This document shows, piece after piece, positions 1-64,000 of a stretch of DNA of 64,000 nt (position 1 is the stretch's first letter; every line of letters starts with the position of its first letter). The translations under genes and the position numbers were made by a program. A model generated the notes under the pieces. It searched no databases, was not told the DNA's origin, and worked only from the letters and a program-made list of their open reading frames with translations. The stretch is from Prochlorococcus sp. AG-402-P18 (lineage in GTDB: Bacteria > Cyanobacteriota > Cyanobacteriia > PCC-6307 > Cyanobiaceae), in the NCBI GenBank assembly GCA_003216275.1, contig QCJC01000002.1, positions 1 to 64,000 of the forward strand, written 5' to 3'.

Positions 1-2
1 TT

Positions 3-206
3 GTAAGTCTTTTTCTGGCAGCTTTGATGATAATTTTAGGTAATCTTATGGCTGAATCTAGTCTTGTTCTTTCTAACTTATTTAATCAAATAGGAAGTCT
101 TAATCTTCTGATAGGATTATTTAATTTACTTCCTATTATTCCGCTTGATGGAGGTGTAATATTAAAATCTTTGATATGGCATTTTACAGGCAAAAGAAAT
201 TGCTAG
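3..206 (+). pseudogene. M50 (site-2-type) membrane metalloprotease, C-terminal fragment with aberrant end
   Basis: The frame is already open at the left edge of the window. It encodes a hydrophobic segment, then NLLPIIPLDGG, the second conserved site of M50 intramembrane proteases, whose Asp helps bind the catalytic zinc. The family continues well past this motif, with another membrane helix and often CBS domains. Here the frame reads only about 13 more residues and stops at 204-206. At the same place a different frame begins to read TrpF, which suggests that the protease tail was removed by a deletion or a misjoin. The upstream HExxH half lies outside the window. The family call is firm; the reason for the truncation is inferred. 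Confidence 0.72.
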
Positions 207-795
207 ATTAAAAATAAATGCTATTGGTGTAATTGGAGTTAGAAATTCTCCTCGCTTTGTCCCTAAAGAAAAATGTATCCAAATCTTTAATGAAGTAGAA
301 AGAATCTCTTCAAATATTGAAAGAGTACTTGTGCTTGCAAATGAAAAGATTGAAGCAATAAAATATATAAATAATGAGTCAACTCCACCAACTGTAATAC
401 AGCTACATGGAGATGAATCAGTTAATTATTGTAATCAGTTAAAGAATGAATTACCAGACATAAATTTATGGAAGGCCTTTAGATTAAAATCTATGATAGA
501 TCTGGAAAATACCCAAAAGTATGAGAAAGACATTGACGCTATTCTTCTAGATGCATGGGATCATCAATCTTTAGGAGGGACTGGTAAAAGGATACCTACA
601 AAATTACTAATTAATAAAACATTTAAGACCCCTTGGATCTTGGCTGGTGGAATATCTGCTGAAATAATTCCTGAAATTTTCTCAAGAATTAAACCCGATG
701 GAATTGATGCTTCAAGTCTGCTAGAGACATCTCCTGGTATAAAAGATCTTGAGAAAGTTAAATCTCTTGTGCATGCAATTAGAGAAGTTGATTAA
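187..795 (+). pseudogene. trpF: Phosphoribosylanthranilate isomerase, missing its N-terminus
   Basis: TrpF catalyses the third step of tryptophan synthesis from anthranilate (Amadori isomerisation). From about 187 the frame reads QAKEIARL, then GVRNSPRFV, QLHGDE, LLDAWD (the catalytic acid Asp), GGTGK and LAGGIS, all in family order. No ATG, GTG or TTG precedes this in frame before the stop at 172-174. The usual start with the KICG motif, whose Cys is the catalytic base, is absent. The first possible start is a GTG at 331, which would also lose the first beta-alpha units. About a dozen residues are missing, at the same point where the M50 frame loses its tail. As it stands the gene should be inactive, unless the junction is an assembly error. 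Confidence 0.78.
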
Positions 796-822
796 TTAAA
801 AAGTTGAAGATGTTTCCTCAAC

Positions 823-1545
823 TCAAAATGCTCCTGTCGAAGGCATTAAGGTCAAATCCTCAATAATTTGATTACTTGGTTGACTAGCAAGATATAAAAG
901 CTCTAATGCAACTTGGTTAACCGATAACATAGATTTTCTATCAAATTGCATATCTACCGTATCTGAATCCCAAAGAGATGAATTTACTGATCCAAGCGTA
1001 AGTGTGCATGCTCTTATTAAGTTTTTACGTTCTTCCTCGGCTAAGCACTTAGTAAAACTTGCTAAGGCTGCTTTCGAAACACAATAAGCACCCCATTTTG
1101 GAAATACATTTCTAGAGGCATGACTACTAACATTAATAACCAGACCCCCTTTTTTCCTCATCAATGGAACAACCTCAGTACATACTTGAAAAATACTCGT
1201 AAGATTTAATTGTATTATCCATTGCCATTTTTCTAATGGCATAGATAACAAATCTCCAGTCCATGCTACTCCAGCATTATTAATTAAAACTGAAGGAATC
1301 AATCCATAGTTAATTAATTTGGTTATTCCCTGAGAAATATCTTGAGGATTATTAAGATCAATAGATTGAGAGAAAACCTTAATTTCTTTGTTATCAATCT
1401 CATTTACAAGATTCTCGAGATTTTCTTCAGATCTTGCTAAGAGTAATAAGTTCCATCCAGCATTAGCGAAAGTTTTAGCGGTGGCTCTTCCAATACCTCT
1501 AGAAGCACCTGTAATTAATACTGTTGACAAGTGAGTTGAAAGCAA
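823..1545 (-). CDS. Short-chain dehydrogenase/reductase (SDR) family oxidoreductase
   Basis: A classical SDR of 240 residues. TGASRGIG at residues 12-19 is the NAD(P)-binding glycine motif, NNAG follows near 89-92, and the active site is Ser 140/141, Tyr154 and Lys158 (YCVSK). The substrate is unknown; it resembles FabG-like ketoreductases but this is not enough to call FabG. The start is a TTG at 1545 (a second in-frame TTG lies at 1530); no ATG fits. It follows accA by 11 bases on the same strand and is probably cotranscribed with it, which hints at lipid metabolism. Confidence 0.85.
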   Translation of the reverse strand: MLSTHLSTVLITGASRGIGRATAKTFANAGWNLLLLARSEENLENLVNEIDNKEIKVFSQSIDLNNPQDISQGITKLINYGLIPSVLINNAGVAWTGDLLSMPLEKWQWIIQLNLTSIFQVCTEVVPLMRKKGGLVINVSSHASRNVFPKWGAYCVSKAALASFTKCLAEEERKNLIRACTLTLGSVNSSLWDSDTVDMQFDRKSMLSVNQVALELLYLASQPSNQIIEDLTLMPSTGAF

Positions 1546-1556
1546 ACATTTAAACT

Positions 1557-2546
1557 TTAAACTGAAATCTCATTTTCGAGAGATTGAGTTTCTAAATATT
1601 TTCCCATTTTTCTAAATTTAGAATATCTTTTTTCCCGTAATTCAATTGGAGATAGATTCAATAATTCAGATAAATGTTTTTCTAGTGAATTTTTAAGAGT
1701 ATCTCCAGCCTGAAGAGGAGCCCAATTATTACCACCAGAGGGCTCTTTTAATACCTCATCAACAATCCCTAGCTTTAATAGATCAGATCCAGTGATTTTG
1801 AGAGATGAAGCCGCCTCAGGAGCCTTACCTGCATCCCTCCAAAGAATCGATGCACATGCCTCAGGACTGGCAACAGTATAAACACTGTGTTCAAACATAA
1901 GCAGCCTATCAGCAACGCCAATTCCTAGAGCTCCTCCAGAACCTCCCTCTCCAATGACAGTTGCAATTATTGGAACTTTCAATCTAAACATTTCGCGTAA
2001 ATTCACTGCGATTGCCTCTCCCTGTCCTTGCTCTTCAGCTAGAAGACCTGCATAAGCTCCTGGAGTATCAATAAAAGAGATTATCGGGAGACTGAATCTA
2101 TCTGCATGATCCATGAGCCTCAAAGCTTTTCTATATCCACCTGGTTTGGCCATACCAAAATTTCTAGCTACATTCTCTTTTGTATCTCTTCCCTTTTGCT
2201 GACCGATAAGAAGGACAGGTCGTTTACCAATTCGAGCCAGCCCTCCCACTAGAGCCTGATCATCTGAACCATTACGGTCTCCGTGCAATTCAACCCAGTC
2301 ATCGCAAAACATTTGAATGTAATCAAGTGTGCTTGGCCTTTGAGGATGTCTAGCAACTTGAATCTTTTGAGCAGGTGTAAGTGCACTAAATATTTCTTCT
2401 CGTCTTCTTGCAGCTAGCGTCTCTAATTGGAGCAGCTGTTGACTTACGTCAACTTCTGAATCTCTTGCTAATTCCCTAATTTGATCAATCTGATTCTCTA
2501 GTTCAACAAGAGGTTTTTCAAATTCAAGGAGAAAACGTCTAGCCAT
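1557..2546 (-). CDS. accA: Acetyl-CoA carboxylase carboxyltransferase subunit alpha
   Basis: Carboxyltransferase alpha subunit of the four-part acetyl-CoA carboxylase, which makes malonyl-CoA for fatty acids. At 329 residues it has the normal length. A coiled N-terminal region ([15 protein letters not shown]) is followed by [11 protein letters not shown], the crotonase-fold core with DTPGAYAG, and [12 protein letters not shown], the oxyanion-hole glycine region. The upstream gene, 17 bases away, is acyl-ACP reductase on the same strand. Placing accA beside the alkane genes links supply of fatty acyl chains with their use; this arrangement is common in picocyanobacteria. Confidence 0.97.
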
Positions 2547-2563
2547 AAAAAATAGAGATTTAT

Positions 2564-3604
2564 TCAGACGGTTATTGTCTGAATATTAGATTTTAAACCA
2601 ACAGCTGAGAATCCATGTTTTAAAGATGCTTTACCAATAAAGTCCATTTTTTCAAGGGTTATGTTATTTCTTCCCCAACTAAAGTTAGTGTGACAACTCT
2701 CAAATTCAAGAATCATTGCCTCAGCAAAACAAGCAAACATTTCTCTTTTAGGATTTTCCATTTCAGCCAATTCCATCATGCTCCAACCAATATCCTTAAA
2801 AAATTGAACTATGCCTCCCTTCAATACATGAATACCAGAGCCTGAAAACTTTTCGTCTAAATTTTTGGGATACCCTCCATCAATCATCAAGCAAGGTCTT
2901 TTAATTTTAGATGGATCAATATCCAAAGTTTTAGGCATACTTGCTACCCAAATAACAATATCAGCCTCAGGCAATGCTTCCTCAAGACTAACTATTCGCC
3001 CCCCTCCTAATTGGGTTTGAAGTTCAATTAAAGGTGTTTGCTGCCTAGCGACTAATAACAGTTCTGAAATGCCCGTTCGATTTGAAAGCCATCGACAAAC
3101 TGCACTGCCTATGTCCCCGGTAGCTCCCACAACAGCAACTTTCGCTTTCTTTAAATCAATACCGATTAGAGGTGCATTTTCTTCTAGTTGTCTACAAATA
3201 ACCCATGCTGTATGAGTATTTCCAGTGGTAAATCTCTGCCAATCAAGAGTTGTATTTCTTACTTGTTGATTTTGGAGCAAATTAAAATTCTCAAAAATTA
3301 TTGAAGTAAATCCACCAAGCGCAGTTATGTTAATGCCTTTTTTTTGAGCTAACTCCATAGCATTTAAAACTTTTCTTCTTGCTGTTTTGAAACGACTTAA
3401 CATCTCAGGTACGAAACAAGAGTCTATATATGCGCCTTCAATTCTCTTCCCAACTGCACTTAGCACTTCAACATGCTCAACTAACTGGGGAGGTGCTGTA
3501 CACCAAACATCCAAGTCCCCCTCAGCTATATGGTCATATCCCAAGCCCAATGCCTTGCGCTTGGCATCCTCAAAACTTGTTGAATGTCCAATTAGCCCAA
3601 ACAT
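2564..3604 (-). CDS. aar: Long-chain acyl-[acyl-carrier-protein] reductase (alkane pathway)
   Basis: Reduces acyl-ACP to the fatty aldehyde with NADPH, the first step of cyanobacterial alkane synthesis. The protein has 346 residues, near the family norm. GATGDIG at residues 160-166 is the nucleotide-binding motif, and Cys292 in MFACFAEAM matches the catalytic Cys that carries the acyl group. The N-terminus [10 protein letters not shown] is typical. ADO, the next enzyme, lies upstream on the same strand, but a strong terminator sits between them, so this gene probably has its own promoter within about 80 bases. accA follows 17 bases downstream. Confidence 0.95.
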
Positions 3605-3685
3605 TTGGCACCGAGCAAGATCAAAATTGGAACTAAATATTTATACAAGATTGAAGACTAAACCACAAAGGTCACAAAAAAAAAG

Positions 3686-3718
3686 AATTCCTCAAGATCT
3701 TTAAGCTCTTGAGGAATT
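3686..3718 (-). terminator. Rho-independent terminator after the ADO gene
   Basis: A perfect 12-base-pair stem (3686-3697 with 3707-3718) around a 9-base loop. Read on the minus strand, it is followed by C and a run of nine T residues (3676-3684). This is a textbook intrinsic terminator for the leftward ADO transcript, 32 bases after its stop codon and about 80 bases before the acyl-ACP reductase start. Confidence 0.9.
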
Positions 3719-3749
3719 TATTTAAGAATAGATAAAAATTAAAATCTAT

Positions 3750-4475
3750 TTAGATGACTGCTGCTAAAGCCATTCTTGCAATCTCTCTATTATCAAGACC
3801 AATTTCAAGAAGAGAGTCTTGGTAAGCAATCATAAATTCTTCCATCAACTCTTCTTTATCCATATGAAGAACTTCTGCATCTTCAGAAACTTCATCAAGC
3901 ATAGACTTTATTAAAGGCAAATTTTCTTTATTAGCTTTCATAAGGTCTTTCTTTACTGCCTCAAGGTTAGCTTTCAACCATTCTTGCCCATAATTTAAGT
4001 GGAGATATTCGTCTTGGACTACCCCTTCTGTAATTCTCTTTGCAAAAGGATCCGCAACACGTATGTAAACGTGATAAGCAGAAATTGCAAATGATTCAAT
4101 TAAAATGCATTGAATTAAAAGACATGTAGTTGTATCTCCTGCTTTAAAAGCTTCTATAAAATTATTATGCAGTTTTGAGAAAAATGTTTTAGCGAAAGGC
4201 ATATCGGGCTTTACAGCAAGATTTCTTCCGCATGCACAAAAACCATTCATATGCTTTTTTTCCATCTTCCCTAATCTGATGAGCTCCTCTGAATGCTCAG
4301 GAATTAACTTCGCGAGATCAAGGAAATTGGAGTAAGCCTCATTCTCTCCTTCAATTACAACTGCATTTATTCTGCTGTATGCATCTTTGTAAGATTCCGA
4401 GGTGAAATCCGGAAGAGTTTCAGAATTCAACTCTTCTTTTTCTACAGCTAATTTTGTGGATGCAAGAGCTTGCAT
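3750..4475 (-). CDS. ado: Aldehyde-deformylating oxygenase (alkane synthase)
   Basis: A ferritin-like di-iron enzyme that converts Cn fatty aldehydes to Cn-1 alkanes plus formate, using oxygen and reduced ferredoxin. The 241 residues carry the iron ligands in order: the Glu of EGENEAYSNF, EKKH, the Glu of ILIESFAISAYH, and EYLH. The Cys in GFCACGRN, conserved in the family, is also present. It acts after acyl-ACP reductase, encoded just downstream beyond a terminator. No operon partner is visible upstream; the creatininase-family gene ends 73 bases before the ADO start. Confidence 0.96.
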   Translation of the reverse strand: MQALASTKLAVEKEELNSETLPDFTSESYKDAYSRINAVVIEGENEAYSNFLDLAKLIPEHSEELIRLGKMEKKHMNGFCACGRNLAVKPDMPFAKTFFSKLHNNFIEAFKAGDTTTCLLIQCILIESFAISAYHVYIRVADPFAKRITEGVVQDEYLHLNYGQEWLKANLEAVKKDLMKANKENLPLIKSMLDEVSEDAEVLHMDKEELMEEFMIAYQDSLLEIGLDNREIARMALAAVI

Positions 4476-4548
4476 AATCTATTAAAAATTTGTCAATCTG
4501 AGTGATCTTACAGAATTAATTACAAAATAGTCGTTCAGTTACTACATC

Positions 4549-5346
4549 TTAACTGGGGGAAACAGGTTTTCCTGACTTAATTGGAGGCCAGTCACTGGCC
4601 AAAAGGCTCATAAATAGGGACTTCCAATGATTAATTAGAGCATTTTCTAAAGCGTCACCCAATTCAGAATTTGATGAACTTGCATCACCAATTACTCCTG
4701 TCGAGCTCAAATCCTCAGTCAACCATGCACACGGTGAGGAACCTTCAAGACTCCAACCTTTTGGAGTTCTAACTATCTCTTCATTAGGATCTTTTTTTTC
4801 TAAGTATGAATCATTTCGAACCAGATCTTTAGACATGTGCAACATAAGACTTGTTTCAGCCAATGCAGCGTGCAGCCCTTCCTCAACTTCCTTTTCAGGC
4901 AAAAGGTCATCTAATTCAGGAACACCACTCCAAATAAAACATGGAAGTACAGCGAGAGAAGGACATTGAATTCTCAATTGTCTTGAGACAGCTTGAAGTA
5001 AGCCTATTTGTCCACCATGGGCATTAAAAAAAATTAATCTTTTAAACCCCATAGAAGCTATCTGTTCGCCAACATCTGTCACCAATGAAATTAAAACTTT
5101 TGCAGATAAAGATAAGGTTCCTGGAAAAGCTTGATGCTCAGGAGAAAAGCCAATTGATTGAGAGGGCATCATCCATATAGGCATTTCCTCTGGCAAACAT
5201 TCAAGTGTCTTAATCAGAATATTTTCAGCAAAAAAAGTATCAGTAATTAAAGGTAAATGAGGACCATGCTGTTCACATGCACCAAAAGGCCAAACCAGCG
5301 TAGATCCCTTTTCAGAAGCCGCTTTAGCGGCTTCTGGCCAGGTCAA
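4549..5346 (-). CDS. Creatininase-family amidohydrolase
   Basis: Creatininase-fold metal-dependent hydrolase of 265 residues from the TTG at 5346. WPFGACEQHGPHLPL carries the first metal ligands (Glu and His), followed by DTFF (Asp) and FNAHGGQ (His); a late Glu lies in HAALAETS. Substrate unknown: relatives include creatininase, a riboflavin-pathway formamide hydrolase and mycofactocin MftE. The start is uncertain. The frame stays open upstream to 5387 and encodes plausible extra residues (FPTRRFEN), and an AGGAG lies at 5383-5387 with only ATT/ATC codons at proper spacing. The gene is divergent from the S1-like gene. Confidence 0.85.
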   Translation of the reverse strand: MTWPEAAKAASEKGSTLVWPFGACEQHGPHLPLITDTFFAENILIKTLECLPEEMPIWMMPSQSIGFSPEHQAFPGTLSLSAKVLISLVTDVGEQIASMGFKRLIFFNAHGGQIGLLQAVSRQLRIQCPSLAVLPCFIWSGVPELDDLLPEKEVEEGLHAALAETSLMLHMSKDLVRNDSYLEKKDPNEEIVRTPKGWSLEGSSPCAWLTEDLSSTGVIGDASSSNSELGDALENALINHWKSLFMSLLASDWPPIKSGKPVSPS

Positions 5347-5382
5347 GTTTTCAAATCGTCGAGTTGGGAAAATGATAGAAAT

Positions 5383-5387
5383 CTCCT
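5383..5387 (-). promoter_or_regulatory. Shine-Dalgarno-like AGGAG ahead of the creatininase gene
   Basis: AGGAG on the minus strand. It lies 9 bases before an in-frame ATT (5373-5371), but far from the TTG at 5346. If it is used, the gene starts with a rare ATT or ATC codon and gains about nine residues. It could also be chance. Confidence 0.35.
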
Positions 5388-5449
5388 AATTAGTTAAAAA
5401 CAACTTACCCTTGGCTGTAAGAATGTTTCACTTATCACCGAGGGATATT

Positions 5450-6745
5450 ATGGCAGGATCAGATCCTCAGCCTAAAAAAGCTACTCCCCCGAGACCAGCA
5501 GCAAACGCACCACGCAAGCCATTACAAGTAATGCATATCAGTCGAAAGACTGATGAAGGGCTCATAAATAAAAAATCATCCGATGAAAACTTATCTAAAG
5601 ATAAGAGTTTTCAAGAAGAAGTACTAGTAGAAAAAATCATTTCTCCTCCAATAAAAGACACCATAAAAAAAGAAGAAAAACTAGAGAATCTCAATGATGA
5701 TTTCAATTCGATAAGTATGGGAGACTTACTCAGGTCAGAAAACAAACAAGAAGCAAGCCTGAGCTACAAGAATTTTGACTCTATTGAAAACAAAAGAACT
5801 TCTGAGAAAAAAAATATAACTGTAGATGATTATGATTTTGACGAAGATGAATTTCTAGCAGCATTAGACGAAAACCAGCCAATTGGAACAACTGGTGAAA
5901 TCGCAAAAGGTTCAGTTATTGCAATAGAAAGTGATGGTATATACGTAGACATAGGTGGAAAAGCTCCTGGATTTATGCCTAAGAATGAATGTGGACTTGG
6001 CGTAATTACAAATCTAAAAGAACGCTTTCCCAAAGGTTTAGAAGTTGAAGTACTGGTCACTAGGGAACAAAACGCTGATGGGATGGTAACCATTAGTTGT
6101 AGGGCTCTAGAACTTAGAAAGAGCTGGGATAAAGTGCAAAATCTTGCAAAAGAAGGAAAAGTTATTCGGGTAAAAATAAATGGATTTAACCGAGGTGGAG
6201 TCACATGTGATTTCGAAGGTTTAAGAGGTTTCATTCCCAGATCACAACTGGAAGATGGAGCAAATCATCAATCTCTAGTATCTAAAACAATAAATACTGC
6301 TTTTTTAGAAGTAAATCCAGAAAGAAGAAAACTTGTTCTTTCAGAAAAAAAAGCTGCAATTGCATCAAGGTTTTCTGAATTAGAAATAGGTCAATTAATA
6401 GAGGGTACGATTTTAGCCATCAAACCATATGGTTTCTTCGTTGAACTAAAAGGTGTAAGTGGGTTATTGCATCATTCAATGGTCACAAATGGAAGCATGA
6501 GGAGCCTTAGAGAGGTTTTTCAAGAAGGAGAAAACCTCAAAGCTGTGATCACCGATTTAGATCCTTCAAGAGGTCGAATAGGTTTAAATACTGCCCTTTT
6601 AGAGGGGCCGCCTGGAGAACTTCTTACTGATAAAGAAAAAGTAATGGAAGAGGCTGAGGAAAGAGCGATTAAGGCTCGAAATAGTCTAAATAAAGAGAAA
6701 GTTGATCCTCAAAAAGAAACCCAAAATGAAGGAAATTCTCAATAG
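5450..6745 (+). CDS. S1-domain RNA-binding protein (ribosomal protein S1 homologue, second type)
   Basis: Residues 1 to about 150 are a charged, low-complexity region beginning MAGSDPQPKKATPP, with the conserved phrase KPLQVMHISRK. After it come three S1-type RNA-binding domains: one from GEIAKGSVIAIESDGIYVD, a second from GKVIRVKINGFNRGG, and a third from GQLIEGTILAIKPYGFFVE. The tail is acidic and basic mixed. It probably binds mRNA on the ribosome, as cyanobacterial S1 paralogues do. I chose the ATG at 5450 because GAGGGA lies just before it (5440-5445); longer starts exist at 5411 (TTG) and 5423 (ATG). It precedes the Tab2-like gene by 14 bases, so the two may be cotranscribed. Confidence 0.88.
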   Translation: MAGSDPQPKKATPPRPAANAPRKPLQVMHISRKTDEGLINKKSSDENLSKDKSFQEEVLVEKIISPPIKDTIKKEEKLENLNDDFNSISMGDLLRSENKQEASLSYKNFDSIENKRTSEKKNITVDDYDFDEDEFLAALDENQPIGTTGEIAKGSVIAIESDGIYVDIGGKAPGFMPKNECGLGVITNLKERFPKGLEVEVLVTREQNADGMVTISCRALELRKSWDKVQNLAKEGKVIRVKINGFNRGGVTCDFEGLRGFIPRSQLEDGANHQSLVSKTINTAFLEVNPERRKLVLSEKKAAIASRFSELEIGQLIEGTILAIKPYGFFVELKGVSGLLHHSMVTNGSMRSLREVFQEGENLKAVITDLDPSRGRIGLNTALLEGPPGELLTDKEKVMEEAEERAIKARNSLNKEKVDPQKETQNEGNSQ

Positions 6746-6759
6746 CCTTTAAACAAAAA

Positions 6760-7653
6760 ATGATAGTAAGTAATAACAAAAAATCGAATTTACAGAAAGC
6801 AGACTGGGAAATTGACTTCTATTCTCGACCAATTGTTGATGAGAATGGGAAAAAAAGATGGGAATTACTAATTTCAAGTACAAATAATTTCAAAGGAAAT
6901 AAAACATTTAGATGGGAAAAGATATGCCCTGCCTCAAGTGTTAATTCCATTTGGTTAAAAGATGCTCTAGAGGAAGCTATTAATACCGCAAATTCTGAAG
7001 GCTGGGATACTCCTTCTGTTCTGCGTTGTTGGAGATCTTCGATGAAAACAATGATAAAACGTGCAGCAGATCAAATCGGCATAGAGCTTATTTCTAGTAG
7101 GAGAACATATTCTTTATTTGAATGGCTTCTTGAACGAGAAAGAGATTTTTATCCTCAGCAAAAAGGATATATAGGCGTCAACCTGGCTCCTCCATCTAAC
7201 CCAATTAGAAACCAACCCATTCCATTACCAGAGGAAGTAAGAGGAGACTCTTGGAGCTTCGCTTCACTTTCACTAAATACACTCATAGAAGCAGATGAAT
7301 GGGAAATAGAATTTTCTAATTTAATACCTATTAAAGAATCCATTGATAAAAATTTATCAATTCCAGGAATCAGGCTCTTTAGTTCAAAGAGATCATTGGC
7401 ACTAGCTGCCTGGCTCGGTGGACTTGAGCCAGCGAAACTAATAATTGAAGGAACTCAATTAATTTTGGAAGCAGGGTTAGCGGATAGGTGGTTGGTTACT
7501 GATGTAAAAGATGAGGCAAAAGATGCTATTTCAAATAATTTTCTTAATACAAAAAACAACGCAGATGGCCTCCAATTTATTTCAGTTCAAAGAAGTTCAG
7601 AACAAAATTCCTTAGATGGTTTTTGGATGCTAAAAGACATTGGGAATTTCTAA
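6760..7653 (+). CDS. Tab2/Atab2-family RNA-binding protein (photosystem I translation factor)
   Basis: A 297-residue member of the Tab2 family (DUF1092). The family signature WEIDFYSRP appears at the N-terminus, followed by LRCWRSSM and the C-terminal ADRWLVTDV. In algae and plants, Tab2/Atab2 binds psaB or related leaders and is needed for photosystem I and II synthesis; the cyanobacterial role is less defined. Placement after an S1-like RNA-binding gene fits a translation role. It is followed by about 145 bases without a gene. Confidence 0.88.
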   Translation: MIVSNNKKSNLQKADWEIDFYSRPIVDENGKKRWELLISSTNNFKGNKTFRWEKICPASSVNSIWLKDALEEAINTANSEGWDTPSVLRCWRSSMKTMIKRAADQIGIELISSRRTYSLFEWLLERERDFYPQQKGYIGVNLAPPSNPIRNQPIPLPEEVRGDSWSFASLSLNTLIEADEWEIEFSNLIPIKESIDKNLSIPGIRLFSSKRSLALAAWLGGLEPAKLIIEGTQLILEAGLADRWLVTDVKDEAKDAISNNFLNTKNNADGLQFISVQRSSEQNSLDGFWMLKDIGNF

Positions 7654-7799
7654 TTAAGAGTTTTTTTCTTAAAAATCAATAAATTAAGAATATTTAATTT
7701 CTAGGAAAGAAATTATCTTTTATGAAAAAATTATTTCTCATATTAATAATGTGATAATAAAAAGTTTAAGTAGTAATTTTCTTAATTTTTAGAATGATT

Positions 7800-8135
7800 T
7801 TAACATGTATTCTTAGCAAGACCTTCGCTTATATATTGCTCAGTTATGTCTATATTGGTATTAAAAGGAATAACCCTAGCTACTAAAGCTCCGTCAATAG
7901 AGCCTTTAGGTTTTAAGTTCACTTTTGTATGTCTTGGCAATTGTTTCTTAAGCCAAATAATGGAAGTTTCTTCTAAATCGGGATCTATTTCAGTACATGC
8001 TATTTTTACAGTATAAGTACGATTTTGATCTCCAATTAAAACAACAGATGAACTACTTACCTGCAAAACTTCTGCGGAATTTGCTTGAAAACAAAAACAA
8101 AAAAAACATATAAATAAAATACAAAGTTTCTTCAT
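7800..8135 (-). CDS. Secreted SNase-like small protein, probably without nuclease activity
   Basis: 111 residues with a Cys- and Phe-rich signal peptide ending near NSA (residue 20). The rest resembles part of the staphylococcal-nuclease fold: a TYTVKIACTEID strand, then LVARVIPFNTNIDITEQYISEGLAKN, which matches the family's GRVxAxVxxxGxxVNxxLVxxGLA. The catalytic Arg-Asp-Glu set of real nucleases is not apparent, and the protein is short. It would act in the periplasm or thylakoid lumen. It lies 10 bases after ilvB on the same strand. Confidence 0.6.
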   Translation of the reverse strand: MKKLCILFICFFCFCFQANSAEVLQVSSSSVVLIGDQNRTYTVKIACTEIDPDLEETSIIWLKKQLPRHTKVNLKPKGSIDGALVARVIPFNTNIDITEQYISEGLAKNTC

Positions 8136-8145
8136 TAAATAATTT

Positions 8146-9921
8146 CTAATCTGTTGTTAATTTACTCAGATTTTGGATGCCTACCATTTGTGCATTACTC
8201 TTCCCAGGTGGAACCATTGGGTAACAGTTTTCATCTTTTCTGACATTTACGTTCACAAGAGCCGGACCATTATTCGTTAAGGCTTTCTTAAGTTGAGGTA
8301 TTAAATCATCTCTTTCAGAAATCACAAAACCTTTAATTCCAAAAGCACGCGACAATGAAATGAAATCAGGTTCTCCAACTGACATATTAGAAGCTGAATA
8401 TCTTTCATCGTAAAAGCTTTCTTGCCATTGCCTAACCATTCCTTGCCAATGATTATTTATAATAATTACTTTTAAATTTAAATTATATTGAGCAATAGTT
8501 CCAAGCTCTTGTATGTTCATGAGAATACTTGCATCTCCAGCAATACAAATCACTTGTTCTTCAGGCAAAGCGACTTTAACCCCCATTGCTGCAGGCATGC
8601 CAAAACCCATAGTCCCAAGACCGGCACTACTAATCCATTGCCTGGGTCCATTTAATAAATACTGAGCTGCCCACATCTGGTGTTGACCAACATCAGTTGT
8701 AATATATGCATCTTGAGCCAAATCCCTCAATGCAATTAATACTTCCTGTGGATAGATTTCTCCTTCTTTTGGTGGAGTCGTCAAAGGAAAGTCTTTTTTC
8801 CAGTTTTTAATTTTTGTAAGCCAATTAGAAGTTTTCGGAGTGTTTTTTCTTTGATTACTTAGATCTAATAATTTAACAAGACTAATTCCAACATCACCTA
8901 ATACAGAGACTTCAACAATTCTATTCTTATTTATTTCTGCTGGGTCAATCTCAAAATGAATTACTTTAGCTTTAGGAGCAAAAGTGTCCAATTTGCCAGT
9001 AACTCTGTCATCAAATCTTGCTCCAATTGCAATTAATAAATCACATTCAGTTACTGCAAAATTTGCATAAGCTGTTCCATGCATCCCAAGCATTCCAACT
9101 GATAGAGGATCGCGTTCATCAAAAGCTCCCTTACCCATCAAAGTTGTAGTTACTGGGATTTGATATCTGTTTGCAATCGCAGCTAGAGTTTCATGTGCTC
9201 CTGATGAAATAACACCTCCACCCACATAAAGGAGTGGTTTATTAGCCTTTTCAATTAAATCTAAAGCTTCACTAATGGTTTCATGTTCTGGAGCAAAAGG
9301 CAGTTCAAATCCAGGAGGTTTTATTGAACCTGGCTCAATCGGCTGATATTCAAATAATTCTTGTCCAACATCTTTTGGTATATCAATCAAGACAGGTCCT
9401 GGTCTGCCTGATGAAGCTATAAGAAAGGCCTGTGCTACAACTTTTGAGATTTCAGCTGGATCTCTCACTACCCATGAATGCTTAACTATTGGAAGTGTTA
9501 TGCCAAATATATCTGTCTCTTGAAATGCATCGGTGCCAATAGCAGGTCTTGGAACCTGACCTGTAATGACAACAAGAGGGACTGAGTCCATTTGAGCAGT
9601 TGCAATCCCAGTGACCAAATTTGTAGCACCAGGTCCTGAGGTGCCAAAACAAACACCAACTCTCCCAGTCGCCCTTGCGAAGCCGTCTGCCGCATGAGTA
9701 CCTCCCTGTTCATGTCTAACAAGAATATGTTTCAACCAACCTTCTTTCTCTGCTTTAAAAACTGCATCATAAATGGGAAGAATCGCACCACCTGGATAAC
9801 CAAAAATAGTATCTACTCCATGTCTTCGAAGAGAATCCATTAGAGCATCAGCTCCAGACATCTCATCTTGAGTTTGTGTTCCTGAATCACCTATATCATT
9901 AGGCGTAGAGGTCAGGGTCAC
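8146..9921 (-). CDS. ilvB: Acetolactate synthase large subunit
   Basis: Thiamine-diphosphate enzyme that joins two pyruvates, the first committed step of valine and leucine synthesis (and of isoleucine with 2-oxobutyrate). The 591 residues show YPGGAILPIYD, the catalytic Glu in RHEQGGTHAADG, the central FAD-binding-type domain, and the TPP-binding motif GDASILMNIQEL through NNHWQGMVRQWQ. The N-terminal extension of about 20 residues, before MSGADALMDSL, is low complexity. The small regulatory subunit gene (ilvN/ilvH) is not in the window. Confidence 0.96.
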   Translation of the reverse strand: MTLTSTPNDIGDSGTQTQDEMSGADALMDSLRRHGVDTIFGYPGGAILPIYDAVFKAEKEGWLKHILVRHEQGGTHAADGFARATGRVGVCFGTSGPGATNLVTGIATAQMDSVPLVVITGQVPRPAIGTDAFQETDIFGITLPIVKHSWVVRDPAEISKVVAQAFLIASSGRPGPVLIDIPKDVGQELFEYQPIEPGSIKPPGFELPFAPEHETISEALDLIEKANKPLLYVGGGVISSGAHETLAAIANRYQIPVTTTLMGKGAFDERDPLSVGMLGMHGTAYANFAVTECDLLIAIGARFDDRVTGKLDTFAPKAKVIHFEIDPAEINKNRIVEVSVLGDVGISLVKLLDLSNQRKNTPKTSNWLTKIKNWKKDFPLTTPPKEGEIYPQEVLIALRDLAQDAYITTDVGQHQMWAAQYLLNGPRQWISSAGLGTMGFGMPAAMGVKVALPEEQVICIAGDASILMNIQELGTIAQYNLNLKVIIINNHWQGMVRQWQESFYDERYSASNMSVGEPDFISLSRAFGIKGFVISERDDLIPQLKKALTNNGPALVNVNVRKDENCYPMVPPGKSNAQMVGIQNLSKLTTD

Positions 9922-10071
9922 GGCAGAAAAAAATCTAAACCAACAATAAATCCTAGTATGCTTATTTTCAATTATTCTAAATTAAAAAAAGAAACATTTA
10001 ATTAAATCGGTTTATCCTTTAAAGACAAATAATTGGCAATTTAATTAATAACTAGAGATATTTTTCTTTAT

Positions 10072-11247
10072 TTACAACAAACCTATTTGATGTAAAGGTC
10101 CATTACCAATTATCAATTCCATCACAAACCCAAGAAAAACTATCATTGCAACTCTGCCATTCCAAACCTCAGAGCTATTGTTCCATCCCCATTGCCATTT
10201 CTCTTGTGGATAAAGTTTTACTCTTTCAGGCAATTTTGAAGCTTCTTCCAAGCTAATACCATCGCTTTTTAGACAAGTAGAAACAAGGTCAGCAAGTCCT
10301 TCAATAAACAATGGATAAGTATCAAGTGCTGGAACTCTTTTGAAATTGATAATTCCATTAGTGTTAGCAATTTCTTTATATTCAATATCAATCTCTTGAA
10401 GAGTCTCAATATGCTCACTCACAAAACTAATTGGAACTACTACAAGTTCCTTCACACCTGATTGTCCAAGTTTTTCTAAGATTTCTTCAGTGTATGGTTT
10501 TAGCCATTCTTCTGGACCTACTCTACTTTGATAGGCAAGAGAGAATGGATTACTAAATCCGAGCGAACTTTCAAGTTGATCAATAATCAGCAGAGAACAA
10601 TTTTGTATTTGATCTTGATAAGGATCTCCTGCTTCCTCCACATAACTTTTAGGGACGCCATGTGCCGTAAAAAAAACATGCGCATTTTCAGGTTTTTCAC
10701 AAGCTAAAATTTGACACTTGATCAATTCAGCCATAGAAGTTACATAAGCTGGATGATCAAACCAATTGCGAATACATCGTATTGATAGTTTTGCAAATTC
10801 AGAGTCATTATCTCTTAACCTTTTTAATTCCCTAAAACTTGATCCACTTGTGCTAATGGAGAAGTGGGGATAGAGCGGTAAAACAACAACTTCACTAATT
10901 CCATCAGCCTTTATATCAGCTACGGCTGACTCAGTAAAAGGATGCCAGTACCTCATTGCAACATATGTTGTTGCGTCAATGCCCAAATTCCTTAGATAGC
11001 TTTGGAGTTCTCTTGCTTGCTGTTCAGTAATACGCCGTAAAGGTGATCCACCACCTATTGATCTATATGCCTCTTGGGATTTACTGCTTCTCAATAAGCT
11101 AATCAACCAAGCTAAGGGTTTTTGAAAAGCACGAACTGGTAAACGAATTATCTCTGGATCCGAAAATAAATTGTATAAGAATGGTCCAACATCCTTAATC
11201 CTTTCAGGACCTCCAAGGTTTAATAAGAGGACACCAACCCGAGCCAT
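10072..11247 (-). CDS. hemH: Ferrochelatase with C-terminal chlorophyll-binding-type helix
   Basis: Inserts iron into protoporphyrin IX, the last step of heme synthesis, at the membrane. Residues 1 to about 320 are the chelatase: LLNLGGPE at the start, the catalytic His in [11 protein letters not shown], and [16 protein letters not shown]. The end carries a cyanobacterial extension with the chlorophyll a/b-binding (HLIP-like) motif EVWNGRVAM inside a membrane helix. Total length is 391 residues, as expected for the cyanobacterial form. The extension is known to affect ferrochelatase assembly and regulation. The gene is divergent from the recombinase gene with about 68 bases between them. Confidence 0.97.
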
Positions 11248-11315
11248 TTTAGAAAGAACTCCTTATAAAAGGTTATATAAACCCTTATCAAGGTAAAGCT
11301 AGCTAAATTTACAGG

Positions 11316-12491
11316 ATGATGGACGAGAATCAAAAGCTATTAAATATCAATAGAGACTTAGCGTCAAAGGGAATAAAGCTAAGAATTGAGAAAAGAGGTA
11401 ATAATTTAAACATTCGAGGACCTTTACCTGATAAAAAATCTCCCAATCTTTCCAAAGTTCAAAGAATAAGTCTTAAACTCCCATACAGTAACAATGGTCT
11501 AGAAGAAGCTAAAAAAGCTCTTGAACTCATTGTCTTTCAAATCAAAAAAAGTCAATTTTGCTGGTCTTACTGGATAAAAGAAAAGAACAACTCATCGAAT
11601 CAAATTCAAAATTCTAATTTAGATGCTGAAATAGAGCGCTTTAAAAAAAAATTTTTTTCAGACACATCAAGAAGCAAATCACCTGCAAGCAAGATCAGTA
11701 CATGGCAGTCTGCATATAAACCATATATAAACAGATTAATTAGATTTAGCACTAAATCTAATCTAAAATTAAGCGAAGAACTGTTACTTAAAATCCTTTT
11801 AAGTTATAAAGAAAATTCTCGAAGCAGACAGCAATGCGGTATTGCTTTAAGCGCTTTAGCTAGACACCTTGGTTTAGAACTTCCTGAAAGCTGGAAACGA
11901 CTTCAAAGTGGCTATGGAATACACCAATCTAATTTTAGAGAATTGCCCAGTGATGAAGAAATTATAAACAGCTTTAAATTAATACCTAATACAAAATGGA
12001 GATTTGTTTTCGGATTAATGGCAACTTATGGATTAAGAAATCATGAGGTTTTTTTTAGTGATTTATCTTGCCTAAAAAAAGGTGGGGACAAAATATTAAG
12101 AGTTTTCCCTAAAACGAAGACAGGTGAACATCAGGTGTGGCCTTTTCATCCAGAATGGATTAATTTATTCGAACTTGATAATATTACTGATACTTCTAAT
12201 TTACTCCCAAGCATCAAAACAGATTTAAGATATACAACTCTTCAACATATTGGTAGAAGAGTATCTGAACAATTTCGAAGATATAAAATATCTTTTACTC
12301 CCTATGACTTAAGACATGCCTGGGCAGTAAGGACAATTTTAATAGGTCTTCCGAATACTGTAGCAGCAAAAATGATGGGGCACTCAGTATCCATACACAC
12401 AAAAACCTACCATCATTGGATAACAAGAAGAGATCAACAACTCGCTGTAGATAGTGCGCTATCTAGAGGAAAAAATCAACTAAATGAATAA
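11316..12491 (+). CDS. Tyrosine-type site-specific recombinase (phage integrase family)
   Basis: 391 residues. The N-terminal third is basic and may bind DNA, about residues 110-200 look like a SAM-like core-binding domain, and the catalytic domain follows. Visible active-site residues are Arg241 (YGLRNHE), Lys near 268 (KTKTG), Arg333 (DLRHAW), His356 (MMGHS) and the nucleophile Tyr365 (TYHHW). The His of the usual HxxR is Tyr330 here (YDLR), a change seen in some integrases. No att site, phage gene or tRNA lies nearby, and the base composition matches its neighbours, so it looks resident rather than mobile. It could be a Xer-like resolvase; no dif-like site was found here. Confidence 0.85.
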   Translation: MMDENQKLLNINRDLASKGIKLRIEKRGNNLNIRGPLPDKKSPNLSKVQRISLKLPYSNNGLEEAKKALELIVFQIKKSQFCWSYWIKEKNNSSNQIQNSNLDAEIERFKKKFFSDTSRSKSPASKISTWQSAYKPYINRLIRFSTKSNLKLSEELLLKILLSYKENSRSRQQCGIALSALARHLGLELPESWKRLQSGYGIHQSNFRELPSDEEIINSFKLIPNTKWRFVFGLMATYGLRNHEVFFSDLSCLKKGGDKILRVFPKTKTGEHQVWPFHPEWINLFELDNITDTSNLLPSIKTDLRYTTLQHIGRRVSEQFRRYKISFTPYDLRHAWAVRTILIGLPNTVAAKMMGHSVSIHTKTYHHWITRRDQQLAVDSALSRGKNQLNE

Positions 12492-12561
12492 TTAATATTT
12501 ATAGCAATCTTAAGAATATTAATTACTCTTTGTTTAACTTATTTTGTTTTAATCAAAGAAA

Positions 12562-13254
12562 ATGAATCAAGAGATTCCTAAAGGAAAGTCAAACCTTAAT
12601 AACCTCGATAAAAGTGCAAAGGCAATAGGTATGGGAGGTAATTTGATACCAAATATTACTAATGAAAAATATCGACAAAGGATGGAAAAAAGGAGAGAAG
12701 TACAAAAACAAAGGTTAAAAGAAAGGGATAAAGAAAAAGGTCTTATTATAATCAATACCGGTCAAGGGAAAGGAAAGACAACAGCTGCTTTAGGAATGGG
12801 AATTAGAGCCTTAGGACATAAACACAAAGTTGCAATAATTCAATTCATCAAAGGTGGATGGGAACCAGGTGAATCATTATCCTTAAGAAGTTTTGGAGAT
12901 CAAATAAAATTTCATGCTTATGGTGAGGGCTTTACATGGGAAACACAAGATAGAAATAAAGATCAAAATTTAGTCAAATTAAGCTGGGGAAAAGCTCTCG
13001 ATTACCTTAAAGATCCAACATATAAACTGATAATCCTAGACGAGGTTCTTATTGCGATAAAACTTGGCTATATTGATGAAGATGAAATTATTAAAGGTAT
13101 AAATTCTCGACCTGATCTCACACATGTAGTCTTAACTGGAAGAGGTGCATCAAAAAAATTGATCGAATCTGCTGATCTCGTGACTGAAATGAAATTAATT
13201 CGCCATCCTTTTAGAGAGCAAGGAATTAAAGCACAAGAAGGAATTGAATATTAA
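12562..13254 (+). CDS. cobO: Cob(I)alamin adenosyltransferase (CobA/CobO type)
   Basis: Transfers adenosyl from ATP to cobalt in corrinoids, making adenosylcobalamin forms. NTGQGKGKTTAALG is the family's P-loop (reverse-oriented nucleotide binding), then QFIKGGWEPGE, DEVLIAIKLGYID and VLTGRGA. At 230 residues it has a longer basic N-terminus than the E. coli BtuR protein, as in other cyanobacteria. It fits with cobK at 31 kb as part of the B12 pathway. The recombinase gene ends 70 bases upstream; pyrH starts about 100 bases downstream. Confidence 0.94.
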   Translation: MNQEIPKGKSNLNNLDKSAKAIGMGGNLIPNITNEKYRQRMEKRREVQKQRLKERDKEKGLIIINTGQGKGKTTAALGMGIRALGHKHKVAIIQFIKGGWEPGESLSLRSFGDQIKFHAYGEGFTWETQDRNKDQNLVKLSWGKALDYLKDPTYKLIILDEVLIAIKLGYIDEDEIIKGINSRPDLTHVVLTGRGASKKLIESADLVTEMKLIRHPFREQGIKAQEGIEY

Positions 13255-13350
13255 TATATCCTCCAGAAATATTTCCATCGCAAGGGATCCAATACAGATT
13301 TAAGGACGTTCTCTCAGGACTTGCTACTGTCAATTTGATATTAATTTTTA

Positions 13351-14064
13351 ATGGCATACTCTAGAGCACTCATAAAACTCAGTGGTGAAGCTCTTATGGG
13401 AGAAAAACCTTATGGGATTGATCCAGAAATTGTTCAATCTATTGCCAAAGATGTTTCGAAAGTAGTTGAAAGTGGCACTCAAATTGCAATCGTTGTCGGA
13501 GGTGGAAATATCTTTAGAGGATTAAAAGGATCAGCTGCTGGAATGGATAGAGCCACGGCTGACTATGTAGGGATGCTAGCTACGGTAATGAATGCCATTA
13601 CGCTTCAAGATGGTTTAGAAAGAGCCGGAGTGCCTACTAGAGTCCAATCAGCTATTGATATGCAACAGATTGCAGAACCTTATATAAGGAGAAGAGCTAT
13701 CAGGCATTTAGAGAAAGGGAGAGTGGTTGTTTTTGGAGGAGGATGTGGCAATCCTTTTTTTACAACAGATACCACTGCTGCCCTTAGAGCTGCCGAAATA
13801 AATGCTGAGGTTGTCTTCAAAGCAACTAAAGTTGATGGCGTTTACGATCGGGATCCCAAAAAATTCCCTAATGCTATCAAATACGACAATCTTACTTTTC
13901 AGGAGGTGTTAACCAATGAAATAGGTGTAATGGACAGCACTGCTATTGCCCTTTGCAAAGACAATAAAATTCCAATAGTTGTTTTTAATATTTTTCAACC
14001 TGGGAATATAGCAAAGGCTATTTCGGGAGAGTCAATTGGTTCAAGAATATCTAATTCAAGTTGA
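13351..14064 (+). CDS. pyrH: UMP kinase
   Basis: Phosphorylates UMP to UDP with ATP; bacterial hexameric type of the amino-acid kinase fold. The 237 residues show [39 protein letters not shown] and [12 protein letters not shown], all standard. It is followed by frr after 55 bases, the classical pyrH-frr pairing in bacteria. Confidence 0.97.
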
Positions 14065-14119
14065 TATTCGGAATTCTTAATCTAGCAAATCACCAATCAC
14101 GACATAACTTTACTCAAAA

Positions 14120-14668
14120 ATGTCAAACCAAGAACTAAAATCCACAATGAGCAAATCTGTTGAAGCAGCTCAGAGGAATTTCAATACTATCAGAACAGGA
14201 AGAGCCAATACATCTTTACTAGATAGAATCACAGTCGAATATTATGGAGTAGATACTCCGTTAAAGTCGTTGGCCACTATCTCAACTCCTGATTCTCAAA
14301 CGATAGCAATTCAACCTTTTGACTTAGGTTCACTAGCCGCAATCGAGAAAGCAATTGGAACGAGTGATTTAGGTTTTACTCCCAATAATGATGGGAAAAT
14401 AATTCGCATAAATGTTCCACCTTTGACTGAGGAGCGTAGAAAAGAGTTTTGTAAGCTAGCTTCAAAGTATGCTGAAGAAGGAAAAGTTGCCTTAAGAAAT
14501 ATACGTCGAGATGCTATTGAGAAAGTCAAAAAGTCAGAAAGAGATGGTGATCTTTCCGAAGACCAAAGTAGAGACGAGCAGGAAAGTATTCAGAAAGAAA
14601 CCGATCACTTTATTAACGATATTGAAAAGAAGCTTTCTGAAAAAGAAGACGAAATTTTAAAAGTTTGA
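14120..14668 (+). CDS. frr: Ribosome recycling factor
   Basis: Splits the post-termination ribosome together with EF-G. The 182 residues are the normal length, with the signature [11 protein letters not shown], then [15 protein letters not shown] and the coiled-coil arms rich in Lys and Glu. Its TGA stop overlaps the TTG start of the following flavoprotein (TTGA), so translation is probably coupled. Confidence 0.97.
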
Positions 14669-15795
14669 CGCTCATAGATGTTGCAATTATTGGAGGAGGA
14701 GCATCGGGCACTACAACAGCCTTTCATTTGGCAAATAAAGGTAAAAACATATGTATTCTCGAAAAGAATAATTACTCTTCTATGAGAATCTGCGGAGGTG
14801 GCATGTCTGCAGCAGTTCAAAATTGGTTCCCTTTTGAACTTAATCCAGTCATTGAGGAGGTAATAACAAATGTTGAATTCAGTTGGAACCTTGCCGACAA
14901 AGTTGTCGCTGAGCTTTCTGGCTCTTCTCCTTTTTGGATAGTTCAACGAGAAAATCTCGATTCATTTATATTAGATCAAGCAATAAATTCTGGCTGTAAA
15001 CTATTTACCAATTTTGATGTAGTCAAAATCAAAAAACACTCTAATGTTTGGAGGATAACAGCTCTTGATGGGAGACAAATAGAGTCAAAAGCAATTGTTA
15101 TAGCTGATGGATCCCAATCAAAATGGCCTGAGACTTTCGGCTTAGGTCCAAAGAAACCAAGTTATGCCTCTACATTCGCTGGAAGAGTAAAAAGAAAAGG
15201 AAACTTAAAGAGTAAAACTGCTAGATTCGAATTTGGTCTAGTCGATAATGGTTTTGCATGGGCATTTCCATTGAAAAATGAAGTGAATATTGGAATGGGA
15301 ACTTTTCTTAATAACAACAATTCAATACCTTCTAAGAAAATACTTACATCATTTCTTCCTGACTTAGGTTTTGATCCTTCTGAAATAATTGGTCAAGAAG
15401 CAAAGTTAAGAGTATGGAATGGCCATAATAATTTAAATGGAGAAGGGATTCTTTTAGTTGGAGATTCGGCCTCAATATGTGATCCTTTTTTGGCCGAGGG
15501 ATTAAGACCAGCTCTCATGAGTGGATATGAAGCAGCAAAAAACTTAAATGCCTGGCTAGATGGAAACATCAAGAATTTAGATGGATATTCAAAAACAATG
15601 AAGACTAATTGGGGAAATTCAATGGCTTGGGGTAAAAGAATCTCTCAAGTCTTTTATCGTTTTCCAAAAGTTGGCTATAAGCTTGGTGTAAAAAGATCTA
15701 CAGCTCCTAAGAGAATTGCAGAAATCTTATCCGGTAAGATTAGTTATGAGGATATTGCAAAAAGAGTTATTAATAGATTACTTTTTCAACGATAA
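14665..15795 (+). CDS. Geranylgeranyl-reductase-family FAD-dependent oxidoreductase
   Basis: 376 residues. [19 protein letters not shown] is the N-terminal FAD-binding Rossmann motif, followed by the FAD-linked [19 protein letters not shown] near residue 270. CGGGMS lies where this family binds substrate. The family includes ChlP, which reduces the geranylgeranyl tail of chlorophyll and tocopherol precursors, but the true ChlP is usually longer and more conserved, so the substrate is open. The TTG start at 14665 is fixed by the Rossmann strand just after it and by the overlap with the frr stop. It ends 3 bases before the convergent tal. Confidence 0.85.
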
Positions 15796-15798
15796 AAC

Positions 15799-16797
15799 TT
15801 ATAAAGCTATAGCAATACCTGCTTCAATCAATTGAATTCTTTCACTCAATTGATTCTCTAATTTATCAATGGCTTGGCTGAAGCCATTAATTCCCTCATT
15901 CAGTTTTTCTGTAGCCATTTTATCACCCGCCATCATTAGATCGAAAGATGTTTGATCTAAATGAATCATCTCATCAACAACTAAGGGTTCTTGTTCATTT
16001 AGTTTAATTGGTAAATCAGCATAAGTTTCATCAAGTTTCTGAAGTAACTTAGGGGAAATTGTCAATAAATCACATCCAGCAAGCTCAGTTATTTCTTCAA
16101 TATTTCTAAAACTTGCTCCCATCACCTCAGTCTTATAACCATTTGATTTAAAATAGTTGAATATTTTAGTTACAGAAACAACCCCAGGATCTTCACTTCC
16201 TGGATAAGAATCTCTTCCTGAAGCGGCTTTATACCAGTCTAAAATTCTACCAACAAATGGAGAGATAAGAGTTACCCCTGCATCTGCACATGCAACAGCC
16301 TGATAGAAATTAAACAACAAAGTTAGATTGCAATGGATGTTCTCTTTTTCAAGGACTTCAGCAGCTTTTATACCTTCCCATGTAGAAGCTATTTTTATTA
16401 AAACGCGATCATTTGATATGCCAGATTGATTGTATTTAGAAATTATTTTTCTAGCTTTTGAAATAGTGGCTTCAGTATCAAAGCTAAGTCTCGCATCAAC
16501 TTCAGTAGATACACGGCCAGGAATTAATTTCAAAATCTCCTTGCCAAAAACAACACATAGTTCATCCAAAGCTTCTTTAACTACATCATTATTCGAAGCC
16601 TTGGCTCCTAACATTTTTCTTGAAGTAATAAGTGCTTTATCAATTAGATTTTGATAGGCAGGTATTTGTGCTGCCGCCAGAATCAAAGAAGGATTTGTTG
16701 TGGCGTCTCTAGGATGAAATTTTTTTATTGCTTCAAGGTCACCAGTATCTGCTACCACCACAGTCATTGAAGATAACTGTTTAAGAAGGGATTCCAT
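15799..16797 (-). CDS. tal: Transaldolase
   Basis: Transfers a dihydroxyacetone unit between sugar phosphates in the pentose phosphate pathway, important for night-time carbon use in cyanobacteria. 332 residues of TalB type: [25 protein letters not shown], the Schiff-base Lys in RVLIKIAST, then CNLTLLF and [10 protein letters not shown]. The gene stands alone, convergent with the flavoprotein on one side and 92 bases from ftsI on the other. Confidence 0.96.
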
Positions 16798-16889
16798 AAT
16801 AAAAAACGTCTTTCATGAGTTATACACTAGCCACATTTTTTATGAATTTCATCCTTTAATCAATAATTTAGGCAAACCTTAGCCATCTC

Positions 16890-18680
16890 TTAGCTTTTGG
16901 TTACCAAAAAATCTTCTCTATCAAGACTCGGAGGTATTTGTTCAATCACTAGTAATGTCTCAATAATTTTTTTTGCCACAGGAACTGCCACTGTTGAACC
17001 AAATGCAAATGGTTTTTGAGGTTCATCTACAACCACTAAAACAACAAATCGAGGGTCATCAATAGGAAGGCTGGCAACAAAGCTGCAAATTTTTGAATCA
17101 TAATTTTTACCATCTTGAGACTTTTGAGCAGTACCTGTTTTACCACCTATTCGATAACCCGGGACTGTAGCCTCAATACCACTTCCCTTCTCAACAACTG
17201 TCTCCATCCATCCAAGAACTGTCTTAGTCACTTCAGGAGACAATACCTGCTTCGATTCAGGGATAGGGTTTAAAAAGGATTGATAATCGCTTTTTAAACC
17301 TTTTGTTATGTGAGGAGTAACAAGTTTTCCTCCATTCGCGATCAATGCATGCAATTGAGCAAGCTTTAAAGGGGTAATAGAAAAACCTTGGCCAAATGAA
17401 GCAACAGCAGGCTCAATAGGTTGATTAACAAATATCTTCTTTGATTTTATATGGCCAGCAACCGCACCAGGAAGATCAGTATCAGGTACTTCATCTATAC
17501 CAAGTTCCTTTAACCATTTCCAATAGATATTTGGATTTAATTTCCTCATGATCTTGACCATGCCTACATTACTGGAGACTTGTAATACTTCAGCGAAATT
17601 CAATATCCCATTAGGGCTACGATCCCAATTAGAGAGTGGCCATCCTCCAACGGTAACCAGACCATCATCATTTATCTCACCATTTTTATCTATAACTTCT
17701 TCTTCCAAAGCTAATGCTAAGTTAATTGGCTTAAATGTAGAACCAGGTTCAAATAATTCTTGAACAGACCACTCTTTAAAGAGAGATGGTGAATATTCCC
17801 AATATTTATTTGGATCATAACTTGGGGTAGAAGCCAATGCCAAAAGTTCTCCAGTCTCAATGTTCATAACTATGACTACACCTTTTTTTGCATTCCACTC
17901 ATTTACTTGTTTAGTTATTTCCTTTATGGCTACTTCTTGTAGCCTTACGTCTAAAGTCAATTGCAAGTTCAATTGATCCTCATCAAATACACCCCTCTGA
18001 ACACCAATAGGCAATGGGGTTCCATCAGCTCCTTTCCTGAGTACACTTGTTTTCTCTAACCGTTTAAGCTTTTCATCTAGACTTAATTCAAGACCCGCCT
18101 GAGGTCTTCTATCTAGATCCAAAAAACCAATTACATTAGCAAAAAGTGAACCATGAGGATAAAGTCGTTGAGGATATGCTTCCAGATCAATACCACTAAT
18201 TCTTAGTTTTTTGAGTTGATTAGCCTTCTCTTGAGTTAATCCCTCTGCAAGTTTTACCCCAGAAGAGTAATTCCCAAATTCATTTAAAATTTCACTAACA
18301 CTTTTAGATAATAAAGGCGAAAGCAGTTTTGCAACTTCCACTGGCCTACGCACTGTCCCAAATGAATCGCCAGGAAAATTAAAATATCTTGGATGAGCCC
18401 AAAGATTAAAACGTCTCTCATCTATAGCTACAAGCTTTCCATTCCTATCTAAAATTGAGCGCCGTGTTCCAAGAGGATTCTTCTTCTCAGTTTGGACTTC
18501 ACGTGCTTTAGCCTTTAATTGTTCAGATTGAAATAACTGTAGCCAACCTACTCTAAAAAAAAGTCCACCAAGTCCAAGGCATAAGATGAGGAAAACAATT
18601 CTAAATCTATAATCTAAAAGAGGTGAAAGTGCTTTCACCTTAAAACTATTTCTTTTCTTTTTCGAATTAATATTTTTCAT
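16890..18680 (-). CDS. ftsI: Peptidoglycan transpeptidase FtsI (PBP3-like)
   Basis: Class B penicillin-binding protein that cross-links septal peptidoglycan. It has one N-terminal membrane helix (about residues 27-48), the dimerisation domain with RRSILDRNG, and the transpeptidase triad: SxxK in EPGSTFKP, SxN in SSNVGM, and KTG in GGKTGTAQ. The 596 residues are typical. The small membrane protein encoded 7 bases upstream on the same strand looks like its divisome partner FtsL, which supports a division role rather than elongation. Confidence 0.95.
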   Translation of the reverse strand: MKNINSKKKRNSFKVKALSPLLDYRFRIVFLILCLGLGGLFFRVGWLQLFQSEQLKAKAREVQTEKKNPLGTRRSILDRNGKLVAIDERRFNLWAHPRYFNFPGDSFGTVRRPVEVAKLLSPLLSKSVSEILNEFGNYSSGVKLAEGLTQEKANQLKKLRISGIDLEAYPQRLYPHGSLFANVIGFLDLDRRPQAGLELSLDEKLKRLEKTSVLRKGADGTPLPIGVQRGVFDEDQLNLQLTLDVRLQEVAIKEITKQVNEWNAKKGVVIVMNIETGELLALASTPSYDPNKYWEYSPSLFKEWSVQELFEPGSTFKPINLALALEEEVIDKNGEINDDGLVTVGGWPLSNWDRSPNGILNFAEVLQVSSNVGMVKIMRKLNPNIYWKWLKELGIDEVPDTDLPGAVAGHIKSKKIFVNQPIEPAVASFGQGFSITPLKLAQLHALIANGGKLVTPHITKGLKSDYQSFLNPIPESKQVLSPEVTKTVLGWMETVVEKGSGIEATVPGYRIGGKTGTAQKSQDGKNYDSKICSFVASLPIDDPRFVVLVVVDEPQKPFAFGSTVAVPVAKKIIETLLVIEQIPPSLDREDFLVTKS

Positions 18681-18687
18681 ACAGTTA

Positions 18688-19152
18688 TTAATATCCAGAT
18701 TTAATTGGAAGACCAGAAATCCTCTCTAAGAAGTTTTTTGTCAATTTCTCTTTAACTGATGAATTGATATTTTGTGCAATTGGTCGATCTAAATATATAA
18801 GATTTTCTGCTTTAGTCGGAACTAAATCTTTAGCAAACTTCTGGTTTTGCAGCAGGTAACTTTCCAAGATTGAAGTTGATTCGATCATCCTTCTACTCAA
18901 TTCTCTAGTTCTCTCCAGCTTAGTAAAAGCCTCAGTCCATAAATATTGAGAGTGTAAAGCGACTGATGACATTATCGCCACTGTTATAAGTACACCGACC
19001 AAGGCTCCATCTAGGACTATATGAAGAGCATTTTGAATAGGAAATTGCCTCTTAAGCGTTTTTGAAGAAAAAAGAGCATTTGAAAAATATATTGGCAACT
19101 TCTTTTTCTGAAATTGTCCTAAATTTTTCTTATATAAAGTATGACTAACCAA
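18688..19152 (-). CDS. Small bitopic membrane protein, candidate FtsL-like divisome protein
   Basis: 154 residues from a TTG start at 19152; no Met codon lies in the plausible N-terminus. A basic cytoplasmic N-terminus (about 43 residues) is followed by one membrane helix (about 44-66), then a helical, charged stretch (about 70-112) that could form a coiled coil, and a short tail with AENLIYLDRP. This layout and its place directly before ftsI match FtsL of other bacteria, which pairs with FtsB/DivIC and activates FtsW-FtsI. Sequence similarity to known FtsL is not obvious, so the assignment is inference from topology and context. Confidence 0.55.
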   Translation of the reverse strand: MVSHTLYKKNLGQFQKKKLPIYFSNALFSSKTLKRQFPIQNALHIVLDGALVGVLITVAIMSSVALHSQYLWTEAFTKLERTRELSRRMIESTSILESYLLQNQKFAKDLVPTKAENLIYLDRPIAQNINSSVKEKLTKNFLERISGLPIKSGY

Positions 19153-19236
19153 TTCAAAAATCAGAAGTAAGTCCAGTCAAGCACTTTGATCAAAAACTGC
19201 AAGAGCTGGAAATACTGATTTTTTTATTATTTAATA

Positions 19237-20583
19237 TCAAGCTACTAGTAATAAACTTGCAAAAGTCACCCCATTCCATAGGGAATGCATAAGAGCACAA
19301 GGTAACAATCTTCCTGCACTCAATCTCATCAATCCAAGACCAATACCTAAAACAAACAAAGGGGGTAGTTCTCCTACACTCAAGTGAGCTAAAGCAAAAA
19401 TCAAAGCACTTAATAACACTCCACTAATTTTCCCTGTTTTAGATACCAACACAGGCAGCAGAACACCCCTAAAAACCAGTTCCTCAAAAACTGGCGCTAT
19501 AATAACTGTTGTAATAAAAAGCAACAGCAACGGAATAAATTCATCACTATTCAAAACAAGTTCTAATAAAGGATTACTTCCTCCCTGATCACCAATAATC
19601 TCATTCATTAGCCACCCAATTAGCAAAACCAAAGGCATAATCATTAACCATCCAGTTATTGATTTAAAAATTCCTTCCCTAATTGGTTTAATCTTCCATT
19701 GCAGCCATCCCCCCTCAATCTTAGAAGGAATTAGGTCCTTTAATTGATATTTAATTATTACTAGAGGCGCTACAGTCATTGAGCAATATCCGATTAATAC
19801 TCTTAAAGAATCTTTTAATGGAGAAGATGAATTATTAGATAACAAATCAATTATAGGTATTAGAAGAGCGGGGAATAGAACTTCGCCAATAACAACAAAG
19901 CCTCCAGCAATTAAGAGAACCATATCTATAATAGATAGAGGTGGAGCAATCATTTCTGGCCATGGACTATTTTTCTTCCTTATAAAAATTAAAGCTTGGT
20001 TAATCAATAATATAGTACCTATGAAAGATGCAATAAATGGGAGTAATTGACTAGTTAGAAGTCTAAAAGTTACCAAAAAATTATATTTTTTATTAATACA
20101 TTTTTCCTCTGAATATCCCAAGTTGGAACAAGAAATTTGATAAAGAAATGGATCTAGTTTTATCTCATGATTATCAGGAAATTTTTCTAATTCCTCTCTT
20201 TCATTTCTTTTTAATAAATACTTTCTAACAAATTCAAAATTTTTATCTTTAAAGTCTTTATTTAAAATTATTTTTTGCTCATTTTCAGACTTCTCCAGGA
20301 GCGCTAACAACAGTCTCTGCCTGTCCTCCATTTGTTCTAATGAAATATCTTTTAGAGCTTGATAAAGTTTCTTTTGAGGTTCAGACCCTAAAAATACATC
20401 TTTAATAGATTCTGGTAGGGATGAAGAGGCTGACACAGCCATCTCAGTTTGATTCAATGAAATCTTTGGCGCAACAGAAGGTCGCTCAAAGCTTTCTTGC
20501 AAACCTTTTTGCCAAATCAGAAAAGTTAAAAACAAGGAAAATAGAGCCATAGCCCATTTCCAACCAGTTTTTGCTTGTCTCAT
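19237..20583 (-). CDS. CPBP-family intramembrane protease
   Basis: Multi-pass membrane protein of about 448 residues from the ATG at 20583 (a TTG at 20592 is less likely). The N-terminus is a membrane anchor plus a soluble helical region to about residue 180, followed by several helices. The CPBP/Abi motifs near the C-terminus are intact: EE of FEELVFRG, His in FALAHLS, and His and Asn in MHSLWNG. Relatives cleave prenyl proteins or work in bacteriocin self-immunity; cyanobacterial members are mostly uncharacterised. It may follow ftsI-region regulation only loosely: it is transcribed ahead of the FtsL-like gene on the same strand with 84 bases between. Confidence 0.88.
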   Translation of the reverse strand: MRQAKTGWKWAMALFSLFLTFLIWQKGLQESFERPSVAPKISLNQTEMAVSASSSLPESIKDVFLGSEPQKKLYQALKDISLEQMEDRQRLLLALLEKSENEQKIILNKDFKDKNFEFVRKYLLKRNEREELEKFPDNHEIKLDPFLYQISCSNLGYSEEKCINKKYNFLVTFRLLTSQLLPFIASFIGTILLINQALIFIRKKNSPWPEMIAPPLSIIDMVLLIAGGFVVIGEVLFPALLIPIIDLLSNNSSSPLKDSLRVLIGYCSMTVAPLVIIKYQLKDLIPSKIEGGWLQWKIKPIREGIFKSITGWLMIMPLVLLIGWLMNEIIGDQGGSNPLLELVLNSDEFIPLLLLFITTVIIAPVFEELVFRGVLLPVLVSKTGKISGVLLSALIFALAHLSVGELPPLFVLGIGLGLMRLSAGRLLPCALMHSLWNGVTFASLLLVA

Positions 20584-20693
20584 AAAAATCAACTCGTTAA
20601 GACTGACATGGAGAAAGACTTCTATCTATACTAAAAGAACATTAGATTGCCCCCATAGCTAATACCATAATTATTTAGAAGACCCTTTATTTA

Positions 20694-22022
20694 ATGACAT
20701 TGCGTCTAATCTTCGTCCGTCATGGACTAAGTAGCTTCAATAAGGAGGGTCGTATTCAAGGAAGAAACGATCTTTCAACTTTAACTAAAGAAGGGAAATT
20801 ACAAGCAGAAGCAGCAGGGAAAACCATTTCTTCTATTCCAATAGATGCTGTTTACAGCTCCCCTTTACAGAGAGCTGCAGAAACCACAAAAATCATTATT
20901 GATCAACATCAAAGTAAGCTTCAGGCTACTTATACGGACAACCTCTTAGAGGTTGACTTAGGCTCTTGGAGTGGATTAACAAAAAATGAACTAAGAAAAC
21001 TTTACCCAGAAAAGATTAATATTTGGGAAAAAGAACCTAAAGAGCTATCAATAAACAGAGAAGACGGTAGCAAATTTTTTCCAATTAAAGAACTATTAAT
21101 ACAAGCAGAGAATTTTTTAAAATCACTATTAAAAATACATTCTAATTCAAATAAAAACATTTTGATAGTTGCCCATAATGCAATTATTAGATGTTTGATA
21201 CTGAAATTAATTAATGAACCGTCAAAAGGTTTCAGAAGAATAAAATTGAATAATACCTCAATCTCAATTTTAAATATTGACTTTAAAACTTGGGAAAATA
21301 GACAAGTACAAATAGAATGTCTCAATAATATTGCTCACTTACATCCTAGTCTTCCAGAGAAAGGTAGGAATAAAAGGATTATTTTAGTCAGACATGGTGA
21401 AACAGATTGGAATAAGCAAGGTAGATTCCAGGGACAAATTGATATCCCCTTAAATCAAAATGGGAAAGAGCAAGCAAAGGCTGCAAGCGGATTTTTAAAA
21501 AATGTTTGTATAGAAAAAGCTTTTAGCAGTTCTCTCTCAAGACCTAGAGAAACAGCAGCGATAATCTTAAAGGAACATCCTGGTATCGAAATTTCTCTCA
21601 AAGATAATCTAAAAGAAATTGGTCATGGAGAATGGGAAGGAAAGCTTGAATCAGAAATCTATTCCGATTGGCCAGAACTTCTAAAAACATGGAAAATCTT
21701 CCCTGAAAGAGTTCAAATGCCTGAAGGAGAAAACATACAGGATGTTTCTGCAAGATCAATTACTGGTTGGACAGAAATTTGTAAAGATCTTAAAAACAAT
21801 GAGACAGCCTTGGTGGTAGCTCATGACGCAGTCAACAAAACCATCCTTTGTCATCTTTTGGGCTTAACACTATCTGAAATTTGGATGGTAAAACAAGGAA
21901 ATGGTGGAATTACAGTTGTTGATCTCTCAGAGGAAAAGGGACAACCAGATGAGATTACCTGCCTAAACATCACTTCTCATTTAGGAGGGATTATCGACTC
22001 AACAGCTGCTGGAGCTCTTTAA
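20694..22022 (+). CDS. Tandem histidine-phosphatase (phosphoglycerate-mutase-like) protein
   Basis: 442 residues holding two complete histidine-phosphatase domains. Domain 1 begins LIFVRHGLSSFNKEGRIQG and has a late VAHNAI; domain 2 begins ILVRHGETDWNKQGRFQG and has VAHDAV. Both keep the catalytic RHG and the second His, so both could be active. Cyanobacterial members have been called phosphoglycerate mutase, alpha-ribazole phosphatase or a phosphoserine phosphatase (PspA-type). The last is plausible for the second domain, but I cannot choose by eye. It is followed 4 bases later by the dihydroorotase-like gene. Confidence 0.85.
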   Translation: MTLRLIFVRHGLSSFNKEGRIQGRNDLSTLTKEGKLQAEAAGKTISSIPIDAVYSSPLQRAAETTKIIIDQHQSKLQATYTDNLLEVDLGSWSGLTKNELRKLYPEKINIWEKEPKELSINREDGSKFFPIKELLIQAENFLKSLLKIHSNSNKNILIVAHNAIIRCLILKLINEPSKGFRRIKLNNTSISILNIDFKTWENRQVQIECLNNIAHLHPSLPEKGRNKRIILVRHGETDWNKQGRFQGQIDIPLNQNGKEQAKAASGFLKNVCIEKAFSSSLSRPRETAAIILKEHPGIEISLKDNLKEIGHGEWEGKLESEIYSDWPELLKTWKIFPERVQMPEGENIQDVSARSITGWTEICKDLKNNETALVVAHDAVNKTILCHLLGLTLSEIWMVKQGNGGITVVDLSEEKGQPDEITCLNITSHLGGIIDSTAAGAL

Positions 22023-22026
22023 TGAA

Positions 22027-23301
22027 ATGAGTAATGATTATCTTTTCGAAAAGATTCAAATCCTTGAAGGGGCAAAATCAAGGTTAAGAGAGGACGCCGT
22101 TTTAATTTTAAATGGAGTAATCAAAGGATTTGGGAAAGAAGCTTTTCAAAATGCCAGAAGTTTAGGATTAAAACCTCAATATGCACTCAACAAACTTTTA
22201 GCCCCATGCCTTGTTGATCCTCATTCTTATTTAGAATCCCCTTTTAATGGGAAAGAAGAGAATATTTACACACTTATTAAAAAAGCATCATCTGCTGGAT
22301 ATGGACAGTTAGGGATTCTACCAAGAGGAAATTTGTGGAGGGATCAAATTGAACTAATTCATGCATTAAATATTGTTCAGAGTGAGGTGTTTTTACATTA
22401 TTGGGGAGGTTTCAGTCTTGAAGGAAAGGGGCTATCACTTTCAAGACACTCTGATCTACTACAAAATGGAGTCATTGGACTAGCTGACGATGACTTTATG
22501 CCACCCATAGAACTTCTTAAACAAGGTTTTTTACTTGGAGAAATGAATAAATCGCCTGTCTTGTTCGCACCAAGAGATAAATCACTCCAAGCAGGAGGCT
22601 TTTCCAGACAAAGTGTAGATACTTTAAGAGCAGGCTGGGATCCTGACCCAGTTGAAAGCGAAATCCTCCCTCTAATCCAAATACTTGAGCTTTATAAGCA
22701 ATACCCTGAGATCGCTCTGAAATTAATGAATATCTCAACATCTGAAGGCGTTTCATTACTTAAGAATGCAATTATCAGGCCAATGGCTACAGTCCATTGG
22801 TGGCATTTAGTAAATGACAACTCGAAACTTTCGCCATATGACATCGGTTGGAGTGTAACACCTTCATTAGGATCTCCTAAAGATAGAGACTCACTTATAA
22901 AAGGTTTAGAGGATAATATTTTGACTGCAATATCTGTTCATTCAACTTCTTTAGATGATTCAGAAACCAAGCGCCCCGCAAGCAAAAGGAAAAAGGGTAT
23001 TAGTGGTTACAACTTAGTCCTCCCATTGCTTTGGAATCAATTGGTAAAGAGATCAGGCTGGGAAGTTGAAAAATTATGGGAAAAACTCAGTTTTGGACCT
23101 TCTAGAATACTTCATCAAACTGAGGAGAGACTAAGTATAGGTAGCAATAGATGGCTATTATTTGATCCTGAAAAAGAATGGATCCAACCTAGCAAAATAG
23201 AACACTTAACTACAGCAACTAATCAACCTATGAAGGAACAAGCCATTTATGGGAAAGTAATAGATTGTGGACTTATTAATCAATATTCCCAAAACGATTA
23301 A
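22027..23301 (+). CDS. Dihydroorotase-like protein lacking the metal-binding residues
   Basis: 424 residues with the amidohydrolase fold order of PyrC-type dihydroorotases. The expected metal motif DPHVH is DPHSY here (His66, Tyr68). The HCED segment that carries a metal His is APRD (181-184), and the xHxxH segment is LMNISTSE (233-240). Three of the usual metal-binding sites are therefore gone, so catalysis is unlikely. Inactive paralogues of this kind are known as structural partners of aspartate transcarbamoylase in some bacteria. Its end overlaps the convergent lepB by 26 bases. Confidence 0.75.
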   Translation: MSNDYLFEKIQILEGAKSRLREDAVLILNGVIKGFGKEAFQNARSLGLKPQYALNKLLAPCLVDPHSYLESPFNGKEENIYTLIKKASSAGYGQLGILPRGNLWRDQIELIHALNIVQSEVFLHYWGGFSLEGKGLSLSRHSDLLQNGVIGLADDDFMPPIELLKQGFLLGEMNKSPVLFAPRDKSLQAGGFSRQSVDTLRAGWDPDPVESEILPLIQILELYKQYPEIALKLMNISTSEGVSLLKNAIIRPMATVHWWHLVNDNSKLSPYDIGWSVTPSLGSPKDRDSLIKGLEDNILTAISVHSTSLDDSETKRPASKRKKGISGYNLVLPLLWNQLVKRSGWEVEKLWEKLSFGPSRILHQTEERLSIGSNRWLLFDPEKEWIQPSKIEHLTTATNQPMKEQAIYGKVIDCGLINQYSQND

Positions 23302-23986
23302 TAGGCCAAAAACGCCAGGTTGCCTTGCCAATTATTTCTTTTTCAGGCAAGAATCCCCCGCTTGGCCAAAATCTACTATCCCAGCTATTCGCTCGATTAT
23401 CCCCCAAAACGAATACATGTCCTTTCGGAATAATTGTATTGACAGGATTACATATATTTAATTCCTTTTGCCTAGAGCAGAAATATTTAATATATGGTTC
23501 ATCAATTGGCCTACCATTTAAGATTACTGCCCCTCTTCCATTAATCAAAAGACGATCACCCTCTACTCCTATCACACGTTTTATATATGCATCACAGGCA
23601 CGATCCTGATTTACTGCAAAAAATGAAATCAAAGGGAAAGTTATCAAAGAACATTTAATTTCAGAAGGAAGGTCTGTTTGTCTATTAGCTATCAATTTCT
23701 CATCAAAAGAGAATGGTGAATTGAAAACTACAATCTCTCCACGAAGCGGAGATCTTTTACGAAAAGATAGTTTCTCAACAATAAGTCGATCATTTATTTT
23801 TAATCCCGGCAGCATCGAGCCAGATGGAATATATCTAGCTTCTGCTAAAAAATGACGAATACCGACATATAAAATTATTGTAAGAGAAACTGCTCCCCAT
23901 GCATCAAGAAAGGAGTACAACCATTGATTTTTAACTTTCCTAGATGAATCTGATTTTTTTTTCAGCACAAATTTCTGATTGTTCAA
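23276..23986 (-). CDS. lepB: Signal peptidase I
   Basis: Membrane serine protease that removes signal peptides. One N-terminal helix (about residues 22-45, FLDAWGAVSLTIILYVGIRH) precedes the catalytic Ser in PSGSMLPGL, the Lys in YIKRVIGVEGDRL, and the late GDNRANSWDSR. An inserted segment near residues 95-115 has CSLITF and a second one has YFCSRQKELNICNP, longer than in minimal forms. 236 residues. The start is a TTG at 23986; no ATG fits. Its 3' end overlaps the dihydroorotase-like gene. Confidence 0.94.
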   Translation of the reverse strand: MNNQKFVLKKKSDSSRKVKNQWLYSFLDAWGAVSLTIILYVGIRHFLAEARYIPSGSMLPGLKINDRLIVEKLSFRKRSPLRGEIVVFNSPFSFDEKLIANRQTDLPSEIKCSLITFPLISFFAVNQDRACDAYIKRVIGVEGDRLLINGRGAVILNGRPIDEPYIKYFCSRQKELNICNPVNTIIPKGHVFVLGDNRANSWDSRFWPSGGFLPEKEIIGKATWRFWPINRFGNID

Positions 23987-24051
23987 TCTATAGATTACTT
24001 TATTTGCAAGAACTAATCATTTTCTCCAAATGTTAGCTCTCACAAAAAAAT

Positions 24052-24402
24052 TCAAAGTAATTTCTCAACCCATTTTTCTTCTTTAAATCCAATTAAAAAC
24101 AAACTATTCTTCCTATATAAAAAAGGTCTCTTAATTAATTTAGGTTCTTTATAAAGTCTCTCAAAAAACTCTTTATCATTCATTTCCTTGACCACTTCTG
24201 CGCCGATTGAACGATACATGGCTCCAGTAGTATTTAAGAGATATTTTCTATCTCCATATTCTTTACTCGCTAATATAAGAGTCTCTTGAGATGGTGGGTT
24301 CTTTATAAGGTCAATAAGTTCAAAATCAATATCATTTTTTTTAAGCCAACTAATCGCTCTCCGACAAGTTGAACAAGAAGGATAATTATATAATTTCAAC
24401 AT
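24052..24402 (-). CDS. ArsC/Spx-family thioredoxin-fold protein
   Basis: 116 residues with the family's N-terminal CSTC (CxxC, near residues 10-13), then KKNDIDFELIDLIKNPPS and the RPFLYRKN segment that follows the conserved cis-Pro region. Members are arsenate reductases or Spx/MgsR-type redox regulators of RNA polymerase. The CxxC is more like Spx/YffB than classical ArsC, but no further clue is present. It lies alone on the minus strand between lepB and the pyrophosphatase gene. Confidence 0.85.
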   Translation of the reverse strand: MLKLYNYPSCSTCRRAISWLKKNDIDFELIDLIKNPPSQETLILASKEYGDRKYLLNTTGAMYRSIGAEVVKEMNDKEFFERLYKEPKLIKRPFLYRKNSLFLIGFKEEKWVEKLL

Positions 24403-24466
24403 TTTTTAAAAGTTTTTAATAGTATTTACTAATAAATTTTACCTAAGAACCTATTTAAAAAACATA

Positions 24467-24994
24467 TTATTTTTTTAAAGAATCAGACTGATAAGCCTGT
24501 ACACAGTTTTTCAATAAGTCTTCAACAGCATCAAAGTCTCTCCAACCATCAATAACAATCACCCTACCTTCCAAACTTTTATATGTTCTAAAAAATTCAG
24601 CAACATCCTCCAATTGATTCTGAGCTATTTGCTTAATAGTGTTAATTTCCCTTTGCCTTGGATCAGCTGTAGGGACACATAAAAGTTTGCCATCATAAGC
24701 ACCGGAGTCATGCATATCAAGAACCCCTATAGGCCTTGCCTGGATCAAGCATCCAGCGAAAGTTGGTTCTTCCATAACTACCATTGCATCAAGAGGAGCT
24801 CCATCCTCAGCTAATGTATTAGGTATAAACCCATAATCAAATGGATATCTGACTGAGGAATGTAATACTCTGTCCAGAGCCATAATTCCTGCAGAGGCAA
24901 AATATTCGTATTTATTTCTACTACCTGCAGGAATCTCAACAACGAGATTTACCAAACCAGGAGAGGGTGAAGGTGGAAGATGACTCAAGTCCAT
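24467..24994 (-). CDS. ppa: Inorganic pyrophosphatase, family I, with one metal-site Asp replaced by Ala
   Basis: 175 residues of the soluble family I fold. VEIPAGSRNKYEY supplies the usual Glu and Lys, DRVL the Arg, and DYGFIPNT the Tyr. In the metal motif DxDPxD the residues are D64-G-A66-P-L-D69, so the second Asp (E. coli Asp67) is Ala. The later DSGAYDGK and TYK sites look normal. This may weaken or change activity; a second, intact homologue lies at 40 kb. The start overlaps the upstream 98-residue ORF by 59 bases, but the first residues match family N-termini. Confidence 0.9.
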   Translation of the reverse strand: MDLSHLPPSPSPGLVNLVVEIPAGSRNKYEYFASAGIMALDRVLHSSVRYPFDYGFIPNTLAEDGAPLDAMVVMEEPTFAGCLIQARPIGVLDMHDSGAYDGKLLCVPTADPRQREINTIKQIAQNQLEDVAEFFRTYKSLEGRVIVIDGWRDFDAVEDLLKNCVQAYQSDSLKK

Positions 24995-25232
24995 TCTGTT
25001 CTATTGAAGTCGGAAAAATACTTTGTTTAGCCGCTGACCTTTGATATAAAACAGCTACTAATGGTATGCCTAGTGTTATGAATACTATTGCCAAACCAAT
25101 TAGAGAAGTTGATGTACTACTAAAACTGTAAGGATCTTCTTCATCAGAGGGAGATTGATCACTTTCATTGTTTATACGGGAGGAATCAAACTCAGAGGAT
25201 TGCCCCTTAATTAAAGGAGGTTCTAAATCCAT
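24936..25232 (-). CDS. Small membrane protein of unknown function
   Basis: 98 residues: an acidic N-terminal half (many Ser, Glu and Asp), one strong membrane helix (about residues 44-63, SLIGLAIVFITLGIPLVAVL), and a short cytoplasmic tail. I do not recognise a family. The C-terminal 19 codons overlap the start of the pyrophosphatase gene in another frame, which suggests translational coupling or that the tail is not constrained. Confidence 0.55.
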   Translation of the reverse strand: MDLEPPLIKGQSSEFDSSRINNESDQSPSDEEDPYSFSSTSTSLIGLAIVFITLGIPLVAVLYQRSAAKQSIFPTSIEQNGLESSSTFTLSWFGKSRC

Positions 25233-25341
25233 AAAATACTTAGAAGAAAGAAACCGTTTGCTAAATGTGCTATGGACACAATTGAATCACTAAATGATTA
25301 AAAAAATTAACTAAGTTTATTATCTCATATAAAAGAAATAA

Positions 25342-25800
25342 CTAAGCAGCCTTTCTGACTATATCTTTTAAATGATTGGAAGAAGTATTATCACTATCAG
25401 ATTTAGACTCAAGATGAGTTCTAATCATTTTCAATTCTTCAAGTATCGCATTAAGAGTATTTTGCGTTTCGGATGAAGGAGAATTAAATATTTCAACAGT
25501 TACTTCCTTTATTCTCAAAATATCTTTTGCAAATCTAGCTACTTCATTAGGATGAAAAAGTAATTGATCTTTTTGATCACTTCTAAACTCAGGATTTAAT
25601 TTTTTGGGATTAAAGGGTGGATTAAGATTTCTCGGATCAGTATTTGTATACCTATATACAGAAGCTCTGGATCTATTTAAGGTTTTCTGGACTTCATCAA
25701 TAGATATTAGTGCATCAGTTGTATCTACAACTGAATTTATGCCTTGACTCAAAACCTCATCCGATGTCCTATTCCCTGAATTTACTGTCCCATTAAACAT
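25342..25800 (-). CDS. Putative helix-turn-helix DNA-binding protein
   Basis: About 152 residues from the ATG at 25800. Residues 31-53 (ALISIDEVQKTLNRSRASVYRY) have the form of a winged-helix/excisionase-like helix-turn-helix: a 'helix then choose partner' phrase with SRASVYRY as recognition helix. A second part (FHPNEVARFAKDILR) could be the wing and dimer region, and the C-terminus has a helical stretch (TLNAILEELKMIRTHLES). No close named relative comes to mind. It is monocistronic and divergent from proS. Confidence 0.55.
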   Translation of the reverse strand: MFNGTVNSGNRTSDEVLSQGINSVVDTTDALISIDEVQKTLNRSRASVYRYTNTDPRNLNPPFNPKKLNPEFRSDQKDQLLFHPNEVARFAKDILRIKEVTVEIFNSPSSETQNTLNAILEELKMIRTHLESKSDSDNTSSNHLKDIVRKAA

Positions 25801-25973
25801 TGCCAAAGAAAGCGTTTAGAAAATATGTGAGAGAAACTAGCAGATCTATCAAATTATCACCACGTACATTTGAACACTTTATAAAAACAACATGATTCCC
25901 GCACAATCAATGAGGATATTCTTTTGCACCTCACTCCAAGGACTAATCTCTTAGAGATTTACATTTTAGGCTT

Positions 25974-27764
25974 ATGCGCGTCTCCCGCCTAATGCTGATC
26001 ACCCTTCGAGACGTTCCAGCGGAAGCAGATATAATTTCTCATCAACTCCTGATAAAAGGTGGTTTTATTAGACGCTTAACTGGAGGTATTTATGCATATA
26101 TGCCTCTACTTTGGAAAGTTTTAAAGAAAATAACGCTTATTGTTGAAAAAGAATTGGACTCTAAAGGTTGCCTTCAAAGCCTTCTTCCTCAATTACAACC
26201 TTCAGATATATGGGAAAAAAGTGGGAGATGGAAATCTTACACAGAGGGAGAAGGTATTATGTTCAGTCTCAAAGATAGGCAAGGGAAAGAACTTGGGCTA
26301 GGGCCAACTCATGAAGAAGTAATCACTCAAATAATATCCGAAACAATACATTCATATAAACAATTGCCTATAAATATATTCCAAATACAAACCAAGTTTA
26401 GGGATGAAATAAGACCGAGATTTGGATTAATGCGAAGTAGAGAATTTATTATGAAAGATGGATATTCATTTCATGCTAATGAATCTGATCTTGAATTGAC
26501 TTATTCAGATATGAAAGATGCTTATGAAAAGATATTTACAAAATGTGGATTAGATTTTGTTGGTGTAGATGCTGATAGTGGAGCTATTGGTGGGGCTGCT
26601 TCTCAAGAGTTTATGGTTACAGCAGCATCTGGGGAAGATCTTATTTTAAAAAGTTCTGACGGTAAGTATGGAGCGAACCAAGAAAAAGCAGTCTCAATTA
26701 TTGAAGAAGCAAAATTATTGGATATTGATAAATCCTATACAATTGATACGCCTGATCAAAAGACCATAGAGGACTTATGTAATTGTAATAATTTTCATCC
26801 TTCTCAAATAGTAAAAGTTTTAATTTATATTGCGACAACGGAAGATAATGAAAAGCAGCCAATAATTATTAGTATTAGGGGAGATCAAGAAGTCAACGAA
26901 ATTAAATTATCAAATCAAATATCTAACCAATTAAACAAGACAATATTAGAAATAAGACCTGTTTCTAATGAAGATATAAAAGAGCAAGGTATTACTAATA
27001 TGCCTTTGGGTTTTATAGGGCCAGATATTAGTGACAATGTACTTACAAAAACAAAATCTTGGGAAAAGAAATTTATTAGGCTTGCTGATAAATCAATTAA
27101 AAGTATTAAAAGTTTTATAGGTGGATCTAATATAAAAGACAAACATAAAGTGTTTATAAATTTTGAATCTATTAATATATCTCCCTTGATTTGTGATATC
27201 AGAAAAGCTAAAGCTGGGGACAGATGTGTACATGATATAAACCAAACATTAGATGAGTGTAGAGGGATTGAAATAGGTCATATTTTTCAATTAGGTACAA
27301 AGTACTCAAAATCATTAAATGCAACTTTTACCAACCCCAGTGGAACAGAAGAGCCATTTTGGATGGGATGCTATGGAATTGGTATATCAAGATTGGCTCA
27401 GGCAGCAGTAGAGCAAAATCATGATGATTTAGGTATTATCTGGCCAGTGTCTATCGCTCCTTTTGAAGTAATAATTATTATTGCAAATATCAAAAATACT
27501 AGCCAGAAAAATTTAGCTGAAGCAATTTACAATGATTTACTTAAAAATGGGATTGATGCTCTTCTTGATGATAGAGATGAAAGAGCTGGATTAAAGTTTA
27601 AAGATGCTGATCTAATTGGAATACCCTGGCGAATAGTTGCTGGTCGAGAAGCAAATATTGGAGTAGTTGAATTACATAACAGAAGAACAAAACAAACTCT
27701 TTCTATGGATCAAAAATCAGTTTTAACAAAACTCTCTGAAGAATTTAATAGTAAAAACCCATAA
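25974..27764 (+). CDS. proS: Prolyl-tRNA synthetase, bacterial type
   Basis: Class II synthetase charging tRNA-Pro. 596 residues: motif 1 and 2 region (GPTHEEVITQIISE, then FRDEIRPRFGLMRSREFIMKDGYSFH), an inserted editing domain of about 150-180 residues in the middle, motif 3 (WMGCYGIGISRL), and the C-terminal anticodon-binding domain. This arrangement marks the bacterial form. The start MRVSRLML is the family norm. psb27 follows after about 45 bases. Confidence 0.96.
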   Translation: MRVSRLMLITLRDVPAEADIISHQLLIKGGFIRRLTGGIYAYMPLLWKVLKKITLIVEKELDSKGCLQSLLPQLQPSDIWEKSGRWKSYTEGEGIMFSLKDRQGKELGLGPTHEEVITQIISETIHSYKQLPINIFQIQTKFRDEIRPRFGLMRSREFIMKDGYSFHANESDLELTYSDMKDAYEKIFTKCGLDFVGVDADSGAIGGAASQEFMVTAASGEDLILKSSDGKYGANQEKAVSIIEEAKLLDIDKSYTIDTPDQKTIEDLCNCNNFHPSQIVKVLIYIATTEDNEKQPIIISIRGDQEVNEIKLSNQISNQLNKTILEIRPVSNEDIKEQGITNMPLGFIGPDISDNVLTKTKSWEKKFIRLADKSIKSIKSFIGGSNIKDKHKVFINFESINISPLICDIRKAKAGDRCVHDINQTLDECRGIEIGHIFQLGTKYSKSLNATFTNPSGTEEPFWMGCYGIGISRLAQAAVEQNHDDLGIIWPVSIAPFEVIIIIANIKNTSQKNLAEAIYNDLLKNGIDALLDDRDERAGLKFKDADLIGIPWRIVAGREANIGVVELHNRRTKQTLSMDQKSVLTKLSEEFNSKNP

Positions 27765-27809
27765 ATCGACCCCAAAGGACTCTAAAGTCTAAATACTTGC
27801 TAAAAAAAA

Positions 27810-28244
27810 ATGAACTCTGCCTTTCATCACCTCTCCAATAGGATGGTGAGGGCAGCTTTGGCTATTTGCCTTGGCTTCTGCCTCATATTCTTTCAATTCA
27901 CTTCAGAAGTAAATGCAGCTAAAACATTTATGACTGGAGATTTCGCAAAGGATACAATCTCCGTATCAGAAACTTTAAAAGAAACCATAACCTTACCCAA
28001 AGAAGAGAAAGGCTTATCAGAAGCAGAAAAGGAAGCTGTTTTTCTTATAAGTGATTACATCTCAAGATACAGAAATAGATCTCAAGTAAATACCTCAACT
28101 ACATTCACAACTATGCAAACGGCCTTAAATGCTTTATCCGGTCACTACAAAACTTTTGCGAAAAGACCTGTTCCTGAAGATTTAAAAGAAAGATTAAACA
28201 AAGAGCTCTCTAAAGCTGAGAAAATGGTTGTTAAAGATAATTAA
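27810..28244 (+). CDS. psb27: Photosystem II assembly protein Psb27
   Basis: Lumenal factor that binds CP43 during photosystem II assembly and repair. 144 residues: a signal peptide of about 35 residues (ending EVNA), then MTGDFAKDTISVSETLKETITLP and the four-helix body ending VPEDLKERLNKEL. Most cyanobacterial Psb27 proteins are lipoproteins with a Cys after the signal; here no Cys is seen at the cleavage site, so it is probably processed by signal peptidase I and free in the lumen. Confidence 0.92.
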   Translation: MNSAFHHLSNRMVRAALAICLGFCLIFFQFTSEVNAAKTFMTGDFAKDTISVSETLKETITLPKEEKGLSEAEKEAVFLISDYISRYRNRSQVNTSTTFTTMQTALNALSGHYKTFAKRPVPEDLKERLNKELSKAEKMVVKDN

Positions 28245-28259
28245 AGATAATCTTTAATT
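28239..28259. terminator. Inverted repeat just after psb27, possible weak terminator
   Basis: A 21-base near-perfect palindrome (10 bases, one central base, 10 bases) overlaps the last codons and stop of psb27. As RNA it would form a stem of about nine pairs with a three-base loop. No long T run follows, so termination would be weak; it may instead act in mRNA stability. Confidence 0.4.
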
Positions 28260-28315
28260 CATTTCTTTGACTCAGGGGAGGGGAATCTGCAAATGTTATT
28301 TATTCTAGAGTGTGA

Positions 28316-29653
<1,338 letters not shown>

Positions 29654-29683
29654 AACAAAAAATAACCTTTATTTTTTTATTAG

Positions 29684-30703
29684 ATGATAAATAAAACAGA
29701 ACAACCGACGAAGTCCTCGCTTGACGTAGTAGGTATTGGGAATGCAATTGTTGATGTATTAACTAAAATTCATGATTCTCAGCTTGAAAAGCTCTCTTTC
29801 ACAAAAGGTTCAATGACCTTGATTGATGAAAAAGAAGCAGAAGAACTTTATGCAATAGCTTCGAATGGCATACAAAGTTCAGGAGGTTCTGTTGCTAATT
29901 CACTTGCTTGCATAACTCAGTTAGGAGGTAAGGCAGCTTTTATTGGAAGAGTAAGAAATGACACTCTTGGTAAAATCTTTACGCAAGAAATATCAAGAAG
30001 CGGAACCATTTTCAATACTCCACCTTCTTCAAAAGGTCCATCAACCGCTAGATGCCTAATCTTTGTTACGCCAGACGCTCAAAGAACTATGTGCACCTAC
30101 TTAGGAGCGTCAGTACTTCTTGAACCTAACGACCTTAACTTTTCTTTTGTTGAGGAAGCCAAGATACTTTATTTAGAGGGATATCTTTGGGACAATCCTG
30201 AGGCTAAAAAAACATTTATTAAGGCTGCAGGAATTGCTAAGAATGCTGATAGAAAAGTTGCACTATCTCTTTCAGATTCATTTTGCGTAAGTAGACATCG
30301 TGAAAGTTTTATAAATTTAGTTGAAGATCATATAGATATTCTATTTGCCAATGAGGAAGAAATCACATCACTTTATAAGACCTCAGATCTAAATTTAGCC
30401 ATTAAAAAATTAAAAACAAACTGTAACATCGCAATTATTACTAGGGGTGCAAATGGTTCTATCCTAATTCTAAATGGAGATAAAATAAATATAAATCCTT
30501 TCATAATTGGGGAAGCAATTGATACTACTGGCGCTGGAGATTTATATGCTGGTGGATTTTTAAAAGGACTTTCTAGTGGTATGGATCCAATAATTTCCGC
30601 AAAAATTGGTTCTATATGCGCAGGACAAATTGTTACTCAAATGGGTTCTCGATCAAATGTTAATCTTTCCGATTTGATCAGTAAATATATAGATAATTGT
30701 TGA
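29684..30703 (+). CDS. PfkB-family sugar/nucleoside kinase
   Basis: 339 residues of the ribokinase fold. GIGNAIVDVL at the start, GGSVANSLACITQLGGKAAFIGRV (substrate side) and DTTGAGDLYAGGFL (PfkB signature 2 with the catalytic Asp). Annotated relatives in cyanobacteria are often called adenosine kinase or ribokinase; the substrate cannot be decided here. The position after purA, 30 bases downstream on the same strand, makes a nucleoside substrate attractive. It ends directly against the convergent cutA. Confidence 0.88.
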   Translation: MINKTEQPTKSSLDVVGIGNAIVDVLTKIHDSQLEKLSFTKGSMTLIDEKEAEELYAIASNGIQSSGGSVANSLACITQLGGKAAFIGRVRNDTLGKIFTQEISRSGTIFNTPPSSKGPSTARCLIFVTPDAQRTMCTYLGASVLLEPNDLNFSFVEEAKILYLEGYLWDNPEAKKTFIKAAGIAKNADRKVALSLSDSFCVSRHRESFINLVEDHIDILFANEEEITSLYKTSDLNLAIKKLKTNCNIAIITRGANGSILILNGDKININPFIIGEAIDTTGAGDLYAGGFLKGLSSGMDPIISAKIGSICAGQIVTQMGSRSNVNLSDLISKYIDNC

Positions 30704-31027
30704 TCAAAAAGAATATACCCACTGATAATAATCTTTACTAGTTGACACAGGGAAACAAATTATCTCTGGTAATTCATAGCTATGATTATTAGATATCATT
30801 TTAAAAACTTCTTCTATGTTTTCTTCCTTACACTTGATTATTATTTGTACTTCTTTTGATTCATTAATCGAACCTTCCCACCAAAAACAGGACTCAATGT
30901 CTTTAAATGTTACACAAGGTGTTAATTTCTCATTAAGAAGAAGTTTGGCTATCTTATTAGCATTCTTTCTATCTGATTCAGTAGTTGATACCAGATGAAC
31001 TCTTTCAATAGGATCAGAACAAAACAT
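30704..31027 (-). CDS. cutA: CutA1-family protein (divalent cation tolerance)
   Basis: 107 residues, the usual size of the trimeric CutA1 fold. It has the family phrases LVSTTESDRKNANKIAKLLLNEKLTPCV, FWWEGSINESKEVQIIIKC and ELPEIICFPV. Linked to metal tolerance in E. coli, though the molecular role is not settled. It follows cobK on the same strand after 11 bases and abuts the end of the PfkB kinase gene with no gap. Confidence 0.93.
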   Translation of the reverse strand: MFCSDPIERVHLVSTTESDRKNANKIAKLLLNEKLTPCVTFKDIESCFWWEGSINESKEVQIIIKCKEENIEEVFKMISNNHSYELPEIICFPVSTSKDYYQWVYSF

Positions 31028-31038
31028 AACTTTTTAAT

Positions 31039-31848
31039 TTACTTGATATTAATAGATTTTAATCTTTTACTTAATTCATCATAAGAATCTATTGAATCAA
31101 TTAATTCAGCTTTTGAAGGCCTAGTCAATATCCAAAGTTTAATACCCATACTTAAACATATATGATGCCATAGTTTTTCAGTCGCCCCTCCTGATTGCCT
31201 ACAAACCACCCCATCAATATTCCATTTTCTAATAAGTGCTTTTTCAATTTCCCCATCACTAGAAAGTGAAGGATTTAGTAACGCAAAATTCTTTTCAAGA
31301 AGAGATGAAGCTAAAACTTTTTTCAAACTTTCTGGATTAGACAAAACTCTTGCATAAACTTTTGCGCCTGAGTCTTTAAGCTCAAGAATAGCTTCCTTTA
31401 ATTTTCTTGATCCTATCGCAAGCAAAATAGATTTATCTTCCAAATTATAATTAGCCAAATCTCTAAAACTTTCTATTAAGAATGCATTGGAGAGATTATT
31501 TATTGGTCTTTCATATCTAATAAATGGTTGTCCCAGTTCCCTACAAACTTTTGAGATGGCAGGTGTAATATTTAAGGCAAATGGATGTGTAAGGTCAACA
31601 ACGCAATAAAACCCATTTTTATTCTTTCTTGCATTTAAAATTACACTTCGAATTTCATCTTCACTACTCAAAGGCCCAACTAATACATTTTCCAAAGAAA
31701 ATCTTTCATATGGAATCGATGCTCTAGATGAAACAACACTCACAGTAATTTTCCAACCTTCTTTCAATAAAGACTCAGCGAAAACATGCCCTTCGCCTGT
31801 TCCTGTTAACAACCAAAGATGTGACTGGCATTTTTTCTTTATATCCAT
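31039..31848 (-). CDS. cobK: Precorrin-6A/cobalt-precorrin-6A reductase
   Basis: Reduces precorrin-6A to precorrin-6B in corrin ring synthesis of vitamin B12. About 269 residues from the ATG at 31848 (a TTG at 31863 also opens the frame). LLTGTGEGHVFAESLL is the NADPH-binding start, then VVDLTHPFA (family signature) and VVCRQSGGATEK near the C-terminus. Divergent from ssb with only about 30 bases between the starts; cutA follows downstream. Confidence 0.9.
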   Translation of the reverse strand: MDIKKKCQSHLWLLTGTGEGHVFAESLLKEGWKITVSVVSSRASIPYERFSLENVLVGPLSSEDEIRSVILNARKNKNGFYCVVDLTHPFALNITPAISKVCRELGQPFIRYERPINNLSNAFLIESFRDLANYNLEDKSILLAIGSRKLKEAILELKDSGAKVYARVLSNPESLKKVLASSLLEKNFALLNPSLSSDGEIEKALIRKWNIDGVVCRQSGGATEKLWHHICLSMGIKLWILTRPSKAELIDSIDSYDELSKRLKSINIK

Positions 31849-31879
31849 CAAGATAGACCTCAATAACTAAAGAAAAAAA

Positions 31880-32305
31880 ATGAATCATTGTATGCTTGAG
31901 GTTCTGGTAAAGAAAGCTCCAACAGTTCGTTTCACACAAGACAACAAAACACCAATAGCCGAAATAGAAGCCCAATTTGATAGTCTTCGTGCTGACGACC
32001 CACCAAGCATAATAAAAGTTGTTGGATGGGGAAAGTTGGCAGAAGAGCTACAAAACACCGTTCAAGTTAATTCTAAATTAGTAATAGAAGGTCGATTGAG
32101 AATGAATTCAGTCCCTCGAGCAGATGGTACGAAAGAGAAACGCGCTGAATTTACACTGTCAAGACTTCATCCATTCATATCAGATACTGATACTTCATCG
32201 GTTGATTCAATATCCCAATCAAATGAAATGAACTCAAAAGAGAATGAGAGTGTCAAATGGGATAGCTCACCATTAATTCCGGAGACCGATGACATTCCAT
32301 TTTAA
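31880..32305 (+). CDS. ssb: Single-stranded DNA-binding protein
   Basis: 141 residues: an OB-fold of about 100 residues (VRFTQDNKTPIAEIEAQF, IIKVVGWGKLAEEL, LVIEGRLRMNSV), a Ser- and Asn-rich linker, and the acidic C-terminal tip DDIPF that binds partner proteins such as PriA and RecO. The start MNHCMLEV corresponds to cyanobacterial SSB proteins. Its expected partner PriA is encoded at 35-37 kb. Confidence 0.9.
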   Translation: MNHCMLEVLVKKAPTVRFTQDNKTPIAEIEAQFDSLRADDPPSIIKVVGWGKLAEELQNTVQVNSKLVIEGRLRMNSVPRADGTKEKRAEFTLSRLHPFISDTDTSSVDSISQSNEMNSKENESVKWDSSPLIPETDDIPF

Positions 32306-32311
32306 GGCAAC

Positions 32312-32503
32312 TCAACAATTCTCTTCTATATATTCTGAAGCCCTAGTTAAAAGTTGACCTAATTCCCTCTCCAATGCAGCCAAATCAGGTCTAAATTCAG
32401 GCCAGTTACCTTTATCTAATTGTTCAAGAATCCAAGCTCTATCCTTGTTTAATTTTTCTACAAGTTCAATTAACTCTGTAATTTGTTTTTTATGTGAGGC
32501 CAT
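32312..32503 (-). CDS. Small helical protein of unknown function
   Basis: 63 residues, almost all predicted helix: KKQITELIELVEKLNKDRAW, then LDKGNWPEFRPDLAALERELGQLLTRASEYIEE. The phrase GNWPEFRPDLA and the Leu/Glu spacing suggest a coiled-coil hairpin. No known domain recognised. It converges with ssb, 6 bases apart, and is divergent from the DUF2854 gene. Likely real, because it has a clean ATG start and a non-random composition. Confidence 0.6.
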   Translation of the reverse strand: MASHKKQITELIELVEKLNKDRAWILEQLDKGNWPEFRPDLAALERELGQLLTRASEYIEENC

Positions 32504-32556
32504 AAGACTGTCTCCTTAAATCCCATCTTGCCCCAGTTTTAGCCAAAATTACATTC

Positions 32557-33117
32557 ATGAATAAACTTCTTTCACCGGGAAATCTCATCACTATCGGAGG
32601 AGCCTCCCTTTCTTTGATTGGCTTAACCGCTTACTTCACTGATGCAACAAACCTTAGTGTTCCCACTTTTTTTTATGGAGTACCTATTTTCCTAATTGGC
32701 ATATCACTCAAAACCACTGAAGTCCCCCCGGCTCAAAGAGTTGTCTCGGCAAATAAATTTGAATCTGAAAGAAACAAAGGTCCAAAAGAACTTGATAAAC
32801 TACTAAAAGATGTGACCCGATGGCGCTACGGGCAATCATGCCAACTTGAGGCGTCTCTAAGAGTATTAAAGCTTTGGGATATAGATAATCCTCCCCAACT
32901 TGTAGAAATAGAAGAATTAGTCAAAGATGGTGATTATGGAATTCGAATGAGATTTAAAATGGCTGGTGTACCTTTAGAAAGATGGAATAATCAAAAAGAG
33001 CGTTTAGGAAGATTTTTTGCAAAAGGCTTAAGCGCTGAATTATTTTGTCCTACACCTAGTGAAATTGATTTAACTTTACTCCCACAAAAACCAAAAGAAA
33101 ATAAACAAGCAGTATGA
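32557..33117 (+). CDS. DUF2854 family membrane-associated protein
   Basis: 186 residues: two closely spaced membrane helices at the N-terminus (about residues 8-30 and 34-50), then a soluble domain with [21 protein letters not shown], typical of the cyanobacterial and plastid DUF2854 family. Function unknown. It overlaps argB by four bases (ATGA), so the two are translationally coupled. Confidence 0.82.
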
Positions 33118-34028
33118 ATAGCAAAGATCAACAATTAAGCTCGAATAAAGATCTTAGAACCACTTCTGTGGACAAAGACTCAATTAGAGTTTCTGTTCTC
33201 AGCGAAGCATTGCCTTATATTCAGCGTTTTGCAAATAAAAGGATCGTAATCAAATATGGTGGATCAGCTATGGTCGACAAAGATCTTCAAAGTGCCGTAT
33301 TAAGAGATATTGCTTTACTTTCAAGTGTTGGCGTACAGATAGTAGTCGTTCATGGTGGTGGGCCAGAGATTAATCAGTGGTTAGAAAAATTAGGAATCAA
33401 ACCAGTTTTTCTTGATGGCTTACGAATCACTGATACAGAGACTATGGACGTTGTCGAAATGGTTCTTGTAGGAAGAGTAAACAAACAGATCGTTAGCGGG
33501 ATTAATAATCATGGAAGCCTGGCTGTTGGTCTATGTGGAATAGATGGTGGATTAATCGAAGCTAGAACGTTAGGAGGTGGAACTCACGGTCTAGTTGGGG
33601 AAGTTGCAAAAGTGAATATAGAGCTATTAAGTCCTCTCCTAGAAAAAGGTTATGTTCCAGTTATCTCAAGTGTCGCCAATTCTTCTGACAGCAGATCACA
33701 TAATATTAATGCTGACACTGTTGCTGGCGAGCTCGCTGCAGCACTAGGAGCCGAAAAATTAATTCTGCTAACTGATACTCCAGGTATTTTAAGAGATGAA
33801 AATGATCCCACCTCTTTAATAGAGAATATACGTCTATCCGAGGCTAGAGAACTGATAGACAAAGCGATAGTAAAAAAAGGAATGAGACCAAAAGTTGAAT
33901 GTTGCATTCGCTCACTAGCTCAAGGAGTTAAAGCTGCGCATATTATTGATGGCAGAACCGCTCATGCAGTTCTTTTAGAGGTTTTCACCGATTCCGGTAT
34001 AGGAACAATGGTTACGGGAAGGGGTTAA
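33114..34028 (+). CDS. argB: Acetylglutamate kinase
   Basis: Second step of arginine synthesis; in cyanobacteria it is feedback-inhibited by arginine and relieved by the nitrogen signal protein PII. 304 residues: [57 protein letters not shown] and [10 protein letters not shown]. The N-terminal extension (about 30 residues, with [11 protein letters not shown]) matches the arginine-sensitive hexameric type. It overlaps the preceding DUF2854 gene by 4 bases and is followed at once by a GTG-started gene. Confidence 0.97.
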
Positions 34029-35117
34029 GTGACAGATTCGGCTTCGGCTATAAAAGCTGCTGAAGCTGCTCTTGAAAAAGGCGATTATAATTTTTGCATT
34101 AAAATAATTGAACCTTTACTTTTATCATTTTCAGCAGAAACTTCAATAGGAGCACAACTTAGACTTCTTCAAGTTACCGCCTACATGGGTATAGGTGATG
34201 AACAAAAAGCAATTAATATTTGCCAAGCATTAGTTAATAGTAATGAAGTAAATATTCGTCAGCAAGCTAAGCAGCTCCTATCCATACTTGATGCACCTTT
34301 TTTACCAAGACCATCAAATTGGTCAGTCGAGATCCCGAAGATAAACATGGAGCCCTCTCTAAAACCATCATTTAGGAAAACGAAACCAAATAAGAAACCT
34401 ATCTATCCTCCTACTGGCCCAACAAAAAATTTAGATTTTGGATTTTCAATAATAACGTTACTGATTATTATATTGATAACCTTTTTCTTGAATGGTTGTG
34501 TTGATATATCTACGAATTTAAATGTTACTGGTTCAGATCGACTAAATGTCTCATTGGATATAGACAGTAACTCTGGAAAGTTGCTTCCGTGGCAAATAGA
34601 ATTTGCTAATAATCTCGCGAAAGAAAGCAGTGTTTTAAAAATTAGAGAAGGAAAGAATATGCAGCATTTTGAATCTTCAACTATTCGATTTGAGGAAGCG
34701 AATGAATTGTTTCAACACATAACTTCAGCAGCCTCAAAAGCCAGTGGCATTGATCTAAAAAATCCAGAAATAATTGTGAATAATACAAACTGGATCATAG
34801 GGACAAAACAAAGTTTAAACTTTTATTTTGACTTAAGCGAGCTCCCAAAAATTCCTGGATTAAAAATAAACCTAATCATAAATAATATCCAAAACAAAAA
34901 TAATTTCGAAACTAAGCCTCTAAAACCTACTTTTAAACAAGGTTTAATGTCACTGCCTCTTCAAATTGGAGACGTCAATCAACTAGCAGTTTCCTATTGG
35001 AAATGGAATAAGATTCTAATTGGAGTCTTATTCATAATTGGTCTAACTTTACTAAGCATATTTCTTCAATCATTTAGACTCAAGATGGGGTTTGGCTTCC
35101 CTGAACTTCCACCATAG
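34029..35117 (+). CDS. TPR-like domain joined to a DUF3153 membrane protein
   Basis: 362 residues from a GTG directly after the argB stop. Residues 1 to about 90 form TPR-like helices (AAEAALEKGDYNFCIKIIEPLL, LRLLQVTAYMGIGDEQKAINICQAL). A Pro-rich linker leads to a membrane helix (about 138-155) ending FFLNGC, with Cys157 in a lipobox-like setting, then a DUF3153 domain and a second helix near the end (about 328-350). In other cyanobacteria DUF3153 proteins tend to start at the lipobox, so this looks like a fusion of a TPR module to a former lipoprotein. Function unknown. It converges with priA. Confidence 0.7.
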   Translation: MTDSASAIKAAEAALEKGDYNFCIKIIEPLLLSFSAETSIGAQLRLLQVTAYMGIGDEQKAINICQALVNSNEVNIRQQAKQLLSILDAPFLPRPSNWSVEIPKINMEPSLKPSFRKTKPNKKPIYPPTGPTKNLDFGFSIITLLIIILITFFLNGCVDISTNLNVTGSDRLNVSLDIDSNSGKLLPWQIEFANNLAKESSVLKIREGKNMQHFESSTIRFEEANELFQHITSAASKASGIDLKNPEIIVNNTNWIIGTKQSLNFYFDLSELPKIPGLKINLIINNIQNKNNFETKPLKPTFKQGLMSLPLQIGDVNQLAVSYWKWNKILIGVLFIIGLTLLSIFLQSFRLKMGFGFPELPP

Positions 35118-35129
35118 TTAAATAATATC

Positions 35130-37373
35130 TCACAACTGTAGAGGATCAGGATCAACAGATAGGCTTACTCCTTTTGGTAATCCTTTCCATAATTCTGACC
35201 CATATGGAAGTGGAATACTACTGGACTCAGGACCATATAAAAGCAATTGCCAACGGGTTTTCCCTGCAACCCTCTCGATCAACGATGGTGCAGGACCAAT
35301 CAACGTCCAACCTTGTTGAATACAAGTATTACGAATTTTCGACGATATTTGTAATGCACAATTGGATGTCAATTCTGAAGATTCACCCGAAAATCTTAAT
35401 AAGCAAGCACGACTATAGGGAACCATTGAAGCCTCTTTCCTTGTTCTTTCTTCTTGTTTTAAAAACTCTTCATACCTTCCATCAATCAAATGAAGAATCA
35501 CAGGGTGCTCAGGGCAATAAGTTTGTATTACAACTTTTCCAGGCTGCTCTCCTCGTCCTGCACGACCAGCTAATTGCATGAAAAGTTGAAGAGTTTCTTC
35601 AGTCGCCATCAAATCAGGGCGATGCAATAAGCCATCTGCTGCTAAAACGACAGCAAGAGTAACTCTTGGTAAGTCCATTCCTTTAGATAGCATCTGAGTG
35701 CCTACTAAAATATCGGCATCACCAGCAGCAAATTTTTCCAGCAAATTTCTATGCCCATTTCGACCTCTAGTTGTGTCTTTATCAAACCTTAATAAACTTA
35801 TTCCATCTAATTCCCTTTCTAAATGATCCATAACTCTTTGTGTTCCCGTACCAAATGGTTTAAAAGCAGTTGAGCCACATTCTCCACATTTATCATTAAT
35901 CTTTGAGCGAAAGTCGCACCAATGACAACGCAACCATTGATTTCCCTCTTTCGACCTATGTACCGTCAATGCCACATCGCAATTTGGACATTGAACAACT
36001 TCACCACAACTACGACAACTTAAAAAACTACTATATCCTCGTCTAGGAACCAAGATAATTGCTTGGTTATTAGTTTTTTTTAAATTTAAAAGTTCTTTTT
36101 TTAAATATCTACTAATAAGACTCCGATTGCCAATAGCCAATTCTTCACGCATATCTACTACATTAACTATTGGTAATTGTCGATTTAAAATTCGTTGGTT
36201 TAGTTTTACGACTACAATGTTCCCTTTTGGTTCTATGTCCCTCCATATCCTTAATGAGGGGGTCGCTGTACCAAGAATTACTTTTGCTCCTGCTTTTTCT
36301 GCTCTATGGATTGCTAAATCCCTTGCATGGTAACAAGGCATAGGTGATTCCTGTTTATAAGAGCTATCATGTTCTTCATCTATAACTATCAATCCCAAAT
36401 TTGATAATGGAAGGAAAATTGCTGACCGGGTACCAATAAAAATACTAGGAGTTGATGTATCAAGAGATTTTTTCCATGTTTTAATTTTTTCCTTAATAGA
36501 ACAATTACTATGATATTCATAAACATTTGATCCAAATCTTTTTTTAAAGCGATCGACCAATTGTGGTACCAATCCAATTTCAGGTGTAAGTATCAAGCAA
36601 TGTCTACTTACAGATAACTCAAGGGCTGAGATTTGAAGATAGACTTCAGTTTTGCCTGAGCCTGTAACGCCCCATAGTAAAAGGACTGATCCCTCTTTAA
36701 GAGACTCATATTTTTTCTTAGCTAATTCTTGCTCAGGTGTAAGAACTTGAGGGCTTTCAAGCTCCAATGCCTTTTTGTCATAAAATTGATCTTCATGAAG
36801 AGAATCATCAAGTGCAAAACGTTTCTCTCTTTCTCCAAAACCAGTAGACACAAATCTTTTAATTAATACAGAAGAAAATCCATCAGACTCCAAATCTTTT
36901 TGCCATTTGCCACCGCCATTTAAAAGAAGTTTTTGCTTCAACTCATTTTGTCTACTTGATAACTTTCTTTCATGATTATTACTAGTCAATTTTACCCACC
37001 AAAGTTTTCTTGGCCTATTAAGTAATTTCGTCTTACCCAACCAACCTGGAGGTAAAGCGACCTTCAGCATTTGGAAATGACTCACATATAAATCATAAGA
37101 GATTTCTTCTAACCACTCAGTCCATTCTTTTTTAATTGCAGCCTTTTGAATCAATAGCTCAACATTCTTCAACGAGACATAATTAGACTTTTCAGCTTGA
37201 TTGTTTTTTCGTCTCTTCCTTTTATTGACAACTAGTCCCTGCATAAGACGCCCTTTTAGGCGAACCGACACGACATCGCCTAAATCTATATCAAAATTAT
37301 TTCCATCTTGATAAGAAAAACATCTCCCTTCTCTACCCACATGTAACCAAACATCAAATTCAAAGGAATTCAT
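35130..37373 (-). CDS. priA: Primosomal protein N' (replication restart helicase PriA)
   Basis: 747 residues. Superfamily 2 helicase with Walker A in WGVTGSGKTEVYLQ, DEEHDSSYKQ as the Walker B region, and late GRAGRGEQPGKVVIQTY. Between them lies the zinc-binding Cys cluster (CRSCGEVVQCPNCD, CHWCDF, CGECG) that PriA uses for DNA-end recognition and primosome assembly. Restarts stalled forks with SSB, encoded at 32 kb. The N-terminal DNA-binding domain is present. It diverges from rpoD across the structured 381-base gap. Confidence 0.95.
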   Translation of the reverse strand: MNSFEFDVWLHVGREGRCFSYQDGNNFDIDLGDVVSVRLKGRLMQGLVVNKRKRRKNNQAEKSNYVSLKNVELLIQKAAIKKEWTEWLEEISYDLYVSHFQMLKVALPPGWLGKTKLLNRPRKLWWVKLTSNNHERKLSSRQNELKQKLLLNGGGKWQKDLESDGFSSVLIKRFVSTGFGEREKRFALDDSLHEDQFYDKKALELESPQVLTPEQELAKKKYESLKEGSVLLLWGVTGSGKTEVYLQISALELSVSRHCLILTPEIGLVPQLVDRFKKRFGSNVYEYHSNCSIKEKIKTWKKSLDTSTPSIFIGTRSAIFLPLSNLGLIVIDEEHDSSYKQESPMPCYHARDLAIHRAEKAGAKVILGTATPSLRIWRDIEPKGNIVVVKLNQRILNRQLPIVNVVDMREELAIGNRSLISRYLKKELLNLKKTNNQAIILVPRRGYSSFLSCRSCGEVVQCPNCDVALTVHRSKEGNQWLRCHWCDFRSKINDKCGECGSTAFKPFGTGTQRVMDHLERELDGISLLRFDKDTTRGRNGHRNLLEKFAAGDADILVGTQMLSKGMDLPRVTLAVVLAADGLLHRPDLMATEETLQLFMQLAGRAGRGEQPGKVVIQTYCPEHPVILHLIDGRYEEFLKQEERTRKEASMVPYSRACLLRFSGESSELTSNCALQISSKIRNTCIQQGWTLIGPAPSLIERVAGKTRWQLLLYGPESSSIPLPYGSELWKGLPKGVSLSVDPDPLQL

Positions 37374-37754
37374 ATCATTTTAATACTTGCCGAGTTCAGA
37401 AATTTTTCTTACCATTGGATTGTTAACAGCAAAAAGCTGTTGTGGAACTTGCAAGGTTCCACCCAGAGGGAAGACTAGAAGCTTCTCCTAGCATAGGAAT
37501 AATCCTATGCTGAGGTATGCCGGTCTGAGAAATCCCCTGACATCCTTGCAAACATATTGATTTTTCTTTTTCAACAAAACATCCTTAATACTTTTCTAAG
37601 TCCTTGTTGACAGCATGTGATTTTTCGCAAGATTTATCACGGTTTTGGACATTCTCAAATTAGAGTGTTTTTGTTGCAATTTTACAATTTAAATAGTTTT
37701 TCCTTAATTATTTCCCTCTAGGAAATTCTGACCATTTTTTTCTCGGCTAATTTC
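37374..37754. other. 381-base intergenic region between priA and rpoD with a structured block
   Basis: A long gap for this compact genome. The left part holds five consecutive predicted hairpins (37425-37546, listed separately). The rest is AT-rich with a T run at 37561-37571, a -35-like TTGACA at 37607-37612 without a convincing -10 at the right distance, and no ORF of note before the rpoD start. Confidence 0.8.
37425..37546 (+). ncRNA. Candidate structured RNA: five consecutive hairpins upstream of rpoD
   Basis: In order, all seen directly: AACAGC/GCTGTT around five A (37425-37441); GTGGAAC/GTTCCAC around seven bases (37442-37462); an imperfect stem at 37467-37489; AGCATAGGA/TCCTATGCT around four bases (37490-37511, nine perfect pairs); and an imperfect stem at 37513-37546. 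The helices touch each other. Either a small RNA gene, the rpoD leader or the priA leader on the other strand could explain this. It does not match the motifs I know for RNase P RNA, SRP RNA, tmRNA, or the Yfr1 core. The strand is a guess. Confidence 0.45.
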
Positions 37755-39044
37755 ATGAGCTCTGTAACAGACCAAAAACTAATCGAGAAAATTGCTTCAA
37801 AGTCGAAGAAGTCCAAAAACCCTTCAATTAATCAAAAGACTGCAAGCAATTCCAAAAAAATCAAAAAAACTGCCGCAACATTAAACGTGACTAAAGAAAC
37901 ACCAACACTTCCTCAATCAGAACCAACTGATTTGAAAATTGATTTAGATTTAGAGGCTGATAAATTAATTGCTGAAGCTAACAATGTATCCGAGTCAGAG
38001 ATTGACATAGAAGACAATGAATCTTTGTTGGCCAGTGCTCAAGAAGCCGCCGCCAAAGCGTTAGCGAGCATAAAAATTGGTCCCAAAGGAGTTTATACAG
38101 AGGATTCTATTCGGGTTTACCTCCAAGAAATAGGTCGTATAAGGTTACTCAGACCAGATGAAGAAATTGAATTAGCAAGAAAAATAGCCGATCTCCTTCA
38201 ATTAGAAGAGGAGGCAGCGCAATTTGAAAGTGAGAATGGCCATTTCCCATCGGTTAAGGAATGGGCAGCTCTTGCAGAAATGCCATTAACACGCTTCCGA
38301 AGAAGGTTAATGCTTGGAAGACGCGCCAAAGAAAAAATGGTGCAATCTAACCTCAGATTAGTAGTGTCAATTGCAAAAAAATATATGAATAGGGGATTAT
38401 CTTTTCAAGACTTGATTCAAGAAGGAAGTCTTGGTCTAATTCGTGCTGCAGAAAAATTTGACCACGAGAAAGGATATAAATTCTCTACTTATGCAACATG
38501 GTGGATCAGGCAAGCAATTACCAGAGCTATTGCAGATCAAAGCAGAACAATTCGTTTACCTGTTCACTTGTACGAAACTATTTCACGTATTAAGAAAACT
38601 ACCAAAGTTTTAAGTCAAGAGTTTGGTAGGAAACCTACCGAAGAAGAAATTGCAGAAAGTATGGAGATGACTATTGAGAAACTAAGATTTATTGCCAAAA
38701 GCGCTCAACTACCTATCTCCCTAGAGACACCGATTGGTAAGGAGGAAGACTCTAGACTTGGTGACTTTATTGAAGCAGATATTGAAAATCCTGAACAAGA
38801 TGTTGCGAAAACGCTTTTGAGAGAGGATTTAGAGGGTGTTTTAGCAACATTAAGCCCAAGAGAAAGAGATGTTCTTAGACTTCGTTATGGTCTAGATGAT
38901 GGAAAGATGAAAACACTTGAGGAAATTGGACAAATTTTTGATGTTACAAGAGAAAGGATAAGACAAATAGAGGCCAAGGCTCTTCGCAAGCTTCGTCATC
39001 CAAATAGAAACGGGGTGCTTAAAGAATATATAAAATTGAACTAG
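37755..39044 (+). CDS. rpoD: Principal sigma factor (group 1, RpoD/SigA)
   Basis: Directs RNA polymerase to housekeeping promoters. 429 residues: a Lys- and Ser-rich N-terminus of about 100 residues, region 1.2 ([16 protein letters not shown]), region 2 ([36 protein letters not shown] through [17 protein letters not shown]), region 3, and region 4 with the helix-turn-helix [20 protein letters not shown]. The full region 1.2 to 4 set and the lone long upstream gap indicate the principal sigma rather than one of the smaller group 2 paralogues. Confidence 0.92.
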
Positions 39045-39200
39045 AATTTCTCAACTAATAACTTTGCTTTTCAAAGAACTAATTGCTCATAAAATCAGTA
39101 TATTTTTTTCATTTCGCATCAACCTTATTAAATTATTTTCCAAGAATTTAAATTTGGTAAGGTTGACTGTTTAAGGTAAAGATATAGAAAATATTTGCTA

Positions 39201-40148
39201 ATGACATTAGACCAACTGCGCATCGCCTCTCGCCGAAGCCAGCTGGCCATGGTTCAGACGAACTGGGTACGAGATGAACTACAAAAAGCACATCCAGATC
39301 TCGCTATCACTATTGAAGCAATGGCTACGCAAGGCGATAAAATACTTGATGTAGCCTTAGCCAAAATCGGAGATAAAGGTCTTTTCACTAAAGAACTTGA
39401 AGCTCAAATGCTTCTTGGACATGCTGAAATTGCAGTCCACTCTCTTAAAGATTTACCTACAAATCTTCCAGATGGACTAATTCTTGGCTGCATAACAGAA
39501 CGAGAAGACCCCTCTGATGCATTAGTAGTTAATAAGAAAAATCAAGTTTTTCAATTAGAAACTCTTCCGAAAGGTGCGGTAGTTGGAACAAGCTCATTAA
39601 GAAGGCTAGCTCAATTGCGCTACCACTATCCACATCTTGTTTTTAAAGATGTAAGAGGAAATGTTATTACTCGTTTAGAAAAACTCGATTCAGGAGAATA
39701 TGATTGTCTTATTTTGGCTGCTGCTGGGTTACAAAGGCTTGGTTTCGCTAACAGAATACACCAATTAATTCCTACAGATATTTCACTTCATGCTGTAGGT
39801 CAAGGTGCTTTAGGTATTGAATGTGTAAGCGGACAGAAAGAAGTACTAGATATTTTAAAAACACTTGAACATGAATCTACATCAAAAAGATGCTTAGCAG
39901 AAAGATCTTTCCTAAGGGAATTAGAAGGAGGATGTCAAGTTCCAATAGGCGTGCGGACTGTAATTAACAACGACGAGTTGCTTCTTGAAGGTATGGTTGC
40001 AAGCTTGGATGGTAAAAGATTAATTAAAGATAAGATAAAAGGATCCGTAAGCTCGGCAGAAAAAATTGGAATAGATTTAGCTAATGAATTAAAAGGAAGA
40101 GGTGCAGGAGAAATATTAGAAGAAATATTCAAGTCTGCAAGAATATGA
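39201..40148 (+). CDS. hemC: Porphobilinogen deaminase (hydroxymethylbilane synthase)
   Basis: Joins four porphobilinogens to the linear tetrapyrrole that leads to heme, chlorophyll and B12. About 315 residues from the ATG at 39201 (a TTG at 39195 also opens the frame). [30 protein letters not shown], and the dipyrromethane-binding Cys in [11 protein letters not shown] are in place. With hemH at 10 kb and hemL at 50 kb, three tetrapyrrole genes are in this window, though not in one operon. Confidence 0.97.
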
Positions 40149-40161
40149 AATAGGTTCCAAT

Positions 40162-40749
40162 TTAACTAATCAAATTAGGCTCTATTTCAGACAAGTAACG
40201 ATTCTCACAGGATTTTATAATTTGCACTGCTTTTTCAATACCAAAGAAACCATTTACGGTGCAAGTTCCTGGTTTTTTTAGATCTTTATAATGCTCCCAA
40301 TAATAAGTTGTTTCGTTAATCCAATGTTTACCTAATTGTTCAAAGCTTTTTATATGATCCATTCTCTTATCATCAGCAATTACGCCAATAACTTTATCGT
40401 CAACTTCACCTCCATCATCAAAGGTCATTATTCCAATAATTCTTGCCTCAACAATTGAACCTGGGATCAAAGGCTCTGTAACACCAACAATTTCAATATC
40501 TAAAGGATCCCCATCTTCATCCCATGTTCGTGGGAGACATCCATAAGCGAAAGGGTAGGCAAGGGAGGAATATCCGACTCGATCAAGCTTAAGATGACCC
40601 GTCTCAGTGATAAGCTCATATTTATTTATAGTATTTGAATTTAACTCGACAATAGTGTTGACTATAAATTGAGATTCATTGGCAAACGCAGGTAATACAT
40701 GAAGCAGATTAGGCATGATTCTGCTAGGTGCTTGGTCGAGATTAGCCAT
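40162..40749 (-). CDS. Second family I inorganic pyrophosphatase, all catalytic residues present
   Basis: 195 residues with a longer N-terminus than the 24 kb copy. VELNSNTINKYEL and LDRVG carry the Glu, Lys and Arg, AYGCLP has the Tyr, and the metal motif is complete: D79-G-D81-P-L-D84. Later MTFDDGGEVDDK and HYKDLKK also keep the expected residues. By residues it is the better candidate for bulk pyrophosphate hydrolysis, although it is clearly divergent in overall sequence from the other copy. It converges with hemC, 13 bases apart. Confidence 0.88.
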   Translation of the reverse strand: MANLDQAPSRIMPNLLHVLPAFANESQFIVNTIVELNSNTINKYELITETGHLKLDRVGYSSLAYPFAYGCLPRTWDEDGDPLDIEIVGVTEPLIPGSIVEARIIGIMTFDDGGEVDDKVIGVIADDKRMDHIKSFEQLGKHWINETTYYWEHYKDLKKPGTCTVNGFFGIEKAVQIIKSCENRYLSEIEPNLIS

Positions 40750-40876
40750 AGTATTTTTTTTATATACCTATATGGTAAATCAACGCAGTAAATGCAAATG
40801 AAGTTAGAGCTGATAATTTAGAAAAATTTTAAGATGAACAAACTCTTCTATATTTTTATGAAAATAAATTTAGAAA

Positions 40877-42415
40877 TTAGCCTGATATTCTAGAAAGCTT
40901 TTCAACTTTATTATCTAAATATTCAAGAAAATAATTTGGTGATAGTTTTTTCCCAGTTACCTCCTGAACAAGTTCTTCCGAGTCTAAGCTTCTACCATAA
41001 TGATGAACATTTTTGCGAAGCCAATACAAAATTGTGCTTGTTTTATGGGATTCAATAATTTTCTCAATTGATCCTAAATCTTTTTCAAGAGTGTGTGTTA
41101 ATTGAGCACTAATCAAATGACCAAGCAAATAAGAAGGAAAGTAACCAAACATCCCCTCACTCCAATGCACATCCTGCAAGCATCCTTCCGTATCATTTTT
41201 AGGCGAAACGCCAAGAAGATGTAAATACCTTCTATTCCATTCAATTGGTAGATCTTCCACAGGTAGTCCTTTCTCAAGAAGATCAATTTCCAACTCAGTT
41301 CTAATCATTATATGCAAGCCATAACTGAGTTCATCGGCTTCTACTCGATTCAATCCTGGAGTAAATGTATTCAAATTGATCCATAAATCATTTCCAGAGT
41401 GAATTGGAGCACCTGCATTTTCAAAATGATGCCAGAAAGACTTTGCAAATGAAAAGCTTCTAGCAATTCTATTTTCCCAAAACAAAGATTGACTTTCATG
41501 AACTGCCATAGATGTTGCTTGACCTAAAGGCCAGGCAAACCATTGATGACTTTCAGAAGGCAGTCCTTGCTCATAAAGAGAATGTCCCCATTCATGAGCC
41601 GTGGCTAGCAAGCAAGAAAGCGGCTGACCTTTAACTATTCGAGTCGTAATACGATAATCGTCCGGACCTAAAGTTATCGAGAATGGATGTGGGGACTTAC
41701 CTATTACTGTTTTAGCAGGATCCCGAGACCAATCATTTAAAAGTATTTTACAGAGCTTTTCTTGATCAGCAGTTGGTAAATCCCATCTTTGTCTTTTCGT
41801 CTTACAAATATTCGCAGCCCTATGTATTAAATCAGGTAATCTTTTTTTTAAAGGCTCAAATAGTTCGCTTACACGATTAATCGTCAAGTTGGGTTCAAAA
41901 GGTTGCGCAAGTGTCTCCCAGCAACTTCTTTGTTCAGCTAGCTGATTGGATTGTTCTTTTCGTAAAAAAATTAATTTCTTCAGAGATGGAGAGAAACTCT
42001 TATAATCATTATTTTTTTTAGCTTCCTGCCAACACATATAACCTTCAGACTTTGCTGTTGCAAGCTGAACAATCAGTTTAGGATCTAAACTTTTTTGTCT
42101 TTTTAAATCTTGCTCTAGCAACTCAATATTTCGAAATCTGTCCTTTATTAGTTGTGATTCAGAATTGCCTTTTTCCTGTAAATATTTAAGTTCAGATTTT
42201 GCTTCCATTATTAAAGATTCGAACTTTTCACAACTTTGTCTTGCATGTATTTGCTTAGCTAAAAGACTTAATTGCTCTCCTCTCCAAGTAGATCCAGCCA
42301 TAGGCATAGATGTATTTTGATCCCAGTAGAGAGTGCTTTGTATAGATCCCAGTAACTGCGTATCTTTCAGGTAATCACCTAAAAGCTGCCAAGCAGACTT
42401 TGACAAAATATTCAA
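40877..42415 (-). CDS. Carboxypeptidase, M32 (Taq) family
   Basis: Zinc metallocarboxypeptidase that removes C-terminal residues, 512 residues as in the family. The zinc motif is ATAHEWGHSLYEQG (HEWGH), with the downstream Glu in the helix that follows (VHESQSLFWEN). The helical N-terminal half (DQNTSMPMAGSTWRGEQLSLLA) is typical. It is monocistronic. Confidence 0.94.
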   Translation of the reverse strand: MNILSKSAWQLLGDYLKDTQLLGSIQSTLYWDQNTSMPMAGSTWRGEQLSLLAKQIHARQSCEKFESLIMEAKSELKYLQEKGNSESQLIKDRFRNIELLEQDLKRQKSLDPKLIVQLATAKSEGYMCWQEAKKNNDYKSFSPSLKKLIFLRKEQSNQLAEQRSCWETLAQPFEPNLTINRVSELFEPLKKRLPDLIHRAANICKTKRQRWDLPTADQEKLCKILLNDWSRDPAKTVIGKSPHPFSITLGPDDYRITTRIVKGQPLSCLLATAHEWGHSLYEQGLPSESHQWFAWPLGQATSMAVHESQSLFWENRIARSFSFAKSFWHHFENAGAPIHSGNDLWINLNTFTPGLNRVEADELSYGLHIMIRTELEIDLLEKGLPVEDLPIEWNRRYLHLLGVSPKNDTEGCLQDVHWSEGMFGYFPSYLLGHLISAQLTHTLEKDLGSIEKIIESHKTSTILYWLRKNVHHYGRSLDSEELVQEVTGKKLSPNYFLEYLDNKVEKLSRISG

Positions 42416-42560
42416 TTTGATATTTATATAATCTTAATGTCCAATTGATTAAAAAGATCTGTATTTCATCAATTTAAAATAATTCACAAATCAATTAACT
42501 TATAATCTTTTGAAAAGTCTAATTAACAATACTTTAGCCTAATAACCAGGACAAACCTGT

Positions 42561-42575
42561 TAGTATTTAATACTA
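42561..42575. promoter_or_regulatory. 7-1-7 palindrome upstream of the YjbQ gene, possible operator
   Basis: TAGTATT, one base, AATACTA: a perfect palindrome ending 24 bases before the YjbQ start. The 7-1-7 form is shared with Fur-type binding sites, but the sequence is not a known Fur or Zur box. It could be an operator for the YjbQ-pterin dehydratase-CobW-permease run, or chance in AT-rich DNA. Confidence 0.4.
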
Positions 42576-42598
42576 GAAGGTTAAATAGCTTACTAGAA

Positions 42599-43060
42599 AT
42601 GAAACAGATTTTATCAAATTTAAATTTCGAGACGCAAGGTCAAGGATTTATCGACATAACAAATGATATAAATCATTGGATCAAAAGAACAAAGCTTAAG
42701 AAAGGAATACTTCTTATTTTCCTAAAGCACACAAGCTGTAGTTTAATTATAAATGAAAATGCAGATATTAATGTTCTAAAAGATTTATCTAATTACATGA
42801 AAGCAATAGTACCAGAAGAGAAATTCTATTCAATAGATAGAGACGATGAAAGAATTGAATATCTACATTCAGAAGAAGGTTTGGACGATATGCCTGCACA
42901 TATAAGAACTATGCTTACAGCAAACAATTTAAGCTTAAGTGTTGTTGATGGAAAATTAGAGATTGGGCTTTGGCAAGCCATTTATATTTGGGAACATCGA
43001 ACATCAAATAAATCAAGATCATTACAATTACATGCAATCGGTGAGATTGAACTAAATTAA
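42599..43060 (+). CDS. YjbQ family protein (UPF0047)
   Basis: 153 residues, the standard size of this small trimeric fold. The conserved His of LKHTSCSLIINENAD and the HIRTML region with the late EHRTS are typical. Members have been linked to weak thiamine-phosphate synthase activity; the real role is unclear. First gene of a same-strand run through the pterin dehydratase, CobW and ABC permease genes (gaps of about 20-35 bases). Confidence 0.9.
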   Translation: MKQILSNLNFETQGQGFIDITNDINHWIKRTKLKKGILLIFLKHTSCSLIINENADINVLKDLSNYMKAIVPEEKFYSIDRDDERIEYLHSEEGLDDMPAHIRTMLTANNLSLSVVDGKLEIGLWQAIYIWEHRTSNKSRSLQLHAIGEIELN

Positions 43061-43079
43061 AATTAAATTTTAAAATCCC

Positions 43080-43367
43080 ATGATTTCCTTAATAGACAAT
43101 AATCAATTAACTGATTTTAAGGTAAAGAATCCTTCTTGGACTATATATAATAAAGCCATAAAAAAGGTATTTGAATTTAATAACTTCATTGAAGCTTTTA
43201 GTTTTATGACTAAAGTCGCTCTTTTGTCTGAAAAAATTGATCACCATCCAAATTGGCAGAATACATACAATAAAGTTACAATCGAGTTAACAACTCATGA
43301 CATTGGTGGAATAACTACTAATGACATAAAGCTTGCGAAGGCTATTGATCAATTAATCAATACCTGA
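43080..43367 (+). CDS. Pterin-4-alpha-carbinolamine dehydratase
   Basis: 95 residues with the catalytic signature EKIDHHPNW and the following [14 protein letters not shown]. It dehydrates 4a-hydroxytetrahydropterins; in bacteria without a pterin hydroxylase it may salvage folates or have a moonlighting role. Placement before a COG0523 (CobW-like) gene is of interest, because folate enzymes and COG0523 proteins are both tied to zinc in other bacteria. Confidence 0.93.
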
Positions 43368-43392
43368 TTTACTATTATTTGATACCACAAAA

Positions 43393-44424
43393 ATGAAAAC
43401 AGTTGAATCAGATCTGCAAGAAGATATAGTTTCTAAAGGATCTATTCCTATTACAATAATTTCAGGGTTCCTAGGCTCCGGGAAAACTACTTTATTAAAT
43501 CATATTCTTACTAATCAGAAAGGAATAAAAACAGCTGTATTAGTAAATGAATTTGGAGAAATTGGAATTGATAATAATTTAATTATCAAAACTGAAGACG
43601 AAATGATAGAGCTAAATAATGGATGTGTTTGTTGTTCTATAAATGGAGAGTTATTAGAAGCAATAGAGAAGTTAATTAATAATAATAAGCAACTCGATTA
43701 TATTATCATTGAGACAACAGGATTAGCAGATCCATTACCAGTCGCCATGACATTACTTGGTAGTGAATTAAGAGATAAAACAAGATTAGACTCAATTATA
43801 ACCTTAATAGATGCTGAAAACTTTAATAATATTATCTTACAAAGTAAAATAGCTAGATCTCAAATAATATATGGCGATATTTTACTTTTAAATAAATGTG
43901 ATTTGGTAAGCAACAAAGATATAGAAGAAACCTTATCTAAAATAAAAGAAATAAAAAATGATGCAAGGATTTTAAAAAGTATTAAAGGTAAGATTCCACT
44001 CAACCTTCTGCTAAGCGTCGGACTATTCGAGACAGATGCAATAAATCAGAATAGTTCCAACCCTAATCACTCTCATGATCACTCTCATGATCACTCTCAT
44101 GATCACTCTCATGATCACTCCAAAAAAGAAAATAAAAAAATTGAAGACTTTCTTTCCATATCTTTTCAAACTAAAAAACCATTCTCTCTTAGGAAATTTC
44201 AATATTTTCTTGACAATCAATTAAAGGATAATGTATTTAGAGCAAAAGGTATTCTCTGGTTCAGTGAAAGTGAGAGAAAACATGTATTTCATCTAGCAGG
44301 TAAAAGAATTTCTATTGAAGATAGTGCATGGGAGGGCGAAAGGAATAATCAACTTGTCTTAATTGGAAAAGAATTAGATCAAGAGAAAATACTCTCTCAA
44401 TTAAATTCTTGTATTGAAAACTAA
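43393..44424 (+). CDS. CobW/COG0523 family GTP-binding metallochaperone
   Basis: 343 residues. P-loop GFLGSGKT at residues 25-32, the family metal motif CVCC (Cys79, Cys81 and Cys82), ETTGLADP, the LNKCDL GTPase site, and the C-terminal domain. A His-rich linker (four HSHD units plus HS, residues 226-243) lies between the two halves. COG0523 members deliver zinc, cobalt or nickel; the His-rich tract fits metal binding but does not tell which metal. Same strand as the genes before and after it. Confidence 0.92.
   Translation: MKTVESDLQEDIVSKGSIPITIISGFLGSGKTTLLNHILTNQKGIKTAVLVNEFGEIGIDNNLIIKTEDEMIELNNGCVCCSINGELLEAIEKLINNNKQLDYIIIETTGLADPLPVAMTLLGSELRDKTRLDSIITLIDAENFNNIILQSKIARSQIIYGDILLLNKCDLVSNKDIEETLSKIKEIKNDARILKSIKGKIPLNLLLSVGLFETDAINQNSSNPNHSHDHSHDHSHDHSHDHSKKENKKIEDFLSISFQTKKPFSLRKFQYFLDNQLKDNVFRAKGILWFSESERKHVFHLAGKRISIEDSAWEGERNNQLVLIGKELDQEKILSQLNSCIEN
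44068..44121 (+). repeat. Four-copy 12-base tandem repeat encoding HSHD
   Basis: The unit CACTCTCATGAT is repeated exactly four times (44068-44115), then a partial unit. It lies in frame in the CobW gene. Identical units suggest recent expansion by slippage, so copy number may vary between cells or strains. Confidence 0.93.
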
Positions 44425-44459
44425 TTATCAAATATCGATTTATAATATTAAACTAATAA

Positions 44460-46031
44460 ATGTTAAATTCACTTCCAAAGAGTAAAAGAAAGATTATATT
44501 CTTTTCTAGTATATTAAAATCGAATAATAGTCGCATCATATTAAAGACTATAGTAGTCTTATTAGTATTTCTCATCTTGTGGCCTTTATTTAGTCTTGTA
44601 GGAGAAGGAATATATGGTATTCAAAAAGGCTCAATTTACCTAACGAAAGACAACCTCAATGAAATAAAAGGAACATTAATATTATTAGTTTTTTCTCTTA
44701 CTCTAGGAGGTTTTTTAGGAGTCGCAAATGGTTGGATTTTAGCAAATTGCAATTTAAAAGGTAGAAAGTTGCTTAGAGTGTGCCAACTAATACCTTTCGC
44801 TACACCCGCCTATTTATTAGCAGCTACTTTCATTGATCTCGGTAGCATTCACTCAATCAGAATTACCGGTATGTTTTGGGGTGTAATAATCATGGCATTT
44901 ACAACTTATCCATATGTATTTCTATTAAGTTCTGAAAGTTTTGGGAAAGGTGGCAGGAAACAAATTGAAGCTTGCAGAACTCTTGGCGTAGGTCCTTGGA
45001 AAAGTTTTTTTAGAATATCTCTACCAATAGCAATACCCTCAATTACTGCTGGATTAGCATTAATGGCAATGGAAATCATAAATGAATTAGGTGCTGTTCA
45101 ACTCTTAAATATCCCAAGTATCTCAGCTGGAATAATTGAAACATGGGTAGAGGAAGGTGAACCTTCTGGTGCAATTGCACTTGCTTTATTTGCTCTAATT
45201 TTAGTTTTTTTATTAGTTCTAATTGAACGGAAATCTAGAGAAAAGAATAAGCGATGGAGTGATGGAATCAATGGGGGAGATTCACCAAAATGGGAATTAA
45301 AGGGTACAAATCTATTCCTTGCGCAAATTATAACTATTACACCTCCAGCCTTTACCTTAGGAATTCCTATTATATGGACACTAATCAATATTGATCAAAT
45401 CAATCAAGGTTTTAATTCTGACTTAATTGGTCTTACTGTTAAAAGCTTTAGTTTAGCTCTAATTGTTGCCTTAATAACGATATGTATATCATTAATTTTA
45501 TCAGTTTCAAAAAGATGGCAAAATCATCAATGGCTAAATATTCTAACCTTTTTATCTGGCATTGGTTATGCAATTCCTGGATCAGTTTTAGCACTTGCGC
45601 TTATTTCATTTAAAGGAAATGTATGGCAAATTAACATTCTTAGCTTGCTCATTTGGGGCTATAGTATCCGATTCCTAGCTGTTTCAAAAGGTGGACTTGA
45701 TGCTGGATTCGAGAGAATCTCACCAAATATTGATAATGCGGCTATAAACCTTGGCAAGAGCTGGCCAGAAGTACTTTTCAAAATACATCTACCACTTCTT
45801 AGAGGTCCTATGGTTGTTGGAGCTCTTCTTGTTTTTGTTGATACTATTAAAGAGTTACCATTAACATTTATATTAAGACCCTTTGATTTTGATACACTTT
45901 CTGTTCGAATATTCCAATACGCAGGAGATGAAAGAATAGCAGAATCTATACTACCCTCATTGATAATAATCTTCTTAGGTCTAATAGCCTCCCTGGCCTT
46001 AATACCAAGCTTAAATAATAGAGATAAATAA
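44460..46031 (+). CDS. ABC transporter permease of the iron(III)/thiamine FbpB-ThiP type
   Basis: 523 residues, about twelve membrane helices in two repeated halves. Each half has an EAA-type loop for contact with the ATPase: EACRTLGVGPWKSFFRISLP and NAAINLGKSWPEVLFKIHLP. The closest family includes FutB-like iron permeases and ThiP. No binding protein or ATPase gene lies beside it, so the partners must be elsewhere. The preceding CobW gene points to a metal substrate, but that is inference. Confidence 0.88.
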   Translation: MLNSLPKSKRKIIFFSSILKSNNSRIILKTIVVLLVFLILWPLFSLVGEGIYGIQKGSIYLTKDNLNEIKGTLILLVFSLTLGGFLGVANGWILANCNLKGRKLLRVCQLIPFATPAYLLAATFIDLGSIHSIRITGMFWGVIIMAFTTYPYVFLLSSESFGKGGRKQIEACRTLGVGPWKSFFRISLPIAIPSITAGLALMAMEIINELGAVQLLNIPSISAGIIETWVEEGEPSGAIALALFALILVFLLVLIERKSREKNKRWSDGINGGDSPKWELKGTNLFLAQIITITPPAFTLGIPIIWTLINIDQINQGFNSDLIGLTVKSFSLALIVALITICISLILSVSKRWQNHQWLNILTFLSGIGYAIPGSVLALALISFKGNVWQINILSLLIWGYSIRFLAVSKGGLDAGFERISPNIDNAAINLGKSWPEVLFKIHLPLLRGPMVVGALLVFVDTIKELPLTFILRPFDFDTLSVRIFQYAGDERIAESILPSLIIIFLGLIASLALIPSLNNRDK

Positions 46032-46039
46032 CAAGAAAC

Positions 46040-47005
46040 TTAATTTTTCAACAATCTTTTAACTGGGTAAATCAAAGCTGCAAATATATCAGAGAATGTA
46101 GAAACAATTCTATAGCAAAGTAATGAAGCCAGGAGAGCGGCTTCAGGTAACGTTGAACCCAGAGCAAATAAAATCACAGATTCAAAGACGCCCAATCCTC
46201 CAGGTGCTGCTGGTACAATAAGGCCAATTATCCATGCCAAAGAAAAAGAAGAGATTAATTCCCCTAGAGGAATTAATGATCCAATAGAAAATGCTTTCAA
46301 ACAACATAAAAAACCAAAAAAGCGAAACAAAATAAATATCATCTCTACAAATAGTGATTTATAAGGGTAAAATATATTTGTAGAAATATTGTGGTTATTT
46401 TGATATAGATTTTTATCATTGACTTTATCATCGTTAGGAAAAATATTTGACTTCATAATCTTCAATTTTTTAACTATAAATCCTCTGAATCCAGTTAATA
46501 AAACCAAAGTTGATGACCAGCAAAGAATGAAAATAAATATATCAAAGCTTCCAAAAGGTATAAAAATTAAACCTGCAACCAGCATTAGTAATGGTTCTAA
46601 CAAAATTGACTCTATTGATTTTTCAGTTGACAGATCGGCTCGCAAAAACTTATACCTTGAGACAAAATGCCATATTCCTCCTGGCAAATATTTATATATG
46701 TTAGTCTTCAGAAATATTTGAATGATGTTCAGATATTTACTGTTACAACCAATACTATTTATTAATAATTTCCAGGCATAAGCATTAATAAGTATACTTA
46801 AAAAACTAAAAAGAATACCCACTGAAAGCCATAATATCTCCTTCCAAGAAATTATCTGATTAGCTAAATCCTCAAAATTTGTGTATACCGAACTTCCAAT
46901 AAATACTAAACAAGTTAATGTTATAAAAAGTTTGATATTAAATTTAGATATAATCCAATAAATAAAAGGTAATTTTTTACTTTGAAAGCTTTTTAAATTA
47001 AACAT
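46040..47005 (-). CDS. UPF0104 (lysylphosphatidylglycerol synthase-like) membrane protein
   Basis: About 321 residues with 7-8 membrane helices. LKTNIYKYLPGGIWHFVSRY is the family signature and the late PAAPGGLGVFESVI follows the usual pattern. Relatives are flippase or synthase domains (MprF, AglD-like); function is unknown here. The ATG at 47005 overlaps the LarC stop as TAATG, so the two genes are coupled; a TTG at 47017 is less likely. Confidence 0.82.
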   Translation of the reverse strand: MFNLKSFQSKKLPFIYWIISKFNIKLFITLTCLVFIGSSVYTNFEDLANQIISWKEILWLSVGILFSFLSILINAYAWKLLINSIGCNSKYLNIIQIFLKTNIYKYLPGGIWHFVSRYKFLRADLSTEKSIESILLEPLLMLVAGLIFIPFGSFDIFIFILCWSSTLVLLTGFRGFIVKKLKIMKSNIFPNDDKVNDKNLYQNNHNISTNIFYPYKSLFVEMIFILFRFFGFLCCLKAFSIGSLIPLGELISSFSLAWIIGLIVPAAPGGLGVFESVILFALGSTLPEAALLASLLCYRIVSTFSDIFAALIYPVKRLLKN

Positions 47006-48231
47006 TAATATGGCCAATCCTCAAATTCATAGAATTCTGATAATTCCAAGAGTAAATTCTGACGAATCTCTTCTATAGAAATTCCTTTTTCTAAACTTAT
47101 TTGAGCAAGGTCTTTGTGATCTATTTTTGTTAAAATTCTACCATTTGGTCTAATTGCCTGTTTAAAAGTAATTTCTCCAAATTTAGTTTTATGTCTTACT
47201 TCTCTTCTTGGGAGTATCCAACGATTAATCTTATCTTCTCTTAGTCCAAGTGTTGTACTGTAATTAAACCAAACTTCTCTCAATAAGGTTTTATTATCTG
47301 GGTGAACAATAGCTTTTATAGAAATACCCTTTCTATTCTTTTTCATATCAACAGAATGACAAATCACATCAATAGCACCAGCAGATCTTAATCTTTCAAT
47401 TAAAATCGCAATATCTTCAGGTGTGGAGTCATCTATCCAAGCCTCCTGCGAAATAATACTCTCATAAGAAAGCCTATTATTATTTTCTATGTAATCATCA
47501 TTATTATCTAATAGCAAAACTCGTAAAAAATTTGGTCTAGAAATATTTTTAGTTCCCAGACCGATGCCAATCTTTTTAATATTTATATTATTTTGTTGTC
47601 CAATTTGATCTGAAAATGTTGCTATTAAAGCAATACCAGTAGGTGTTGTTATCTCACCAATATATTTATCTTCAAACACCATTAATGGAATTTTATTTTG
47701 CTTAGCTATCTCTAAAACTGTAGGGACTGGAACAGGTAGAAGGCCATGAGAAGTTGATACAACTCCTTTGCCTGCAGCAGGGTTCGAACAATAAATCTTA
47801 TCTGGCTTTAAAAAATCTATAGCCGAGCAAACATTAACGATATCAATTATTGAATCAATTGAACCAAGTTCATGAAAATGAACATCTGAAATTTCAGTGC
47901 CATGAACAATTGCTTCTGATTCCGCAAGAATTTCAAAAACCTTAATAGATTTTCTTTTCACGTAATCATTCAAACTTGATCCCATTAGGAAGTTTCTTAT
48001 ATCATTAAGGCTTCTAGATAATTCCTCAAATTGGATTTTCGTTTTTGTACATACTATTCCTTTTATTCCCTCACTTTCACCTTTATTAAAGTTTAGATTG
48101 TACTCCTTGTCTATTTTTAAACTTGTTAAATTATCCAAAAAAACATTTTGCGGAACACCTAGATCAAACAATGCCGAGGCAAGCATATCTCCAGATATTC
48201 CAAGGTTACAATCAATGAAAATAGATTTCAT
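47005..48231 (-). CDS. LarC-type nickel-insertion protein
   Basis: LarC inserts nickel into the pincer cofactor of lactate racemase, using CTP hydrolysis. 408 residues: IDCNLGISGDMLASAL at the N-terminus, the His-containing FHELGSIDSIIDIVN, GLLPVPVPTVLEIAK, and TPTGIALIATF. LarB, LarE and the racemase LarA are not in this window, so its partner enzyme is not known. It is cotranscribed with the UPF0104 gene downstream. Confidence 0.85.
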   Translation of the reverse strand: MKSIFIDCNLGISGDMLASALFDLGVPQNVFLDNLTSLKIDKEYNLNFNKGESEGIKGIVCTKTKIQFEELSRSLNDIRNFLMGSSLNDYVKRKSIKVFEILAESEAIVHGTEISDVHFHELGSIDSIIDIVNVCSAIDFLKPDKIYCSNPAAGKGVVSTSHGLLPVPVPTVLEIAKQNKIPLMVFEDKYIGEITTPTGIALIATFSDQIGQQNNINIKKIGIGLGTKNISRPNFLRVLLLDNNDDYIENNNRLSYESIISQEAWIDDSTPEDIAILIERLRSAGAIDVICHSVDMKKNRKGISIKAIVHPDNKTLLREVWFNYSTTLGLREDKINRWILPRREVRHKTKFGEITFKQAIRPNGRILTKIDHKDLAQISLEKGISIEEIRQNLLLELSEFYEFEDWPY

Positions 48232-48302
48232 TTATTATTAAATTTATAATTAGTTTTGGACATAGAAGACTTGTGAATACATTATCAGGATAAGATTCAT
48301 TT

Positions 48303-48944
48303 TTATCTCTTAAGATTCTTTCTACTTTTATTATTTATTGATTGCTTAGGCATAGATGCTATTACTTGGAAATCCTCAACCATAAGTTGATAATCGATCC
48401 GACGAACATTAAGACTAATAAAATGTTTGAGGAATTCAATTGGTATTTCACCTTTAAGATTAATTTTAAAAGGTAATGCTTTTTTTTGTTGGTTCCTTGG
48501 CTTTTGACGGATTTTTATAACTACTTCCTTTTCTTGAGGCTTAGTAAAAATCAATTCTCCTCTAATTGAGAAATAATCATCCCCCTCTAATATATTGTCA
48601 AAATCGGCTTTAATAATTGATTTGCCATTCGATTCTTTCTTTTCTTTAATCTCTTTATTTAAAGTGCTGGGCTCCCAAACACCCGCAATTTGAAGATGAA
48701 GATTTTGATCATTTCTACATCTTGGATACACAACCCAAAGATGAGGTTTTTCTATTGAAACGTGATTACGCATCAAAGTTATGACCCTTCCAAGAATTAC
48801 TGAATCAATTTGATTACCATCAGAGTCAATTAGATTTCCACGAGTAAAGTTCTCATCATCGCGAGGTTTATAAATACCTCTAACAATTCCAATTGCCCTG
48901 TATTGCATTGGATCTGTGACCGAAGGGATCGGGTGGTTTTGCAT
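48303..48944 (-). CDS. Conserved-looking protein of unknown function
   Basis: 213 residues, hydrophilic. MQYRAIGIVRGIYKPRDDENFTRGNLI begins a domain of beta-rich character (VILGRVITLMRNHV, HLWVVYPR, LHLQIAGVWEPS), followed by a Lys- and Glu-rich middle and a basic C-terminus. The N-terminal half reads like a nucleic-acid or protein-binding beta barrel, but I do not recognise a named family. It is monocistronic, about 70 bases upstream of the LarC gene on the same strand. Confidence 0.6.
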   Translation of the reverse strand: MQNHPIPSVTDPMQYRAIGIVRGIYKPRDDENFTRGNLIDSDGNQIDSVILGRVITLMRNHVSIEKPHLWVVYPRCRNDQNLHLQIAGVWEPSTLNKEIKEKKESNGKSIIKADFDNILEGDDYFSIRGELIFTKPQEKEVVIKIRQKPRNQQKKALPFKINLKGEIPIEFLKHFISLNVRRIDYQLMVEDFQVIASMPKQSINNKSRKNLKR

Positions 48945-49014
48945 CTATTTAATTAATGGGGCCATGGTGCCCATTCTTTAATTTAACCAAAATCCCGCAA
49001 ATACTTTGTGGATT

Positions 49015-49350
49015 TTATTTAATTGGGACATTTTCATACTCTGACTCATCAAAAGCATTAAGAGCTTCATCAATTGCATCTGAAGGTGATGTAGCATTAT
49101 TCATCGCTCCTGCTTGCTTTAGTCGATTCATTAAATCAAATGGATCGACTGGTAATCCTTGATCATTTTGAGTTTCGGAATCAAAAGTTTTGAAAATATT
49201 TCTTTTTTCATCAATTGAATAATTTTTAAATTCCGCAATTTTAGTCACTCCAGAGAAAATAAGGCCTCTTAGATGAATACTAGAAAATGAAGCAAGAAAA
49301 ACAAAAAGCAAGGATAATTGACCGCAAATAAAAAATGCCGTTTTATTCAC
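49015..49350 (-). CDS. Small membrane-anchored protein of unknown function
   Basis: 111 residues: one N-terminal membrane segment (about residues 6-25, LSLLFVFLASFSSIHL), then an acidic, Asn- and Ala-rich soluble tail with PVDPFDLMNRLKQAGAMNNATSPSDAIDEAL. It may be a periplasmic or lumenal factor. Divergent from xthA with about 60 bases between. Confidence 0.55.
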   Translation of the reverse strand: MNKTAFFICGQLSLLFVFLASFSSIHLRGLIFSGVTKIAEFKNYSIDEKRNIFKTFDSETQNDQGLPVDPFDLMNRLKQAGAMNNATSPSDAIDEALNAFDESEYENVPIK

Positions 49351-49408
49351 AACTTAACTTTCATCTAGATTTACATAATAATAACTTAAGAAATCATTTT
49401 TAAGTACC

Positions 49409-50236
49409 TTGCTTATTGCGACCTGGAATGTCAATTCTATTCGTTCAAGAATAGAACATGTCAAAGAATGGCTAATCGCCAAAGAAGTAGACGTTCTTTG
49501 CTTGCAAGAGACAAAAACTGAAGATCAATTTTTCCCAGTCGAGGTTTTCACTAACCTTGGATATGAGGTCTCAATTTCTGGGCAAAAATCTTACAATGGT
49601 GTAGCAATAATAAGTAAATTGCCAATTAATGATGTGAATATTGGTTTTAATGAAATAGTTTCAAATGATCCAGATTCAACCACATTAAGTGAACAAAAAA
49701 GAATTATAAGTGCATCAATTAATGACATTAGAATAATAAATGTCTATGTACCAAACGGATCATCCGTTCAATCAGAAAAATTTATGTATAAGCAAAAGTG
49801 GCTAGAAAATCTAGGAATTTATCTAAAGAAATACATCTCAAACGATTCACCAATCTGCCTATTAGGTGACTTCAATATTGCTCCTGAAGATAAAGATATT
49901 CATACACCGAAAAATTTTATAGAAAAAGTTATGGCAACAACTAAAGAAAGGAATCTACTAAAAAATGCTTTAGGAGGGAAATTAGAGGATGTTTTTAGAA
50001 TTTTTGAACCTGAAGGTAATAATTGGACTTGGTGGGATTATCGTCATTCAGCTTGGGAGCGAAACAAGGGTTGGAGAATCGATCATATTTACTTATCTGA
50101 GCATATAATTTCTTGTTCTCAAGGTTGTTGGATTGATAGGGAGCCAAGATCTAAAGTCAAACCAAGTGATCATGCTCCTCTTGTGGTCGATGTTAGTTGG
50201 CCTCCATCAGAGAATGAAAATGAATTTTTCTTGTGA
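49409..50236 (+). CDS. xthA: Exodeoxyribonuclease III (AP endonuclease)
   Basis: Repairs abasic sites and 3' blocked ends. 275 residues: ATWNVNSIRSR (metal site Asn), LQETKTEDQFF (catalytic Glu), the central VYVPNGS (Tyr), GDFNIAPEDKD (Asp and Asn), and DHAPLVVDV (Asp-His). The start is a TTG at 49409; no ATG fits the strand that begins the fold. Standing alone. Confidence 0.95.
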   Translation: MLIATWNVNSIRSRIEHVKEWLIAKEVDVLCLQETKTEDQFFPVEVFTNLGYEVSISGQKSYNGVAIISKLPINDVNIGFNEIVSNDPDSTTLSEQKRIISASINDIRIINVYVPNGSSVQSEKFMYKQKWLENLGIYLKKYISNDSPICLLGDFNIAPEDKDIHTPKNFIEKVMATTKERNLLKNALGGKLEDVFRIFEPEGNNWTWWDYRHSAWERNKGWRIDHIYLSEHIISCSQGCWIDREPRSKVKPSDHAPLVVDVSWPPSENENEFFL

Positions 50237-50506
50237 AAAATTATGTTGTTTTTCTATTTTCAAATCATCACAGAATTAACAAATCAAATATTCACAATTA
50301 ATAAAAAATAATGAATTTCATAGGTACCATTCCATAGAAACAATTGCTAGCACTAGCTTTCCAACTTTAAATGAATCAAGGTTAAAGTACTTTTAAATAA
50401 TAAACAAAAATAACCAGATGCTGAACAGATTCAAAAATTTAGACGAATCAGGCACTTTTAGGCCATTATGACTGACTGTGTTTATGAGCCTATTAGCTGA
50501 GGTGCT

Positions 50507-51805
50507 GTGACAAACGCATTGAACACAAAAAGATCTGAGGAAATTTTTGGCTCTGCTAAAAATTTAATGCCCGGTGGAGTTAGTTCGCCCGTAAGAGCTT
50601 TTAAATCCGTTACTGGGGATCCGATCGTATTTGATCGGGTTAAAGGCTCTTATGCCTGGGATGTTGATGGGAATCGATACATTGATTATGTGGGCAGCTG
50701 GGGGCCAGCAATTTGTGGACATGCCCACCCTGAAGTAATCGCTGCACTACAAGAAACTCTCGAGAAAGGGACAAGCTTTGGAGCTCCCTGTTTACTAGAG
50801 AACCAACTCGCTGAAATGGTTATCGATGCCGTACCAAGCGTTGAGATGGTTCGTTTTGTTAACAGTGGTACTGAAGCTTGTATGGCAGTCCTTCGTTTAA
50901 TGAGGGCTTTTACTGGAAGGGACAAAGTTATCAAATTTGAGGGCTGTTATCACGGGCATGCAGATATGTTTTTAGTAAAGGCCGGATCAGGTGTGGCAAC
51001 CCTTGGTCTACCTGACTCTCCAGGGGTACCAAGGAGTACTACAGCAAATACTCTTACAGCCCCTTACAACGATCTTGAAGCAGTAAAAGAGTTATTTGCA
51101 GAAAATCCTGATGCCATATCTGGGGTTATCCTTGAACCTGTAGTAGGAAATGCCGGTTTCATAACACCAGAGCCTGGATTTTTAGAAGGATTGAGAGAGG
51201 TCACACAAGAGAATGGAGCCCTTTTGGTTTTTGATGAGGTGATGACAGGCTTTCGAATTAGCTATGGAGGAGCCCAAGAACGTTTTGGAGTAACTCCTGA
51301 TCTAACTACTATGGGCAAAGTTATTGGAGGAGGCTTACCAGTAGGAGCTTATGGAGGTCGTAAAGATATTATGTCGATGGTATCTCCAGCTGGTCCAATG
51401 TATCAAGCTGGGACGTTGAGCGGAAATCCACTTGCAATGACAGCAGGTATAAAAACTCTTGAGCTTCTTCGACAAGAAGGTACATATGAAAAATTAGAAG
51501 CAATAACTAAAAAACTTGTAGATGGAGTAGTTTCTGCATCAAAAGAAGCAAACATTCCAATATTTGGCCAAAGCATTAGCGCAATGTTTGGTTTTTATCT
51601 CTGCGAAGGTCCAGTGAAAAACTTCGAAGAAGCAAAATCATCTGATACTGATCTATTTAGTAAACTACACAGATCAATGCTTCAGAAGGGAGTTTATTTA
51701 GCTCCAAGTGCATTTGAAGCAGGGTTCACATCATTAGCTCATTCTGAAGATGATATAACTTCTACAATCCAAGCATTTCAAGAAAGCTTTTCAGAAATCG
51801 CATAA
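50507..51805 (+). CDS. hemL: Glutamate-1-semialdehyde 2,1-aminomutase
   Basis: Makes 5-aminolevulinate from glutamate semialdehyde, the committed step to chlorophyll and heme. 432 residues with the PLP Lys in [24 protein letters not shown] and [15 protein letters not shown]. The GTG at 50507 has GAGGTG three bases before it, a strong ribosome site that fixes the start. The 270 bases upstream hold no gene; they contain a ten-base palindrome AAAGTACTTT (50384-50393) that may be regulatory, not proven. Confidence 0.97.
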
Positions 51806-51842
51806 GAAATCCAATTTAAATTAAAAAATAAATTAGATTTCT
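51805..51842. terminator. Bidirectional terminator between hemL and the SPFH gene
   Basis: An inverted repeat of 14 bases (51805-51818 with 51829-51842), with one mismatch and an AT-rich loop of 10 bases, directly after the hemL stop and 28 bases beyond the convergent SPFH stop. It can form a stem on either strand. No clean T run follows, so strength is uncertain. Confidence 0.65.
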
Positions 51843-51869
51843 CATACTAATTATCAGAGGCTTAACGGA

Positions 51870-52676
51870 CTATTTGTTTCTACCACCCACAATTACAGGA
51901 ACATTACCAGACTTATTTCCTGGCAAAGATGGAACAACTTGTGTTTCACCATTCCACTTATCTAAAAACAATTTAAAAAGTACTTGATCATCAAGGCTTT
52001 TGTTTAATGTGTCATATCTCAAAGCTTCTTGCTCTGCAATTTTGACTTCAGTTTGAGCTCTTAATAATTGCTGCTCAGCAATTTGTTTTTGTTCAATTGC
52101 TGCTCTATATTCGTCTGCAATTGTTAATCCAGTTAAATCGAGAGATTGAACATCAACATAGTCAAATTTGTTAAGTTCATCAGCCACTGTTTGTTCAACT
52201 AACTCTGAAATATCACTCCAAGAACTAGCTATAGTTACAAGCTCATACTTTGAGAAAACAGATTTAAGTGCTTTAAGTAAGGATGGTTGAATAATCCTAT
52301 TGTATATTTCTCTATCGTTGTAAGAGATAGTTTTAAAAACTCTTCCGGCTTCATTTGGCTTAAGGGCATATTTAACGGTGGCAGTTGCAGAAATAACCTG
52401 TAAATCTTTAGTAAGTGAATCAAATTTCTCTGGTCTCACTTGAGTCTGAACATTAAAGGGATAAGTGTTTTGAACAAAGGGAACTTTAAAATTCAAACCA
52501 GGTTTGCGAGAACCGCCACTAACTTTTCCTAAGGTTGTTACTACTGCAACTTGTCCTGCAGGAACAACAAAAAATGCTTGAGTTAGAAGTAGGAAGCCAG
52601 TAAAAGAAAGGACAAGTAGAAGAGTTGTAGTGCCACCTGGTCCACTCGGAGTCACATTACGAAATGGAGTTGTCAT
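51870..52676 (-). CDS. SPFH/Band-7 (prohibitin-like) membrane protein
   Basis: 268 residues: one N-terminal membrane helix (about residues 19-39), then the SPFH domain with PAGQVAVVTTLGKVSG, PGLNFKVPFVQNTYPFNVQTQ, DLQVISATATVKYAL, and a long helical C-terminus (EQKQIAEQQLLRAQTEVKIAEQEA). Prohibitin-like proteins form ring scaffolds in the membrane and tune proteases such as FtsH; cyanobacterial examples act at the thylakoid or plasma membrane. Monocistronic. Confidence 0.92.
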   Translation of the reverse strand: MTTPFRNVTPSGPGGTTTLLLVLSFTGFLLLTQAFFVVPAGQVAVVTTLGKVSGGSRKPGLNFKVPFVQNTYPFNVQTQVRPEKFDSLTKDLQVISATATVKYALKPNEAGRVFKTISYNDREIYNRIIQPSLLKALKSVFSKYELVTIASSWSDISELVEQTVADELNKFDYVDVQSLDLTGLTIADEYRAAIEQKQIAEQQLLRAQTEVKIAEQEALRYDTLNKSLDDQVLFKLFLDKWNGETQVVPSLPGNKSGNVPVIVGGRNK

Positions 52677-52816
52677 AAAAATGATTATCTTGCAATAATT
52701 TTATGTTGATTTAGAGAATATTGTGAGGATTGTTAGATAGAAAAAATAATTAATTTATTTATTTTTTGATCAATGAGATACTTAATAAGAAAAACAACAT
52801 GTAACTTCCTTTGTTT

Positions 52817-53011
52817 TTACAACATCTCTCTAGCCGCATTAAGAACTTCTAGATATAGCTCTTCATCAATCTCCCTAATATCATATTCTGTAGGTAGCGC
52901 TCCATGTTTATGCTGATGAACAATCATCCAGCAGGCTCGATCTAATTCTTTATTAGACTCACCTGAAATTTCTAAGGCTTTTTCAGAAAGTTTTTGTATT
53001 AATATGTCCAT
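52817..53011 (-). CDS. Small acidic protein of unknown function
   Basis: 64 residues, acidic, mostly helical: KLSEKALEISGESNKELDRACW, VHQHKHGALPTEYDIREIDEELYLEVL. The His pair plus Trp-Cys could bind a metal, but nothing supports that further. Clean ATG, no family recognised. It lies before yajQ on the minus strand (yajQ is upstream in transcription, 41 bases away). Confidence 0.55.
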   Translation of the reverse strand: MDILIQKLSEKALEISGESNKELDRACWMIVHQHKHGALPTEYDIREIDEELYLEVLNAAREML

Positions 53012-53052
53012 AAAATCTTTCCTAAATGATAAGGATATTAACTGTAAATAGT

Positions 53053-53550
53053 CTATCTGTAATTCTGAAATTGAAGAGCGACATCCAAATCATCCTCTTG
53101 TTGCTTAAGCAAATTAATCGCGGATTGTAAATCATCTTTGTTTTTACTAGTAATCCTTAAGCTTTCACCCTGTATAGAAACAGTTGCCTTTTTTATATTA
53201 TCTCTTATTAATTTACTTAATTTCTTAGAAATCTCTTGCGATAAGCCCTTCTTTAATAAAACATTCTGCTTAACCATATTTCCTCCTATTGGTTCAATTT
53301 TCTGAAAATCAAATATCTTCAATGATAAATTTCTTTTAGTAGCTTTCTGTCTCAAAATATCTTTTACAGATTGAATTGTCATTTCACTCAAAGAAACTAT
53401 AGATAATTGATTTTCTTGTATATCTATTTTGGTCTTTGAATCCTTAAGATCGTACCTCTGGTCAACTTCTCTTCTCAACTGATCAACAGCATTGACTAAT
53501 TCCTGGTGATCAAATTCTGAAACAACATCAAAAGAATAAGAAGATGGCAT
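53053..53550 (-). CDS. yajQ: YajQ family nucleotide/RNA-binding protein
   Basis: 165 residues, normal for YajQ: SYSFDVVSEFDHQELVNAVDQ at the start, ELRREVDQRYDLKDSKTKI, and VRITSKNKDDLQ-like phrases near the end (LRITSKNKDDLQSAI). Members bind RNA, and some bind cyclic di-GMP. Prochlorococcus is generally considered poor in cyclic di-GMP enzymes, so another ligand is possible. The downstream neighbour is a small unknown gene. Confidence 0.94.
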   Translation of the reverse strand: MPSSYSFDVVSEFDHQELVNAVDQLRREVDQRYDLKDSKTKIDIQENQLSIVSLSEMTIQSVKDILRQKATKRNLSLKIFDFQKIEPIGGNMVKQNVLLKKGLSQEISKKLSKLIRDNIKKATVSIQGESLRITSKNKDDLQSAINLLKQQEDDLDVALQFQNYR

Positions 53551-53672
53551 AAGAATTTTCTTTGGGCATAACTATGATATTAATAATATAAAAAATAGCA
53601 TGTATATGAGCTTATGAGTTTTTCATAAGCCAAAAATTTTTTCTGCAGAAAAATAATTATTTTAATTATAAA

Positions 53673-54191
53673 TCAATCAAAGAACATAAGACTTACCACT
53701 TTTCCCATATCTTCTGCACTATGACAACTACTTAATAACGTTTCACTATCGTGAAAAGCGAAACAAATCAACTGATCACACCTATTAATAATTTCTTGAT
53801 TACAAAGACTACTTGCCATAGGCAAAGGTAAATCATTGTTATCTTCCTTCTCTATTAGGTGTAAGACATTCCCAAGTAGGTTTTTTACTTCAGCAGTCTG
53901 CCTATCAAGGCTTTGAGGCAACAAAACAGTTAAGAGAGAGGGGTTAACATCAAGAACAGCTCTAATTACAGCAGCATTAACACCTTGAGAACCTGATGTG
54001 ATTATCGAATGTCCCTCTTGAGCTAAAGACCTTGCAATTAATTCAACTATATGAATTGAAACGACAGGGACGTGACGACTTCCTAGAAAAGCAATTCGTC
54101 TTTTACCCTTGTCTTGTAACAAGGCCAATTCCTGAGCGAGAGTATCAACTCTTCCCAATGCAGGAAGATCGAGTGATCGACTCAAGGACAT
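53673..54191 (-). CDS. SLOG/DprA-like Rossmann-fold protein
   Basis: 172 residues. IAFLGSRHVPVVSIHIVEL and HSIITSGSQGVNAAVIRAVL resemble the nucleotide-binding strands of the DprA/SLOG fold, as in the core of the recombination mediator, but the protein lacks the extra domains of full DprA. SLOG proteins often bind nucleotide-derived ligands. The DRTGG/BioD-like gene ends 27 bases upstream on the same strand, so the two are likely one operon. Confidence 0.7.
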   Translation of the reverse strand: MSLSRSLDLPALGRVDTLAQELALLQDKGKRRIAFLGSRHVPVVSIHIVELIARSLAQEGHSIITSGSQGVNAAVIRAVLDVNPSLLTVLLPQSLDRQTAEVKNLLGNVLHLIEKEDNNDLPLPMASSLCNQEIINRCDQLICFAFHDSETLLSSCHSAEDMGKVVSLMFFD

Positions 54192-54218
54192 CCCAATTCA
54201 GATAATTTTAAGTTAGCA

Positions 54219-55322
54219 CTATTCATGAACTGAAGAAGAAATTCCTAAACTTTTAAAGATTCGATCAAGATCACAATGTTCTTGAACCAAACGAAAAGCA
54301 TAAGTAGCTTTAACTGTTTCGTGAAGACGAACATGACCAAATGCTTGTTCAATCACCTCAACTGTCGAAAGAGTATCTCTATCAACTTTGAGTAAAGGAA
54401 CTTCTAATTCTTCCGATCTATTAATTAATTGTGGTAGAGGCTCTCCTGCGCCTGTAAGTATTAGGCATTGAGTAGATGCTTCCAATGCAGCCAATTGAAT
54501 ATCTGTTCGATCAGCACCAGTCACAACGGCCATATTGCGCCTTCTTCTGAAAAATTCCATTGCGGAATTAACACTCATAGCCCCTATGCTGAGTGTCTCG
54601 ACCATCAACTCAAGTCTTTCAGCGCAACAAATAACTCGAGCATCCAAGCGTCTTACTAGTTCTTCCACAGTGACGCTTCTCAATAAAGGTGATCTAGGCA
54701 TAACACCGAAAACATTCAAACCTAACAATTCAAGCGATGGCACTACATTGTCTTTTATATGCTTGATCTGGTCTGGATTCACTGCATTCAAAACAACGCC
54801 ACTCAAGCGATCTCCAAGCTGATTTTTAGCCTGCAATAAAGCTTCTACACTTCTGCAGTCTTGCCAAAAATGAGCTAATAAAACATTTGCATTTAAACCT
54901 TTAGCCAGTTGACGAAGGCTTAATCCATACAAAAGCCCCTCATGCAAGCTGCCAGCTGCTTCAAGGATATTGATAACATTATCAGATGAATTAATGGACG
55001 ATTTTAGTTGTTCAAATTTAATCCCAGCATCCAAAATATTCTTTTTAATCCTTTCGCTTGCTGTAGAGGCACCTAAAAATTCAATAGATGGAATCATACT
55101 ATGTATGGGTAATTCCAATGTCTCGCCAACGAACCTGACATCATCATCAATCATGTCTTGAATATCTTCGACTTTAGAGCTATTTAATTCAAGACTAGTT
55201 GCTAGGGGTTTTCCAAATCTAACCCGATGATTTGAGGAAATTAAATTTCTGGCGATACCTAGAACCAGAGCAGACTTGCCACTAAATGGTTCGCACGAGC
55301 CAATCAAAAAGGTCTTGCTCAT
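54219..55322 (-). CDS. BioD-like P-loop and DRTGG-domain protein (phosphotransacetylase-related)
   Basis: About 367 residues from the ATG at 55322; the TTG at 55340 is an alternative. FLIGSCEPFSGKSALVLGIARNL is a BioD-like P-loop domain, NVLLAHFWQDCRS and VLNAVNPDQIKHIKD follow it, and the C-terminal half carries the DRTGG-type module (VVTGADRTDIQLAAL). This matches the N-terminal part of long phosphotransacetylases without the catalytic acyltransferase domain, so it is probably a sensor or regulator. Operon with the SLOG gene. Confidence 0.75.
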   Translation of the reverse strand: MSKTFLIGSCEPFSGKSALVLGIARNLISSNHRVRFGKPLATSLELNSSKVEDIQDMIDDDVRFVGETLELPIHSMIPSIEFLGASTASERIKKNILDAGIKFEQLKSSINSSDNVINILEAAGSLHEGLLYGLSLRQLAKGLNANVLLAHFWQDCRSVEALLQAKNQLGDRLSGVVLNAVNPDQIKHIKDNVVPSLELLGLNVFGVMPRSPLLRSVTVEELVRRLDARVICCAERLELMVETLSIGAMSVNSAMEFFRRRRNMAVVTGADRTDIQLAALEASTQCLILTGAGEPLPQLINRSEELEVPLLKVDRDTLSTVEVIEQAFGHVRLHETVKATYAFRLVQEHCDLDRIFKSLGISSSVHE

Positions 55323-55465
55323 CAAATAAAGACCTGTCAAAAAATTAATAACATTACAAGTTTAGGCTTTTTGAAAAAGTTCTCAACACAAAATTGATTT
55401 TAAATTCTAATTAGATCAAATTATCTATAATCTGTTCTTTTTTTCAATAGAGTGCCTTTAGATCA

Positions 55466-56224
55466 ATGAAGAAAAATTCTACAGTGAAATCAAGATTTAA
55501 AGGTCTAAAAATTGCCATAACTGGTTCAAAAGGAAGTCTTGGCAAGTCACTTATTAAAGAGCTAAAAAGCAAAGGTGCTTATGTGGTTGGTTTAACACAT
55601 AGCAAAAATAATAATAATATAAAGAAGGAAACGACTCCAGATGAATGGATTTTTTGGTCATGTGGAAAGGAAGAACTACTCTCAAGCAAGCTTAATTCTT
55701 TTGATATTTTAATACTTAATCATGGATTCAACCCTAAAGATCTAATTAATTCTAAAGCAATCTCAAAGACGCTCGAGATTAACTCACTTAGCTATTGGAA
55801 ATTAATTCAAATCTTTGAGGATTCAGTTAAAAAAAATAATAGTAATAAAGATAAAAATTCCAACTCTAAAGAAATTTGGGTAAACACCTCAGAAGCTGAA
55901 ATTCAAATTGCTTTTAGCCCACTATATGAGATATCGAAACGTCTAATAGGTGAAATAGTTAGTTTAAGAAAAAGCAAATTGCTAATTGACAAAAACAACT
56001 CTCTTATATTAAGAAAATTAATTCTTGGCCCATTCAAATCAAAATTAAATCCTCAAGGAATTTTGACTTCAGATTTTATAGCAAAAAAAATAATCAATAG
56101 AGCTGAAAAAGATAACTATTTAATTATCGTAACTCCAAATCCATTAACATATTTGTTAATGCCATCAATAGAATTGATAAGAGTATTTTATACAAGATTT
56201 ATAATGAAAATTTATTCAAATTAA
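55466..56224 (+). CDS. SDR-like Rossmann-fold dehydrogenase
   Basis: 252 residues. TGSKGSLG (residues 19-26) is the cofactor glycine motif, LNHG replaces NNAG, and YEISK (Tyr-x-x-x-Lys) lies where the active-site pair should be; the Ser is in a NTSEAE segment and is less clear. A low-complexity Asn/Lys-rich stretch (about 129-142) is inserted. Some relatives are fused to sterol desaturases and linked to carotenoid metabolism, so a related lipid or pigment role is possible but not shown. Divergent from the BioD-like gene. Confidence 0.7.
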   Translation: MKKNSTVKSRFKGLKIAITGSKGSLGKSLIKELKSKGAYVVGLTHSKNNNNIKKETTPDEWIFWSCGKEELLSSKLNSFDILILNHGFNPKDLINSKAISKTLEINSLSYWKLIQIFEDSVKKNNSNKDKNSNSKEIWVNTSEAEIQIAFSPLYEISKRLIGEIVSLRKSKLLIDKNNSLILRKLILGPFKSKLNPQGILTSDFIAKKIINRAEKDNYLIIVTPNPLTYLLMPSIELIRVFYTRFIMKIYSN

Positions 56225-56240
56225 ATATCTTTAATACAAA

Positions 56241-57080
56241 TCAATCTCCTCTATCAGTAAGTATCTCATAACCATTTTTAGTTACTAACACAGTATGCTC
56301 CCATTGTGCAGAAAGACTTCCATCTTTAGTAATTACAGTCCATCCATCTCGAAGTGTTTTGCAATATTTTATACCTAGGTTAACAATTGGCTCTACAGCT
56401 ATTGTCATGCCCTCTCTTAAAGTGACATTTGGCAAATCGTTAGTTCTAAAATTAAAAACAGATGGTTCTTCATGAAGGTTCCTACCAACTCCATGCCCAG
56501 TGTAGTCCTCGACAATACTAAATCCATTAGCTTTGACATGATCTTCAATGGCTCCTGCAATATCTAAAAGTTTATTTTTTGGTTTTATTTGTTTAATACC
56601 TTTCATCAATGCTTCTTTAGCAACTTTACTTAACTCAATAGCGTCATCAGAAGTTTTACCTACGCAAATAGTGATACAACTATCCCCGTGATAACCCTTG
56701 TAGAAGGCTCCTGTATCAACCTTTAGCAAATCCCCTTCTTTAATAATTTTTTTACTACTTGGAATACCGTGAACAACTTCATTATTAATACTTGAACAAA
56801 TACTAGCTGGAAAGCCTTGATATCCCTTAAAGCTTGGCGTTGCCCCATGTTCCCTAATTCTTTTTTCAGCATAATTATCCAAATCCAAAGTAGACATTCC
56901 AGGTTTAACTAATTCTCTAATTTCACTTAAAATAGTTGCAACAATTTTACTAGATATACGCATAATCTCTATTTCTCTTTCAGACTTTATTTCTACTCCT
57001 CGTCTCTGTTGAATAACAGGACCGCTATTGCTTGGCTTCTTTCCCTGTGAAGCAGAAAGAAGATCAGAGAAAAGTTTCAT
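56241..57080 (-). CDS. map: Methionine aminopeptidase, type I
   Basis: Removes the first Met from new proteins. 279 residues: a short extra N-terminal region (about 25 residues), then the catalytic fold with the metal ligands in order: the two Asp in [13 protein letters not shown], His in [12 protein letters not shown], Glu in EPIVN and Glu in WEHTVLV. Converges with the SDR-like gene (16 bases apart), divergent from rplS. Confidence 0.96.
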
Positions 57081-57390
57081 CGTTTAAAAAAAAATCTCAA
57101 ATGTGCAATTCCTTTATCAACCCATAGTAAATAAAATAACAACTAAAAAGGCGTTATTTTATTAAAAAAATTCTTTTATTTAATAAAATTTTCACTTTAA
57201 GACCAAATTATAAAAAAATAGTTTAAAAACCCCGACCATTTTTCTAAAATTCATTCGAAATCAATAGCTAATCCCCTTAACGAATTCAAATGTTATTGAA
57301 GAATCAAATAGATACATCAAAATAAAAAATTTTAATTTTGAGAACTAAGCGGTTACAATAGCGGTTCGGTCAATTAATAGAGTATCCGGG
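57081..57390. other. 310-base intergenic region between map and rplS
   Basis: Very AT-rich divergent promoter region. It holds an 11-base inverted repeat (57156-57166 with 57179-57189, made of A and T only), which may be meaningless at this composition. A -10-like TACAAT lies near the rplS end. I found no small ORF or RNA gene. Confidence 0.7.
57354..57359 (+). promoter_or_regulatory. Probable -10 element (TACAAT) of the rplS promoter
   Basis: TACAAT in a G/C-flanked setting (GCGGTTACAATAGCGG) would start transcription near 57366, giving a leader of about 25 bases to the rplS ATG. No clear -35 is seen. Confidence 0.45.
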
Positions 57391-57879
57391 ATGTCAGTTG
57401 ATTCGAAAGAGACCTCAACAAACGAGGTAAAAATTGAGGCTGAAACAAAGGCTCCAGATGAATCTGGGGGAAAAGATCCATCTAAATCAAGTGCTACTAG
57501 AAAGAAAATTTCTACAAAAAAGCTTTCTCCAAGTGAACTTATAAGAACTTTTGAAGAAGCACAACAAAAGAAAGAGCTTCCTGAAGTTTATGTTGGCGAC
57601 ACTGTTCGTGTTGGAGTCCGAATAAGCGAAGGTAATAAAGAAAGGGTTCAGCCTTATGAAGGTGTTGTAATAGCAAAGAGACATGGAGGGCTGAATCAAA
57701 CAATTACAGTTAGAAGAATTTTCCAAGGAATAGGAGTAGAAAGAGTTTTTCTGGTTCACAGTCCACAAGTTGCATCCATTAAGGTGGAACGCCGAGGTAA
57801 AGTAAGAAGAGCGAAGCTTTTCTATCTGCGAGAACGCGTGGGCAAGGCCACACGCGTCAAGCAGCGCTTCGACCGCTGA
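57391..57879 (+). CDS. rplS: 50S ribosomal protein L19 with N-terminal extension
   Basis: 162 residues, about 45 longer than typical L19. The extension (residues 1-45) is rich in Lys, Ser and Glu and low in complexity. The core begins [15 protein letters not shown] and shows the L19 signature [35 protein letters not shown] and [12 protein letters not shown]. It sits at the interface of the two ribosomal subunits. tRNA-Trp follows downstream. Confidence 0.95.
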
Positions 57880-57900
57880 GGTTCCGGCCTCCTTAATCAA

Positions 57901-57923
57901 AAGTCATTGTTCAACAATGACTT
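57901..57923 (+). terminator. Hairpin between rplS and tRNA-Trp
   Basis: AAGTCATTG/CAATGACTT, a perfect nine-pair stem around five bases, 22 bases after the rplS stop. No T run follows, so it may be a weak terminator or a processing signal that separates rplS mRNA from the tRNA. Confidence 0.5.
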
Positions 57924-57939
57924 AAAGGGTATATAAAAT

Positions 57940-58012
57940 GCGCCGTTAGTTCAGTTGGTAGAACGCAGGTCTCCAAAACCTGATGTCGGGGGTTCAAGTC
58001 CTCCACGGCGCG
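57940..58012 (+). tRNA. trnW: tRNA-Trp (CCA)
   Basis: 73 bases with a seven-pair acceptor stem (GCGCCGT with ACGGCGC), D-arm TTCAGTTGGTAGAA, anticodon arm CAGGT/ACCTG with anticodon CCA at 57973-57975, and a T-arm with GGTTCAAGTCC. All arms pair. The discriminator base is G; CCA is not encoded. Confidence 0.97.
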
Positions 58013-58047
58013 TTCGAAAACCCTTTCTACAATTACTATTTTAAAGA

Positions 58048-58236
58048 ATGGAGTTGGATCTTCAACCTGGCGATGTCGTGAAAGTTCTAGAGTCAGCCGC
58101 ATTAGGCTGGGTCAGAGCACGAGTTATTCGTGTAAAATCAGGTGGTAGAGTCGTTGTTCAAAGCGACCAAGGTCGCGAGTTTACAGCTCGTGGAAATCAA
58201 GTAAGGCTCATTGAGCCTGCCGGATTTCGTCCTTAA
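58048..58236 (+). CDS. Small SH3/KOW-like protein
   Basis: 62 residues with beta-rich spacing: LQPGDVVKVLESAALGWVRARVIRVKSGGRVVVQSDQGREFTARGNQVRLI. The pattern of hydrophobic strands, Gly and Arg suggests an SH3-like barrel, possibly RNA-binding. No exact family called. Clean ATG and good codon structure between the two tRNA genes. Confidence 0.65.
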   Translation: MELDLQPGDVVKVLESAALGWVRARVIRVKSGGRVVVQSDQGREFTARGNQVRLIEPAGFRP

Positions 58237-58393
58237 TACTCATCAACTTATTTAGTCTTATTTCATAAGCAATCCCTTATTAAAAATTTAGGTAGCTTGT
58301 GAAAAATTCTTTAATAAAGACATTTCTAATCAACAATATTAATCCTTAGTTGACTAGAGGGCATTTATAGGTTGATACTCTTTGGAGCTATCC

Positions 58394-58424
58394 AAAGGAT
58401 TTATAATTAAATATAAAATCCTTT
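58394..58424. terminator. AT-rich hairpin upstream of tRNA-Asp
   Basis: AAAGGATTT and AAATCCTTT form a nine-pair stem with an AT loop, ending 17 bases before tRNA-Asp. It could terminate transcripts from the small gene upstream, or influence tRNA-Asp transcription. Weak evidence. Confidence 0.35.
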
Positions 58425-58440
58425 TCAAAGGGCTAAAACT

Positions 58441-58514
58441 GGGACCGTAGTTCAACTGGTTAGAGCACCGCCCTGTCACGGCGGAAGTTGCGGGTTCGAA
58501 TCCCGTCGGTCCCG
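58441..58514 (+). tRNA. trnD: tRNA-Asp (GTC)
   Basis: 74 bases: acceptor GGGACCG with CGGTCCC, D-arm TTCAACTGGTTAGAG, anticodon stem CCGCC/GGCGG with anticodon GTC at 58475-58477, and T-arm GCGGGTTCGAATCCCGT. All stems pair. Discriminator G; CCA not encoded. Confidence 0.98.
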
Positions 58515-58535
58515 TAACTAAATAAATTAAGAGCT

Positions 58536-59963
58536 TTGACTGTCAGGGTAAGGTTGGCACCAAGTCCAACAGGGACTTTGCATTTAGGAACTGCAAGAAC
58601 TGCACTTTTTAATTGGCTCTTTGCAAAAAAAGAAGGTGGCAATTTTCTTCTAAGAATTGAAGATACTGATTTAGAAAGATCAAAAGAGGAATATATAAAC
58701 AACATTTATCAAGGTCTTCAATGGTTAGGAATCAACTGGAGCGAATCACCAGTTATTCAAAGTAAAAGGATAAAAGAACATAAAGAAATAATCCAAAGGC
58801 TTCTTGATAAAGGTTTTGCTTATAGATGTTATGCAACGGAGCATGAGCTCAATGAAATGAGAGAAGATCAAAAGCAGAATGGTTTTGCTCCCAGATATGA
58901 TAATAGACATAGAAATCTTAGTCCCGAAGAGGAGTCTTCTTTTATCAAAGAAGGGAGAAAACCCGTTATTAGATTTAAAATTAATGATGAAAAGTTAATT
59001 TCATGGGACGACTTAATACGAGGGAAGATGCATTGGAATAGTAAAGATTTAGGCGGTGATATGGTTATTTCAAGACGAGCCCCATCAGATTCAATAGGGG
59101 ATCCTTTGTATAACTTAGTAGTTGTGGCGGATGATTCAGCAATGAATATCACTCATGTCATCCGAGGCGAAGATCATCTAGCTAATACAGCTAAGCAAAT
59201 ACTTATATACGAAGCTCTTAATTTGAAAATTCCAATATTTGCTCATACACCCTTAATCCTGAATTCAGAAGGTAAAAAACTTTCAAAAAGAGATGGCGTT
59301 ACTTCAATTTCTGAATTCAAGAAAATGGGTTACACCCCTGAAGCAATGGCAAACTATATGACTCTGCTTGGTTGGTCTTTACCTGAAGGAATGAATGAAA
59401 GATTTAACATATCAGAAATTACTAAAGTATTTAGTTTTGAGAAAGTAAATAAAGCAGGTGCAAAATTTGATTGGGACAAATTGAACTGGCTCAATTCACA
59501 AGTGATCCACGAAATGAAGCCAGAAATCCTACTTGAGAATTTAGCCCCGTTATTTCAAGCAAATGGTTGGGAAATACCCAATCCAGAATGGGGGAATCAA
59601 CTAGCAAATTTAATTGGTCCATCAATGGTACTAATGAAAGATGGAGTTGATCAAGCCAAGCCTTTCTTTGAAGAACCCGAATTAAAAGAAGATGGTAAAA
59701 AGCAATTAGAAATTGAAGCCGCAAAAATAATACTAAAGTTCATTCTTGAAGGAATAGAGAAAAAAGATTCAATAATTAGAGAAGAAGAAGCTATTGAATT
59801 AATAAATCAAGCTGTAAAAATCAATAAAGTAAAAAAAGGGCTTGTCATGAAGAGTCTTAGAGCTGCATTTTTTGGTACTCTTAATGGTCCTGATTTAATT
59901 AAAAGTTGGGTTTTATTATCAAGTTTCAGAAACGACAGAAGGCGTATTAGCAGATTCGTCTAA
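58536..59963 (+). CDS. gltX: Glutamyl-tRNA synthetase
   Basis: Class I synthetase; in cyanobacteria its Glu-tRNA also feeds tetrapyrrole synthesis through glutamyl-tRNA reductase and hemL. 475 residues: the HIGH-type motif in [38 protein letters not shown] and the KMSKS-type KLSKRDG. The start is the TTG at 58536, fixed by the first strand [12 protein letters not shown]. The C-terminus overlaps the convergent antiporter by 45 bases. Confidence 0.96.
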
Positions 59964-61163
59964 ATTCTCGTCTTCATCCAATAAACCCAACATTTTAGCC
60001 AAAGGTTGAGCTGTTAAACCTTGAATACCTACTGTCATTAATATTGTCAGAAAAACTAATCCCTGAAGTTTTCCTGCACCTAAAACACCTGCCTGCTCCA
60101 ATCTAATCGAAAATAAAGAGGCAACTGCTGCAGTAACTATTCCCCGAGGAGCTAACCAGCCAAGAAACAATCTTTGTTTATTGTCCAGAGGTAAGCCATA
60201 AGTTGCTATCGATACAGCTATTGGTCTCACTACGATCATCAAAAAAAGGACACAAGTTATACCTCCCCATCCCAATGGACTTAACTCCCCCCATGACACA
60301 TCAGCAGCGAGAAGTGGGAAAAGCATAGTTATTGCTAATTGAGCTAATTCTCTTATTAATTTGTCAAGTTCATTCGCCTGTGTACAAGGTCTTTGTCCAA
60401 CTACAAACCCTGCTGCGACAGATGCAGGAAGTCCTGATTCAGGCAGCAACCATTCGCAAACCCCATAAAGTAAAAAAATCACCCCAAGAGTTAGTTGCAA
60501 TCTGATGCCGACATAAGGTTCCGATCTTATGCGCTTCAAACCTTCTGAAAGTAAGAGACCTGCAATAGAACCAATTAAGACTCCTCCTCCTAACCTTGAC
60601 AGGAGACCAAGCAATAGTTCTCTCCAACCATGTAAATCTCCTACAACAAGTTCTAACAACAAAAGTGCCAGGACTGCTCCAATAGGTTCGAGTATCAAGC
60701 CTTCAGCTTCAAGAACATCACTTAGCGGTGAAGCAAGTCGAATTTGTCGAACTAACGGAGTTACAACAGTAGGGCCAGTAGCCAAAACAATGGCACTGTA
60801 AACACCTGCTACTGACCAACCAAGACCTGCAAACCAATGAGCAGCAAGAAAGCCAGCCGCTAGTGAAATAATTAATCTTATTGAAGAAATTCTTAAAACT
60901 ATTGACTTAATTGTGCCTCCAGGAAATCTAAGATTTAAACCACCATCAAATAAAACAAGGCTAACTAATAAACCTACTATTGTTTCTAAACCCTTACCCA
61001 GATCTAAAGGTTCAACCAATCCAAGACCTGATCTACCAATCAATAGACCAGAAAGCAACAATAAAACCACCCCAGGGAGTCCTGTCAAAACTGATAGTAA
61101 TCTTGCTCCAGCTCCAGAAAAAACTGTGATACCCCAGAGCAAGCCCAGCCTCTCAGGAGTCAT
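59919..61163 (-). CDS. Cation:proton antiporter (CPA/NhaP type)
   Basis: 414 residues, about twelve membrane helices. FDGGLNLRF is the ion-pocket-like segment near helix 3, and [14 protein letters not shown] with a late Asp-containing stretch ([21 protein letters not shown]) gives the active helix. [10 protein letters not shown] and the many Gly/Leu helices fit CPA1/NhaP. It exchanges sodium or potassium for protons; exact ion unknown. The 3' end overlaps gltX. Confidence 0.88.
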
Positions 61164-61335
61164 AAATAACTAGCAATGAAGACATAAATAAGTATCCATA
61201 AAATCTACCTAAGAAAGTCAATAAGTTAATAAGCTAATTTTACCTACAGAGACTTATAGAATGTTAAGGCTTTAGGTTCAATTATTATTTATACATTCTC
61301 ATTTAAAAAAATAATTAAAAAAAACCACTGAAAAT

Positions 61336-61869
61336 TTACATTTCAAATGGTTTTAAGAAAGACTCATTTGACAAATAAAGAGGATGACGAGGATTACGGT
61401 TTTTCGTTAGACCTAAACTAAAAATACGTTTAAAATGGTTATTTTCCTTTGAGTTAGGATTCGGAAAATCTTTAATTAATTTTAATACGACACGATCACG
61501 ACTATATAATCTTCCTCTATCACCCCATCCCAGCCATAAATCACAATTAATGTTTTTGCTCCAAAACCCTAACACTTTTGAAGTAATTAAATCATTATTT
61601 GTTCCTATTGGATCCTTACTTTTTGATAATTTTGCAGGAGATTTTGAAATTAACCCAAACAAATTAATGATATAGATGTTTTTATAATTCCATCTCTTAC
61701 AAAAATTAATTATCCTTATAAGAGTCATGTCGTTATTGACTGAATTTGCCTTTGAGGGATTCAAGCCAATAAAAACCAATGACTTTTTGCCAATTAATAA
61801 CTCTCTTTTTAAGATCCATCTATAAGATCTACATTCACTAAACAAACAAAAAGACAATAATAAAATCAA
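61336..61869 (-). CDS. DUF1643 family protein
   Basis: 177 residues. LVFIGLNPSKANSVNNDMTLIRIINFCKRWNY and YIINLFGLISKSP are the DUF1643 signature, with LWLGWGDRG further on. Function unknown; members are scattered in bacteria and phages. The start is doubtful: the frame opens with a TTG at 61869 and a hydrophobic stretch before CRSYRWILKREL, where the family usually begins. Base use is as AT-rich as the surroundings. Confidence 0.72.
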   Translation of the reverse strand: MILLLSFCLFSECRSYRWILKRELLIGKKSLVFIGLNPSKANSVNNDMTLIRIINFCKRWNYKNIYIINLFGLISKSPAKLSKSKDPIGTNNDLITSKVLGFWSKNINCDLWLGWGDRGRLYSRDRVVLKLIKDFPNPNSKENNHFKRIFSLGLTKNRNPRHPLYLSNESFLKPFEM

Positions 61870-61903
61870 AAGTAAACAATATTATAGAATTAAATTATTT
61901 CTT

Positions 61904-62086
61904 CTAACCAGAAAAAACTGAATTTGATATTAAAAGAATAGCTAATACAATAATTAAACCTGCTATTGCCATTCGCCCGTTCCATATCTCAGCTTGTGGA
62001 GTGAATCCTCTTTTCCAGGAATTAATTTCACTTGAGCTGGCTTGCTTAGTGGATTTACTTGATTGATTTCCTTGCTCTAAAGACAT
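61904..62086 (-). CDS. hli: High-light-inducible protein (Hlip/Scp)
   Basis: 60 residues from the ATG at 62086; a longer frame from 62170 runs into tsaD and is not needed. A Ser-rich N-terminus (EQGNQSSKSTKQASSSE), then WKRGFTPQAEIWNGRMAIAG, the chlorophyll-binding ExxNxR motif in a single membrane helix. Hlips bind chlorophyll and carotenoid and help protect photosystem assembly under light stress. It lies just after tsaD, 32 bases away, on the same strand. Confidence 0.9.
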   Translation of the reverse strand: MSLEQGNQSSKSTKQASSSEINSWKRGFTPQAEIWNGRMAIAGLIIVLAILLISNSVFSG

Positions 62087-62118
62087 AATGAAAGAAATTA
62101 ACAGCCTAAAAATATTGA

Positions 62119-63189
62119 TTAGAAAGGAGGGTTGAAATCGTACAGTAAGTCTGATTTTTCTAAAGGCCATCGAGCCGAAACGCCTAATTCCATTGAACTT
62201 TGATAATTTTTGGAAGACAATCTCACCAAAGCTGCCGCACCAATCATTGCTGCATTATCAGTGCAAAATTCCATTGGTGCAAGAGCTATGCGGATTGAAT
62301 TTTTAGATGCCTTTTCAATCATCATTTTTCTTAATCGCTCATTTGCTGCAACCCCTCCAACCAAGACAATGGAATTCAAGCCTTGATCAAGAGCACAACG
62401 AAGGCTCCTTTCAACTAAAACTTCAGCAACTACGTTTTCAAAACTTGCTGCAATATCCTCTGTGGGCAATTTTGTATTTGCTGAATTAAGTTTATCTATC
62501 TGACGAAAGACAGCTGTTTTTAAACCACTAAATGAAAAGTCATATGGATAAAAACCACCTTCAGGTTTCGATACCCTCCCTTTTGGAAACAAGAATCTTT
62601 TTGGATCTCCACATTTAGCTATTTTCTGTATCGCTGGGCCTCCTGGATAAGAAAGCCCCAATAATCTTGCAACCTTGTCAAAAGCCTCTCCAGCTGCATC
62701 ATCATGGCTTCTGCCAAGTCGGTGATATTGATGCTCAATATCTACTTTTATTAATTCGGTATGACCTCCACTTACTAACAAAACCAGAAAAGGTGGTTTG
62801 GGATGAGTTTTTGCCAGATAAATTGAGGAAAGATGCCCTTCTAAATGATGAATACCCAAAAATGGGATTTGATGCAAATTAGCAATAGTTCTAGCAGTAA
62901 TTGAACCAACAAGAAGAGATCCTGCTAATCCTGGCGTAACTGTGGCAGCGACAGCATCTACATCTTTTATTTGTAATTTTGATTTCAAAAAAGCTTGTTC
63001 AATTAAAAATGGAAGATTCTCCAAATGTCTTCTTGAAGCTATTTCAGGAACAACCCCACCCCATCTAGCATGTTCTTCAATTTGGGAAGCTATTTCATTA
63101 GCTAATAATTCAATTTTTCCATTTTCATTAGAGACCAGAGCCACAGCAGACTCGTCACAACTTGTTTCGAGGGATAAAATTATTGACAT
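62119..63189 (-). CDS. tsaD: tRNA N6-adenosine threonylcarbamoyltransferase
   Basis: Makes the t6A modification at position 37 of tRNAs that read ANN codons, together with TsaB, TsaC and TsaE. 356 residues: [13 protein letters not shown] at the start, [11 protein letters not shown] (two His for metal), [30 protein letters not shown], and the late [13 protein letters not shown] (Asp). Same strand as hli. Confidence 0.97.
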
Positions 63190-63262
63190 TAATGACTAGT
63201 TATCTACTAAGTTTAATATTGAAATCCTATTAAAACAGGACAACAGGAAGAAATCAGAACTC

Positions 63263-63820
63263 ATGAGTCGTCTTTTATCAATCCTGCTTTCAGCATTCCT
63301 TTTCTTAGGAATTGCTCCAATAGCAAACGCAAGACCAGGTCCAGCACTAAATGCTGATAGAGCACCTACCGATTTTACAGCTTCTGCTCTAGCCACTTGC
63401 TCTGAGAACGCTCGCTTCCAAGAGAGAGCAAGTTCTGCTTCTACTGATCAAGCTATAAAAAGATTTGAAAGATATGGTAAAGCCTTATGTGGAGATGATG
63501 GACTTCCTCATTTAATTATTGGTCCACCTATCGAGCCCTGGGGTGCATGGTTTAACAGAGGTCATGAAGGAGACTTACTAATTCCTGGAGTAATGTTTAT
63601 ATACATTGCTGGGATTATTGGTTGGTCAGGGAGGGAATATGTAAGAGCTGTTAGAGGCAAAAAGAATGCTGCAGAATATGAAATTATTATTGATACAGAT
63701 TTAGCCTGGCAATGTTTAAAGAGAGGAGCTGCATGGCCTCTACAAGCTAATAGAGAAGGTAAAAATGGTGAGCTAAGAGAGAAAGATAATAATGTTTCTC
63801 TTAATGGTCCAAGAGGCTAA
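63263..63820 (+). CDS. psaF: Photosystem I subunit III (PsaF)
   Basis: 185 residues. Signal peptide of about 23 residues (ending IANA), then the lumenal domain with TASALATCSENARFQERASSAS and YGKALCGDDGLPHLI, whose two Cys form a disulfide, a membrane helix (LLIPGVMFIYIAGIIGWSGREYV) and a stromal tail. The tail is longer than the usual PsaF, with KNGELREKDNNVS. PsaF is near the plastocyanin docking site; psaJ follows at once. Confidence 0.96.
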   Translation: MSRLLSILLSAFLFLGIAPIANARPGPALNADRAPTDFTASALATCSENARFQERASSASTDQAIKRFERYGKALCGDDGLPHLIIGPPIEPWGAWFNRGHEGDLLIPGVMFIYIAGIIGWSGREYVRAVRGKKNAAEYEIIIDTDLAWQCLKRGAAWPLQANREGKNGELREKDNNVSLNGPRG

Positions 63821-63865
63821 TAAATTATTTTATAAACTTTAAAACTCACTTAAATTTTCTCAATC

Positions 63866-64000
63866 ATGTTTCAATTATTTCGTACTAAATGGTTTAGATC
63901 AGCTCCTGTAGTAGCTACAATTTGGATCTTTATTACAGCAAGTATTATTGTTGAATTCAATAGATTTGTACCAGACTTACTTTTCCACCCAATGTCTTTT
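63866..64000 (+). CDS. psaJ: Photosystem I subunit IX (PsaJ), cut by window end
   Basis: 45 codons are visible, [20 protein letters not shown] onward, one membrane helix and the tail [15 protein letters not shown]. This is almost the whole 40-50-residue protein; only the stop or a few residues may be missing. It is 45 bases after psaF on the same strand, the normal psaFJ order. Confidence 0.93.

Follow-up and report, generated by a model that had tools for sequence, protein, structure and literature searches.

At the start of one contig in the Prochlorococcus sp. AG-402-P18 assembly, a fragment of an M50 metalloprotease gene runs into trpF, the gene for phosphoribosylanthranilate isomerase, and both genes appear damaged at a single point. 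This damage to a protease gene and a tryptophan gene is almost certainly an artefact of DNA amplification or assembly. The junction exists in the assembled sequence, yet it shows no real gene loss. The join is very probably an inverted (fold-back) chimera that formed during single-cell whole-genome amplification and was kept by the assembler at the contig end. As biology, the trpF/M50 junction is probably of no importance.

The trpF/M50 junction and its orientation

The window analysed here is the first 64,000 bases of contig C2, which is 226,413 bp long; the features at its start are listed in Table 1. The M50 frame is open from position 3 to 206 and keeps its NLLPIIPLDGG motif intact. In a Pfam search, the fragment corresponds to positions 156-200 of the 221 in the Peptidase_M50 profile, and by protein comparison it covers approximately residues 109-178 of a relative's protein. 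Its identity to the M50 gene of relatives, which is divergent from trpF there, is 66-78%. The frame is without a start because the contig begins inside the M50 gene, which is cut twice, by the end of C2 and by the junction. The trpF frame is also without a start and without the KICG motif. It matches the PRAI profile with an E-value of 2.5e-26 at profile positions 13-192, and its identity to relatives is 62-75% over 199-202 amino acids.

The switch from one gene to the other was placed by a per-base comparison with 28 relatives. The switch is sharp: the sequence agrees well with the M50 strand as far as position 190, where this agreement collapses, and agreement with the trpF strand starts at 187-192 and is high thereafter. 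An M50 fragment and a start-less trpF meeting at ~187-197, as given in the preliminary description, are borne out by the reading frames, the Pfam matches and this comparison. The two sides share a complementarity of ~6 nt, CAGGCA, the length of which is estimated from relatives because the genome's own parental M50 sequence lies in an assembly gap. In one relative (L018), CAGGCA is present on both parental strands at the corresponding point. The 10-mer CAGGCAAAAG was considered as a functional repeat and rejected: two copies occur in the window against 0.22 expected, and the second, at 4896, is unlinked to the junction. An Rfam search of the window returned two tRNAs only, both far from the junction.

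Table 1. Features at the start of contig C2 (positions in the window)
Feature	Position	Strand	Basis or remark
End of contig C2	1..1		borders the ~7.9 kb assembly gap
Probable chimeric tail, mid-M50 metalloprotease, ~codons 109-171 of 407	3..192	+	wrong strand relative to trpF; PF02163
Junction, shared sequence ~CAGGCA	187..192	+	per-base comparison with 28 relatives; L018
trpF (phosphoribosylanthranilate isomerase), probable genuine chromosomal side, 5' end missing	187..795	+	PF00697; only trpF in the genome

Both genes were located in 28 genus relatives, and in every one of these trpF and M50 lie head-to-head on opposite strands, with the points that are joined in the window 658-663 bp apart. 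In the window, trpF and the M50 fragment are both on the plus strand, an arrangement found in none of the 28 relatives. Judged by this difference in strand, the join is of the inversion type and is not a deletion. The tail is 66-81% similar to the sequences of relatives, which is comparable to the values for trpF. Contamination was ruled out as its source, since the tail is as similar to genus relatives as trpF is, and the tail is therefore native DNA of this locus.

The assembly gap beyond the junction

The AG-402-P18 assembly is 1.85 Mb in 35 contigs and is 96.9% complete. A search for a second trpF, proposed in the preliminary description, found none in the whole assembly, and further pieces of this M50 gene were likewise absent from it. 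The other M50 sequence in the assembly, on contig C15, is a different gene. The trpC and trpA products are both encoded in the genome.

The order of the complete relative G007, with gene names read from translations, is accA, SDR, trpF (minus), M50 (plus), lplA (minus), a 141-amino-acid ORF, POR, ChlL (minus), ChlN and ChlB, followed by a short ORF and then by genes of carbon fixation, rbcL among them. Placed on this genome, the end of C2 is equivalent to position 568,741 and the start of contig C1 to position 576,640. By this placement, C2 and C1 are chromosomal neighbours with ~7.9 kb unassembled between them and could be scaffolded. The gap would hold the rest of the M50 gene, lplA, POR, ChlL, ChlN and ChlB. 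Neither lplA nor ChlL was found in the AG-402-P18 assembly. POR was not found there either, and only a short-chain dehydrogenase of 33% identity was returned in its place. A search that recovered the ChlN/ChlB family in Synechococcus elongatus, used as a control, found no such protein in the assembly. It is not credible that a phototroph has lost both routes of protochlorophyllide reduction, so the missing region reflects incomplete assembly and not a deletion. A second relative (G014, 90% complete) has no trpF match in its assembly, probably because of another gap at this locus.

The preliminary description had drawn a need for external tryptophan and the loss of a protease from the truncated genes. 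Neither follows, because the missing parts of trpF and the M50 gene lie in the unassembled ~8 kb, together with POR, ChlL, ChlN and ChlB; trpC and trpA are retained.

A probable inverted amplification chimera and its precedents

Chimeric joins are a known product of multiple displacement amplification (MDA). Work by Lasken and Stockwell (2007, PMC1855051) on a single E. coli cell revealed that 85% of 475 chimeras joined their segments in inverted orientation with an intervening deletion, that 83% of the inversions connected sites less than 10 kb apart, and that chimeras arose at a rate of ~1 per 22 kb of amplified DNA. In 93.5% of the inversions spanning less than 10 kb, at least 2 and up to 21 complementary bases were present at the join (PMC1855051). 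The trpF/M50 join is like these chimeras (PMC1855051) in that it is inverted, has lost the bases between its two sides, connects sites less than 10 kb apart and has a shared sequence of a few nucleotides. Its second segment is inverted with respect to the genomic orientation in 28 of 28 relatives, the distance of 658-663 bp in relatives is well within 10 kb, and the ~6 nt of complementarity, estimated from relatives, lies within the 2-21 nt range. Its inversion, its short span and shared sequence, and its position at a contig end beside a gap match the dominant class of MDA chimeras. In contrast to the chimeras of that study (PMC1855051), the trpF/M50 join is known from an assembled contig alone, and the amplification history of the genome is inferred. 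The preliminary description had named a chimera as an alternative, and the contig end, the inversion, the distance and the gap all favour it.

The contig set and the relatives point to a single-cell amplified origin of the genome. At least three named single-cell assemblies are among the genus relatives. In the pipeline used for such single-cell genomes, 100 bp are cut off at both ends of each contig, and contigs of less than 2 kb are removed (PMC5519541; also PMC6122165). The smallest contig of AG-402-P18 is 2,047 bp, which fits a cut-off of >2,000 bp and is no proof of single-cell origin.

The join would then have arisen in vitro. On the chromosome itself, the minus-strand trpF and the plus-strand M50 gene would lie head-to-head. 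As phi29 polymerase copied through either gene, the 3' end of the growing strand would be displaced, anneal through the ~6 nt CAGGCA to a strand of opposite polarity ~0.66 kb away, and be extended there. This would fuse the middle of the M50 gene to trpF at codon ~14, inverting one partner and losing the intervening bases. Because the region beyond was not recovered, the assembler would have had nothing but chimeric reads to extend into, and the contig would end in a tail of ~190 bp.

A direct precedent comes from an independent single-cell assembly, that of Prochlorococcus sp. AG-363-A03 (G033), in which contig 6 (QCEW01000006.1) passes ChlN and ends in a 179-bp inverted piece of trpF. This tail is 95% identical to the genome's own trpF, which is intact ~6.5 kb inside the same contig, and it is an independent example of this chimera class at the same locus. 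The inverted trpF copy behind ChlN, the last 179 bases of L117 (G033:C6:49741-59639), is plainly recognisable as a fold-back chimera in a publicly available single-cell assembly. Both C2 and contig 6 have an inverted tail of ~180-190 bp at a contig end, copied from a source at most a few kb away. They differ in that the intact original in AG-363-A03 is on the same contig, which makes the artefact self-evident, whereas the original of the C2 tail lies in the gap.

Alternative explanations and other contig ends

A true chromosomal inversion of ~0.66 kb, with breakpoints at trpF codon ~14 and M50 codon ~171 in inverted copies of CAGGCA, would inactivate both genes and would give exactly the single junction that is present. 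Inversions inside cells can also proceed through short inverted matches. However, no such arrangement occurs in the 28 relatives, and two conserved genes would be lost to the inversion in a genome that retains trpC and trpA. Only one junction is assembled. The reciprocal one would fall in the gap just past the contig end and is absent from the assembly; C2 stops ~190 bp past the first, beside the ~8 kb gap. The high base rate of amplification artefacts further disfavours a true inversion, which is quite improbable. It is slightly less probable again that such an inversion disabled trpF and the M50 gene at once and left the cell reliant on an outside supply of tryptophan or of an intermediate.

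A pure k-mer misjoin by the assembler, formed without any amplified chimeric molecule, would suit a contig end beside a gap. SPAdes assembly k-mers are far longer than ~6 nt, however, and a shared stretch of that length would not suffice. The join therefore calls for a chimeric read or read pair, and a misjoin of this kind is very unlikely. The deletion put forward in the preliminary description, a loss of the M50 tail and the trpF start by recombination at short direct matches, would explain why both genes break off at a single point and share a few bases there, but a direct-repeat deletion keeps the relative orientation of its flanks and cannot bring genes that are divergent in 28 of 28 relatives onto one strand unless one of them had been inverted beforehand, which makes it scarcely worth entertaining.

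The probable amplification chimera carries a caution for other genomes of this type. In contigs from amplified single cells, the terminal 100-300 bases can be fold-back copies of neighbouring sequence, and such contig ends can pass for gene fusions, truncations and auxotrophies. They are quickly exposed by comparing gene orientation with that of relatives and by finding the contig that resumes across the gap. In AG-402-P18, a scan of the 20 kb nearest the contig ends gave no other convincing inverted tail whose original is still present; tails copied from gaps, such as the trpF/M50 tail, would escape it. The scan gave small palindromes and direct repeats only. On a 4.8 kb contig (L102), positions 1-211 of G000:C28 are repeated directly at 2586-2794 with 89.6% identity, which may be a gene duplicate or an end artefact. 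A 168-base direct repeat (90%) in overlapping register lies at the start of contig C15 (G000:C15:88-357; L134), and it is probably a short tandem array at which the assembly broke off.
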